From: Diphasiastrum complanatum
Lineage: Eukaryota > Streptophyta > Lycopodiopsida > Lycopodiales > Lycopodiaceae
NCBI GenBank assembly: GCA_029204225.1
Contig: CM055097.1
Location: 5,523,620-5,587,619 of the forward strand
Length of the DNA stretch: 64,000 bases
Direction of reading: 5' to 3'
The position numbers and the translations under genes are program-made. The notes beneath the pieces are model-generated. The model saw only the letters and a list, made by a program, of their open reading frames with translations, searched no databases and was not told the origin of the DNA. Shown here piece by piece: positions 1 to 64,000 of this stretch (position 1 is the first letter of the stretch; each line of letters starts with the position of its first letter).

Positions 1-422
1 CGGTCCTCCCAGTTTGGATATGCTTTATTAAACTCCTCTTACATTAACATCTATCGGCTAGGATTCTTCGGCGTGATTATGTGTCGTACCTTTGTAGTTG
101 TGGTAAGTGTGGGTGGTGGAGGGTTAGGTATAGTTGTGAAAAGTTCACGAGGGAGGGTTGGGTATTTGCGGAATAGATAAGTAGTGGATGGTGAATAAGG
201 TTGAGTGTCGAGGTGGTGAGGTGATTATTCATGTGGTGGGGAGAGAGGTGTGTCATTGAGTGAGGGTGATGAGGCTTGATAGGTGGTGTCAGGTTGAGTG
301 GTAGTGGGATTAGGCTCTTCAGTTGAAATGCCTCGTTCGTGGTTCGTGGTAGTACCCCCTTGTGTGCATTGAGGTTCCACCATTGCCTAGTGATACCCTA
401 GATTATCTCGTTGTTGTCCTTT
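1..422. other. No gene recognised; GT-rich flank
   Basis: No convincing coding region. The plus strand is rich in G and T, so the minus strand would read as a Pro/Thr/His-rich peptide with no start and several stops. This resembles the low-complexity peptide next to the coiled-coil ORFs on the minus strand to the right, so it may be the tail of that decayed gene. Confidence 0.3.
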
Positions 423-632
423 CTAGCACGAAGGTCCAAGATCATCAATTCTTGCATTCTGTTGTCTATGGTGCTTGGCATGTGTTTCTTCATGATTTGT
501 GTGTAATGTTGGTAGCTGTTGGCATAATGTTTTTAGTTGTCCTTCTAGCTCCTCAATCCGTGTGTTGAGTGCAGTTTGATTTGCTAGAGTAGCCTGCTGC
601 AATTGTTGTGCTTGTGTCTGGTTCACCATCAA
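423..632 (-). pseudogene. Coiled-coil fragment of a decayed ORF
   Basis: A 69-residue open frame rich in Gln, Leu and Glu with heptad-like spacing, which suggests a short coiled coil. It lies just downstream of the Thr-rich/coiled-coil frame at 668-1897 on the same strand but in another frame, so it is probably the same gene after a frameshift. No known domain is recognised. It could be chance low-complexity sequence. Confidence 0.3.
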
Positions 633-667
633 TACCTGAGTTAACTTCTGATAGGAAGCGAGAGGTA

Positions 668-1897
668 TTACGATGCCCTCTGGGATTGGTGGTGCCTGGA
701 ACTGGTTGAAATCAACTTGTTGAATATTGCCATCATAGCGGTCCGTAAGTTCCTGTGGCTTCGTCGTTTACCTTCTAACTGTGTTTCTAGGATCTTGATG
801 AGATCATCCCTACATTGTAAGCATGCTTGGACATCCTTGTTATTTCGGTGCAGCTCTTTGAGGTTAGCCATGAGTTTTCTTTCTTTTTTTTTTAAATGAG
901 TGACCTCTTGTTCTAGTTCCATGGAATAAATCTACCATTCTTGTACCTTGTTTGTCAGCTGCACGTTTTCCCCTTGTGAGAAGTTGCACCAATTCTGATA
1001 CTCATTGATTGAAGAGTAAAGGTAATGCATGGCATCACTTTGAGCATTGATGGCCCGTCGCACATTTTCCGAAAGGTACTGCCACTCCCCAATAGGAGGA
1101 TACTTCTAAGAGGTAGGTGCGTAGGATGGTGGGAGATTTTGTTGTACATTTTGATACAATGTGGTGTATTGTTCATGATGGACGGATTGAGCAGATGGAG
1201 GGTGTGATGTTTGAGTGATGGTGATCGGGATTGGAGATGTGTTGGCATTTGTGATCAGAGAAGTGAAAAGTATTGTGGTAGTGGTGGCAGTAGCGATAGT
1301 GGTGGGTGTAGGAAATGGTGTGGTGGTAGTAGGTGGCGTGTTTAACAGTGAAAGTGAGAATTCTTCAATGTTGAAGGATGCGTCAAAGACATTTGTAAAA
1401 TGCATTGGAGATTGCATAGAGGTGGTTGTGACTGGTGCGGTGGAGAGAGGGAGTGTATTTGTGGAGACAATAGGGGTAGTGGTGAGGGTGAGTGTGATGG
1501 GTAGTGTGACAGTGATGGTTGATGTGATGGGAGTTGATGAGATGGTGATTGGTTGGTCATTTACCACGAACGACACAGGTGGGACACCAGGTTCAGCCTC
1601 TGGCTCCTTTGCCTTAGAATGTCTCATCGAAGGATTTGATGTTGCAGTCAATTCTTCTTCAATTTTCACTATTGAGGTGTCTTTAGGCATTGGATAGGGT
1701 GATTGTGCTATGTCTCCCATTTCGTTGATACTTCCATGCTCTTGAATGGTGGATTTGCACAAGTGTTGTTTGCTGCCACTGGATGAGTCTGTACCTTGTG
1801 TGTGGCCCTCGGAATGTTCTTTTGTGTGTTGGCTATGGGCATGCTCTTTTAACCACTGTGACTCTAACTCTGCTTCCTTGCCTCGTGTGAATGACAT
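668..1897 (-). pseudogene. Thr/Pro-rich plus coiled-coil protein, likely retroelement ORF remnant
   Basis: One minus-strand frame runs from an ATG at 1897 to 668, broken by TAG at 1106-1108 and a second TAG near 935. The first about 263 codons are charged at the N-terminus, then strongly Thr/Pro/Ser/Ile-rich. The last 84 codons (922-668) are Leu/Lys/Glu/Arg-rich with heptads, typical of a coiled coil. No catalytic motif is visible. The order (low-complexity linker and coiled coil) resembles the second ORFs of the LTR-element family at 31-37 kb, so I infer a relative of that family. Function unknown. Both stops are TAG, which fits C-to-T decay of CAG codons. Confidence 0.4.
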
Positions 1898-2147
1898 AGG
1901 TGTGTTTATGCTAGTGATGTGTCGTTTGGGTGCTGGCTTGCTTGTTGCCTTTGCCTCTCCCCCTTTTATCCTCTTGGAGTGCTAAGCTTGTGTCGAGGTA
2001 GTATGTGGCACGTCTAGATATTTCTCTTGCACTCGAGCAAGAATGCTAGGGAAGTCACCCAAGTAATGTTTGCTTACGAGCATATGCAGGAGATATCCGC
2101 ACTTTGTGAGAGGTTTCTTGCTTTGAGCGTTGCACATAATTTGATAC

Positions 2148-2561
2148 TTATCTTAAGTGCCCACATAAAATGGCGTGTAACAGGTTCCTCCAAGCCAAAT
2201 GATAGGACGAATAAAGTGTTGCTCGGAATCCTGTCAAATCTTGACGATTGTACCTCAGTGAGTAATGCAAGAAGGTCCCCATTGTCCTAAGTCCTGGATC
2301 CAAGATGAGTTTGACAGCGTAACTATCATTGTTGTAGATGGAGGTGTCATCGTCTTCCATACAGAGATGCATCAAGTAATTCCTATCAAAAGATTGCCCT
2401 CTGCCGTGCATAGGCTCTCCTTCATTCAGGAACCCCAAGTGGCTTAGGATATGTGGTGATATAGGAATTGGATCCTCGTCGTTGCATTTAGGGATCCTGA
2501 ATGTCTGGAACTCATCATCAAATGTAGAATAAGTCGCACGCACCAAGCATTCATGTTGCAC
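2148..2561 (-). pseudogene. Unknown ORF fragment upstream of the coiled-coil gene
   Basis: A 137-codon frame opening at 2561 on the minus strand. Composition is that of a folded protein (mixed Leu, Tyr, His, Arg and Asp) and not low complexity. It lies 5' of the Thr-rich frame on the same strand, about 250 bases away, in another frame. It may be the N-terminal part of the same decayed ORF. I recognise no family. Confidence 0.3.
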
Positions 2562-3041
2562 ACCGGAGGTAAGTCATGTGTCGAAGTTTAGCCGCTCCAA
2601 GAAAGGACGAGCCGCTGCTAGCTTTTTGAAAAAATCAGTAAATGAGACCAAGTGAATTCCTGTAGTGCACCTACTAGGTTTCATGTCTAATAAAATACTT
2701 TGCTTACTTCTGGGACTCCACAATATGGATAATATGTGGCCTGGTAGCTTAGGCGAGTGGTCCTCTCTTTCTTTCTTTTTTTTTTTTTTTTTTTTTTGAA
2801 AGAAGATAAATTCTTTGCAATCGATTGCAAGAATCTAGCTTCAAACTGTAAGATAATTACTGTTTTGGGACATGATTATCGCTGGTCATGCACGTTGCTA
2901 CGTGGAACCTATACAATAGTAATAGAAGTGAGGTAGATTTGCGAGAATTCAGACCTAAACTATCCTAAGAAGTATTGATTATTAAAAATGAATTAAAAAT
3001 AAATAAACACTATCACAAAATGACAAAAATCACAGACATGC
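2562..3041. other. Intergenic, poly-T tract, nothing coding
   Basis: No supported gene. It holds a T-tract at about 2776-2797 inside a pyrimidine-rich stretch. It ends at the terminal TG of the left LTR of Copia element A. Confidence 0.5.
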
Positions 3042-3694
3042 TGTTGAATTTCACACGTGTGGATTGTCCACTACATGTACTTGTGATCTCCTAAGGTGTG
3101 TAGATGCACCAAGATCAAGACTAGATTGAGATTCAAGATCTATCTTTGATTCTATGGCAAAAACACACTACTACATGCATTCAATCACTTCCAACTCTCA
3201 CTCACACGTGTGGGAAGTGTTCCAAAAGTATTCTAAGTAAAAACAAGCTGCTCTCCTCAGGTAGAGAGAGAAAAACCATCATGAGCTCTCGGGTAGAGAG
3301 AGAAAGCTAGAAATCCAATAACTCACAAAATCCATGAAATCACCAAATCAATTAGATCCAAAAGGAGGAGTACAATGATACTAATAGATTCATGAGCTAC
3401 CACTATGCTTAACTATGATTGGATCACACTTTGCCACCTCTTAATCCTATTGGACCATTGATCCATGCACCTCTAAATTCTATTGGACTATATTCAAGCA
3501 CACCTCAATTTTCTATTGGACCTCACAAGGTTCCACCTCTAAATCCTATTGGACCTCTTAAGCTTCATCAAACAAAAGCATGACACTTGTCTACACTCTA
3601 ATTGGCACAAGTTTGGCTCTATTTTGGCTCAATATTGGCATTACAAGTGGAAATGGATAATTTGCCATCTATGCCAAATTTGACCCTATCAACA
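3042..3694 (-). repeat. 3' LTR of Copia element A
   Basis: Starts with TG and ends with CA on the plus strand. It is nearly identical to 7308-7960. It carries a four-fold array of ATTGGAC (CCAAT box on the minus strand) at 3449, 3482, 3515 and 3548, an exact 33-bp spacing, and two copies of the palindrome CACACGTGTG at 3052 and 3203. The purine-rich tract lies just right of 3694 when read on the minus strand. Confidence 0.92.
3449..3554 (-). promoter_or_regulatory. 33-bp-spaced CCAAT array in LTR A
   Basis: Four copies of ATTGGAC start at 3449, 3482, 3515 and 3548, each 33 bp apart, inside a tandemly repeated unit that also contains CACCTCTAA-like sequence. A weaker fifth copy (ATTGGAT) is at 3418. 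Read in element orientation these are GTCCAAT boxes, the NF-Y type. The same array is in the other LTR at 7715-7820. Position within the LTR suits a U3 enhancer; that role is inferred. Confidence 0.6.
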
Positions 3695-3984
3695 TCCTAC
3701 ACCTAAATGCTTGACTATGAAATTCTATGAGACCCCTATATCAAACATTCTGATTTACTTTACAATTCTCCACACGTGGGAACATCCTCCACACATGTGA
3801 GATTCACTTACAAACTTCTATCATAAAAAATACCAAGCTAGATTTTTGCCAATTTCTCACACTCCTCAAAAAATAGCTTGGAAAGGTACTAGATCACTTG
3901 AGAAGTTTGTAAATCTTTTTGAGTGGATCCTTTGGTATGCATAAGAAGTGAAGATCAGCCAAGGGATCCATCATAGCGGCACCC

Positions 3985-5595
3985 TCACCATATCCATGAT
4001 AAGATCTCTTTGGTAGAGATCTCTTGCCAATGCCTTTGAAGAGTGCTCCACCAATATGCCACTATTATCATGGGCTTCCTCCATGCTTGATGATGATCTT
4101 TGCCTTGAAAGTTCCACTTGCATGATGAATGCACCATAAATAGAGAAATCTGAGGCCTCCAAGCCTCATAAGGATCATGGAGATCAAGATCATAAGATGT
4201 GAAACAATGATGATTATCAAGATTATGCTTTCTAGCTTGACTAGTCCACATACAATGAACTATATCCATGATGGATCTAATCTTGATATCAAAGACTATC
4301 TTGATCTTTTTTAGGCTAGTTACTCTCTCAAGGATGTAAGTGTCCACTTTGGATGCTTCACTAAATCTCAAGAGGAGTTTACAATTTGCCTCAAAACATG
4401 TGAAAACATGATTTTCAAAAAAGTGAGTACCAAGCTCAATCTTGTTCTTACTAGAACCAAGAGCATACTTTTGACAATACAATATCTTGCTTTCAAAAAG
4501 CATTGTAAACACATCTAAGTCAGTAATGACAAGAAACATGTCCATACCATAAGCATCATACAAAACTAGTATAGCTTTTTTTGAACTTTGAGATCCAAAA
4601 AATTCAATAAAGCAAGATAGCATTTCAAGCAAAGGAAGAGAAGCATATATAAATGTGTTGTAGTAGAAACAACATGAAAGATGCCCCTCTTTGCCATGTA
4701 AGGTGAGCCATAAAGACTCGGCCATGCATCTTGAAGATCTTCTTGAAATCATATGAAGAAGAAACTCTTCCTCACACATTGGCCCCATCATAACTTGAAT
4801 ACCTTCAAAAAGGATAACTTGTGATGCTTCTTGAGAAGCCTTGATCTTGGCCACTTCCAAGATTGAACCTTCATGCAATATGACATCTCTATTCATGATC
4901 ACATTTGAAATAGAGAGTGTAAAGACACTAAAGGCCTCCTTGATGGATGAGTATCCAATCATGATCCATGAGCTTGGATCATCCTTCCTTCTTGTTTCCA
5001 AGGGAATATGTGCAAAGCAAGCACTACCAAGTTCACTAAGGTGATCAACCTTAGGCTTCATCTTGAATAAAACTTCATATGGTGCTATTCCTTCAAGAGC
5101 TCCAATACTCCTCAAAGCTTTGATCTTCAATGAGAATTTCTTCTCAACATATGCTTTGAATAATAAGGAATAATCATACACCATAATACTTGAAGAGAGA
5201 AGATATGTGCATCTTGTGTAATCCTCCTCCTTTAAAATATTGGAAATATAAGAAACATCAAGAGAGTTTGCACTCTCACTTGGATCCAATTTGTAGATGC
5301 CTTCAAATCTTGATCCATATGCAAGGATCTCACCATCCTTCTTAATCACACAATTGTCAATATTGAAATTGACATCAAAGCCACTATCAAGAAGTTGGCC
5401 AACACTTAAGATGTTCTTTGTAAGCTTTGGGACAAAAAGAACATTGTCGAGAAAGAGATATTTAGAAGATGCAAGCTTCAAGGGAATAATCCCTACTCCT
5501 TCAATATTGCACTCATGCTTACTTGCAAAGTATATGGTCTTCTTGACTCCATCATAAGGTGCAATAGAAGAGAAAGAGTCCTTGGAGCTACACAT
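3985..5595 (-). CDS. Copia A pol-like frame lacking the integrase core
   Basis: An uninterrupted 536-codon frame in the element's pol position. It begins just after the protease motif DSGASSHM (about 5600-5624). The next about 110 residues match the protease and linker of element B. Integrase is shortened by two in-frame losses: the HHCC zinc region with the first Asp, and the segment with the second Asp and the Glu. The integrase C-terminal part (PYEVLFKMKPKVDH and following) remains. After that only faint RT-like spacing is left and no YVDD box is seen. Upstream, in the same frame, a TGA replaces a Trp codon just before DSGAS and a TAA closes gag. The open frame suggests recent spread as a defective derivative. 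Confidence 0.7.
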   Translation of the reverse strand: MCSSKDSFSSIAPYDGVKKTIYFASKHECNIEGVGIIPLKLASSKYLFLDNVLFVPKLTKNILSVGQLLDSGFDVNFNIDNCVIKKDGEILAYGSRFEGIYKLDPSESANSLDVSYISNILKEEDYTRCTYLLSSSIMVYDYSLLFKAYVEKKFSLKIKALRSIGALEGIAPYEVLFKMKPKVDHLSELGSACFAHIPLETRRKDDPSSWIMIGYSSIKEAFSVFTLSISNVIMNRDVILHEGSILEVAKIKASQEASQVILFEGIQVMMGPMCEEEFLLHMISRRSSRCMAESLWLTLHGKEGHLSCCFYYNTFIYASLPLLEMLSCFIEFFGSQSSKKAILVLYDAYGMDMFLVITDLDVFTMLFESKILYCQKYALGSSKNKIELGTHFFENHVFTCFEANCKLLLRFSEASKVDTYILERVTSLKKIKIVFDIKIRSIMDIVHCMWTSQARKHNLDNHHCFTSYDLDLHDPYEAWRPQISLFMVHSSCKWNFQGKDHHQAWRKPMIIVAYWWSTLQRHWQEISTKEILSWIW

Positions 5596-5727
5596 ATGTG
5601 AAGAGGCTCCACTATCAATATATCATAGGCCGTCCTTCTTGAAAGGAGTAGATGAGAAACTAGAGACCATAAGAGATCCCTCTCCATCACTTGCAATAGT
5701 GTCTTCCTTCTCATTGGTGATGTTGGC

Positions 5728-6550
5728 TTAATTGAGTTGATTCTTCTTCTTGAAGCAATTGGTGGCATAATGGCCTTTCTTGCCACAATAAAAGCACTTG
5801 ATCATCTTCTTCTTGAGATTTGAATTAGAAGCATGAGAGGTATCCTCCTCCTCTCCATCTTGGTCTTTAGCTTTGTCATTAGAGAAGTGATGGTGTTGCT
5901 TCTTACTCCTCTCTTTGTGCTTGGCAAATAGAACTTTGCCATCATCATGATTGAGTGATAGCTTGTCCATCCTCAAGAGTTTGTACTCTTGTCTTGATTC
6001 TTCAGAAATAAGCACACTTTGAAGGGCCTCCAAACTTGGTAGCTCCTCCTTAATAGCATAGGATTGGACAAGGTTGTCATATTCATCTCTCAAGCCATTG
6101 AGAATGACTTGGACTAGCTCACTTTGATTGATTGAGTCACCAATACATGCAAGCTCCCTATGAATATCCTTGACTCTCAAAACATAATTAGATACACTCT
6201 CATCACTCTTTTGACTACTTTGGAATTCTGAGAGTGAGGAGCCTAGAGGTGTTCTTAGCCTCATAGATGGACTTGAGACAATCCCAAGCTTCCTTGGATG
6301 TAGAACAATCACCAATCTCCCTCAATATCTCATTAGAGACATTCATCTTAATGTAGTGGAGAGCCATCCTAGCTCTCTTCTTGTATTTTTGTACTTCTTG
6401 AAGGACTTGAGGCTCCTCCTCAATCCCAAGTACAATGTCCATCACATCTTGGAGTATCAAGATGGACTCCATCCTCAACTTCCATATTGAATAATTGGAA
6501 GTAGACAATCTCTCACTTGGTTGCAACAAGTATGAACTCATTAAAGTCAT
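5728..6550 (-). pseudogene. Copia A gag (UBN2/DUF4219-type) with zinc knuckle
   Basis: Starts at 6550 with the typical Copia gag opening (SERLSTSNYSIWKLRMES). One frameshift at about 6215-6315 joins it to the frame ending at 5728. A CX2CX4HX4C knuckle lies at about 5755-5796 (CFYCGKKGHYATNC). It would package element RNA in cytoplasmic particles. Highly similar to gag of element B at 26014, which keeps the N-terminal half only. The frameshift and terminal TAA disable a gag-pol fusion. Confidence 0.85.
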
Positions 6551-7294
6551 GTAAAGTGGAGATAAATAAAAGTGATGAACAAAAAATGTTGCTTCTCTCT
6601 CACTATAGGATCCAATAATGGTGTGCTACCATCTGCTATGCAAGATCTTGCAACAAACTGTGAGATGATTCTCACTAGCTATCTTAATCTCTCCAAAACT
6701 AGATCTACTTCACATCAAATGATGGAGTATGGGCAAAGTTAGGATCAAACATTCTTAGCACGTGTGAAATACACTAAGAAACCAAATTTGACTCAAATAC
6801 AATGATATTGCATGAAACAAAATGGCTAAGATCTCAAAATAGTGCCTAGATCACATATAGATGAGATTGATAAGCATTCAACTGTGATTTTGGATCAAAC
6901 AAGCAATCTTTTGACCAAACAAAATGTGTCCACCTAGGTATAGGTGCCCTACCTAACCCTCTTCAAAAGCTTATAACTTTTGATTGGCTCAACCAAATGG
7001 AATGAAACTGATTGCATCAGAAACTAGACAAAAATAGCTTCAAAACAAGCTATCTAGCAAGATTTTTGGATCAAACATGAAAGAGAACTCCCAAACTAAA
7101 ATTGGATGTTCCTCACACGTGTCTGAGCACCTGATTCCGTACAATACCAGGTCAGACCCAATCAATGTCCTTTTGATCTCTTTTGATCCAAAATTGAACA
7201 AGATAGCTAGGAAAATGGGCCTTGACAATTTCTAGCTCAAGATTGATGAATAGTTTTCACTCAAATGGATCAAAATGCATGGTAACCTTAGGTA

Positions 7295-7307
7295 GGATCT
7301 GATACCA
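7295..7307 (-). other. Primer binding site of Copia A (tRNA-iMet)
   Basis: On the minus strand it reads TGGTATCAGATCC directly after the 5' LTR, matching the usual initiator tRNA-Met primer site TGGTATCAGAGC with one or two changes. Confidence 0.85.
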
Positions 7308-7960
7308 TGTTGAATTTCACACGTGTGGATTGTCCACTACATGTACTTGTGATCTCCTAAGGGGTGTAGATGCACCAAGATCAAGACTAGATTGAGATTC
7401 AAGATCTATCTTTGATTCTATGGCAAAAACACACTACTACATGCATTCAATCACTTCCAACTCTCACTCACACGTGTGGGAAGTGTTCCAAAAGTATTCT
7501 AGGTAAAAACAAGCTGCTCTCCTCGGGTAGAGAGAGAAAAACCATCATGAGCTCTTGGGTAGAGAGAGAAAGCTAGAAATCCAATAACTCACAAAATCCA
7601 TGAAATCACCAAATCAATTAGATCCAAAAGGAGGAGTACAATGATACTAATAGATTCATGAGCTACCACTATGCTTAACTATGATTGGATCACACTTTGC
7701 CACCTCTTAATCCTATTGGACCATTGATCCATGCACCTCTAAATTCTATTGGACTATATTCAAGCACACCTCAATTTTCTATTGGACCTCACAAGGTTCC
7801 ACCTCTAAGTCCTATTGGACCTCTTAAGCTTCATCAAACAAAAGCATGACACTTGTCTACACTCTAATTGGCACAAGTTTGGCTCTATTTTGGCTCAATA
7901 TTGGAATTACAAGTGGAAATGGATAATTTGCCATCTATGCCAAATTTGACCCTATCAACA
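7308..7960 (-). repeat. 5' LTR of Copia element A
   Basis: 653 bp, the same length as the left copy. It has the same 33-bp-spaced CCAAT array (7715, 7748, 7781, 7814) and the CACACGTGTG palindromes at 7318 and 7469. Confidence 0.92.
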
Positions 7961-8005
7961 TCCTACACCTAAATGCTTGACTATGAAATTCTATGAGACC
8001 CCTAT
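7961..8005 (-). repeat. 45-bp orphan piece of Copia A internal sequence
   Basis: Matches 3695-3739, the internal sequence just inside the 3' LTR, but lies outside the 5' LTR. This means another copy once continued to the right, as in a tandem LTR-internal-LTR-internal array. It stops abruptly at the DUF7869-like pseudogene. Confidence 0.8.
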
Positions 8006-9292
8006 TGTGGACTTTCGTAAATGGTTCGTCATTGTTAACTCAAAATTAAATACAAGCACATCCACACCTTCAAGATTTATGTCATCGACTCTTGGTTGGT
8101 TCTTTGTTGCACACTTCTGCTTGTCTCTTGGATCTAATTGCAACATTTCTAGATTGTACCTTTTCAAGAAAGCATTTGTTGAAATGGTACGCATCCAATG
8201 CACACGTACAATTTTGGTGTCGTTACTATGAATGAAGCCAATCACTTTAGCAATCCAAAATGGATGACTTTCGCTATTTTCTGACGCCAAAAGTGCACTG
8301 AGATTCTTTATTTCATTGAGGTTATCAGACCATTTAGCCTTAGCAACATTTACAGTTCGTCGACTTTTTCTGGAATCCAAATAAATTTCACGTTCTTCGT
8401 TATGAAGAAGGTTTAAAGACTCAGTCTGTTTTAAAACAAAAGAGGAATCAATGACCGTTGTTGGAATTGAAGATCTGGTTGGCCACTGAAATTTTTCAGA
8501 CAAGTTTGAGTCTCCCAAATCAAACAAACATATTTTTTGCTCCTCAAAAAAATTCGTCCACCAATGTCGATCAAACTCGTCCAAAAACTGGTATGTTGCT
8601 TGAATGGTTGTTTCCAAAAAGTTTAACGTCGCAAATGGATCGACTGGCCGATGTTCCCTTTGAGCTTTTTGCTCCTTTAAGACAGAAGTTAGAGGACACA
8701 AAGATGCAAGTTTAACTTTAAAAAAAGACACAGATTGTAAAAAATGGACTCTTTCAGAAGGTAGCCATGCCATTGAGTTAGAGAATCGCTTTCCCCACAA
8801 TAATGTGATGCCACCAACATTATTAGCAATTTTGAACTGATGTTGGAAACAAATATCATTTATTGGTGTGATGCAATGTTCTTCTGATGTTTTGATGTAA
8901 TCTCTAAAATCATATGTGCAACGCCATAAAACCACATTTGGTGCAGGGGTGTACAAGTCCTCGATAATACTCTATAAGACTGGTAAAGAAAAGGCTTTTT
9001 TGCATCTTAGCTTTTTCGAGAAGCAACTGAACATTTGGTCAATTTGATCATGAGTGTGACCCACCAATAAAAATCCTATTTTGATTTTTTTGAAAATCTT
9101 CAGAGCAACTAACATTGATAAATATGCCAGCACTATTTGATTTTTATTTTCTCTGGCAGTATTATCAAGTTGCAAGTAGAGAATCTTAGGAAGACTATTA
9201 TCAAATTCAAGTATTATTTCGTGAATTATGGTAATGTTCAAATTTGGGTCATTTCGAACGTTTGCGTAGTTGAAATACACTTTAGACTGCAA
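8006..9292 (-). pseudogene. DUF7869-like protein, C-terminal part, pseudogene
   Basis: One frame from 9292 to the junction at 8006, interrupted by a single TAG at 8969-8971. Near the N-terminus are the motifs LQLDNTARENKNQ and GHTHDQIDQMFSCFSKKL, which I recognise from the DUF7869 family common in plants and other eukaryotes and often thought transposon-derived. The remaining about 320 residues are the family's less conserved C-terminal part. The N-terminus is missing and the C-terminus is cut by Copia A sequence. Biochemical function of the family is unknown. Family assignment is from memory of the motif pattern. Confidence 0.6.
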
Positions 9293-9659
9293 AGTGTCGT
9301 TGAATATAAGAGCACCAACAAACGAACTTGAATAAAATCAACTTCGTTTAAATTCTTTGGCACTCTTACAAAATGTGGCATTAGTATTTTTTATTTATTC
9401 ATCCTGTCGATTACGAGACCCAAATACTTTTGAGAAAACTCCAAACACTTTTTTTGATGTTTTGCAAGCTTTTGTCTTTCTATTGTCTGTTGCTCTCTAT
9501 GGATTTGAAGTGATTTGGCAATGTTCGCTAAAAAAATCACAAAAAAAAAAAAACTAAACTTGAAAAAAATCTTTGTTCAAATTTGCCTAATTTTAGCAAA
9601 GCTTAACTTTTGTAAACATGAGAAAATACAACAACCTATGTTTTTGACTTTACTCTAGG
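9293..9659. other. No gene; decayed upstream part of the DUF7869-like locus
   Basis: The minus strand here continues coding-like sequence for a short way beyond 9292 and is then lost in A/T-rich sequence, including an A-tract at about 9540-9553. Nothing else is supported. Confidence 0.4.
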
Positions 9660-9848
9660 AGTAAGCACATTGAAATCAGATATCACTACATCAGGGGCAA
9701 GGTTCTCAACAAGGAGGTGAGCTTAACGTACTGTAGAACGCAGGACATGGTTGCAGATATATTCACGAAGGCATTAAGTGTTAATGCACACAACAAGTTT
9801 TGTGCATTGCTTAGTTTGAAGATCAAGGCATTCACGGATCCAGATTAA
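9660..9848 (+). pseudogene. Copia RNase H C-terminal remnant
   Basis: Open frame beginning SKHIEIRYHYIRG and including ADIFTKAL, the standard end of a Copia polyprotein, closed by TAA at 9846-9848. Everything upstream is missing. It is followed at once by a purine tract and an LTR start, so it is the 3' end of an older Copia element unrelated in detail to A, B or C. Confidence 0.85.
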
Positions 9849-9857
9849 GGGGGGGGG
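9849..9857 (+). other. Polypurine tract (G8-9)
   Basis: A G-run directly between the RNase H stop codon and the LTR start TGTTGGATTT; this is where plus-strand priming occurs in Copia elements. Confidence 0.75.
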
Positions 9858-10424
9858 TGTTGGATTTATCTCCTCTGCTCTCCTAAATCCTATGTTATTC
9901 TGCCTCCATTCAAGCTGCTATATTTTATTTATGTTGTCGCATAGTCTGCATATTTACATGTAAAATAAGACAGGCGAAAAACGCGACTGTCTGCATAAAT
10001 ACAAGTAAATTTTCACAAGTGAAAAAGGCGAAAAAGATGACACTTTGTTCTTACACATGTTTTGTGACAGACGAAAAAGGCGACACTGCCCTACAAATGC
10101 CGAAGGTGCCCTAATGGAAAAGCGAAGGTAACCCGTAAATCAAATTTGATGGCATTTGTCAGAGTGTCGCATTTTTTGCATCTTCACCAACGTTCATTTT
10201 AGTGAAGGTTGATGTCCGGCCTTCTCACGCTCATCCCATGCACTGTGCAAACAGATTACAACAACAGCCACCCACGATCCCCCACAGACAGCACATCCAC
10301 TTTGTACTTTCTTCATCTGCACACCTGTAAAATTATGTATATATATATTCAAGATTTTTTGAGTTTCCTTGGGAAGTAGCTCTTGCAGCTTGGTGAGCAG
10401 CTGAATCTGACTGGGAAGTAACAT
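9858..10424 (+). repeat. 3' LTR of the truncated Copia (right end approximate)
   Basis: Begins TGTTGGATTT right after the polypurine tract. A TATA-like run lies at about 10338-10348. A plausible end is the CA at about 10424, but no second copy is in the window to confirm it. The young Copia C inserted about 150 bp further right. Confidence 0.55.
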
Positions 10425-10565
10425 TTGCAAAGATTTTTATGGATAGATCTACCTAGACCTAGCTACTGTAAAAATTTTGTGAAGATCCAATGGTTATATT
10501 TTCAAATATTTAAGAAAAAGTGCCAAAAAGTGCCAAAAAACTGAGTTTTTTCAAGATCCTGACAA

Positions 10566-10570
10566 ATCTG
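10566..10570 (+). repeat. Left target-site duplication of Copia C (ATCTG)
   Basis: Five bases before the 5' LTR, identical to 16989-16993 after the 3' LTR. Confidence 0.95.
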
Positions 10571-11225
10571 TGTGAAAATTGTCAACATTTCCTAGCTAGT
10601 TTGAGGCCTAAATTGGCTAAAATTGTAAATAGTTTTGGTTCTGGAGTTTCACACGTGTGAACCAGGCCACAATGTTTTTATTTACTGTATTTTTTCAGTA
10701 TGATGAAGTGTCAAACTTCATACCCTTCAAAATGAGACCATTTTGATGTATTTTGGTCATATAAGCCATTTTTAGCTATTTTTCTTATATAGGGAATATC
10801 TAGGGTCAAGTACCTTCTAGAGAGAGGAGAGAGAGTCATCTTCCTCATCCATAAATAGTAGGGAAGTCGTGGAGAACAGGTTGGAGAAACCTTTTGTATG
10901 CTTCATTGAGATCAATAGATCATTGTCATTGTTTCTTCCTCCATTGAGAGCATTGTTGTGTGTATTGTCTTCAAGCTATTGTGTATGATCTTAGGTGCTT
11001 TCCAAAAGTGGTAGGCTGATGTATTATGGACTGTATAATGCTATTTTGGGCCGCACTTGATGTTTATGGAAGTTTCCATTTGTGATAAATGCTTTTTGAT
11101 CAAGTTCTTTGCATTCTAGGTAGCATAGAATGTGTTGCCAATTCCTAGCTTATGTAGTTTGGAGTGCAAGCATTCAAGCCAATGATCTTGGAGTTTAGAT
11201 CCACTTAGGATCTGTATTTTTCACA
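10571..11225 (+). repeat. 5' LTR of Copia C
   Basis: 655 bp from TGTGAAAATTG to TTTTTCACA. Contains the CACACGTGTG palindrome at 10650-10659. There is a TATA-like stretch (TTATATAGGG) at about 10785-10795, a likely core promoter. Confidence 0.97.
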
Positions 11226-11240
11226 TGGTATCAGAGCTGG
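11226..11240 (+). other. Primer binding site of Copia C (tRNA-iMet)
   Basis: TGGTATCAGAGC directly after the LTR, a perfect match to the complement of the plant initiator tRNA-Met 3' end. Confidence 0.95.
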
Positions 11241-12397
11241 TTGGCTTCTATTTACAGTAAGTATTCCATTTTTGGTGATATTTGGATGTTTGATCAAGTT
11301 CTAGCATGATTTTGCATTGCTTTGTTGATCAAATCTTACTAACCTTTGTTTTGTGAGTTGAACTTGTGGATCAAAAGCATATTTCAGGTCTATTGAAGAT
11401 CAGAGGCTGAAAAGAAACTATTTTGGATCAGATCATAACACCTAATCATTTGTGATTGTGAGGCTTGTGCATATTCAATACTAACAATGTTCTTTTCAAT
11501 CCTATTGTTGACAATCTCCATTCTTGGATGAACACTCTCCTTAAGTGGATGAAACTTCTCCTTAAGTGGATGACAAATGCTCTTTTGAGTGAGTTGTAAT
11601 TCTCCTAAAGGCTGAGCAAAGCTCCCATTTGGATGAAAGATCCCCTTTTTTGGGTGAACATATTGTAAGCTCCATTGTGAAGAGCATATTGTAAAGATTG
11701 TCATCAATTTTGGCATAAATTTTGGTGTACTTTGTTGAGCATGTAAGTAACTCTCCTTATGTAATTTGATTAGAGCATTTGCTGGAAGGTGTTAACCATT
11801 ATGCAAGTGTGTTTTCAGGTTCTTAACAGGTTGAGGAACATTCTCATGTGAAGTGATCTTAGATCTACATCTAAACACCAAGATTTGACAAGATAGTGAA
11901 GCTAGTCTTGTGATTCACTAAGTGTGCTCATTCATTCACCTCTAAATCTTGTATTTATCACTTGCTGGAGTTTATAAACTTTTAGAAGTGTGGTTTACAT
12001 GTGGTTTTACAGGTTGAATCAATATCTTAGTGTGTTGATCATATGTTGATCAAGTTTGTTCATTACTAGGTAATCTTGGCATCCTAGTTTTGGGTATTTT
12101 CTAAGAATGCAAGTAACTCTTCACACCATAACTTGATTTGGTCACTTGCTGGAAAGTTTGAGAGCTTAAGCAAGAGTGTGTTCAGGTTGGTTTGATTTTG
12201 TAATCCATTCTTAGTGTGTGCAAAGTGTTGCATGTGTTTCAATCTTCCTTTCTATGCTTGGAAACCATCTAGGTTCAAGATAGAAGTGTTTTAGGGTCCT
12301 AAATCTTCATAGATCTCTTTATCTATCATTTGTTGAGAGAAAAGTGAGTGCTAAGTGCTTTAGGACAGAACCTAAAAGTTGAAGAAACATTAGAATC
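11241..12397 (+). other. Untranslated leader of Copia C with three imperfect repeats
   Basis: No long ORF. Three related stretches at about 11741-11822, 11940-12015 and 12106-12190 share a TTGCTGGA core followed some 40 bases later by TTTTCAGGTT or a variant. The CAG-GTT ends resemble splice acceptors, but this may be coincidence. The leader presumably carries packaging signals. Confidence 0.5.
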
Positions 12398-15300
12398 ATG
12401 GCTTCCAATGGTGGGATCATGCTAGAGTCTAGTGAAAGGTTGAGTTCATCAAACTACTCTACTTGGAAAGTGAGGATGGAGTCATTACTTGAGTTGAATG
12501 AACTCATGGACATAGTTGCAGAAATTGAAGAGAGACCTCTCACACTTCAAGAGCAACAAAGGTTTGATAAGAAGGCCAAAAGGGCTCTTCATATCATTAA
12601 AATGAATGTTACAAATGAACTTCTCAAGGAAGTTGGAAAGTGTCAAAGTGCAAGTGAGGCATGGAATGCCTTAAAGAAGCTCTTTGAATCAAAGTCCACA
12701 TCTAGGGTATTGACCCTAAGGAGACAAATATTTTCTAGTAGGCAAAGAGAGGGTGAAAGTGCTCATGCATTTATCTTGAGAGTTAAGTCCCTAAGTGATG
12801 ATTTAGCATGCATTGATGAGAACATAAAAGATGGTGAAATAGTCCAAGTTATGTTGAATGGTTTGCTAAATGAACATGCTAACCTTGTGCAAAGTTTTGC
12901 CATTCAAAGAGTCTTGCCAAGTGTGGTTGACTTGCAAGAAATCTTATTGGCTGAAGAACATAGGTTGCAATCAAAGCTTGATGGTGCATCCTTGCAAGGT
13001 GGAGGTGAAGAGGCTTTCTTCACAAAAGGCAAATTCAAGGGCAAAGGTAAAGGCAAAGGGAAATGGTCCAAAGTGGGTAACTTTGATCATGATGATTACT
13101 CTTCCTCTTCCTCTTCTACTAAGAACAATAAGTCAAAGTTCAAGTGCTTTTATTGTGGGATAAAAGGTCATTTTGCAAATGAATGTTATAAGAAGAAAAG
13201 AGAGCAAGGAGAGAGGCAAGGAAATCTTACAATAGATGAGGAAGAACATAACACATGTGAATCACTTGTTATGACTTCAAGTTTGTTAGCCAACATAGAT
13301 GATAATGATCCTTGGTGGATTGATAGTGGAGCCTCATCTCACATGACAAGACATAAGGAATACTTTACATCCTTATTGTCTTATGAGGGAGAAGGTAACA
13401 TCATCTACACTGCAAATGATGGTCAATGTGACATCAAAGGCATAGGCACTATTCCTATTTCCCTTTCAACAAATAGGAAAGCAAATCTTGAAAATGTTTT
13501 GTACATTCCTTCAATCACTAAGAATTTGCTTAGTGTAAGTCAAATGATTGACAAAGGACTTGATGTGGAGTTCATTGGAGATGCATGTTTGATAAGTAAA
13601 TGTGGATCCTTGATTGCTCAAGGTAGGAGGCATGGTAAACTTTTCAAGATTGATGCATGTGTGATCTCTAATCATGAAGGATGTATGGCTAGGGAGCAAT
13701 TGACAAACCAAGAAGTTTGGCACAAGAGGTTGGGCCATCCCAACTTCAAATCTTTGGAGGTAATGGCAAAGAAAGAGCTTGTTCTTGGTCTCCCTAAAAG
13801 TCTTGTTGCAAACAATAGTGTTTGTGAACATTGTGCCTTGTCCAAATCTCATAGACTTGCTTATTCTAGATCTACTTCTAGATCTAAAGAAGCTTTTCAA
13901 CTTGTGCATTCTGATATTCATTCTTCTAGTACAACTAGCAATGGTGGGGCAAAGATGTATGCAACTTTCATTGATGACTTTAGTAGGTATACTTGGATCT
14001 ATCTTCTTAAAAGTAAGGATGAAGTGTTTGCTGCATTTGTCAAGTTCAAGAATGAAATGGAAAACCAATTCAATACAAAGATCAAATGCTTAAGATCTGA
14101 TAATGGAGGGGAATACACCTCAAATAGGTTCAAAGACTTTTGTATAGCACATGGGATTAAGAGGGAGATGTCTAGTCCTAGGACTCCACAACAGAATGGA
14201 GTGGCCGAGAGGAAGAATAGAACCCTTTGTGAATGTGCCAAGGCAATGAGACTACATGCTAATCTTGCTAAGTCTTTTTTGGGGGAAGCTTTAGCATGTG
14301 CTAACTATCTATGTAATAGATGGACAAGTGCTTCCTTGGATGGTAAAACTCCTCATGAGGTTCTTTATGGTAGAAGGCCGAGTGTCAAGCATTGTAGGAT
14401 CTTTGGATGTACATGTTTTGTCAATATCACACTTGATGATAGAACTAAAGAAGATCCTTCATCAAAGAAGGGTGTGTTTGTTGGTTATAGTGAAGTAAGC
14501 AAGGCTTACAAAGTGTACATTCCTTCTACAAAGAAAGTTGTCATAAGTAGGGATGTCATCTTTCATGAAGAGAATGTTTCCAATGTTGTTGATGTTGATG
14601 TTGATGTGCCTACTAATCATCATGATGTGCAAGATGTCTTGGATGAAGATGGAGATGCCACTCCAAAGCAAACTTCAAGGAAGACTCAAAGGCAAAGGGC
14701 TAAGCCATCAAGGCTAACCTATGATGAAAAAGGAAAGCAAGTGGTGGACAACTCTAACTTTGCTTTTCTTACCTCTTTTGATGAACCAACTTGTGTAGGT
14801 GAAGCAATTCAAAAGAAGGAATGGATCCAAGCCATGGATCATGAGCATCAAGCACTCATCAAAAGCAACACATGGAGGTTGGTAAAGCTTCCAAAGGACA
14901 AGAAGGCAATTGGTTGTAAGTGGATCTTCAAGATCAAGACAAATCAAGATGGATCAATCAACAAGTACAAGGCAAGGTTGGTGGCAAAGGGGTATGCTCA
15001 AGAATATGGTATTGACTATGATGAGACCTTTGCACCCGTGGCAAAGATGGTAACTATTCGAATCCTAATCTCTCTTGCAACTCTTTATGATTGGGATATG
15101 TGGCAAATGGATGTTACTAATGCCTTCTTGAATGGTGATCTTGAAGAAGATATTTACATGGAGCAACCCGAGGGCTATGTTTCACATGATGAGCCTAATC
15201 ATGTGTGCTATCTCCAAAAGAGTTTGTATGGGCTAAAGCAAGCACCAAGGAGTTGGTATGCTAAGCTCAATTCCTTCTTACTTTCTCAAAACTTTGTTAT

Positions 15301-16338
15301 GAGTGAGTATGATCATTCTCTCTACTTTAGATTGAATGAAAATGATATCACTTTACTTTTGATCTATGTTGATGACATTATCTTAAGTGGTGGTAACAAT
15401 CTAGATATAGATGAAATCAAGATGGCACTCAAAAGAGAGTTTGAAATTCAAGATCTTGGTAAACTTCATTATATCTTAGGAATAGAGATTATTAGAACTT
15501 CTAAACCTACATTCATATGTCAAGAAAAGTATGTTAACTCTATTCTAAAAAGGTTTCATATGGAAGATTGTAAAGTTGTTTCTACTCCTATGGAATCAAA
15601 TGTAAAGCTAACTACAAGAAGTAATGAAAGATCCTTCAAGGACATTACTCTCTATAGAAAGCTAATAGGATCTCTTATATGGTTAACCATCACAAGACCT
15701 GATCTAAGCTTTGTGGTTGGTAAACTAAGTCAATTTATGCAAGATCCTAGTGAGGCTCATTGGAAGCTAGGAAAGAGAGTACTTAGATACATCTCGGGAT
15801 CTAGAGATTTTGGCATCTTGTATGGAGGTACTACACCTAACCTTTGTGGATTTTCAGATTCAGATTTTGCAGGTGATCAAATGGATAGGAAGTCAACAAG
15901 TGCCTTTGCAATCTATCTTGGAGATGGAGTGGTCTCATGGCTATCAAAGAAGCAACCAACTATCTCTCTATCTTCCACCGAAGCCGAGTACAAGGCATTA
16001 ACAACATGCACCAAGGAGATTCTTTGGATCAAGAGGATGTTATTGGATCTTCACTTGCTGGAACCAGAGAAGACTCCAATCATACTTCAGCCCAAAGCTT
16101 GGCAAGCAATCCTGTTTTTCATGCAAGGAGCAAGCACATTGAGATTGCTCACCATTTTGTGAGAGATCAAGTCATTGCCAAAGAGGTGGAGCTTCAACAT
16201 GTCTCTTCAAAGGAGTGTGTGGCTGATATCTTCACCAAACCATTGGGAAAGGACCTATATTTAATGCATAGATCTAATCTTGGAATGTGCTCAAAGACTA
16301 TGTTGAAACTAGCATCCAATGTTGAAGAGGGAGTGTGA
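12398..16338 (+). CDS. Copia C gag-pol polyprotein, frameshifted in RNase H
   Basis: The frame is open from ATG 12398 to 16162 (1254 codons). Order: UBN2-type gag (about 1-230); zinc knuckle C250-C263 (CFYCGIKGHFANEC); protease D309 in DSGASSHM; integrase zinc residues H442, H447, C476, C479; integrase catalytic D506, D568, E604 (DX35E spacing); RT YVDD at 990-993; RNase H D1154 in SDSDFAGD and E1195 in STEAEY. At about 16085-16092 a deletion (best estimate 13 bp) removes the Cys-Asp-Asn codons and shifts the frame. The true C-terminus (NPVFHARSKHIE to IFTKPLGKD) follows in another frame to 16338. The protein would make particles and probably cDNA, but lacks complete RNase H. Confidence 0.95.
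16321..16333 (+). other. Polypurine tract of Copia C
   Basis: GTTGAAGAGGGAG directly before the 3' LTR. Confidence 0.9.
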
Positions 16339-16988
16339 AAATTGTCAACATTTCCTAGCTAGTTTGAGGCCTAAATTGGCTAAAATTGTAAATAGTTTTG
16401 GTTATGGAGTTTCACACGTGTGAACCAGGCCACAATGTTTTTATTTACTGTATTTTTTCAGTATGATGAAGTGTCAAACTTCATACCCTTCAAAATGAGA
16501 CCATTTTGATGTATTTTGGTCATATAAGCCATTTTTAGCTATTTTTCTTATATAGGGAATATCTAGGGTCAAGTACCTTCTAGAGAGAGGAGAGAGAGTC
16601 ATCTTCCTCATCCATAAATAGTAGGGAAGTCGTGGAGAACAGGTTGGAGAAACCTTTTGTATGCTTCATTGAGATCAATAGATCATTGTCATTGTTTCTT
16701 CCTCCATTGAGAGCATTGTTGTGTGTATTGTCTTCAAGCTATTGTGTATGATCTTAGGTGCTTTCCAAAAGTGGTAGGCTGATGTATTATGGACTGTATA
16801 ATGCTATTTTGGGCCGCACTTGATGTTTATGGAAGTTTCCATTTGTGATAAATGCTTTTTGATCAAGTTCTTTGCATTCTAGGTAGCATAGAATGTGTTG
16901 CCAATTCCTAGCTTATGTAGTTTGGAGTGCAAGCATTCAAGCCAATGATCTTGGAGTTTAGATCCACTTAGGATCTGTATTTTTCACA
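16334..16988 (+). repeat. 3' LTR of Copia C
   Basis: 655 bp, one mismatch to the 5' LTR. The palindrome copy is at 16413-16422. The target-site duplication ATCTG follows at 16989-16993. Confidence 0.97.
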
Positions 16989-17369
16989 ATCTGTCCATCA
17001 AGAACTCTTGCAGAACTCCCATTGTCTAGAAATGGTCCAGATACAGCTACTGTAGGAAGGTTGAGGGTTTGATTCACTCAAGTCTGAAGAAATCTATAAA
17101 AAAAAAAAACCATGAAAAAGAGCTAAAATCACACTATTAGCCAACTGAAACTGATCAGATCTTGTCAAATCTAGGTTGCAGTCACATTATCCATCAAGAT
17201 CCAACATCCCTAGACTGAATCAAGTGAATGAACCTCAGATCAAGCCGATCAATTCCCTCCACATCAACCACTATCCATCCATCATTCCTCTGTTCCATCT
17301 CTATTCCATCTTCTATCTCCATCTCTACTAGATAAATCCATTTATGTCTCTATTCTCATCCATAATGAT
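16989..17369. other. Insertion site flank, no gene
   Basis: Begins with the right ATCTG duplication. Contains an A-tract at about 17099-17110. Pyrimidine-rich CCATC repeats lie at about 17270-17330. No coding signal. Confidence 0.5.
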
Positions 17370-18341
17370 CCACCAACCAACATCTTGCACCAAATAGGCA
17401 CAACCTAGACAAAGCTTGGAGTCTTGTGTTGAACATTCCTCTCGAAAGAGTCCATTTTTGCACAATGCATGGTGAATTACGAATATTGGACAAATTATTA
17501 TTTTTGCATTGTTGTTATGCATGGAACATGCAACCCAAATCAAGAGCAGATGTTAGCATTAGAAATCTAGAGATAATTTTATCCGATATGGGATTGCATG
17601 GGGGCCACGTGAGTCTTACCAAAGACGTTGAGATGAGTGGAAAAACGCAAGATGTTCCAGCAAAAGTTTCAATGGGTGGTGCGAAAGTGAGACACCTATT
17701 GTCAAATCATATTGTGCGTGAAAGCAGTGTTGAATGGGAGTACTGGAAGAAAATATGTCAATGCACAACAAATATTGGCTCAGATCCTCGCATGGCAAGT
17801 ACACGTGCTAAGGTTTGGCAAGCATTTGATGCCTTGTCACAAACTATGAACAAAAAAATTGTGAGATATAAAGATTTGGATAGATACGCAAGAGAAGTCA
17901 AAACATTACTGAATTGATGATTGATGCATGGGGAGAAACACACATAACTCACTATATGGTATGTGTGTCATATTTTTTACTTTCGTATTTATGTATTTAT
18001 AAAGATTTAAACTAATACAAATTTTCTATGAACAACACATCTTCTATGCTCATGGACCTTGGTTTATGAAAACCTACGGATCATTAGCTATTTGGAACAC
18101 GCAAGGCATGGAAAAGAGTCATTATAGGGCAAAGGTTGCGTATTTCAAAAATTCACGCCATGGCGGAGGAAAGGGTCTTAGCAATGCATTGGTTGAGATA
18201 TTCCAATGGTTTTACAGAGGAGTTTTGGGCCGAGGACACTTTCAAAACACAAGAACTAAAGAGTTGAGTTCAATGATCTCCAATTCAAATTCAGTTAGAA
18301 AGACAACATGGCAATCCTCTAATGCTAGAACAAGGCATTAA
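17370..18341 (+). pseudogene. Transposase-like protein, C-terminal half
   Basis: A frame running to 17917 codes for about 180 residues (motif ERVHFCTMHGELRILDKLL early on). A small frameshift at about 17914 leads into IDAWGETHITHYM. A probable intron begins at GTATGTG (about 17957). Coding resumes by about 18030 with HGPWFMKTYGSLAIWN and QGMEKSHYRAK, then a Gly-rich and Trp-rich segment. This pattern (a conserved H-G stretch followed by NTQGMEKSHYR) is one I recall from uncharacterised transposase-like proteins of plants and invertebrates. No start and no N-terminal half here; the N-terminal half of what looks like the same family is at 61.2-62.7 kb. Function in DNA transposition is inferred only. 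Confidence 0.5.
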
Positions 18342-18632
18342 GAATGGAGGATGTCTAGAGTTCGAGTTGAAAAGAGATGGATGCCAAGGACACCAACATC
18401 CAATGTTTTGGGAAACAACGCTAGAGAAGCTAAGGAAACTGATGAGATGGAATAGAAGCAATTTATGTTGAATTGTAATTTGAATATTCCTTTGCGATAA
18501 ATATTACTGACGAATTGGATTGCTGTTATAAATAGAAATTACTTTATTTTGTTTCTTTCCTCGTGATTTAGCTTGTCTTGTTCAATTAGACTACTAGTTT
18601 GTTGGTAAATTAGTGTTCTTAGTTGCATAACA

Positions 18633-20093
18633 ATGTCGTCCTCTAAAATAGAGTTGGCCAATCTGCTAGCCTCCACACAGTTTTTAGATAAGTTAGATCG
18701 TATTTATTGTATGTTTACCGGTAGAAGAGACACGCTTGCCACTCTACGAGCTAATATGGATGCATTCACGTATGTGAGTGAGTATATAGATAAAACTTTG
18801 AAGCCTTATGCCATACAAATTCCTGGCTCAACTATCATGTGGATTCCATATAACTTGCTTAGTTATATATGGAAAGGAGATAGACCCTTTATCGCTCGTC
18901 TCGACAGATTTATTAGTCACTTGGGTAACGATCATTACTTGGAGCTGACCAAGGACCAGCTGAAAACTTTTGATCTTGAAAGTGTAGGAAATAAATTTCT
19001 ATTCGGTGAGATTACTGTTATTTTTTTGCTTAATGAGTTTCCAGCGACTGTGGCCAGCAACAAACACAATCCTAGTGAGCAGATGAACGAGATGCATGAC
19101 CCGGGTGAAGAGGAAGATTTATCCTCGGAGCACAAAGCAGTCTTGGCTGTGCAAGAGGCAATAGGTGAATCCACATCAGTGAAGCCAGAAGATATAGATG
19201 AGTCCGATGATCTCGTGCTTCGAATCCATGGCCTTGCTCCAATCATCATTGATGGGCAAGAGTATGTGTTCATGCATGACTTGCAACATATTCTCGGCTT
19301 GCGAGAAGATGAGATGCTGGCAGCATTGGTAAATTTGCAGAATGGCAGTTCCACTTTCGACCACACCCAGCCCGACGACACGTATGAGAAGCTGATCGGG
19401 CTTGACACAGACACCACCGAGCAAGCACTGGCAAGAGTGCTTTGCCAATTGAAAACGCTTCAACCACTACCAGTTCAAACAAGGCCATTCGAGGTACTCG
19501 AAGAAAAAACTGTTGACGTGAAGTACAAAGGCAAAGGAATTGAGCTTGCGCAAACCGAAGACATTGATGAAGGGACCGAGGCAAGTCTGACCCAACAATT
19601 CAACTTGCATATTTTTGTTATGTTTGTTTGTCTTCATTATACTCATTTTGCAATAATTTGGACCAATTGTAGGACGCAGTGGAGATTGATGCATTTGCAA
19701 TGCGAAGGAGTGGCGTTTGGGAGAAAGTTGAAGCAGGAACTCTGGACAGGTCTATGGCCCACTACATTGGGAACTTGGCCAACAACTTTATTTTCTGCTT
19801 CAGTAACAAGTACAGCCCAGAGGGACCGACGGAGCTTCTTAAATGCAAAGCACTCTCATTGGTGAGGTCGAGTTGTCACCGTCAGCGCCAAAGGCTTACT
19901 GTGTCCTTCGAAAAGCCGTTCTGAATTCTGCCTTGGATTCGAGACCCGACTCATTCTCTCGAGTTTAATTGGCCCTTATGAGAATGAGAGTGATGCTCCT
20001 AAATTAGCACTAGAAATGTTAAAACTAGTACTGTCATCAGAGAAGCGATCAGAGAAGCTGAAGTCCTCTCTGAAGGAAATGAATCAAATGTGA
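18633..20093 (+). CDS. Unknown protein gene, probably with intron or frameshifts
   Basis: ATG at 18633 opens a frame coding for about 317 residues up to about 19584, with no recognised family. It is acidic in the middle (about 155-200) and has a segment around DGQEYVFMHDLQHILGLRE (about 209-227) that looks like a small folded domain. A likely intron spans 19585-19679 (GT-AG, T-rich), and joining keeps phase into a frame read to about 19860. Coding-like sequence then continues in two more frames to a TGA at 20091-20093, overlapped by a possible AATAAA signal. The frame changes may be further introns or decay. It converges on the H3-like gene. I cannot assign a function. Confidence 0.5.
19585..19679 (+). 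other. Probable intron in the unknown gene
   Basis: GT at 19585 and CAG ending at 19679. The enclosed sequence is T-rich with an in-frame stop in exon phase, and removal joins frame 0 to the frame starting ATG-GAG-ATT. The donor (GTCTGA) is weak. Confidence 0.4.
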
Positions 20094-20220
20094 ATAAAGA
20101 TTTTGTCATTTTTTTCTTGTGGACTCTCCTAATTCTCTGTTGCAATTATATGATGTGCTTATTCATTGAATTTAGAATTTAATTTTTTTTTCTTTGATAA
20201 AAATTTCTCGTCTTTTTTCC

Positions 20221-20365
20221 GTGGCTTGAAAATCATGCCAGGGCGTGACCAGGGGCTGTTTGACCTGGTCAAACGGGCCCTGGTCGCGCCTTGGTACGCA
20301 AATCATGTCCGTTTGACCAGGTCAAACGGACCCTGGTCGCGCCTTGGCGTGATTTTCATGCCATG
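20221..20365. repeat. GC-rich nested palindrome/inverted repeat
   Basis: Two near-perfect 17-bp palindromes (GTTTGACC-N-GGTCAAAC) lie about 50 bp apart, each followed by CCCTGGTCGCGCCTTGG. The outer flanks (AAAATCATGCC and GGCGTGATTTTCATGCC) are also inverted. The whole can fold into a long hairpin and is much more GC-rich than its surroundings. It sits between the convergent unknown gene and H3-like gene. It could be a miniature inverted-repeat element or a structured RNA. Confidence 0.6.
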
Positions 20366-20553
20366 TAAAAAAGACCTATCTTAGCTACAACATGCTTAAA
20401 GAAACTACCATTCCCATAGTACTGAAAATTTTAAATCACTGCATTCACATAGATGGTACTAAAATTTTCAAATCATTGCATTCACATAAATAGTACTGAA
20501 ATCATATATTAAACTCAATCACAACAATTTGCATTCACATAACCTGAAATTTT

Positions 20554-21768
20554 TCAAGATACTTGACACCAAATCTTCAGTATATTATAAATAAAATCAT
20601 GTACATGATATTTTTGATTGCGCTCTCTCCTTAGCCTTCTAGCTAGGTGAAGATCCTTCGCGAGTATTGTGACTCTCTTCCCGTGTACTGCACACAACAA
20701 TGAGTCCTCAAAAAGCTGCGTTAGGTACATTTCCGTAGACTCTCGTATTGCGGACACAACATCTGCCGTAACTCTGTTCCCCAAGGAAAATTCATCGACC
20801 ATTTCTTTTACAAGCCTCACAGAAGAGGCCCTAGGTATCAAAAATTTTACGAACTTTTGATAGCTTCGTATATCCTGGAGCCACTTTGCGATCCTACGCT
20901 TCCTACGCAGTCGAGGAGGTGGTGGCTACATCCTACGGAGCTCCTTTCTAGCCCATGGTGCTGCACGAGGGGCCGGCCTACCCCTGCCACGCTCTACGGT
21001 CCTACTTGGGCCAGCTGCGGCAGAACTTGGAGGTGGTGGAGGTGGAGGTGGAGGCTGTGGAGGTGATGTTGGCGGTGTGGGCAGTGGTGATGGCTGCCAA
21101 GCTGCAGGGTTCCGTCGCTTTGATGTAGAGCCTGCCTTGCGAGGATTCTTTGTCTTTTGCTCATTTGCTCCTCTCCCTAACCATCTATGGGTTGCCTTCT
21201 GCTTCATCCTTGCTGTGCGCAACATCGGGGTGCCCTCATCAGAACCACCCACCAGCAACGACATCATTGGACTCATCACCAGGCCGTGACTTGGGGGTGA
21301 CACGGTGGGTGTGGAGGCACCCAATATGCCTAAATTTGTTGTGTCCATGCCCATTGCTGGTGGAAATGGGTCAAAGAAAGAATCATTAAGAACCGGCAAC
21401 TCACCCAATGCCGCAAGCTCCTCATCTAGGAACTTCATTGTTTCTTCCCGTTCAGTTGTCGTCGGGGAAGGGCTTTTTTGTCGTGGTGACTGTTGCTGCT
21501 GCTGCTAGTCCTCCTGCTGTTGCTAGTCTTCTTGCTGCTGCTGCTCACTCTGGTCCTCCTGTGCAGCTATTGTGCGGGCCATGTCCTTCTCAGCTTCACG
21601 CTGAGTGGCCGGATCTTCATGAGACGTTGTTGGGCTGCGACTCCTACTCCTGCTTCTGCTCCCCCATCTCTCTCTCTCATCGAGGGTGACTAGTGCATCC
21701 CTATGGAGCAATGCAGTCATTCTAGGATCTCTAGCCGTTTGTTTTGTCCATGCCATTTCCTCCGACAT
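20554..21768 (-). pseudogene. Histone H3-derived gene with long insertion between tail and fold
   Basis: A single minus-strand frame of 404 codons plus stop from ATG 21768. Codons 5-13 read MAWTKQTAR, the histone H3 N-terminus with one change at R2. Codons 296-384 match the whole H3 histone fold: an IRSYQK alpha-N region, a VRLVKEM helix, LFEDSLLCAVHGKRVTI and KDLHLARRLRRER. Loop 1 has the same length as H3, unlike typical cenH3. Between them lie about 280 codons with an RS repeat (37-45), poly-Gln and a proline run. Three in-frame TAGs interrupt it: codons 82, 88 and 281; two fall in the CAG tract and look like CAG-to-TAG changes. Without readthrough it is a pseudogene; in life it would be a nuclear, DNA-bound H3 variant or H3 mimic. 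Confidence 0.75.
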
Positions 21769-21883
21769 TGGTTAGCTTTTGAAAACATATCAGAGAACAC
21801 AAGAGATGAAAAACAGAGAATCTAAAAAAACTAACACTCTGACAATTGAGGGATGAAGTGGAGAAATGAGGACCCAAGCATCC

Positions 21884-21890
21884 TTATATA
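21884..21890 (-). promoter_or_regulatory. TATA box of the H3-derived gene
   Basis: On the minus strand ACTATATAAGGA lies about 115-120 bp upstream of ATG 21768, a plausible distance for a TATA box with an about 85-base 5' UTR. Confidence 0.5.
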
Positions 21891-22385
21891 GTGAAGGGTT
21901 ATATTTTTAGTAAGTGACCTTATAAAAGTTTTGGCCTCTTTTTCAAATATAGTATGTTCTTGTCTAGGCTCATGAGTAAAAATCCTAATTGCCGGTTAGC
22001 GGAAACCTTCGAAGAAAACCAGTAATAGTATTAAAATGCATATCACTAAACGATTAAAACCCTAATAAGTTTCAACCTTGGACATCCACAAATGTACTAA
22101 CAGGCATATAAAATGTGACAACGCAAAAGTAAAGTCAAAACATAACCAAATATATTAGAATAAAGTCAAAACACAACCAACTAATTGTGTTTTCTATTTT
22201 TTATTAGATAAAATCCTTTATTCCCATTGGACTCCTAATGTCCCTGTTTGTAAAAATGAAACACATTTCTGATCTTTTTCGGCTCGTCTCCGTATCTGCA
22301 AAACCAGACAAAAAATCAATAATTCTATATGTATTCAACATTACTATTTAACATTCAAGAATCTGGTGGAAATTAGGGGCTCACA

Positions 22386-23577
22386 TTTTGTGCATTACGA
22401 GTGAAGACAAAATCTGCTGGCACATTAGCAAAAGTCAATCCGAGCATATGCCGAAGATCTTCTAGGCTACACTCCTTATTTATATGAATTTCTCGTATTT
22501 CATCATGGGGCAAAAGTATGGATATCTCCACTTCTTGTTAATTCGTCTCCGCATCTAGAGGGTCCCATCAGCCATGACCAAATTTATATCACCTATAGAT
22601 GAAACTTAAGGAGCATGTTTGATGTGAAATATGATACCTTATGGTCATTGTTTCACAAGAGAGCTTACATCTTATTAAATCTCCTTTATGCTCCATTTCC
22701 TTTGAATCCCATGCGGCAAATATGTTATCCAACAGTGATGATTTTGTTGCTTTCCAAGCCCACATCGTGTTTGTTTTCCTGAAGGGGACCACCTTAAATA
22801 TGGCAACAAATACGGTGATTGACACAGAGATGCTAGTGTAGACTCGTTTGGATCCGAATGTTGGCTTCATATTACCAGTAATCTCTTTGAAAATTTGCCT
22901 CTTCGTCAATTCAATAGTCAGTTGGTCAACATATGGCCACTCATGAGAATCGATCGCAGGCTCAAAAATTGGTGCTAATTTGCCTTGGCCAAGGTTTTTT
23001 TTTGGAAGTTTGTACATGTGATCGTAAAAGAAAATGCCCATTTTGATCAGGGCAGAGGATGCCAACCCACCATATATTAGTTCTCCACATTTGGCGTGTA
23101 TGGCGGAGAGTTTTCCAGTGAAGGACTTCACGTTTTGCCAGTCGAAGCTATTTGAAGGAAAGACATCTGCACCAGGCATTAATGCACCATTATTATCCAT
23201 TACAATGACATAATAATAATTCAAAAACTAATAGTTAACACAAGAATAAAAGAGGTAAGACATACAATGTGACTATATGGTTCTATCAGCAACAGCCACA
23301 TCCAATAAAATATCTCGACGCATGTATACGTGTTGCACATTTGCAAGGTATTCGCCGTTTTGGTCGATCTTGAAATCGTGGATCCTCCTTTCCAATGGTA
23401 GTCTTGGTTGTTTCGCTTCCTCTTTGCAACCTTGTGAGTTCCTTTGCCTGATGGTTGCATGTAAACCCAGTCAAAAGTTGAAAATGTATGGGGCACCCAA
23501 TGCTCATTGGAATCTTTGATGTGTGCAACAATGGAAGCTAGTTGATTCTTGGGCTTCCTTGGTTGAGTAGAGGCCAT
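22386..23577 (-). CDS. Unknown spliced gene
   Basis: ATG at 23577 opens a Lys/Gln-rich N-terminal part to about 23266. A second frame (23227 to about 22638) codes for about 200 residues of folded-protein composition, including GKLAPIFEPAIDSHEWPYVD. They join in phase through a GT-AG gap of only 38 bp, so this is either a tiny intron or a frameshift. A normal donor GTATCA at about 22637 and acceptor near 22593 mark another probable intron. Coding-like sequence resumes about 22535-22386 (ISILLPHDEIREIHIN onward, reminiscent of a beta-grasp fold) and ends near a GTGAG donor-like site. Family not recognised. It is upstream of, and on the same strand as, the H3-derived gene. Confidence 0.45.
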
Positions 23578-24225
23578 AATGGATGATGTAATGATAATGT
23601 AGGATATGCAAAATAGTGTGTGAGATCTTCAGATAAGGTGAACCGAAATAAAAAAATAGAATATTTGTGGAGTATACAGAATGAGAGAGAGAGAGAGGTC
23701 GTTTAGAGAGAGACTACAAAATGAGAGAGAGATGAGAGATACAAGCTTGTGAACATTCAAAATTTGAAATAAGGACTAGGCTCACTTAGGATATGGCTGC
23801 TAGTGGATAGACAGGCTAGTTGATGTTAACTTGTAGGCATAGTTATTGCTTTATCTAGGGTTAATGTTAGAGGTGTACTTTGTGGGCCCACACTTGATTT
23901 AATCTACACCATTGAATTTGCCATGTCATATGGACCATTCCTTCTCAGTTGTCAATATTTTATTGGGACACGTGTCATCATTAACACTAATTATAATTAG
24001 TGAAGAGGCCCTTTTTGAGTCCAAAAAGGGCCCTAATGACAGAACGAGAGAGCGCCAGGGTGTAGGAGAGCCAAAAAATCGCCAGTAGATCATCGCCAGA
24101 GAGCTCCAGAGTTTGCACTTCGCTGAGGTGCGAATGGCGTCGAGGTGATGGAATTTATGGACACTGTCAGCTGGGTTCGCACGCGATGGGACGTGTCTAT
24201 TCGTTGGATTTTGAATGAGAAACGT
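23578..24225. other. Intergenic region with GA tract and a short hairpin
   Basis: No gene. A GA-rich stretch lies at about 23683-23740. A perfect 11-bp inverted repeat (GGCCCTTTTTG, 4-base loop) is at 24007-24032. Confidence 0.5.
24007..24032. repeat. Perfect 11-bp hairpin
   Basis: Arms GGCCCTTTTTG and CAAAAAGGGCC separated by AGTC. No gene end adjoins it, so a terminator role is not indicated. Confidence 0.6.
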
Positions 24226-24570
24226 CGGTCGAGATTTGATGGAGTCGCGTCAGTCGAGATATGAGAGAGTCACATCGGTTGAAATCTGATAAAAATCCAT
24301 CGATTGAGATCTGAACGAATCCCTCGATTGAGATTTGAGCGGATCCCGTCGGTTGAGATTTGAGCGGATCCATCGGTTGAGATTTGAACGGATCCCATCG
24401 GTTGAGATTTGAGCGAATTTCGTCGGTTGAGATTTGAGCGGATCCGTCGGTTGAGATTTGAACGGATCCCATTGGTTGAGATTTGAGCGGATCCCGTTGG
24501 TTGAGATTTGAACGGATCCCGTCGATTGAAATTTGACAAAATCCCGTCGGTTGAGATTTGACAAAATCCC
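24226..24570. repeat. Minisatellite, about 14 units of 24-25 bp
   Basis: Units of the form CGGTTGAGATTTGAGCGGATCCCGT repeat about 14 times with increasing divergence at the left end. Because 25 is not a multiple of 3, all three minus-strand frames stay open for long stretches and give repetitive peptides; these are by-products of the repeat, not genes. Confidence 0.9.
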
Positions 24571-24681
24571 AATATGAAGGAATGGATCTGTGTGATGCAA
24601 GTGAAGAACTTCAAGGGAAAAATATGATTGTGGCCTACAGTAGAAGTTCTTATGAAAAGAGTGTATCCCCAGGAATGTTTG

Positions 24682-25259
24682 TGTCAAAATATTGGAAAAA
24701 TCTATCTAATGTTGTGAGTAGGGGTCCAAAAAATGCCAAAGATGAATTAATCTCTTTTGGCTTAGTAAAGACCCATCTTCAAATAAAATATTCAAGGTAG
24801 GTAGAAGTAGAAACTCAAGCTACCATAGGAATTGCCATTTGTACTTTGCATGCCACATTTAATGCATGAAAAGACTAGGTGGCACAATTAGACATAGTGA
24901 GGTGGCTTGAATAAGTCTAGATAGCTTGAGAGGTGGATTCACAACTCCAATTTAGCTCAAAGTAGGAGGAGAGTCCATGGATCTATATATATGTGATGTA
25001 CGCTCATTGAGAAGATGATGAAATTTGTGTGAATTGCAAATTTGGAGACAAGCTCTTTGTGCCCTCTCTCTCTACATGAGTTTTGTACTTTCTATTTTCT
25101 CTCTTTGGCCGAGTTGAGGCATTTATTATGCTAAGTTTCATGTTTTGTTGACAGATCTTGCTTGTAACACTACCAATGCTAGTCTAATCTTTATGGTATT
25201 ATTGGGCTTAGGAGATCAAAAGTACATGTGTAGGGCGTCCCACACGTGTGAATTCAGCA
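24682..25259 (+). repeat. 5' LTR of Copia B
   Basis: From TGTCAAAATATTGG to AATTCAGCA. Carries a CACACGTGTG palindrome at 25241-25250 just before its end, and a TATATATATG stretch at about 24983-24993 as a likely TATA region. Confidence 0.9.
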
Positions 25260-25271
25260 TCGTATCAGAGC
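25260..25271 (+). other. Primer binding site of Copia B
   Basis: TCGTATCAGAGC, one mismatch from the tRNA-iMet primer site. Confidence 0.8.
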
Positions 25272-26013
25272 CTACCTAAGATTTACAAGCAAATCTAATA
25301 AAAAAGTTTGCAAATTCGATCAGATTCCAAGCTAGGAATCTCTAAATTCTACTTTCTAGCTAGTTTGCAATTTTATGATGATTTAGAGCTTTAAACCACT
25401 TTGAATGGTCCAGATCAAGTACTATATGGAATTTCAGGTGCTGGCACGTGTGAAATCCGCCCATTTTCAGTTTGGTGGTTCTCTCCCACCTTAGATCCAA
25501 ATTTCATGCAAATTAGCCCACTAGAAAGCTAGAAATGTGTGGAATCTGATGTAATTTGAAAAATGACAATTGGATAAGCAAATAAGAAGTTATAAGCTTT
25601 TGAAGAGTTGTAGGTAGGGCACCTAGACCTGTGGCAAATCATGTGTACATGTCATTTATTGCCTGAATGATCACAAAAATCATCCAGAAGTTGGACAATC
25701 TCATCTATATGTGATTTAGACAAAATTTATAGGTTCTAGACAAATTTTTTCATACAAATAGATTGTATTTGAGTCAATTTGACATTTTTGGAGTATTTCA
25801 CATGTGTGAAATTCAGAGAACCATAACTTTTGCCATACTTCATCTTTTTTGATGATTCAAATCTTGTTTTAAAGAGATTGTCAAGCTAGTGAGATCTATC
25901 TCACAGTTTTTTGCTTAGTCTTACATAGGATTTGGTTTTGTACCCTTGATTGGTCCCTATAGTGAGAAGATAAGCAATTTTTCATCCATCTTTTTTTATT
26001 TCCATCATTCTTT

Positions 26014-26650
26014 ATGACTTCAATGGGTGTCTTTCTATTAGAAGCAAGTGAAAGATTGTCAACCTCCAATTACTCAATTTGGAAGGCTAGAATGGAATCT
26101 GTCTTAATACTACAAGATGTGATGGATATTGTACTTGGCATTGAAGAAGAACCACAAATTCCTCAAGAAATTCCAAAGTACAAAAAGAGAGTTGGGATGG
26201 CTCTGCATTATATTAAGATGAATGTCTCAAATGACATCTTAAGAGAAATCGGTGCATGTACTAATGCCAAATATGCTTGGGATACTCTCAAGTCCATCTA
26301 TGAGGCAAAGAATACTTCTAGACTTCTAACACTAAGAAACCAAAGACAAGCACAAGACAAGAAGTAAGAATCAACACCAACTCTCTTCAAGCAAGAACAA
26401 TCTTATTTCCAAGGAGAAAGGAGAAGAGGATGAGTCCTCTCAAGCTTCCGCATCCAAGAAGAAAAAAAAAACATCAAGTGTTTCTTTTGTGGCAAGAAGG
26501 GGCATTATGCCACCAATTGCTTCAAGAAGAAGAGTCAATTCAAGCAAGCCAACATTTCTAATGAAGAGAAGGAAGATGCTCATGCAAGTGATGGAGAGGG
26601 ATCTCTTCTGGTCTCGAGTTTTTCCTCATCACCTTTCAAGAAGGATGATT
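26014..26650 (+). pseudogene. Copia B gag, internally deleted
   Basis: N-terminal gag codons 26014-26340 match gag of element A (SERLSTSNYSIWKARMES). The frame then breaks and about 130 codons are missing. A zinc knuckle (CFFCGKKGHYATNC) follows at about 26478-26520 in another frame. Confidence 0.85.
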
Positions 26651-28050
26651 TGTGGTATATAGACAGTGGAGCTTCCTCACATATGTGTAGCTCCAAGTAT
26701 TCTTTTTCATCCATGTCACCTTATGAAGGAGCCAAGAAGTCCATCTACACAGCAAATGATCATGAGTGTGCTATTGAAAGCATAGGGACCATTCCCTTAA
26801 AGCTTTCATCATCAAAAGTCCTTTCTCTGTCTAAAGTATTTTTTGTTCCTAAGTTAACAAAAAATCTTATTAGTGTTGGGCAATTGTTTGATAGTGGACT
26901 AGATGTGAATTTCAATGTTGATACATGTACAATCAAGAAGCATGATGAGATCCTTGCATTTGGGTCTAGATATGGTGGAATCTACAAGCTTGATCCCAAA
27001 GAGTATGCTAACTCTTGTGATAGTCCTTTTGCTTCCCATATGTCTTTGGAGGAACTATGACATAGAAGGTTGGGGCATCCTAACTATAATTCTATGGCGT
27101 CCATGGTCAAGAAAGCCAAAGCTATTGGCTTGCCTAATCTTATCTCCAAGAATTTCAAGCCATGTGAGGCTTCTGCCATATCTAAGTCCCATAAGAAGCC
27201 TTTTTCAAAGTCATCCATCAAGACTACACATCCATTGGAGCTCATACACTTGGATGTGCACTTCTCATCTTCAAAGAGCAAGGGTGGTGCAACTTGCTTT
27301 GTAACTTTCATTGATGATTTCACAAGATTTATGTGGGTATATCTTCTAGCTTCAAAGTCTATGGTGTTTGACTATTTCCTAAAGTTCAAAGCTCTAGTTG
27401 AAAAGCAATTTTTATACAAAATCAAGATTCTTAGAAGTGATGGGGGTGGTGAGTACACTTCCAATAAATTTCATGATTATTGTGAGCTTGAAGGCATTAA
27501 AAGGGAGTTTTCTTGTGCATATACACCATCTCAAAATGGGGTGGCTGAAAGAAAGAATAGAACATTGTGTGAATGTGCCAAACCCATTAGAATTGAGGTG
27601 TCCTTGCCAAAAGACTTTTGGGGTGAGGCCATCAACTGTTCAAACTATCTTTGCAATCGACTCCCTCATGTAGCACTTGGAGGAAAGTCACCATATGAAG
27701 CACTTTATTTGAAGAAACCTAAGGTTGATCACCTTAGAGTATTTGGATGCATATGCTTTGTCCATATTCCCTTGGAAATGAGAAAGAAGGATGATCCTTG
27801 TGCAAACAAAGGAGTAATGGTTGGATATTCATCCAACAAGAAAGCCTATCAAATCTACATGCTCTCTACTTCTAAAGTAATTGATACTAGAGATGTAGCT
27901 TTTAATGAAGAAGAAAAGTCCAATCTTGGAGGGGCCGAGATCAAGCAACCTCAAAATCTATCACCTTTTGTTATTGAAGACAATCAACATATGGAGGAGT
28001 CGAGATTTGAAGATGGAAGTCCTCAATTTTCACTCCTAGAAGATCCATGA
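26650..28050 (+). pseudogene. Copia B protease and integrase
   Basis: Intact protease motif (WYIDSGASSHM). TGA at 27058-27060 replaces the Trp codon just before the integrase zinc motif HRRLGHP. The second Cys of the zinc site reads Ser (CEAS). DDE motifs (HLDV, SDGGGEY, QNGVAERKNR) are readable. The frame is lost at about 28040. Confidence 0.85.
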
Positions 28051-29682
28051 GGGAGAGATCCGAGCCTAAGAGGCTCACTTATGATGACAAAGAAAAACAA
28101 GTCGATCTTGATTCCACTTATGCTTATTTTGTTTCTCACGAGGAGCCCAAAGATGTCCAAGAAGCCCTCAATACCAAGGAGTGGTATGAGGCCATGAAGA
28201 TTGAATATGATGTCTTGATCACCAACCACACATGGGACCTAGTGGATCCACCACCTAACATGCATATCATTGGATGCAAGTGGGTGTTCAAGATCAAGTA
28301 CAATCATGATGGCTCCATCAACAAGTACAAGGCAAGATTATGTGCTAAAGGCTTTGCACAAATATATGGCCTTGACTATGAAAAAACCTTTGCTCCTGTA
28401 GCAAAGATGGTGACAATAAGAATCATAATTTCTCTGGCCTTATTTTTTAAGTGGAAACTGTTTCAACTTGATGTCTCCAATGCTTTTTTTGAATGGCTAT
28501 CTTGAGGAGGAGATATACATGGAATAGTCTCAAGGATTTATCAAGGATAAATATAAGGTGTGTTTGCTATTTAGAATTCTTTATGGCTTGAAGCAAGCAC
28601 CTAGATCATGGTATTCAAGACTCAACAACTTTCTACTTTCATTAGGATTTGTGCTTAGTGACTATGATCTTTCTATGTACTTAAAGTTTGATGGTAGTAA
28701 TATTGTCATTCTTCTAATCTATGTAGATGAAATTATTCTTAGTGGAAGTTGTTTGATGCTAGTTCAAGAAACCAAAGATGCATTAGGAAAAGAATTCAAA
28801 ATGCAAGATCTAGGAGAAATCCATTACATTTTAGGCCTTGAAATTGATTTTCATGAAGAGTATGCTTTTATTTGTCAATCTAGAAATGTCTTTTCTATGT
28901 TGAGAAAATTCAATATGCAAAATTGTAAAGGCATAGATACTCCCATGGAGCAACATGTAAAAGATCCTATTAAAGGTGATGAAAGATCCTTCGAGGACAT
29001 CACACTTTATAGGAGTCTTATAGGCTCTTTAATTTGGCTTACTATCACTAGACCCGATTTGAGCTATTGTGTGCACAAATTGAGTCAATTTATGCAAGAT
29101 CCCAAGATCTAACATTGGAAGATGGCAAAGAGAGTTCTAAGATATGTATCTTCTACTCAAGATTATGGTTTATTGTACAAGAATGAAGATCTAACCATTG
29201 TTGGCTATTTGGATTCTGATTTTGCAAGTGATAAAATGGATCAAAAGCTCATTAATGCATATACTATCTTTCTTGGAGGCAATCTTCCGTCTTGGCTTTC
29301 AAAGAAGCAAGATACCATATCTCTATCTTGTGAGGCCGAGTACAAAGCAGTCACTACAACAACTAAAGAGGTGCTTTGGATCAAGAGGTTAATCACGGAG
29401 CTAAAGTACATCAAAGAGGATGATCTTCCCTTGATCAAATGTGACAACATATCGGCACAAGATCTTGCAAACAATCCTATTTTTCATGCAAGAAGCAAGC
29501 ATATCGAAGTGGCACACCATTTTGTAAGGGAAAAGCTCATTGGAGGTGAAATCAACTTGGAACACATCGACACATCTTCATGTATCGCTGATCTTCTCAC
29601 AAAGCCACTTTGCAAAAGTGCCTTCTCAAAGCATAGGTGTAATTTTGGTCTTATCTCAAGATCGATGCTTGATCCACATTAG
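28047..29682 (+). pseudogene. Copia B reverse transcriptase and RNase H
   Basis: RT starts with the expected CKWVFKIKYN block. A frameshift at about 28490 and stops follow. The active site at 28720-28731 reads YVDE in place of YVDD, a substitution of a catalytic Asp. RNase H keeps CDN, ARSKHIE and LTKPL motifs. Stop codon TAA near 29110. Confidence 0.85.
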
Positions 29683-29700
29683 ATACATTTTTAGGAGGAG

Positions 29701-30172
29701 TGTCAAAATATTAGAAAAATCTATCTAATGTTGTGAGTAGGGGTCCTAAAAATGCCAAAGATGAATTAAGCTCTTTTGGCTAAGTAAAGGCCCATCTTAG
29801 AATAAAATATTCAAGGTAGGTAGAAGTAGAAACTCGAGCTACCATAGGAATTGCCATTTGTACTTTACATGCCACATTTAATGCATGAAAAGGCTAGGTG
29901 GCACAATTAGACATAGTGAGGTGGCTTGAATAAGTCTAGATAGCTTGAGAGGTGGATTCACAACTCCAATGCAACTCAAAGTAGGAGGAGAGTCCATGGA
30001 TCTATATATATGTGATGTACTCTCATTGAGAAAATGATGAAATTTGTGTGAATTGCAAATTTGGAGACAAGCTCTTTGTGCCCTCTCTCTCTACACGAGT
30101 TTTGTACTTTCTATTTTCTCTCTCTAGTTGAGTTGAGACATTTATTATGCTTAGTTTCATGTTTTGTTGGCA
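29701..30172 (+). repeat. 3' LTR of Copia B, truncated
   Basis: Begins TGTCAAAATATTAG after the purine tract AGGAGGAG and matches the 5' LTR until about 30172, where unrelated sequence begins. The last 107 bp of the LTR are missing. Confidence 0.9.
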
Positions 30173-31059
30173 AAAATCACCAAAACTGATGGATCGACTA
30201 CCAGATATCTATCATGATTTTCAAAGAGTTACCTACAGTCAGATCTAACATGGATGTAACAGATTACTAGTTTACAAAAGTTAAGAATCAGAGAATCTCA
30301 AGATCTCATCGAAAAAACACTCAAAAAGAGCACTTTTTTCATGATTTTTAGAGATCCCCTAAGAGATAGCTCTTGAAACTTGGACAGTTACTAGATCTGA
30401 CTTAGATGCATCTATGAAAATCTTTGTGAGAGTTACTGATGGAAAAAACATCATTTTTTAGTGTGTGCGAGGTTTTCAAGGAGAAAAATCTTCAAAATCC
30501 TCGTAGAGCATCAAGATCATCAAACCAATTTTTGCAAGGGCCATAAATGAAATCAGAGCAGTGAAATTAGCCTGTCTACAGAGTCTGATTTTGAAAATCC
30601 AACCACAGGAACAAGTTGTGCGAGCATTCACTTCATGCGAGGATTGTACCCTCGCAGAACCTTCGTAGGGCAGTCAAATCACTTTCTGAACTCTCGTAGG
30701 CTTCTCTAAGGTCTTAGAATTTTGTGAAGAAGGTTCCTGCCAAAATTTGGGTGAAACTAAGCAAGTAAAAGTGGATTTCACCTAATACGCACTCTAAATT
30801 CCGCTATATAAGGGCTGAATTCGAGTCATTTGTCACCTTTCCTAGTGAGGCTTTGTTCATATTTCGACCAAATTTTCCAAGTTCTCTGATTGCATCCAAA
30901 CGTCATACAAGCCATCATCTACTTACTCTGGATCCCGCCGCACTTGATGACAAGAGATCATTGGAGAAACTCATTGAGAACAACAACGACGACACTGTAT
31001 AGGTCGTCGGGGCCACTACCTCACAAGCCCCTATAAGCGTCAGTGTATCGGCTGCTCCA
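30173..31059. other. Noncoding flank with a possible core promoter
   Basis: No ORF of note. CGCTATATAAGGGC at about 30802-30815 is a good TATA box, lying about 250 bp upstream of the coiled-coil ORF at 31060. Several GCGAG words recur in this stretch. Confidence 0.4.
30805..30812 (+). promoter_or_regulatory. Putative TATA box upstream of ORF at 31060
   Basis: TATATAAG in a GC-flanked context typical of plant promoters. It may belong to the 5' LTR of the element whose 3' LTR starts at 32695, but the two regions do not match. Confidence 0.4.
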
Positions 31060-32627
31060 ATGGACCTAACGACGGCCTACCAAGCCTTGGGGACATTCAT
31101 CCAGGATGCGGTAGGAGCCAGAGCCTCATTGGACAGCCGGGCACTGCATCTGACAACCAACAATACCCAGCTGCGAGCAGAAATTACCAAGTTGCAGCAA
31201 GAGCTGATAATCACTCAGCAACACGAGCATGACGGGCATTGGAAAATCTTGAAGCTCCAGCAAAAGGAGCATGACCTCAATCAGTATATTCAGAGCCTCT
31301 CCAAAGCGCTAATGGATGCTTCCACAAAGGTGCAGGAGCTTCAGTCTGAAGCGTCCCAATAGCTTGCCCCCCTCCAGGCGCAAATCCAGATATATGAAAC
31401 AAAAAATGCATGGCTGGGAGGGCAGGTGCAATCACTGCAAAGCAAAAAACTCGCCTTAGCTCAACATGCACCTGACTCAAGGCCACTCTCTTAAACAGAG
31501 ATGAATCTTTCCAAGCATCAGGTGTAGGTCTATAGTCAAACTTTGAACAACTACCACGCGGAGTTTGGCCAACGTAACTCAAGCTAATCATATTTCTTGT
31601 ATGATCAGCTTTCCTACCTCAAGGCTTGTCAAAAATTTATGGAGCAGAAGGCTTAGCCAACCCCGGTGGTAATTCTAATGCCACAGCACAAGCCAAGATC
31701 AAGGCTGGTAGGCAACGGGGGACACAAGCAAGGATCACGGGTCAGATGGGCAAAACCAAGGGCCTCCCGATACTGGAGTTGGGATGCAGGACCAAGGCCA
31801 AGACATGGGTCCCAGCCATAGCCACGCGGAAGGACAAGCCTCCTCATCAAGAGGCTCGCGCACCATATCTGCCAGTTGGGCTTTCAGATGCCCCAAGTCC
31901 GTGGAGGAGAAAGTCAACGAATTCGTATCCAAATATCCCCACGAGTCTTCAAGAGGCGGTTGGCAGATATTCTTTTCAGCACAAACTATCAAGGAAAATG
32001 AGTTGCAGGCACTCCCCGCTCTGTTACCACAACCAGAGTGGCGTCAGTAGCTCTTTGAGCATGACTCTGCAGCCATCAGGACTTATGTGACAAGTCCTCA
32101 ACAACTTCGGGTAAACACCCATTTCCGGCCATGTCTACAACAAATCAAATGGGTGGAATGTGGCACCCCAATCATACAAAATCATGCTCAACAACTGCAA
32201 TTGGCCAAAAATCAACTCCGAGTACAGTTGGACAACGGTTGTAGATGCCCAAAGGGCTCTCAGCAAATTTTCTACTAAGTATCTCAATTGTCCAAATCCA
32301 ACAGTCCGTGTGACAACATCTTATGCCCGAGACTTGGAATATTTGATGGAAATCAAGACCAAGTGGGATAACTTTCTTCCACCAATTTGTTTTGATCCTA
32401 ATAAGGCATTGGCCTCAGATCGCATGGAGGATCAGCTGCCAATCGCTTGTGTTTATTACCGAGCCGGCCTTTTGGGCCATTCCTGGACGAGCCGCTTTCA
32501 AGCTTGGATCGATCAACGATGGATCACTGGCGTCCACAAGTCCCTGCACACCAATAAAGACTTGAAAGATATTGGCAGATTCACATTCATGGAAGATGTC
32601 ATGATGTACCTGATCAACCAGCGGTGA
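31060..32627 (+). pseudogene. LTR-element ORF: coiled coil plus C-terminal domain
   Basis: From 31060 about 100 codons are Gln/Leu/Lys-rich with heptads (coiled coil), closed by TAG at 31360-31362. The same frame continues coding-like with more stops, mainly TAG. A second segment at about 32220-32627 codes for a folded domain with W-D-x-F and ICFDPNKALA. It clearly resembles 36100-36490 (CFNPNKSF). It ends about 65 bp before an LTR start. I infer a gag-like or accessory ORF of a non-autonomous LTR element. Confidence 0.5.
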
Positions 32628-32694
32628 GCCAAGCGCTCTCTATACTGAACCGGCAGAGTGCCAAGGGACCGACACTACTTCAGGTCGTGGGTCT

Positions 32695-33440
32695 TGTTGG
32701 GGGTATTTCCAACATAGAGCGAATAAATAAAGTGAGTCAATAAATTTGTTGCGAGGGCATGGCTTCCTGCGCGTATAAGTCCATGGCCCAATGAGCACAT
32801 GAGCTAATTGTAAATAGAAATAATAGACTTGGGCCCTAGGTAATTAAAATAAAACTTGAGGCCCAAAGTCATTTTAAACTTAGAAGTTTACTTTTTAGAG
32901 TTGAGTCCAACTTTGGACTCACATGAATCTTGTGAGTACTAGTGTACTTTTTATGGAACCTTGGATCAAGTTGGGTCCAAGATGAATGGTTAGGATCGTT
33001 GTGAATATTAGCCAATAGGATTTGAGACAAGGGCCTTTCCCATTTTATTAAAAGACACCATTTGTACTCTATTTCCATGCTTATTGAGGGGGAGGAAACT
33101 CTACCAAACTTTGGAGAGAAGCATCCTCATTTGCTATTCACTACTTGCTAATGCTTTTGGTTGTACTTTCTATTTGCTTCTAGTTTACATGTTTTTGGTT
33201 GTGATAGTGAATGTTTCTCCATTAGCAAGCATAAGGAGCATTTGAGCTAACCTCCACCCTCACTCCCTTTTTCTCTTCTTCTCTCCATCTCTTCTACTCT
33301 TCTTTTCACTTTCTCTCTAAAATCATGATGAATGTTAGTTTAGTGGAGTAGAGCTAGGGGTGAGTAGTGTTAGTGGTGCTAGTGTTAGGGAAAAAGTAGA
33401 GAACTATCTAAAAGTTGCATCTTTACATAGTTAGGTACCT
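32695..33440 (+). repeat. LTR of family E (right end approximate)
   Basis: Starts TGTTGGGGGTATTTCC, after a conserved GTGCCAAGGGACC tract. Two other windows match it: 41001 onward (plus) and 59499 leftward (minus), sharing the GCGAGGGC...TCCTGCGCGT...TAAG core, a CCAAT box (about 33008) and an ATTAAAAG TATA-like site. The right boundary was not confirmed. Confidence 0.65.
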
Positions 33441-33540
33441 ATCCAGTGTTCTAACCCTTGTTGATAGGCGGGAGGGCCACTACGATGTAAGAATATCGAC
33501 CCTACACACCTACTCATGGATTTCCAAGGTTTGATGGCTT

Positions 33541-34149
33541 CTTGTGGCAAGATGGAGATAGAGGCTCATTCATGGAGTTTTATGGTAGAGCGCCACTTGG
33601 ATGTTTTGCATGCGGAGAAAACCATAGAGTTGCTGAATAGTTGCTGAATGTCCGAACAAAGGAAAGTTTGTACCCTTCCGTAGAGATTGTGGTTATGGAC
33701 ACTATTATAAAGATTGTCATGCAAGACCCAAACCACCTTCGGTTACTACTCCAGTGAACATGATTACAATAAAAAAAAGACCAGTAGTTCAACTTGAACC
33801 AACTATACCTTTGATGGTTGTTACCAAAGCCCAGAAATAGAAAGGAGTTCTAGTTGATCTAGTACCTGCTGAATCTGCACCAACTATAGATATACCAACC
33901 GCATCAGGCATGTATCTGAATCTCAAAGCAGAAAAGAAGAGATACCAAGATATGAGACAATGGATTAAACAGTTGCAAGAAGAAGCCCTAGAAGCCGCTA
34001 AAGCAGCAGCCAAAGTCCCTTCTCCATCTATGACACAAGCATATCCAAGAACAGATGTTAATACACAGTTCCACCATCATGAAGAACCTTTCAAGATGAT
34101 AGAACCCGAAGCACCGCAAACGGAAATGATTATGAATATGCTGTCTAGT
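33541..34149 (+). pseudogene. Gag-like zinc-knuckle ORF after LTR E
   Basis: CFACGENHRVAEC is a CX2CX3HX4C knuckle, interrupted by an exact tandem duplication of 11 bp (33628-33638 and 33639-33649) that shifts the frame. The following sequence has a second Cys/His cluster and a Lys/Arg-rich helical segment. Similar in order and motif to the gag ORF at 59716-61065. Several TAG stops. Confidence 0.55.
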
Positions 34150-34239
34150 TAGATGGATATTACACTAGGAGAATTTCTTAAACTGGTGCTGAAAGCAACT
34201 GGGGCACGACAAAATTACTTTTGAGAATCGTGAGCGTGC

Positions 34240-34864
34240 AGTTAAAGTAGATCCAATCACTTGGACTATCAAGCCAATAGTCCATAGAGAGGATGATGAT
34301 TCATCAACACCGGATCATACCTGTGATCAACAAGTGAAGACTCTAGGAGTTCACTATGACTCTCAAACCGACATGTTGGAGCTAGAGCGAGAGTATCTCA
34401 AGGCCCACAAGAGACCTTTTAAGAATTACATTTATACCTTGGAGCGTAATATCTCTAAGGAGAAAACGACAATGCAAAGAGACCACGATAATTTTGTAGC
34501 CCAATAGGCAGCCCTGGAGCTCAAAGTTCAGCAAGCAAAACAACAAGTGTAGGAAATCTAGGCAATCTAGGCTGCACTTAATCAGATGGTCAATACTGTG
34601 AAGGAAGAGACACTGGCCACTCAAAAACTTCAAAAGAAGAAGGTCGATTACTATAAGGATCTCTCAACCAAGTCGATCCAATTGTACATGGATCAACAAA
34701 AAACTCATGAGGCCACACTCACGACAAAGGATATTGAGTTGGCAACCCTATGCACCATGCTCCAAGAGGGTGAGCGGGCTCTCAAAGACATTGACAACGA
34801 GCTGAGAATTTTTAAGAGATTCATTTCCATGCTAGAATTCTCCACTACTCTAGACGGTAATTAA
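34240..34864 (+). pseudogene. Coiled-coil segment of element G
   Basis: A charged Lys/Glu/Leu/Gln-rich stretch with heptads, broken by TAGs at about 34507 and 34550-34570. The last 92 codons (34586-34864) are open. It corresponds to the coiled coil at 31060 in layout. Confidence 0.5.
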
Positions 34865-35129
34865 CCTTTTATTTTTCAATATCTTATTAGACTAGTATTT
34901 TATTATTTTTCTCTGCCATTTCTGGCTCCTCCCTCTCAACTTCTTCACATTTATTAGCTTGCATCGGAGGCCAGGCCAATAAGAATATTTTTGTTTTTGT
35001 CGTCCTTACTGGCTTCGTCCAAATTAAGGACTTTGGCTACTTTTGCGATGTTTTTGGGATTCTCTACTCCATTTTATTGTTGGCCTTTGCGACATAATAT
35101 TCAATTTTCCTTAGGATCGACGCTTCCAA

Positions 35130-36491
35130 TTGGAGCTAGATCACATGCATGAACCCCCTCTCTTTGTTCCACCCCCATTTACCTTCACCTTCACAACAAA
35201 TACAGATATGATACGCACCGGAGTACAAGCCTGTAGGACCACCAGAGAAGCCATCAAACACCCTTGCAGATTACATCAAGCACTGCCACAACTGCCACCG
35301 CCCTTTCAGAAGCCCTCCGCCTTGTCTACGAGCTCCGCACCCTCTATTATGACTGCCACCAATACCATCTAGCCACTCTAATCCTCTGCTATAACGCGGC
35401 CATGGCACACTGTAATGCCATTGTCCAAGATCCATCCATCCACCATCCCTACACCATCTTTGACTTTTCATTCATCGAATCCATTTCTACCACCAAGATC
35501 TTTAGTATGCCGAATAGGCCGAAAGCACCACCTCCACCTTCCACATAACCTCAACATGCCCACCACCACCTTCTCGCCCTCCTCCTCGTGCCGCATCACC
35601 ACCTCACACCACCTCGCCTCATGCCCCTTTCCCACCACCTATCATTTCATCACCCCCTAGAACTGATCATCCATCCACCTCCACAGTTCTCCCTTATACT
35701 GATGACACCCCATGGTGGACCTTCGGACGTACATCAGTACTACTACCAAAAGATCTTCACAGTACCTGATTCAAAGTGACCGGACCTCTTCGTCAAGAAA
35801 TATCCAAATGTTACGACAATAGGTGGTTACAAAATGCCAAACAAGCTAGAAGAGCTCCTGAAGTTGACATTGACCAATCTCATTTCCTTTCTGCGTCCTC
35901 AAATAGAATGGTGGAACGGTGGTGCTCATGAGCTGCCCTGAGCTGATCAAGGAATATCTCCAAGCTCCAGTGGCAATAAGGGCATATCCTACATACCATC
36001 TGATGCCCAGGAGAAGAGCATGGATGACAATGAAGACTCCGAGAGTTGGGGCCCACAACTGGCTGATAATAAAATCTGAATAGAGTTGGAAAACATCAGT
36101 CGACTTCACCAAGGCCCTCAATCGGTTTATGACCGACGCGATTAACTCTCCAGATTCCATTATTAAAAAAGCCTATTATAATATGGAGACTCTTCTTACC
36201 GCCGCAAAGGTAGATACCAGGTGGGATATGTTCTTCGGAGAGTTCTGTTTCAATCCAAACAAAAGCTTCAAGTTGAAGATAATCGAGAATAAGTTCCCTC
36301 TATACCGGACCTACCATCGCCTATCTGCAATAATTTTTGTCAATATAGCAAGGTTAGAACGATGGTATACGATGAGATTCATGGAAATATGCACTCGACG
36401 TTTCGCTCTCGCAATCCATAACGCGCAGTTCATTGTGGTCCCGTTTCATCCGCATGGTCGCCACGACCCACCGTCAACTTCGAGATGCTGA
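35130..36491 (+). pseudogene. Pro/His-rich linker and C-terminal domain of element G
   Basis: Low-complexity Pro/His/Thr-rich coding (35130-35700) leads to a C-terminal domain at about 36100-36490 with KALNRF, WDMFFGEFCFNPNK and an ERWYTMRF segment. These align with the domain at 32220-32600. Frameshifts are frequent. Function unknown; shared domain defines the family. Confidence 0.5.
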
Positions 36492-37469
36492 AGACAGGAA
36501 GTGCAAACAACTTGACCATGCTCAATGATATACTTATCTATCAACTGTATTCTCCATTCAAAAAAAAAAATCTATTTGATGAAAAAAAAAAAGCAAAGAA
36601 AAAGAAGTCCCACAAAAAGAATCAAAGGACTCACTTTTACTTTCTTGTTTTTCATCGTTTGTTTTGTTTTCTCTTTTTTATTTATTTTTTATTTCCTCTA
36701 TCTGTTTGTATATACAGTTTCTCTGATTTTTTTTTCCCCTTTTATTGCTAATTATTGTCACCCAAATTTTTTTCCTCCCTTTTCATCACTTCTCACCTCC
36801 CCCTCTCATCTATACCCCTTTCACCTTCCTTTGCAACGGTTTCACATTGCCACGCACGCCAATGCCAAAGACATACGCAAGTGCCAAGGGACTGTCACCA
36901 AATTCGCAATGGGGGCATGTTAGACCGTGAAGATTCTTCTAACTGATTTTGGTTATCAAAAGAGAATAATGAATATCAAGCAACAGAGTCGAGCCACTGA
37001 ACTACCACGAAGAGCATCGACAAATCACAGATAAAGGCGCTCCAAAATCTATATATACTGGGCCAATGCCAGAGAAGTCGACAAGTAGTGGACTGGCCAA
37101 TCAACAAAAACAAAGCCCAACACCTCACCACCATATTTTACGACAATAGGACTAAAAGCATGGCCGAGTTGGCATAAAGACTTGGATCTATGTAGAATGT
37201 AATGTCAGACACTTGTAGAAGGTGCATTGTACTCGTAAGCCTATGGAACATGTAGTGGGTATTCTCTGTCCACCTTCAACCCTAGATCCAAGCACACAAG
37301 CATCAAGGAGATGAAGCTGATTAACTAGTTGTCATGCGGAGATTCATTCCCATGAGACCGACAACATAGTTCATAATCCAGCAAATGCACGTGATTCATG
37401 TCTAACACTAAGCATTAACACTAAGATCCCTTAACACTAGCAATTAATACTACATCCACATCAAAGATA

Positions 37470-37557
<88 letters not shown>

Positions 37558-37993
37558 CCAAAGATAACCATGTATAGGCATGAATGAGATAAGAGAGAGA
37601 GAATGTCTTCTCTTCCCACAAGTTACATCCTTTTATAACAGGTCCAAACCTAAATTCAAACTTTGGTTTCCCTCCATAATAAAAAACCTAGCATTAATGA
37701 GGACTAGATTCTAATTCAAACTTGAATTTCTAAAACTCGTGTTCTATAGTTTCCCACACTTTCCAAAAGTGTTTATTCAAATGCTTTTAGACTAATATAA
37801 CTTTGAAAAGTCAAACTCTAAGTCTAATATGAAAATTGACCTCAATTGCCAAATATACAAATATGACCAAAATAGTAAAACTAGTTGAAATCTTTCACAA
37901 ACACAACTTAAACGAAAATAATAAGCAAATAGAAAACACAATTAAAAATAAGAGATAAGAGTAGTTTGTGAGATTTTGTTTTTCTTTCTTTTT
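36492..37993. other. Element G 3' end, CT microsatellite, no gene
   Basis: A GTGCCAAGGGAC tract at 36881 and TGTTAGACC at 36918 may mark the next LTR start, by analogy with 32695. An 80-bp (CT)n run lies at 37474-37553. Nothing coding. Confidence 0.4.
37474..37553. repeat. (CT)n microsatellite, 80 bp
   Basis: Forty uninterrupted CT dinucleotides. The open frames across it are artefacts. Confidence 0.98.
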
Positions 37994-38428
37994 TTATGTC
38001 CTTGTGGCCCAATCATGTCTTGCCATAGTAGATTCAATGTAGCATACATCACTAGAACCAAAAAATAAATTTATTTTATTATTATTAAGAGGATTTGGAC
38101 TTCCCGTCAGGTAGGTTGCAAGCACACTATTGGTTAGTATGTGATGTCCGTGATTTGACGCCTCGAACTGCTCCTTTAGCACATCCCATGTCTGTCTGGG
38201 TGTAATAGCATCACAAATGTGGGTAATGATGTGATCTTTCACTGACAAGTTAATGAAGGTCAAAGCTTTCCTCATCTTTTTGTCGACCACTTTGATGTCT
38301 GTTTCATTTGGCGGCCTTCTCTCACCACTTGTGACGACTTTCCACATGTCTTTCTCCATCAATATGTTTTTCATTTTGAATTTCCACACTGCATAGTTGG
38401 AAATCCCGTCCAATTTGCTACTTTTCAC
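37994..38428 (-). pseudogene. Copia gag N-terminal fragment
   Basis: A 144-codon frame with the UBN2-type gag pattern (SNYAVWKFKMKNILME, then TWDVLKEQFEA). The remainder is absent. It faces away from the plus-strand RT/RNase H fragment at 38.5 kb and is a different Copia lineage from A, B and C. Confidence 0.75.
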
Positions 38429-38509
38429 TCAAAATAGACTCTCCCATGTTTGCCATCGCAAAACTGCTTGAAACTTCTGCCTTAGGCTAAGAACAGTATG
38501 TCGAGGCCA

Positions 38510-39200
38510 AGGGCTGGAAATCAGAAGAGATCGAACAAATGGCGAAATGCACTTGAGTCAGTCAGAATACGCCAGAAAAGTGCTGAAGCAGTACCACATG
38601 ATGGACTGCAAAGAGAAAGCCACACCAATGATAGCTGGAAGCAAGCTCACAAAATAGGATTGCCCAAAAACAGAAGAGAAAGAACAGATGATGGCAGGTA
38701 TACCCTACCAGAATTTAATCGGTGGTCTGATGTACTTGACAATTTGTACCAAACCCGATCTGGCTTGCTCTGTTTACGCATTGAGCCAATTCTCCTCAAA
38801 TCCTAGTATGGCACATTGGCAAATGGCCAAATGAATCCTACAGTATCTGAAGGGTACCCAAAATATGAGATTAACCTACAGAGTTGAGAATGTAGGTTGC
38901 AAGATTAATGCGGTAGTGTGGCTGCGGATGATGTTGGAGGCAATCGGGATACCACAAGAGGGGCCAAGCACGATGATGATGGACTCCCAGAGTGCCATCT
39001 ATATGTCCCAGGATCCTGTCTTCCATTCAAAGACGAAGCACATTCCTCTGAAGTATCATCACATTCGAGATTTGATCTCGAAAGGAGAGCTCCAGGTCCA
39101 GTATATTAAATCAAAAAATATGATTGCAAATTTGCTCACAAAACCGCTCGACAAGCCACTCTTTGTCAAACAAAGAAAGGCAATTGGATTAAACGAATAA
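38510..39200 (+). pseudogene. Copia H, RT C-terminus and RNase H (inverted half)
   Basis: Reads LEIRRDRTNGEMHLSQ, then a SVYALSQFSSNPSMAHW block, a shortened RNase H with MDSQSAIYMSQDPVFHSKTKHIP and LLTKPLDKP, ending TGLNE-like before the LTR. Stops and frameshifts are present and the middle of RNase H is deleted. It is the missing 3' half of the minus-strand Copia at 44.9-48.9 kb. Confidence 0.85.
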
Positions 39201-39222
39201 AGCTGCAAGGTTCAAGAGGGAG

Positions 39223-40010
39223 TGTCAGAATTGGTGAACTCCTGCAACTTTGTCCCAGCACGAACAAGACACGAAGGTCGAACGAGAACGATTCGCAACA
39301 GTCAACGTGTCTTTGACTCGAAGCACGAACGATTCGTGAATCAATTGTGAATCGTAAACACACCTCCAGGACCACTAAGCGCAAAATGGACGCCAAACAA
39401 AAACAACGAAAAGAACGAAAACATACGAAGAGAAATCTTTCATGCTGCCAGTTGACAGCTCAACGGGCTTCATGCCCAACTGAAATGAATAGCAACGACG
39501 GAGACTAACTAACTAGTTGATTAGCGTTAACTAGTCTTTTTATTCTACGTTTAGCTATCTTGTAAACTCCACACATTGGAGGTATAAACGATCCTCTCTG
39601 AATCATAACCAAAGAGAGAGAGAAAAAAAGTGATGAAAATTTTACAGAGATCTGTAAGAAACAAAGAGAGACATAGCGAATAGAGTAAGAAAACAAAAAT
39701 GCCATAGTTGTGCATGAAAGTCTGCTAACGAACAGAACACAACAAAAGAGCAGAGAGTCAATCCGCCAACGAGCGAGACACTGACGATCTTGCTCTAAAA
39801 CCAAACTGACAATATAGTCACTCTATTTTGTGTATCTCTTGGCCTTGTGCTGTGTCTCTTGATTGCTAGAATAAAATACGTTCTGTGATGTGTAGTCGAG
39901 TATCTGGGATCCCGTAAGAGCTTCCGCACGAAAAGAAAAGTCAAAGATAGAAAATTGTTCGCGAATCAGAAGAGAGAGGATGAACACGAAACGAAAAAGC
40001 TTCCACGACA
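39223..40010 (+). repeat. 3' LTR of Copia H
   Basis: Begins TGTCAGAATTGG after the purine tract CAAGAGGGAG; ends CTTCCACGACA. Its reverse complement matches 48079-48862 with roughly 10% divergence in the part I compared. Followed at once by ATAAA. Confidence 0.92.
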
Positions 40011-40015
40011 ATAAA
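40011..40015 (+). repeat. Target-site duplication of Copia H, inverted-half copy
   Basis: ATAAA directly after the LTR. The reverse complement of 48863-48867 at the outer edge of the other LTR is also ATAAA. Confidence 0.8.
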
Positions 40016-41000
40016 AGGGCCCTTCTAAAAAATACTTTTTTGTTATTTCCAATGTCCATTTGGTAAAATCACAACTATCCAAAGTGGCTTCATCATTATG
40101 TAGATCGTCAAATCCATAAAATAAAGCTAAACTTTACCAAAATTCAATATTGCCGCCAAAAGCAAGTTGTGAGCATTTTATTGGTTGGCTTGTGCTGCCC
40201 ATGAAAGATTACGTGTCCAAACCACCCCACTTGGGTTAAATGTTGGGACGAATGTCTACTAACAAATTATGTTGACAATGAAAACTAGACAACATAAAGA
40301 TAATTGCAATAGTGAATGAGGCTAAATATTCGTAAATTTCTCTATAACATAAAGCAGACAAAAAAATGAGAGGTATTCGAATATGTGGTGAGTCATCTCT
40401 TATATATGGTGAATAATCTCTTTTATGTGGTGAGTCATCTCTTTTTATACTAGAAATCAAAGTACATGCATTAAACTACTAAGCCAAGCAAATAATCCTT
40501 AGTGGGCTAACACCCATTAACTACTTCATCCCTTAACATAATAATCATTAAATTGCAAAGTTCTTGAAAGCTTATACACATTCACCAAATATGAAAAAGA
40601 TATCTATTGACAATTCAAACATTTAGTAGTGGTTGTGGTTCCTTGCGAACTTCTTTTCTAGGAACATGGGTCATCCAACAACCTATGTTTCCGGTTAGAA
40701 ACTATAACTAATGTTAGTTGTAAGAAAACTAATGGAATTGTGTCCTCCTACATCAATCGTATGTAATTCTTTCTTGGCATGCACATGTGAATCTCATCAA
40801 TCCTCATACATCAAACATATTTATTTCTTTTTTTGGCATGCATGGCTTGCTTTTAAGCCATAAGACTCTATCTTTATCAGAATCTGAAACATGAAACTAA
40901 CATGTATCATGTGCTTGGTGAATGCATTGATTCCTTGACTACTCTCATGGTTATTGTCAACGTGACTATTAAAAGTTAAAAATTGGTTAAAAAACATAGT
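40016..41000. other. No gene; small tandem repeat
   Basis: Three imperfect 22-bp units (GTGGTGAGTCATCTCTTWTAT) at about 40384-40447. Otherwise AT-rich intergenic DNA. Confidence 0.5.
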
Positions 41001-41500
41001 TGTTGGGAAAATATTTGCACAGAAACAAATGAGCCTATAAAAAAAACAACAGTAAAATTCTAGAGATTAAATTAGGTGCGAGGGCCATGGCATCCTATGT
41101 GTGTAAGCCCACAACCCAATGAGCACATTTGTAAAGTGTAAAATATTGTTACTTAGAATAAAATAGACTTGGGCCTTGTAAATAAAGTAATAAGAAAAAG
41201 CCCAAAGTCTAAGTTACATGGTTCTAAGTTTGAGTCAAAGTCAAATGGTGGTGGATGAAATGTGCTACGCTGTGCACCATTAGATCTTTTGTGTTTCTTT
41301 GAGGGCTTGGATTTCAATCCTTGCAATGTTCAAGTAGCCAATAGTATCAAAGGGGCAAGGGCCTCCCCAAGAATAAAAAGGCACCTCTTGTATAGCAATA
41401 TCCTAGACTCGTATTGCTACAATGTGTGCTTGAGCCTCTTCTGATCCTACACTATCCTCTCCTTGCTTCACTACGATACTTGAGGCTGGTCCATGTGGGA
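41001..41500 (+). repeat. LTR of family E, second copy (right end approximate)
   Basis: Starts TGTTGGGAAAATATTTGC and shares the GCGAGGGCCATGGCATCC, CCCAATGAGCACA and AGACTTGGGCC blocks with 32695 onward. Has a CCAAT box (GTAGCCAATAG at about 41334) and AATAAAAAGG TATA-like site. Confidence 0.6.
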
Positions 41501-41818
41501 TTTCCCAAGCAAATTGATCATAAATTCAAGATCTACCATTGTGACTAGTTTTTGTCTACAATTTGAGTGATGTTTGTTATGATCATATGTTTTCTTGTAA
41601 TCAATCATTGGTTCTGAAGGTGCTGGTATAGTATTCAGGTCTGCACAGGCCTAACATTCACACGTGTGAAGGATTTTGCATGATTTTGGAGGAGGTCAAG
41701 CCGAAATCACTAGTTTGTTTTGTGTTCTAGCTTTGTGATCTCAATTTGATTTTAATTAGGTGCTTTATCCATCATTTTTAAAGTTTATTGGAGTTTAATT
41801 GCTATTATTTTAATAGTT

Positions 41819-42327
41819 ATGAGGCTCAAAAACACATACGATCATATTTTCAAAAATAATTTCACAACTATGCTAGAGCATAAGGAGAGGGGTCTTGTTC
41901 CTCCCAAGCACAAGAAAAAGCAAAGTAAGCCAAGGAGGGCACGCCATGTGCATGATCGTGAGATGTCATCTCTCTCGCCATCTGCAATTGTGCATGAAGA
42001 ATAATCTTTCAAGGCTTCAGAGTTAGGGAGTCCCCCACCACCCTTAGATGGCATAGCTTGAGTTCTTCATCGCACAATTCTCAGGATCTCAACGATATTA
42101 TTCACAAAATCGTACTTAATGATGACACAGCTTCCTCAGTGGGGAGACAATATAGAAGTCTTTTTGTAAGATGTCTTATAGATCCCAAGGAGTCATTTTT
42201 TAACTCTGAGAGATATATAGCTTTTGACAAGTATATAGCTAGGAAAATAAATAATCTCAAAGAGCAATTCCAGTTTTGCCTAAAAGAAATTAATTATGTA
42301 AATCATGTAATTACTCAATTTTCCTGA
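41819..42327 (+). pseudogene. Short unknown ORFs after the 41-kb LTR
   Basis: Two short frames: 41819-42004 (61 codons, very Lys/Arg-rich, probably nucleic-acid binding) and 42058-42327 (89 codons, Ser-rich start then Lys/Phe/Asn-rich). They lie where an internal region would follow the LTR. No family recognised; low confidence that they are real genes. Confidence 0.25.
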
Positions 42328-44904
42328 TGAGTTAAGAAAAGAAACCTCATACATTTATGATCCTATCATCGAAGCTGCTCAATAAAAAAATCACCAAGAA
42401 AGTTGATATTGTATCCCAATTTTTTGGACACAATTTGGATAAGCAATTGATAGTGGAAAAGTTTTTTAATCACACAATCCCAAGGACAGAAATCTACATC
42501 ACTCCATATTGTAAATAGTAAGTGATGTTTGAAAATATTAGCATATGTGCAGAAACAAATTCAAACACTTGAAGTTGATCTGGGAATCAAATGCTAGTCT
42601 TCAAGCTGCTGAGCCGTCCCCTAGCATAAGGGCAAATACTAGATATCCTAATAGTTGAAGCTTTGATCCAATGATCAGTAATTGAGCCTCAATTCCAACC
42701 GATAAGGCTGGCAGAGCGCCAAAAGCTGTAAAAGAAAAGGATCAAAGCAATCACTTAGTTGGGAAATTAGTAAATTTGAGTTCCGCATTGAATTTCATTT
42801 GTTTGTAGCAAACATTGGAGTGTACATGTGATTTGTTACTTTGGCATCAATAACTCTGTACCCTCAATAAGACAATGCCTTCAGTTGTGGGGAATTGCTA
42901 TCCGCAACGTGAAAGCATTTTTGGAGTGGTATCTAATCCAGTCTCCTTCATAATCTCTAAGACTTATAATACGTGAGGTAAATATATTTGACTCTGGTAT
43001 CTTAATATTGTAGTAGTGGTGCATTTTTTTCTAATCATGGAGTATATTTTAATCCATTAACTCAATGCTTTGTATTTTACAGTTCCAATGCGCACATATA
43101 TCAATGAATGATATATACTCATTTTGATAGGAGATGATCAACAGTTTTCTCACACATGCAAGGTCATGCCCCCCTCCAACATCAAATGAGAGATAGTCTC
43201 TTCAGAGATTTTGCCTTATAGAGAATACAGAGATGTAAAAAGTATAGATATGGAAATATACTTCAAATTTTTATGTAGTAATGCATTGTGAATACCAAAA
43301 GGTTTCATAGAAACTCACAAACAGTTGAAAATTTTCCAATATACATGTACTCTTGAAAAGATATTTATATTGATATTTGAGAAAATTTGTGCATCTTTTC
43401 AATTATGTCAAATTCAACATTACCATGTTTATTTCATGCTCACTCTATGATCTGAATTCCTACTTCAAGGTCTTTGCATTTGATTTTGTCGTCGTGTCTA
43501 TCTGCACAAGAAAAAGAGATATCAATTTTCATAATAAATTTTAGAGCCTTCACATCGAGCATAATGAACCAAAACATTCATACATTGATAAACATGGTCT
43601 TCATACCAATTTTTCATTCGCAATGAAATTGACATACTATGAAATATCATGCCAACAAACTCCAATTCTGCTCGACCTCAATAGTAGCAAGAATATCTCT
43701 ATTTTGCATTATATTGATATGGATGTGATCGATGTGTTCAATGTTATCCAAGCCTCGATCTAATGGGACCCATATGCTATTTTTTTTTCCATTATTGATA
43801 ATGGAATATCAAGCTAAGCATTTGCTTTTGTGTATTGTATCAGAAACATATGGATGAATATTAAATTTTGATTCTACATTTGATATCTCCATTGGACTTG
43901 TGATCCCAACCTTTGTTCATAAGTTTCATTAAAAAGACATCTGGTGGACTTTTACAAACAAACAATGTGAGGTTTTGACACATCTGACTATTTGCGAGAA
44001 ATCCACAAATGCAGATATTGGAACAAACCAATTTAGATCACATTTTTGGATCCAATACTAATTTTGAGTGACTTTTGTATATTTGTATATAACTTGAACT
44101 AAAAAGACTCTGATACATTGTTGTTAGGTGCAATCCACTCATTACTTTGAAACACATATTCTAGTTTTGTTGCTCCTCCATTCAAATCTAGAATATATAT
44201 AGCATCATAAAACCAGAATCTACAAGTTCTTTTTTAGTTTGTCTTTTATACTATAATTTGCCAATTTCTGAATGGACAACGTCTATAATATTGGAAAGAT
44301 AATTTACATGTTCATGTTCATGTACATTTGATGGATAAAATCTGCAATACAAAAAACCATTGTAAGTTTTCATTGTTAAATATAGCTACATGGTAGAGTT
44401 GAAAATTAAAGTCATTTAAAATTTTATAATAATTATAGTTACACTTTGCAAGGATTCATCGAATTCACATTCAGTTCCAAATGCATGTAAACATGTTGAA
44501 CAAAGACACTTGAAATGGATTGTCCACTTGGGAATACTATAAAGTCAAGAATCATGGCATACGATTTGTATTTTTTTTCCTTCTTTTTTTTTGATGGAAA
44601 GCTCCTCTTATTGATAAATTCATCAATAACCAAGAAGCTTTTTGATATTCATGGGCAATCCAAGTACCATCATCCTCCTTCTCATTGCAAAAAATTACAG
44701 AGCTGATTGAGGATCTTGTCTCGTTGTTGGCATACCTTGAAAAGTTAATTTCAATCTCTACTAAACTTGAGGGCATTACAGGAGCTAAAGCATTATTGTT
44801 TCGTGCTTCATTGAAGTAATTACTATGCTGCAAATCATGAAAAAATAAAGAAGACTATAACTTGAGGTTAGCAGATGTCTTGTAATTTAACTTTGGTTTA
44901 ACCA
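42328..44904. other. No gene recognised
   Basis: AT-rich sequence with scattered stops. A 93-codon minus-strand frame at 44552-44833 resembles no family I know. This stretch is inferred to be original flank of Copia H, flipped by the inversion. Confidence 0.4.
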
Positions 44905-47900
44905 ACATAGTATGTCCTTTTAACTAGAACAAGCGAATTTGAGCAGCCTTGTTGCTTCTCCAATATTTGTGATTTTGTAGCTTTCAAAAATATGACTCTT
45001 CGTGTCTTTGATCAACATCAAGGAATTTCCTATCATCAGCGAATCATCCACAAAAATGGTCAATATCACAAAATCCTTTCCTACTATTTTGATGTAGACA
45101 TTGTAGTCTGGTTGAGTAGGATTGAAGTCTAGAGACTTCAGAAGACCATCAAGCTTTTTGTACCAGGCTCGTGATGCCTGTTTTAGACCGTAGATGCATC
45201 TCTACAATCGACAGACATATTGTCTGTTGTCGGGGTCTTCATAGCCTTCAGGTTGCTTCATGAAGATTTTCTCCTCTAGATCTCCGTGGAGAAAGGCTGT
45301 TTTCATGTCAATCTGGTGAATTTCCATATTGTACTATGTGGCGTATGCAAGGAGTAGCCTTATGCTTGTCATCTTTACCATGGGCAAATATGTGTCGAAA
45401 TAGTCGACACCATATCTCTACGTGTAGCCCTTTGTGACAAGCCTTGCATTGTAGCGGCCAATAGTGCCATCTGATTTTTGCTTTTTCTTGTACACCCACT
45501 TGCAGTCGACTATTTTTCTGTTTTCTGGCAGTGGCTCTAATGTCCATGCCTCGTTTTGCCTCATCGACTCGATCTCCTCTGACACTGCTTGCTTCCAAAA
45601 TTCTCACTCTGGACTCTAGATAGCTTCTTGGTATGTTGCTGGCTCTTCTGTGAAGCTGCAGTACTCAAACTGCGTTTCTTCACTCCATTGAAGATTGTCA
45701 AAATAGCGGTTTGGAGCTCTTCTTTGTCTTGTTGACCTTCGAGGTTCGTTTCGTCGTTGCTCGAACATTTTTTGTTCGTGGGGTCGATCCTCTGCTTCCT
45801 AGTGCTCTAGAATTTGGGGCTCTGCATTCTGATTTGATGTATGTCCTCGATCTCTCTCTTGAATAGGCAGTAGTGTGAAGATCTCATGGCCTCTTTCATC
45901 TTTCAGTCCAGGGAATGTGGACTTGTCAAACTTCACATCTCTGCTCGAAACAACCTTCTTCGTGGTTGGATCGTAGAGTCTGTACACATGTGTTCCGTTC
46001 GAGTAGTCGACCATGATTGTTTGTTTGGATTTGTTATCGAGCTTGCTTCTCTTTTCCTTTGGAATGTGCTTGTATGCTGCACATCCAAACACTCGTACGT
46101 ATGACAGATCAGACTTTCCGCTTGTCCACATTTCGTATGGTGTTTTGTTCTCGGCCCAGACCTTGCAATTGAGTCTGTGCCATCATGCATATGGCTCCTT
46201 CAACTAGCATTCTTTTTTTTTTTCTGCCACACCGTTGTATTTTGGTGTATATGTAGGAGTGAATTGGTGTTCAATCTCCTGTTCTTTGTAGAATCTTGAG
46301 AATTCTGTGCTTTTGTATTCACCTCCATTGTCAGATCTGTATCTTTTTTGAGGTGTGTCGCTCTACGAATGCCACAAACTTCTTGAAAGAATCAAATACT
46401 TCAGATATCTTCTTCAAGTAGTAGATCATGGTCATTCAGCTGTAATCATCTATGAACGTTAGAAAATATCTCGAACCTGAGAGCGAATATGTTTTTATCG
46501 GTCCACACACATCAGAGTGGACGAGCTCAAGAACTTCTTTGGCTCTTCTTCCCTCGTGTGTGAATGGATTCCGATGTTGCTTGCCTTTTTGACAAGCTTC
46601 GCAGAACTCAGCCTCGGGCCTTGAAATCTTGAGACTTGTGACAATGTCCTTTCTACTCATGTCATACAGGCTCCGCATGTTCAGATGATACATTCTTCTA
46701 TGCCAGAGCTGATCTTCATTTTCTGAAGGATTTAATATGCTTTCAGAGTTGCTAAGTATTTTGGCCTGGTAGAGATTTCATTCTCTGCATCCGACCATCA
46801 ACAACTTGTTTGTCGTCTTCTCGATCATACGGCAAGTGTTGCCGTCGAACAAAACTCGAATGCCTAGATCTGTCATCTTGGAGACAAATAGTAGATCCTT
46901 TCTGAGTGAGGGCACATAGAGTGCTCCTGGCAGTTTTGCTTGGCCTGACAGTGTTCGTAGCAGTAGAGAGCCGATGCCTTTGACATCGTGTCTACTTCCA
47001 TCGCCTAGAGTCACTGCTCTGTCATTTTCGAGTTCGCAAAAGTTGATCAAGATCTTCTTGTTATGTGAGATGTTGCTCATGAATCGATGACTACATTGTA
47101 GTCATGTTCAGAGTAGCTTGTCAAAGCTTCGTCGAGTATTGTGAAAGCTTCGTCACCTCTTTTAGCATCCTTTGATGACTCTGCAACGTTTGTTTTCAGC
47201 TTTGTTTTTCCTTTTTGGGTTGAATCTGCAGTCATATGCAAAATGCCCTTTCTTCTTGCAGTGCATGCAAGGTATTGCTGGATTGAACCAGCATTTGTTG
47301 GCCGTATGGCTTGGTTTGTGGTAGTGATCGCAGGAAGAAGATTGTTGATTTGAGGACTTCGTCTTCTTGAATCTTGGCTTGTTTTTTGTTCTTCTTCTTT
47401 CCTTTTGTGAAGAGAGCCTTCTCTTGATCACTGCTTCCCTCTCCTTCATCTCTCATCAGTCTCTCATCCGCAACAAGACTGACTGCTTTGTCGAATGTCA
47501 TATCTGGTAGACTCAATATGAGCATTTCAGCGACTGATAGGACGTCGATAGAGATTTCATGAAGTACATCAGCTGTTGTGGTGCTGGGACCTGGTGCTCC
47601 TGTCTTGATGCAATGAGTTGAGCGAAGATCGTTCTGATCTTCTCAACGTGCTGATCTAACTGGTTGCCATCCCATCGTATGGATTACAGTTGATTGTGAA
47701 GGTGCATGACTAAAGCTATAGTCCTCACTTCATACTGCTTTAATCTTTCCCACGTTGCATGGCTGCTTTCGCAGTCTTCAATCTGCATGAGTAGATCTTC
47801 ATTTATGGACGAAACGATGATCGCCATTGTGTGCTTATCCTTTCTGATCCATTCAGCTCTCCTCGGGTCTCCCTCTGGAGGCTGCACCTCTGAGAGCTCG

Positions 47901-48013
47901 GTCACCGACCAAATGCCTTCACCCTTCAGGAGTGTTTTGATTTTGAATTTCCAGATTCTGTAATTTGCACCCTCAAGGCTGATTGCTACTCTGGTTTGGA
48001 TTGTCGTAGCCAT
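44905..48013 (-). pseudogene. Copia H gag, protease, integrase and RT N-terminal half
   Basis: Gag starts at 48013. A zinc-knuckle pair lies at about 47230-47330 (one degenerate: CDHYHK). The protease motif at 47077-47085 reads Asp-Ser-stop (GGA to TGA). Integrase zinc residues and HSDV are readable at about 46500-46700. RT starts with CKWVYKKKQKSDG and reaches FVDD at 45043-45054. A CAG-to-TAG change hits the KGYTQ motif. Sequence similarity to Copia stops at about 44905, just after a GEA motif in RT. Confidence 0.88.
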
Positions 48014-48065
48014 ATTCTGTTGTCTAGAAGAATCACTACTGGGATATCAGTAGTGATAACCTGTA

Positions 48066-48078
48066 GGCTCTGATACCA
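48066..48078 (-). other. Primer binding site of Copia H
   Basis: TGGTATCAGAGCC on the minus strand, directly next to the 5' LTR. Confidence 0.92.
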
Positions 48079-48862
48079 TGTCGTGGAAGCTTTTTCGTTT
48101 CGTGTTCATCCTCTCTCTTGTGATTCGCGAACAATTTTCTGTCTTTGAATTTTCTTTTTGTGCGAAAGCTCTTACAGGATCCCAGACACTCGACTACGCA
48201 TCACAGAACATATTTTATTCTAGCAATCAAGAGACACAACACAAGGCCAAGAGATATACAAAATAGAACAACTATATTGTCAGTTTGGCTTTAGAGCAAG
48301 ATCGTCAGTGTCTCGCTCGTTGGCGGATTGACTCTATGCTCTTTCGCTGTGTTCTGCTTGTTGGCAGACTTTCATGCACAACTATGGTATTTTTGCTTTC
48401 TTACTCTATTTACTACGTCTCTCTTTGTTTCTTACAGATCTTTGTAAAATTCTCATCACTTTTTCTCTCTCTTTGGTTATGATACAGAGAGGATCGTTTA
48501 TACCTCCACTGTGTGGAGTTTACAAGATAGCTAAACGTAGAATCGCAAGACTAGTTAACGCTAATCAACTAGTTAGTTAGTCTTCGTCGCTGCTATTCGT
48601 TCCAGCTGGGCATGAAGCCCGTTGAGCTGCCAGCTGGCAGCGCGAAAGATTTCTCTTCTTGTGTTTTTGTGCTTTTCGTTCTTTTCGTTTTGCGTCCATT
48701 TTGCGGTTTGCGGTCCTGGAGGTGTGTTTACGATCCACGAATCATTTGCGAATCGTTCCTGCTTTGAGTCAAAGACACGTTGATTGTCGCGAATTGTTCT
48801 CGTTCAACCTTCGTGTCTTGTTCGTGCTGCGACAAAGTTGCAGGAGTTCACCATTTCTGACA
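48079..48862 (-). repeat. 5' LTR of Copia H
   Basis: 784 bp, starting TGTCAGAAATGG on the minus strand and ending CCACGACA. Followed on its outer side by TTTAT (ATAAA on the minus strand), matching the duplication at 40011-40015. Confidence 0.92.
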
Positions 48863-51800
48863 TTTATAGTCAAGGCTCTCTTATTGGTACAAAGACCTAG
48901 AAGGCAGGCAATGTACCTACCAATGTACCTATGTTGGTTGGGATATTTAGCATTGGACTACTAATGCAAGCGACAAACAATCAATGAAGATGACAAGTAC
49001 ATAGCACTATCTCCCCACCCACAATAGTATGTCAAATGTAAATACCTTCTTTTGCGAAACTACACGAGTCAATACAAATAGAACATGCTACCTTACATAA
49101 CAAAAGGAAGTAACTCGTATCTTGGTAGGTACATCCTCAATTTTGGCAAATCTTCTATGAAAAAGTTCTATATATTTTGATGAGTGATTTGCTTTTCTCT
49201 TCTTCATGAAATGCATGCATTCTTCTTTAATATGGCATTGGCCAAGTCCAAGGCAAGATTTTTGTTACATATAGAGAGTGTGGTCTTAAGCAAGAACAAT
49301 AATATGATGCTTAACAACAAATTGCATAATGGAAAAGGGACATTATCATTTTTCAAGTATCTATATCAGTAGGAAAATACATATTTCTAGTGAATGCCTT
49401 GGAATCCATATAAGAGAAGGTGAGTATAATGTTCGGTAAGACGATTCAAAAGGACTCTCATTGGAGTGAAATGCTTGGTTGCTTGTTCATTTTAATAAAA
49501 ATAAAGAAGTCGCAGGTTAGATGGAGGCCTTCCACAAGAATTATGATTATTTGTTACTTGTCGTGTATCTTAACTATTTTTTATTAGCTATTTGTGTGTG
49601 TGGGAAGCGGTGGGGCTTCCTCCATGACTGGAACAAAAAGAAACATTAATTTGTATTGACCACAATTCAAGAATGGCTACTCAATATATGTTTTTGCAAG
49701 CTTGTCAATGGTTGCCTTTATGTGGGATGAAGTTGTGATTGCATGCTTGTATGAGAATTTCTAGTCGTATTACATGAGATCAATGTGGTACTTTCCAAAT
49801 GCAATAATAAAAAAGTTGACAATTTAAAGGGCATAGTTTTTGTAGATTGAATGAAATGTGTGTGGTAGAGATCAAATCTTAAGTTTTGCCTATGCTATGT
49901 TTGTTGGAGTGGAATTGAAGCTACTATGAAAATGATTTGATGTGCAATGAGGTGGATAAAATGTGTACAATCGAGGCAAAGAGATCAAGGATTACTTTGT
50001 GGCGCACAATGAGTAGATACATGGTGGCCCCCACCTTATTTAAGGTGCCTTCTTATATTTTGTAGTTTTTAAGTACATATCATGTGTGACTATCAATTAT
50101 TATACATTGGAGGCCAAACATGAGAAAGTATTTAAGCATTGAACTTGATTTTGATTTTGAAAATAATTGAGATTTGTGAAAGGTATATAGACAATGACTG
50201 AGTATAGTTGGGGCTGGGCCCACTTGGGATATGGATCCAAGATCATACATGTCAAGCCACTAGCATGCAAGGACTCATCATGGATAGTGAGCATTTGCTT
50301 TTTTTAGCTTGTAGACTATTTTAATCATCAGTGTAGATGTGCCATATTGTGACAAGTTTTCACATTTTTTATTTCCTGATTACTAATTCTCCTTCTCATA
50401 TAGAAAGGAACCTGCACCTTATGGATAACATCTACCTGCACTTGTGGAAGTCAATTCACTTAAAGATGAAAAGCTAGATGAGCTACAAAGCTTTTTTTAT
50501 TGTATTTTCTAAAAGTGTTGTTTAATTTTTGTTCTCTTCTATCATTTGCATTGTATGCTAGGACTAAAAGTTATTTTGCAGTCACTAGATTATAGTCTAT
50601 CAATAGTTTAAAAAAAAAATTCACGATAGGTACATAGACAAGGATCAACCACATGTGGCATTAGGCCCACCTAGGACGCAAGTCCAAGACCATGCTAGAA
50701 GGTACTACATTGTCGTGGATAGTGGCCAATCACTTTTTTGGCTTTTGGACTACTTGTATTGTAAGTGTAGACGTGCCACGCTGTAATTTGTCATGCATAA
50801 TTTATGTCCTTTCCAATTCTCGTTTTCACATAGAATTTCATGAGGAAAGGTCTCATTATATGTAACATGTTAGCAATAATCGCAACTATGGAAGTTAACT
50901 TGTATGATGAGGAAAAACTAGATGACTAGGCGTTAGATGGGCCCACAAGGATGGTGAGATATTATCTACTATTTCTCTTTTATCCTAGCACCACCCCTAG
51001 AATTTGAAGCCACGCAAATATACAATCATTTTCCATCTTAAATACATGCAATGAGGTGGTCCATGGTTATCCAGAATACTCTAGAGCATAGTTCATGACA
51101 AAATTCTAGAAGCTACTATGCCTTTGTTGGATGATACTAGGTGAGGAGATGTTTGTTGTACCAATTTCAAATTAACAAATTGTGTTATATCTCTGATGAT
51201 TTTATGGCAACAATGTATGGCAACCATACTAATGGTAGATTTTGTAAATCCTTTTCGATATCATTGATGTTTGTTATATTGTATTTGATTGTCATCAACA
51301 CACATCATGTCTTTTCTCTAAAGTACTCATAAAACTAGTAGAAGCTCTAGTTTTCAAAAGCAAAGCACGTAAAGTTGGAAATGTTTTGGTAGAGTATGGT
51401 AATGAGTTGTTCTAAATAGAGTTTGATTGATTTTCATGAGCAGCATATTCCAAAGAATTTATTTTTTTGCAAAAAAACTCTTGAGAATCTACTTGTTAAC
51501 TTTTTTTCCTACTCTCAAGGTCTAGCATTAAGGGAGGCAAAATTTATATGATTTTTTATCACTATATGTGTCTCAAAAGCCTTATCTTGTATTTATACTT
51601 CCATAGAGAAAGGTCAAATTATGTGCAAAAATTTAATGAAGAGCATGCATATTCTAATCCTTGTTGTGGCCATGAGTGCTAGTCCATGCCCTCTACTCAC
51701 AGATGTAGAATGGGTTATATTATTGCACACAATCATGAGCACTTGGATGAGACAACTATGAAGTGATACGTAAACTATAAAAGTCTCACAAGAGGAGCAA

Positions 51801-52999
51801 CATGTGAATAAAGAGAAGCAATCGGTCAACATTTGCCTAAAATGAACAACAATAGATTGCACTACTTGACTAGTCAAAGGAAGGTTGGGGGTACCATAAT
51901 CATGAAGAGAGGTAGGTTTGCAAAGAGGGAGAAGACATTTTCTAACATGATAAAATTTTCTACATAAAAAACAAGAATCATGCAAGCCATGAGAATAAAC
52001 GTTAAGCACATACATGTAAAAAGGGAAGCCCAATAATATATATTCTTCGACAAGGGAGAATTTAGGTTTCCGAAAATCAAACTTTTGATAAAGAGTAGAG
52101 ACTGAAAATTTTTAGTGACTTAACAAGATATTTCAATCACATATGTGGATAATATCGGAATTTTATACTTGTTCTTTAACAAGGTGGGGAGGTGTAAAGC
52201 CATGCCCTGCCCTGCCTCAACGGCCTCATGCCTGGGAGGGTGGCTGGGAGGGTGGCTGCCCAAGAGCTCGAGCCCAAAAGTGTTGCTCACACCAAGGTAG
52301 TTAGCCTTCCCCTCCATAATGCCCTTATCAAGTACAATGTTCATGTGGGTAGCCAATGAATGGTTGCCACATAACATGTAGATGAACATTTTTGTTACAA
52401 GATTTCATTCTCAAGTGTCAATGCCTCTGTCCAAATCAAAGTTTTGGTGGAAGGTGTAAATCAGGCAAATATATACTTGTATTGTGACAATTTTCATGAA
52501 TAAAATGTAGATTATGAAGCACCCAAAACCCATCCCAAAATGGTAGCTGCGTTTGCAAATTACAAATCCAAAACGTTGTTAATAATATTTATGTTCAATA
52601 GAATCACGGGCCTCTCTCTCATAGGTATTAGGGATGATATATTTGGGACTTCTGGCAAAGACGATGATCACTAAAGCAAAAGGTGTGGGCGGGCAGCTAC
52701 AGCAGGTGCATCAATGTCTGCGTCGTCTCATGTGTGATCTGATGGAGAGGGTCTATGGAGCTCTCAATGTGGTATTACTTACTTACTGGTTAGGCTTTCA
52801 TAATTTTGATTTGTGATGTAACAATGGCTTAGAATCGTTTCAGCTGTTCGGTGTGCATGCGTCAGAGTTTAGTAGACTTTGATCTTCAAATTTGAGTCTG
52901 TTTGCGTACAGTTGCATCAGGCCATCGGAGCTGGTTACATTACAAACAAAAAACAAACACACATAATAGATAATAGTACAGTCAAGAAATTCCACATCT
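48863..52999. other. Gene-free region with one diverged tandem duplication
   Basis: No supported coding region. A segment at about 50170-50480 recurs at about 50625-50932 in the same orientation with roughly 30% divergence. Confidence 0.5.
50170..50932. repeat. Diverged direct duplication (two about 310-bp copies)
   Basis: Shared landmarks in order: AGGTA-ATAGACAA, a GGCCCAC-CT-GGA block, CATGGATAGTG/GTGGATAGTG, TAGATGTGCCA/TAGACGTGCCA, then AGCTAGATGA/AACTAGATGA. No coding potential. Confidence 0.55.
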
Positions 53000-53071
53000 G
53001 GGCATTTGGTCTAGTGGTATGATTCTTGCTTTGGGTGCAAGAGGTCGCGAGTTCGATTCTCGCAATGCCCC
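53000..53071 (+). tRNA. tRNA-Pro (anticodon TGG)
   Basis: A 7-bp acceptor stem GGGCATT/AATGCCC, D-arm TGGTCTAGTGGTA, anticodon stem CTTGC/GCAAG with loop TTTGGGT (anticodon TGG), T-arm with GTTCGATTC. Discriminator base C. It is followed by a short T-run (53077-53080), a Pol III terminator. No intron. It closely resembles nuclear plant tRNA-Pro. A functional copy is likely: all stems pair. Confidence 0.97.
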
Positions 53072-56000
53072 TTTATTTTCTTTTGCCTCACTTGGCAACT
53101 CGCAATCTTGAGTATAATATTTAGAAAAATACATTATTGGGCAGTTTTTGGGACTGAGTAGATAGAGGCAGGTCCATTCTCCAAGTATTGTGCCTAACCA
53201 AGAGTTTCAACAAGCCTAGTAGGGCACAAGGCAAAGTGTGAGCCAAAGCAAAATGGACCTTGCTTGGGCCTCTCCATGCACGTAATGCTAAGGGCTCAGA
53301 GTTCCTGTGTATTTTGAAGGCACCTCCTCCCACAGAATTTTCAAGCTGAGTTCGTAATGCCACGATATGCAGAATGCCTGCTGTGACAACTGGATTATTA
53401 GCGTGTTCTGTCGGAATGATGGATCTAACAACAGGATTACTAGTGCATCATGTAGGAATCTCACCGCACTGAGCATTCCCCCCCCCCCCCCACGTAAATA
53501 CTTGCAAATTTTTTTGCAGTGTATTTGAAAGTCGCCTTAAATGGCATAATTTTGTACTTTTCCAAATTATAAAAGCAATAAATACCTTGCATATTCGTAA
53601 GGTGATATTACTATTTTTTAGTAATATTGAGAAGCACCTTACATTTTTGTAAGATTCACTTTCTATTTTTAGAAAGTCACACAAATCTAAATTTATTGTT
53701 TTTTGGAAAGTCAACTTTTTTAAAATAGAAATAAAAAAAAAGAACCTGCAGGTGTTTATGCAGGGGAAGGCCCACGAGCAGGGGCCTTCCGCATTTGGAG
53801 GCGTCCTCGGGCGTCTCAAAACACGGAAGGCCCCCGCCCTAGGGCATTCCCCTATACTTATTGGCACAGTGGAATTTTTATGTTTATTTTGAGATTCTAC
53901 TTGTCAAGGGTTTAGAAAGCCTCGAACGATGAGAGAGCCTAGATGAGTCAAAACAAAATGGGCCTTGCTTGGCCCTCTCCATGGCATTAATTATAGGGCT
54001 GAATTTGATTATTGTCAATTTTGAGATGCTCTATAGGACTTGCATGTAGTACAATGGCTTCTTTACAAGCAGTTTCTAGGATTTTGGACAATAGTTTCAT
54101 TCATTTTCAACCATATATACAATTGTTGTCATTTGGGCAAAATATAATCTTGACCATAACGTACTATGGAATGGGCTGTTCTGCCCGATAAGGATTTCCA
54201 GAAATATGAGGGACTGAGCCTAAGTTTTTTTGGAAAGCCGAACCAAGCAGAATGGCCTTTGCCCGACACTTTCCATTGCGTAATGGATACTTTGAAAATT
54301 TCTGCATGCTCATTATGAAGCATAATGAGCAGTTTGACTTTTTCCAACCACGCTGATGCCGCCATGTGGCAGCTTGGCACCTGACACCTATGACGCATAG
54401 GCTGGATGTGCTGCAATTTTTTTATGAAAAATAAATGCCTATTCTGGTTTTTGATTTGTTCAAAAAGTGAGCAAAATAGGCACAAAGTATCCATTACGTG
54501 TATGGCAACCCATCCAAAGGTCTTGGAACTTTGCTCTCTTGACATTTTCAAGATTTAGTTGTGAAGGGAGAGACAATTTTTTTTTTTTGGGTTGGATTTG
54601 GGGGGGGGGGATTCTCATACGATTGAAGTTTCATGTCCACTTCAACCTCTTTTTCACCCGAAATTCACATGTCACACCCTTTTGCAAACTTCAAGGATAG
54701 AAGGAAAACCTTATAAGCCACATGGGCCCCAAGGTTTTTAATTTCAAAATATAAAATTACTAAATTGTCACACTCTAGGTGATTTATCCCTTGTTAAATA
54801 TATAAATATAGAACAATTAGGTGAATATAATTTTATTTATGTACTAAAACCCTTTATGTAATAGATAAGCAAAATTAAGGGTAAGTACGTAATTTAATAT
54901 ATTTCTATCAAAGTTGGGCGAGAAATTTTTGAATTTTGACCACCAAATACAAAAAATTTCAATGAAACAAATAAAATATAGCCAAAATGCGAAAATTAGC
55001 CCAAATAAAGGTGACATGGCATTCATTGATTGGGCGGTTGCAAGAAATGGCAGCCCCTCATTCCTATAACCTTTTGTAAAGGTTGGAAAGCATATTTGGG
55101 CCTCATGCTTTAACTTTGGTGGCACCCAAAGTCCAATGCATGAGTAGATGACATGATCCTAAATGATGCTACAATTATAGCTAATAAAGATAAGAATCCT
55201 TCTTCCACAAGGGTAGTCAAGGGTGATGTTGACACTTTGATGGAGATTGATATTATATTCACCACGACTTTAAGAAAAGGACCATATTGTGACATCCATA
55301 ACAATTGGTTTAAAATCTTTGGAAGAGTATGCTCCTCTTACTTGTTCTCTAAAATCCATCAAGTTTCAAATCATCCAAATGTTTTGTATCCTTTCAATAA
55401 AATGAGGTAGGCCAACTATATGAATCAATCCTTCTTTCCCTACAAATGCTTGTCATTACAAACAAAGCTCACAAACCAAAGAAAAAATGTCATGATCATT
55501 ACCATACATGAATTTGAAACAATGTTTATTTCGAATCAACTCAGAAATAGATAAGCTACTGAGAGTAAATGGATTTTCAAAATGCCTTGAATACCACTCC
55601 CTAAATTCTAGATTGAGTCCATCAAGACCTATGTTGATAAGGTTTTTTCCAGAACTTTTGTTGATAAGTTCCTTATCTTTTTTATCACCACCAAGATCCA
55701 TGGAAAGATCGTCATTTTCTTGGTCAACACCACTATCCACTATGCTACGAACAAACAACACCTTTTATCTTGCCATTTAGATTTTCGATCCACCATCTTC
55801 AAACTCCTTTATGCAGACTTGATGAAGAATACCATGTTTATCCAGTGCATAAGTATGAAGCGTAGAACAATGAAACATAGAAGCCACCAATATAAGACCA
55901 TCAAATCTTTAATTAGGTAGGATGCTCAATTGTATTGAATATCTTGGCCAAGAGTGCATAATGAGATAGATTGAAGGTCCAAGACACCAAGTTGAAGTCT

Positions 56001-56626
56001 AGGGGGATTTGATAATCTTGACCCTTAGATGTGATGGTGAAATTATTATTAGAGAAGCTGGACTTTGAAAATCAGTAAATCAACAATGATAAGGATCATT
56101 AGACATCCATCGGAATGAAGGTCTATTAGGTCTTGATGTTAATGCCTTGTGGTTGGATTGGAGTTTGTTGAGCAGAGGCCCAAGAAAGTCGGTGGTAGAT
56201 GTTTTGGATGGGGTAGATTAATTGGAATCAACTACAATTTCTGAAACTGGAGGAGGTAGTGCATTAAGTGTAATGCACAAGTGAGAGGTTGGGCATTCAC
56301 TAGTGGTGGGTTGGAATTCCAAAGAATGATGCTTCGGGGCTATGGATAGGAGAATTAGGAAACAAGAATGGATATGGGAATCTAGTGCAATAATTTTGAA
56401 AAATCATTGTGAGCGAGTGACATAAATGTGAGAATAGAAGGACAAGAAGAACTACGTGAGTAAAATAACAAGTAATTATATTGTAGTATAGAGTATTAGG
56501 GATGACCTATTGGCAAAAGGACGAGTCAAATTGTAGGCTGATATTCTAAGGAATATTTGAGCCATCTTGAAAAGGATACAGACTTAAGCCTAGAACTGGA
56601 TCAGTCAAGTTTAGGCCTTTGCGCCA
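53072..56626. other. Gene-free region with low-copy repeats
   Basis: Three diverged copies of an AAGCAAAATGGRCCTTGC block occur near 53250, 53960 and 54250. Poly-C (about 53479-53491) and poly-G (54601-54610) runs occur. A hairpin GGAAGGCCC...GGGCCTTCC lies at 53765-53790. A minus-strand frame at 55456-55761 looks protein-like but has no family. Confidence 0.45.
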
Positions 56627-57267
56627 TGTTGTAACGACTTACCGTTGTTTAGTTCTAAGCCTAAGTCTAGAAGATTGGAACTTAAACTAGTCTGAATAAG
56701 TTCAACTTAAGTGATTTCAATTGTTTATGGTCCATTGGGGGTTTGTCCCACGATACCAATTTAATTAAGTTAAGCCTATGTGGTCTATTTGTCCCATAGT
56801 GCATTTTTGTAATTGACCACCACTCCAAGTATATATAGGAGTGGAAGAGTTCATTTTGGAGAAGAACCTCATTTGCAATACATGCCTATCTTTCTCTCTG
56901 AGTGTTCTCCCTTGTGTGGTTTCATAAATTGTGTTACTTCACATTGTTTTGTATATTATTCATCTGGCAACAGGTTAAGTTAATCTAGGCCCTCCATTCT
57001 CTAGTAGGGTAAGCCTCAGAGGAAGAGATTTTAGGTTAAGTCGTCATTGAATTAGGTTAAGACGTCATTTGGGTTTAGTTGCTAAGTAGAGAAAAGCGAT
57101 TCAGAAGAGTGGATCTTACCCATCAGAATACTCACCCTATGGTCATAGTGCTCTTCCCATCCTCTTGCTTAAGCTAGTTGAAGAAGGCATAGCGTAGACT
57201 AGTTGGGAGACCGCCATAGTCATGCTAGATGGAGCCATAGCCGATGGAAGATGCGAAAGATACAACA
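56627..57267 (+). repeat. Gypsy-type LTR
   Basis: Starts TGTTGTA and ends TACAACA, a perfect 7-bp terminal inverted repeat, with TATATATAGGAG at about 56829-56838. It is followed one base later by the tRNA-Asp primer site. No second copy is in the window. Confidence 0.7.
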
Positions 57268-57268
57268 T

Positions 57269-57283
57269 TGGCGCCGTTGTCGC
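57269..57283 (+). other. Primer binding site (tRNA-Asp)
   Basis: TGGCGCCGTTGTCGC, matching the complement of the plant tRNA-Asp 3' end as used by Athila-like and related Gypsy elements with one change (TTGTCG for TTGCCG). Confidence 0.8.
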
Positions 57284-58790
57284 TCTGTTCTCGTTTTCCC
57301 TACGTTCTTCAAGTTCTTTCTTGCTATTTTTGCTTGTTGCTTCGCATCCTACTTGCTTTTAGCATCCTTTTTTGATGTTCGCATCTTCTTTTATCATCTT
57401 TGCTAAGTTTTTAGGGTTTTTTGCTTTTTAGCCGTCGTTTTTTTTCACTCTTTTAGCCGTCATTTTTTCATCCTTCTTTAGCGATCATTTTTAGGCCCTT
57501 CTTCATGTATTTGCTCTAGGTTTTCAATAGTCTTAAAACTTGAAGGTGGATAGGATGCACAAAAGCTTGGAGGCACGCACTTTGTGTTTTTGAGCAGGGT
57601 TTGAGCATCCACCAACGAGTTTTGAGCAGCCATCAAGCACGCAATCCTTGCAGCCCTCAGCACTCCACCGTTGCAGCCCTCAAACGCCCAACAAGAGTGA
57701 TCCGTTTGTAGCTCGTTTTCATCTGTAGCTTGGATACTTGGACATCAACGCATTTTGAGCAGTTTGAGGTGTGCATTTTTGAAGCAGTTTTCTTCAGCTT
57801 ACCATCGCCACACGTTTTTTAAAGAGCATCGTTTTGAGCAGGGATTCACGAGCTTTTTGGAGCGCACATCATAGAGCACGTTTGGAGGAAAGTTTTGAGC
57901 AGGTTTCCATGCATCATAGAGTGCATGTTTTTGAAGGGCTTCTTGTTTTCCTAGGTGATTTCAGGTGTTCCTTCTTGTGCTTTCAATTGTTTCTTCCCTG
58001 TCCACGGGCTTCTAGCCATCTCGGTTATTTTCAGAACAGCAGGAGACACATCTATCTGGCCCATCAAATCTGTCCACGGGTCCCTGTCCATGATTTCTGG
58101 CTTCTTTGTTGTCCATCAGCTAAAATGGCCCAACACTAAGTATTTCTCAACTGTTTTTCAGAGCAAGGGGCGCATGTATCCACGAGTTTCAAGTTTTTGG
58201 TACACCGAGGTCTCATCCTGTGTACGCCTTCATTCTCTTCATTATTTCATACACCAGCATGCAATCCATCCCCCAACCACGTTGAACTTCATTCATTCAA
58301 CAGTCAAGAGCATAATACCACACCCACCAATCAATCCAGTCCTTCCACGCCATCCTTCTCTTTTTGACTTCAGAGGTTTGTTCGTAGTTTTCCTACTATT
58401 TTTCACAATTTACTTGTGTGTTTCATCAATATTTTAGCTGTTTTCGGACATTTTTTTTCCAGACCTGTGTTCAATGCTTTTTTGGGCTCTTTTTTTATGA
58501 CTTTAGCAGTGTTTTTCCTATTAATTTTTCTTCTTAGCTATTGGAAGCACCACAGTTTGAGTCGTGTGCGGGTACTTCTCGTGCGAGTCATTTCCACGGT
58601 TTTCAGCTCCACGGATCCAAGTTTGTGCGAGTCATCGTTCACATCTATGCGAGTCATGTGCGAGTCATCTTCTATGCGAGTCATGTGTGAGTAGTAAGTT
58701 TCTTTGCACGAGTCATTTTTTTTGCGAGTCATCGTCTGTACGAGTCATCTGTGTTGTGTCGTCGATGTAGCATAGGGAGTCCGTCGCTGG
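57284..58790 (+). other. Leader of the Gypsy-type element, no gag found
   Basis: No long coding frame. Rich in TTTGAGCAG-like words (57590-57910) and, at 58583-58748, eight copies of RCGAGTCAT. A short region at about 57950-58440 has open frames of low confidence. Confidence 0.4.
58583..58748. repeat. Eight copies of RCGAGTCAT
   Basis: Six GCGAGTCAT and two ACGAGTCAT in 166 bp with irregular spacing. Resembles GCN4/AP-1-type bZIP half sites, but could be simple low-complexity duplication. Confidence 0.6.
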
Positions 58791-58942
58791 GAGCGGGAAC
58801 CTCGCCTTCACCTGCATAGCAAGAAGAGAGAGGGAGAGGAGAGAGAGGAGAAAGAGAGTGGAGAGAGGGAGAAAGAGAATGCCTAGATTGAGAAAGGCTT
58901 TGGGGGCTCGAGCGCCTACCCAAAGCTATTCTATCCCAACGT

Positions 58943-58945
<3 letters not shown>

Positions 58946-59007
<62 letters not shown>
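58946..59007. repeat. (GA)n microsatellite, about 62 bp
   Basis: Uninterrupted GA dinucleotides; open frames through it are artefacts. Confidence 0.97.
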
Positions 59008-59013
<6 letters not shown>

Positions 59014-59080
59014 TGGAGAAACCAAGAGAGTTTTCTTAGAATGAGAATGGAAGATGATATAATACAAAGGAAATGGCTCC

Positions 59081-59092
59081 CTTTTATAGATT
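59081..59092 (-). promoter_or_regulatory. LTR core promoter of the third family-E copy
   Basis: TCTATAAAAGGG about 35 bp downstream of CCAAT-type GGCCAATG. Both are conserved in position in the 32.7- and 41.0-kb LTRs. Confidence 0.6.
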
Positions 59093-59715
59093 TTAGAGGT
59101 GAGACTCCTTCACTCTCATTGGCCACTTCATTGGGGCAAGGATTCTAATCCAAGCCTTTAAAATAAACACAACCTAAATCTATTGGTGCTAAGAAAGCAC
59201 AAGGGCATTCACATGTTTCATGTGAGTTTTAAGTTGGACCCTTTTAGCTTTTTTATTTGCAACTTGACTTAGGACCTCTAATGTCATTTTAGAGTTTTAA
59301 GCCCCTAGTCTCTTATTCCTAGGAATTACAACTTGCTACTTGTGCTGGGTTGGGCTTACACGCGCAGGATGCCAGTGCCCTCGCACTTATTTCCCTACTT
59401 ACAATGTACTTTGACGGGGCCCACTAGGTAAGGCTTGGCCAACAATATTTTAAGTGGTGGGACTACTTGTTTATTATTGTGCAGGAAATACCCACAACAG
59501 GGTCCACGGCCCAAAGTAGTGCCGGTCCCTCGGCACTAGGCTGGAACTGTCGTGAAAGGGCGCTGTTGTCGGTTATTTTATTGTTGGGACATGGCTACTT
59601 CAGAAAAAGCGTGGATAGAATTCGCTTACGGAAAACCTGAGGCTTTATTAGTGGATGATCAGCAAGAACTGGGACTTGCCAGATTTTCAATAATACCCAT
59701 AAGGGTCTTGGGCTG

Positions 59716-61065
59716 CTACATTATGGAACAATGAGACTTTGGTTGAATCTTGCTCGTTGAGGGACAATCATCAACTTTAGTCTTCCCTTGGTCATTGCAC
59801 TTCCCCGTTGAAGGCTGCATGATGGCACTTTTCCTTGGATCTTGTGCTGAATTGCCTTCAAGTTGCCCTGTTGACGCTAGTCCCCTTTGTACTTCATCAC
59901 TAAATTTTTTTTGCAGTGATTGCGCCAAGAGACTTGGTAAAATCCGTTGGACTTCGTCGGATGCCAATTTCTTGACTTCCTCAGTTACCATTAGCATGAT
60001 AGATTCTACCATCTCTGTCTTCTGTGATGGTTTTACTTGTTTGCCCGAGGGTATCTTTGCGTACTTTGGGACTTTTGTCAGATTGTCTTCTTCATCACTC
60101 GCTTCATAGCCTGGTGGCACTAAGATTTTTCTTTTATAGTGCGTTCGAGGTGGAAGGGTCACCACAGGTGCATGTCGATCTACATAGGCCAAATGCCTTC
60201 TGGCTATTTGTGGATTTTTCATCGGGCAATCTCGACATGAATGATTAACTCCACATTGTGAACACAAGGGATCAAATGTTGACGGATCCCCTTGGTGTGG
60301 ACATTCAGCACGACGGTGTTTTTCTCCGCATCCATAGCACCTAACTGAGTGTAGTATGCCATCACCTCTAAGTTGATAGACATATACCGATAATAGATTC
60401 CCCTTAGGATCTTTCACAAAATAGACTGGTAGGTTGTTATGGTCCTCCATTGAATTCGGTGATATGCAAGAGGATAGAACCAAAACTTCTACCTTGCCGT
60501 TGTATGTTGAAGAAACGCGTGATTTAGCCTGTTGCTCTGTATTTTGTCCTTTTAACAAGCGCGGATTTTTTATTGGACACCTGGTATTTGGATGATCTCC
60601 AAAGCAGAAGGTACATTCGTCCTTTTCAAGAAACTTAATAGAGAGAGCATAAGCTTGCTGATAGCTTGAAGTGCAAGGTTCTTGATCTTCTGCTGCACTT
60701 GATCTGCTTGACCTTGCTGCACTTTGTTGCCTTGCATGGGGTTCCATTCTTGTTGGATCATCGCTCGTTGTCGACATTTGTTGCTCTGATTTCCCATCTG
60801 GATAGGGAAAATCCTTTTTCTTGAGTGAGATTTCCATCAAGGCAGCATCCTTACAAAGTTGTGCAAGCGACGCAAAGGATGCTAACTCTTCCATACCAAA
60901 TCTGATCCTTTTGGGCAGTCCAACATAGTATTTTGCCATGATGATCTGTTGGGGAATCGAGGGATCACAATCCTTCACTAGATGATAGATCCGATAGGTG
61001 TAGTCTTGGATTGTTTCAGTAGGGAACTTTTTTAATTTTGATAATCCTACAAGGGCGGTCTCCAT
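59716..61065 (-). CDS. Gag-like protein with three zinc knuckles and C-terminal CSIM
   Basis: An intact 449-codon frame. Residues 10-80 match the C-terminal part of a Ty3/Gypsy-type capsid region. Then come a Ser/Arg/Gln-rich linker and three CX2CX3HX4C knuckles at 151-163, 243-255 and 268-280, and a Lys/Glu-rich C-terminal region with helical segments. The last residues CSIM match the CaaX consensus. The stop is about 215 bp upstream (in element sense) of the LTR at 59499, and no pol follows, so the element carried gag only or lost pol. Knuckle order matches the remnant at 33541-34149. The N-terminus may be incomplete. Confidence 0.7.
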   Translation of the reverse strand: METALVGLSKLKKFPTETIQDYTYRIYHLVKDCDPSIPQQIIMAKYYVGLPKRIRFGMEELASFASLAQLCKDAALMEISLKKKDFPYPDGKSEQQMSTTSDDPTRMEPHARQQSAARSSRSSAAEDQEPCTSSYQQAYALSIKFLEKDECTFCFGDHPNTRCPIKNPRLLKGQNTEQQAKSRVSSTYNGKVEVLVLSSCISPNSMEDHNNLPVYFVKDPKGNLLSVYVYQLRGDGILHSVRCYGCGEKHRRAECPHQGDPSTFDPLCSQCGVNHSCRDCPMKNPQIARRHLAYVDRHAPVVTLPPRTHYKRKILVPPGYEASDEEDNLTKVPKYAKIPSGKQVKPSQKTEMVESIMLMVTEEVKKLASDEVQRILPSLLAQSLQKKFSDEVQRGLASTGQLEGNSAQDPRKSAIMQPSTGKCNDQGKTKVDDCPSTSKIQPKSHCSIM

Positions 61066-61260
61066 AGTTCAGCACTAGAATGTCACAAAGTAGCTGGTTG
61101 GTGAATTGCTTCAAGGTTTGCTCAATGATTCTGGTGTTCCAACCCCTTTTTTTTTTTTTCTTTGTGGGAGATGGAAATAAAAAAAAGAAAAGAAAAAAGA
61201 GAGATCAAAATACTTTTGTTCCACCTAGATTCAAACATACAATATATAAAAAAAATTCTT
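61066..61260. other. Junction, poly-T and A-rich, no gene
   Basis: A T-tract and purine tract. The transposase-like gene fragment starts abruptly at about 61261, so this is probably a rearrangement boundary. Confidence 0.4.
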
Positions 61261-62717
61261 CGCATTTGCACCGAGACCACAACCGTACATGCATTTCAAA
61301 GTCTTCAAATCAGCAGCTAGGTGCCATTCTACAGCAAAGCTTTCTCCTTCAACATTGAGCAATTTGCCTTCATTTTGTGCATGTATTATCTTAGATATAC
61401 TACATTTTTCAAATAGCCACTCCAGTACGTCGTGAGACTCCTTAGGAACTTCAAATGCAGCTATCCACCATATGTGATTTTCGGATTGCACGCTAAATTC
61501 TTTACAATAACTTCCGCCAAATTATTGCAATTCACGATTCATCAATGTGATTGTGACACGTTCAAGTTTACGCCCTTTTACGATTTCTGCTTCGTCCAAC
61601 TTAATAACAAATATAACTTTACCTCCGCAATCTGTAAAATAAAAATTTCATTATGAAAACATATTAGTTGAAAAAAAGCATACAATTGAAAACCGAAATC
61701 CACAATAAATGTTCTTACCATTTGTTCTAACTTCGTAATGTCAGATCATCATCGCTTGGACCTTTTCCAGATCTAAGAATATATTGTTGCCTTGATGATA
61801 ATGAAAACATGTCGGAAGTCCTTTCTTCTTATTGGTTACTGTAAAAGAATCCTCAATATGCTGAAACTCTCCTAATTCAGAGAGCAAAATCGAATTGCAT
61901 TCTCGTTTGGCGGATTCAACAAGTTTATAAATAGGTATTATTTGATGGCATTTTAACCCATTTTTGTCAGAGCATTTCATATACTTCTTCAAAGCTCTAT
62001 ACCCCTTGCGACTCACACCTCCTTGGTCACATGCGTACACCATCTCTTTAACATTTGGATTTGGCTTGAACTTGTCGACTAGCTTTTTTGCAATTCTCAA
62101 ACGAATTGAATCACTTGTTTCATCTTCCACAATCTCCTCATACGTCTTTTACTAGCACCACCACCTGGTGCCAAAGCTTCTAGTTTGTGTCTCTTAGTGT
62201 TTTCATTTTGTGCTTGCTGATCCATCAAGACTCTACGCTTTCGTTGTAAGCCATATATTGTCCTCTGAAATATACTGATTGAAGATTGCAATTCTTCAAT
62301 TTTTGAGATAGAACTAGCAAGCTCTATTTTCAAATTATTTATCTCCTCCTCTAGTTTCATATTTATTTCATGCAATGACTTTAAATTATCATTCATACTC
62401 AAGATATGAATGTTTGCCGTATTTGCCAATGTCTCAACTTGGATTCTTCGAGAATCCATTGCTTGACAATAGCCAAGCAGTCCATTCCGACCATCCCCAA
62501 CAAACTTTAACAAACTATGTACATCAGAAAATTTAGGAGGAGCATCTACCAGTGGATTATGAGGGTATAAATCACCTCTTACCCATAGGTCAATATGTTT
62601 TTTGCCATCTAATCTCCAACAATGCATGTCATACGGATTTAAGTTAACACCCCATGCAGCTTTGGTGGTCGCATAATCCTTCTCTAACTTCACATGTAAG
62701 TGATACTTGGTTGTCAT
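61231..62717 (-). pseudogene. Transposase-like protein, N-terminal half, with 87-bp intron
   Basis: ATG at 62717. About 195 residues include a coiled coil (about 100-150). A 1-base frameshift near 62131 leads to the next frame. A consensus intron follows: donor GTAAGA at 61718, acceptor TTTTACAG ending 61632 (87 bp). Splicing restores frame into a segment with WHLAADLKTLKCMYGCGLGANAK, then the gene is cut at about 61261. TGA (61741-61743) and a TAA (CAA to TAA) also break it. The pattern DLKxL...GL-GA-AK, followed in family members by a Cys-rich motif, fits the same family as 17.4-18.3 kb, from memory. No function proven. Confidence 0.6.
61632..61718 (-). other. 87-bp intron
   Basis: GTAAGA donor, polypyrimidine TTTTATTTTACAG acceptor; its removal keeps the reading frame across the join. 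Confidence 0.8.
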
Positions 62718-62983
62718 CTTGACGATATCGAATATCCCAAAAGAATCTATGTAGAACTTTACAATATACCTTAATCAAATGGTGTCAAAGTTCAATGTGA
62801 ACTAACCATTGTGAAGGATTTCAGATAATTCTAGATCCAATCCATGTCCCAAATCTTTGGTTACAATAAGGAGCAAACCAACAATCCTGCCAATGTAGAA
62901 AAATCAGCATCTACATACAAAATGAGATGCAAACTCTAAGAGATATTGATCAAACATGAACCAAAACATCTTTCGTAAGAAAG
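62718..62983. other. Intergenic, no feature
   Basis: Short stretch between the transposase-like gene and the Copia gag remnant on opposite strands; nothing supported. Confidence 0.5.
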
Positions 62984-64000
62984 ATGAAGAATCTATTTCT
63001 ATCACTACATAACTCTGGAATAGAGAACATTGTGTCAACTGAGAAGCAGCTCACATCCTGGTTGAGAGCCTTACCCAGATTATTCCAGATGACAAGAACC
63101 TTGCTCGAAAAAGATCCTGCCATGAACCTTGAAAAGGCGATTGTCAAGATTCGAGAGGAAGTTGAGGCCAGAGAACATCTTGATCACAAAGATGGTTCTG
63201 ACCAGGCCCTCTATGGCAACAAAGAAAAATCAAAAAAGCAATTTAAGCCTAAGAGGGAGTCCAATCAAAGGCAGGATCATGACCAGCAAGCAGAGGGCAA
63301 CTGGAAGACCAAAGGGAGGTCGAAACAACAAGGTGCAGACAAGAAGACTTGTGTGAGATGCAGAAGAGATGGGCATACAGTAGGTACATGTTGGCTCAAT
63401 CCCAAAATTGAGTGTATCCACTGCCACAAGAAGGGCCACACAGCCATGGATTGCCGCCAGAACCCAAGAAACAAGTCAGCACAGAACAGATAGGAGAACA
63501 ACAATAGTTCATCCTATGTCGAAGATCCTGAGAGCTCAAAAATGGGCGAAGAAAGAACAAACAGAAATTGTTCGACCGCCTATATCTGTGAAGACGTGTG
63601 TGCAGCATCAACATCTGACACACATGAGGTGATCCTAAATTCAGGAGCTACCTCACACTTCATGACATCAAGACGAATCATGTCTGATTTCAGAAGTGCA
63701 GATCCCTCAAGATTCATAGTTCTTGGAGATGGATCTAGATATCAAGTGAACGATATTGGTTCACTATGGCTCAACACCAATGGCAGAGACAGATGACTCG
63801 ATGACGTTCTGTTCGTGCCTACTCTGCAACAAGACTTGCTCTCTGTAGCAAGAATAGCAGATGCAGGGATGTGTGTGACATTTTTTGACAAAGCATGCAA
63901 CGGGATTGATGCAAGTACCAGTACTCTCATCGCTCAAGGCAGAAGGAAAGGAAACCTATATCATCTGAAGGTACGCGCACGTGCAGATCAGGTGCATCAG
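62984..64000 (+). pseudogene. Copia gag C-terminus and protease, dead, runs off the window
   Basis: Gag with two zinc knuckles (CVRCRRDGHTVGTC and CIHCHKKGHTAMDC). TAG at 63491-63493 and TGA at about 63794 break one continuous frame; both fit C-to-T changes (CAG, CGA). The protease motif reads NSGATSHF: the catalytic Asp is Asn. The N-terminus of gag and the LTR are missing. It is nearer to Copia H than to A, B or C. Confidence 0.85.

Follow-up and report, generated by a model that had tools for sequence, protein, structure and literature searches.

A DNA transposon of the clubmoss Diphasiastrum complanatum carries an H3-derived gene together with a putative RAG1-like transposase

The window, that is the whole stretch of 64,000 nucleotides analysed here (contig CM055097.1, here C6, positions 5,523,620 to 5,587,619 of the forward strand), holds a decayed and rearranged copy of a ~9 kb TIR-bounded DNA transposon. 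Within this copy, at 20554-21768 on the minus strand, lies a single reading frame that begins with MSEEMAWTKQTARDPR and ends in a histone H3 fold. The features of the copy are as follows:

20614-21768, minus strand: H3-like gene, window copy (pseudogene), with TAG at codons 82, 88 and 281, the stop lost and the frame continuing to 20554
21730-21756, minus strand: H3 tail start MAWTKQTAR (MARTKQTAR in 3/15 aligned copies), then D at K9 and P at S10
20617-20883, minus strand: H3 histone fold, from the end of alphaN to LARRLRRER
21884-21890, minus strand: TATATAA, 122 nt 5' of ATG1, in 13/13 copies examined
22592-23224, minus strand: element gene A1, on the same strand as the H3-like gene, with no Pfam family above cut-off
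23231-23733, minus strand: element gene A0, in broken frames, with no Pfam family above cut-off
24002-24038, minus strand: A-end TIR of 37 bp, itself a hairpin (z -5.7)
18609-19865, plus strand: element gene X (ORF 18633-19865, 410 codons)
18003-18452, plus strand: putative transposase exon C, with an H-x4-H-x19-E motif (HIFYAH...NTQGME at 18036)
17375-18007, plus strand: putative transposase exon B, C-terminal part
61252-61647, minus strand: putative transposase exon B, N-terminal part, which holds the first catalytic Asp (KLDEAE near 61602) and has been separated from the rest by an inversion, with CxxC at the break
61900-62774, minus strand: putative transposase exon A, N-terminal region, in two frames
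17374-61204, no strand assigned: segment that, judging from order and strand, is inverted relative to other copies, with breakpoints within transposase exon B

The window copy of the H3-like gene is a pseudogene: three in-frame TAGs interrupt it, the original stop after RRERN is gone, and the final ~20 codons are read-through. A first-pass annotation of the sequence had described a 404-codon frame with an H3 tail start and a distant histone fold; the layout of tail, linker and fold stands, whereas the frame is not open. The details that it listed are all present on the minus strand, namely MAWTKQTAR at codons 5-13, a fold at codons ~296-384 with LFED, LCAVHGKRVTI and KDLHLARR (Pfam Histone, E = 1e-19), Lys at the K4 position and Asp at K9, and tracts of RS, Gln and Pro. 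Decay probably accounts for the Trp at H3 position 2, where 9 of the 15 aligned copies have Arg, 4 have Trp and 2 have Gln. An inverted repeat with 67-nt arms (88% complementary) lies immediately 3' of the gene (window 20210-20375).

Intact paralogues, which the annotation had advised looking for in the same genome, were found with the same tail and fold. The copy at locus L039 has an open frame of 417 codons that begins MSEE-MARTKQTAR-DPRVTALL... and runs through RS repeats, a Gln tract, a Pro tract and the fold to RRERN and a stop. H3 residues 1-8 (ARTKQTAR) are exact behind the MSEE-Met leader and are followed by D at K9, and an RS/Gln/Pro linker of ~280 residues is inserted between these eight residues and the complete fold. 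We aligned 15 copies, picked by similarity to the gene region and representing 11 lineages once near-identical pairs are collapsed. The order of tail, linker and fold is kept in all 15, and MARTKQTAR is exact in 3; chance is therefore not a serious option. Six copies are free of frameshifts from tail to fold, nine are frameshifted, and only two (L011 and L039) are stop-free through the end of the fold. The K9 position is Asp in 13 copies and Gly in two near-identical ones (L012, L014); the S10 position is Pro in 15/15. Variants of the tail start (R2W/Q, T3M) are, read by eye, largely C-to-T or G-to-A changes at CpG and fit CpG decay. K27 and K36 are not alignable by eye. In the alignment with host H3, with residues numbered as in canonical H3, the retained residues include His113, Asp123, Arg83 and Lys56, and the altered ones are R49Q, K53S and F84V. 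The upstream TATATAA is found in 13/13 copies after exclusion of two near-duplicates. ATG1 is preceded by CCA or CTA, and ATG2 stands in the context GAAATGG in 12 of 13 copies, from which we infer that translation may start at ATG2; because ATG1 precedes the H3-like start, most of the protein may carry the tail at an internal position.

The protein is best regarded as H3-derived, and not as an ordinary H3. A scan of the element ORFs assigns the gene to Pfam Histone (2.3e-25), and a PDB search with an open sibling copy (P0002) returns H3 chains alone among the best 60 of 176 matches (top E = 3e-24), both of which place the fold in the histone H3 family. A Foldseek search with a low-confidence model of the window fold (pLDDT 52) gives nucleosome and octamer chains at 43-48% identity, together with one UAF entry, among the best 50 matches. 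The tail is not the normal-length ARTKQTARKS tail joined to the fold, owing to the D at K9 and the ~280-residue insert. The longer loop 1 and divergent tail of cenH3 are likewise not seen: loop 1 aligns with host H3 gap-free across 89 codons and the tail start is exact. The alignment score is 251 with host H3 versus 194 with Arabidopsis CENH3, 196 with CENP-A and 195 with Cse4, while identity is 51/97 versus 41/83, 41/90 and 41/84, respectively; yeast H3 (49/98) and the protein P0073 (50/96) are as close to the element protein as host H3. The earlier statement that this is not a typical cenH3 is borne out by the length of loop 1, by the scores and by the fact that other copies have H3 residues 1-8 exact, although identity differs little and the tree does not place the clade. 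That tree, which the annotation had proposed, recovers the element copies as a clade with support 100/99 and pairs it with Arabidopsis CENH3 at a weak 85/77, flagged as a long-branch join.

A Pfam histone search of the 1.74 Gb assembly, which intron-split variants would escape, gave 6325 first-look candidates, of which 150 were scored. The 13 top matches lie at ~164 bits and the eight that were fetched (L001-L008) are canonical H3; four lower-scoring loci that were opened (L039-L042) carry the H3-like gene of the element. None of 109 candidates proved to be a homologue of the H3 fusion when proteins of comparable length were searched for the fold region. In a protein search with the fold alone, 6 of 21 candidates comprise three D. 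complanatum proteins and three more distant H3-like proteins.

The annotation had suggested an H3 mimic carried by a mobile element, and the genome bears this out: the carrier is a ~9 kb TIR element whose ends occur in hundreds of copies, and the paralogues share tail and fold. With a 3 kb query around the H3-like gene, 657 candidates were obtained; the 40 that were scored yielded 79 matching pieces, many of which span the entire query at 87-97%. Comparison of fetched loci shows sharp element limits with the same 37-bp inverted repeat at both ends, beginning CATTAGGG in 9 of the 10 ends of large fetched stretches and CATTAAGG in the tenth. The TIR-to-TIR lengths of two copies fetched whole (C6c and C21) are 8918 and 9078 bp; both copies hold the H3-like gene and the transposase ORFs. 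Genome-wide, the TIR pattern has 1609 matches with at most two mismatches and the reversed pattern has 0; there are 652 A-type and 731 B-type ends. Linkage between gene and ends was assessed with 55 non-canonical H3 matches on C1-C9 and the start of C10, and with 100 exact A-ends of the 652. At least 8 of the 55 have an A-end on their own strand at a distance of 2.3-3.3 kb, against a maximum of 1 and a mean of 0.025 in 200 shifted controls; the count is a lower bound. One 54-position C7 fragment and the C10 matches past the listed ends were left out. By position only, an H3 match also lies between paired ends in one copy on C9 and in two on C8 that form a segmental pair, giving five TIR-to-TIR copies that retain the gene, two of them (C6c, C21) by sequence. 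The arrangement is that of gene capture: TIRs enclose a host-type gene, which has been amplified along with them. An LTR retrotransposon as carrier was rejected: no LTRs appear when one copy (C10) is compared with itself, and TIRs stand at the limits.

The window copy itself spans from the A-end at 24038 to 17374, its remainder is inverted at 61205-62809, and the B-end TIR is absent (homology ends at 62809). The inverted segment is 43.8 kb long. Copies of the C8 group (L029-L031) have an internal inversion of their own, whose break lies, in element coordinates, ~1.2 kb off (near window 18552). Much of window 18963-42820 is present a second time ~208 kb off, as a 97-98% copy in a segmental duplication (C6:5751265-5754285; L010, L019-L022). 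Judged by eye from ORF content, Copia-type LTR retrotransposons occupy window 10570-16988 (LTRs 656 bp, 99.8% identity) and 24681-30172 (LTRs 473 bp, 95%). The A-end TIR forms a hairpin with a perfect stem of 11 bp (GGCCCTTTTTG...), which is uncommon at cut-and-paste ends; adjoining it on the outside is a 25-bp minisatellite of ~14 units (window 24223-24561).

The transposase lies on the opposite strand of the element to the H3-like gene. Its exon B has 67 homologues at E <=0.01; a Pfam scan of 47 of them gives no convincing family, and a search for relatives in viral contigs gives none. A structure predicted from 47 homologues with P0003 first, and hence for a homologue and not for the element's own protein, has a mean pLDDT of 80.9. 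Foldseek ranks RAG1, the enzyme that shuffles antibody genes, 1-9 for this model and HzTransib 10th; VIA-align scores are 15.1 for RAG1, 13.6 for BbRAGL, 13.2 for HzTransib, 7.6 for the P element and 4.9 for Hermes. The predicted fold is that of the RAG1 core. P0003 has motifs at D170 and D280-x19-C300xxC303, and the DDE, ZnC2 and ZnH2 residues stand at RAG1 spacing: the D, D, CC, HH, E spacing nearly equals that of RAG1 (D600, D708, C727, C730, H937, H942 and E962), with D2-to-CxxC agreeing within one residue. Strict patterns find D1 in 17, D2-CxxC in 28 and H-x4-H-x19-E in 2 of the 67 homologues, most of which are fragments without exon C. Among element copies, the E motif is present in the window and five others, D1 likewise in the window and five others, and D2-CxxC in two (L029, L034). 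Sequence similarity to RAG1 or Transib was sought in PDB and Pfam with single sequences and with a profile, and no match was found. Predicted fold and motif spacing together make the case that the element encodes a RAG1-like transposase. The proteins P0003-P0069 form a family of transposases with a RAG1-like predicted fold in public contigs, with no Pfam family in the 47/67 scanned. A BAH domain suspected by eye in gene A0 was dropped, as Pfam gave it no support.

The element is RAG1-like in its enzyme; it is not filed as RAGL or Transib, because its TIRs lack a CAC start, nor as CACTA. The ends begin CATTAGGG. CACTA (CMC) transposons have CACTA-type TIRs and 3-bp TSDs; here the TIR starts CATTA, a 3-bp repeat occurs in 1 of 12 independent TIR pairs, and there is no transposase Pfam match. 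With 5-bp TSDs in mind, the same 12 independent pairs (13 pairs in all) give one 5/5 match (CCTTT), one 4/5 and otherwise 0-2. Pfam matches no RAG2-like kelch or PHD domain in those element ORFs that were scanned, and three genes (A0, A1 and X) are without assignment. A hAT carrier as in fungi was rejected on the 8-bp TSD, which is 8/8 in 0 of 13 pairs and 5/8 at best. The CAC start is needed by ProtoRAG (PMC8289069).

Compared with eight host H3 loci over 89 codons, identity at codon positions 1, 2 and 3 is 0.60-0.64, 0.71-0.73 and 0.24-0.34 (8/8 loci), and amino acid identity of the fold to host H3 is 48/89 (54%). Synonymous sites are saturated and yet the protein is kept, which excludes a recent processed pseudogene of these eight host genes; the simple recent processed pseudogene of host H3 was accordingly rejected as an explanation. 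Relative to host H3 the protein was under long purifying selection, some of which could predate capture. The comparison within the family used 346 of 416 codons. Non-CpG changes restricted to a single lineage number 122 nonsynonymous, 38 synonymous and 7 stop, near the neutral expectation of 0.69/0.27/0.04, while those found in at least two lineages (23 nonsynonymous, 12 synonymous, 1 stop) lean weakly to constraint. CpG changes comprise 24 nonsynonymous and 10 synonymous in single lineages, and 14 nonsynonymous, 9 synonymous and 1 stop among those shared. Fixed or recent copies thus look as if they decay freely, as under neutrality.

Our preferred reading, for which we see a little better than an even chance, is that the transposon carries an H3 variant or mimic which retains K4, has Asp at K9 and may act against silencing. 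Its identity part we regard as close to certain; the mechanism is tentative and, taken as a whole, rather unlikely. An H3 gene would have been captured by the element long ago and retained as working cargo. A TATA-type promoter would express it, and at least part of translation would begin at the second ATG with its better context, exposing A-R-T-K-Q-T-A-R. The fold, in which the His and Asp of the H3-H3' contact are kept, would pair with host H4 and enter nucleosomes, probably on or near the element. The resulting chromatin would bear a K4 tail, Asp in place of K9 and no K27 or K36 that can be aligned by eye; it could look active yet not take H3K9 or K27 silencing marks, and the anti-silencing histone may also present H3K4 to the transposition complex. 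Plant transposons are silenced via H3K9me2, and because of this, and given the K4 tail, the Asp at K9 and a fold suited to pairing with H4, anti-silencing would be the most economical function. A bolder version, which we consider speculative and improbable, is that a RAG1-class plant transposon places its own K4-only, K9-less H3 on element chromatin, thereby blocking H3K9 and K27 silencing and providing RAG-type recombinases with the K4 tail that they read; control of chromatin and transposition would then be coupled in a single mobile element.

Foremost among the alternatives, and a substantial minority possibility, is a passenger: the captured H3 gene hitch-hikes, as happens in transduplication and in Pack-type elements, without benefit to the transposon. 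Gene capture by plant DNA transposons is known (PMC8903248), 13 of 15 copies are broken, and recent changes fit neutral decay. Against a passenger speak a fold preserved across saturated third positions, tail, linker and fold in 15/15 copies from 11 lineages (chosen, it should be said, by similarity to the gene region), the conserved TATATAA upstream, and the gene being kept in five TIR-to-TIR copies. The protein could alternatively be a decoy, its exposed ARTKQTAR titrating K4 readers, demethylases or methyltransferases with no need to enter nucleosomes. That exactly residues 1-8 are kept and the remaining tail replaced would suit this, as would the long and probably flexible linker, but a complete fold with retained H3-H3' residues would be superfluous and the MSEE leader may bury the N-terminus; we consider the decoy improbable. 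To the same degree we doubt that a host H3 variant which had already diverged was captured recently, in which case the constraint would be host constraint. The stem branch to the element clade is long (0.69), with no sequence in hand on it; against this, the eight high-scoring host genes sampled are canonical and the four divergent loci opened (L039-L042) carry the element gene, among 150 of 6325 candidates scored.

Still less probable is a part in the transposition machinery, the H3-like protein packaging or synapsing element DNA, or its K4 tail docking a PHD-type partner as RAG2 does with H3K4me3. The RAG1-like transposase on the same element fits such a role, and the RAG2 PHD binds H3K4me3 (PMC8355894); no RAG2, kelch or PHD domain is found in the element ORFs scanned, with three element genes lacking assignment. 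A cenH3 origin is very improbable, for the weak and long-branched join to Arabidopsis CENH3 and an identity near that to host H3 over a shorter stretch are outweighed by the alignment scores, the H3 length of loop 1 and the exact H3 residues 1-8.

H3-like genes in DNA transposons are known already from fungal hAT elements (PMC3538342, PMC6710886). In Pyrenophora tritici-repentis, hAT transposons of 5.6 kb with H3L genes occur in 26 near-identical copies; like the clubmoss element, they have an H3-like gene between TIRs together with their own transposase, N-terminal tail insertions, and a protein that is neither H3 nor cenH3 (PMC3538342). The clubmoss element differs from these fungal hATs in its RAG1-like enzyme, its ~9 kb length, its ends in hundreds, the ~280-residue insert and the Asp at K9. 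In Pseudocercospora fijiensis and relatives, histone H3 was transduplicated by a hAT element, giving, as here, high-copy H3 in DNA transposons of ~9.5 kb with mutated copies; the fungal elements show 8-bp TSDs, DUF659 and inactivation by RIP, whereas in the clubmoss an 8-bp repeat is found in 0/13 TIR pairs and an open frame exists (PMC6710886). The claim that no H3 variant with this layout was known hence needs the caveat of these fungal genes, the Pyrenophora tail insertions included. RAG-like and Transib elements share with the clubmoss element the RAG1-core fold, nearly the same spacing of key residues and the TIR structure (PMC9435367, PMC8289069, PMC7204232), and 39 plant Transib-like proteins are mentioned (PMC9435367); unlike them, the clubmoss element has TIRs that start CATTAGGG instead of CAC. 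Its 5-bp TSD is perfect in 1/12 independent pairs, no RAG2-like gene was found in the ORFs scanned, and its transposase is too distant for Pfam or PDB profiles. Viral histones (bracovirus H4, and single viral H3s with extended tails) likewise combine a selfish element, an altered core histone and a changed tail (PMC9145170, PMC5423620). For six single viral H3s, identity to a possible host H3 is 73-87%, compared with 54% (48/89) here, and the nearest in tail length are long-tailed cenH3s of 170 and >520 residues (PMC9145170).

In the open-licence PMC literature, outside which most subscription journals and preprints lie, we saw no plant transposon with an H3 gene. As far as this literature shows, what is new lies in the land plant host, in the RAG1-like carrier and in a layout that joins H3 residues 1-8 to the fold through a long linker. 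The VANC proteins of plant transposons are not known to be histones. Arabidopsis VANDAL elements with VANC are plant DNA transposons whose cargo counters epigenetic silencing, a function that for the clubmoss element is a proposal; VANCs are sequence-specific DNA binders, unlike the H3-like protein (PMC5735166, PMC10398659).

If the protein is made and assembled, it would be a natural test of a selfish element rewriting the histone code of its own DNA. The presence of a putative RAG1-like transposase and a chromatin-type protein on one clubmoss element would also bear on the dependence of RAG-type recombinases on H3K4 methylation. For genome annotation, O6H91_05G054700, 13G100400 and 07G108800, annotated as hypothetical proteins, match the fold of the transposon gene at 83-89% identity. 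P0073, P0074 and P0075, one of them from Tilletia indica, are divergent H3-like proteins with MARTK-type starts and altered or extended tails, and these might also be carried by mobile elements.
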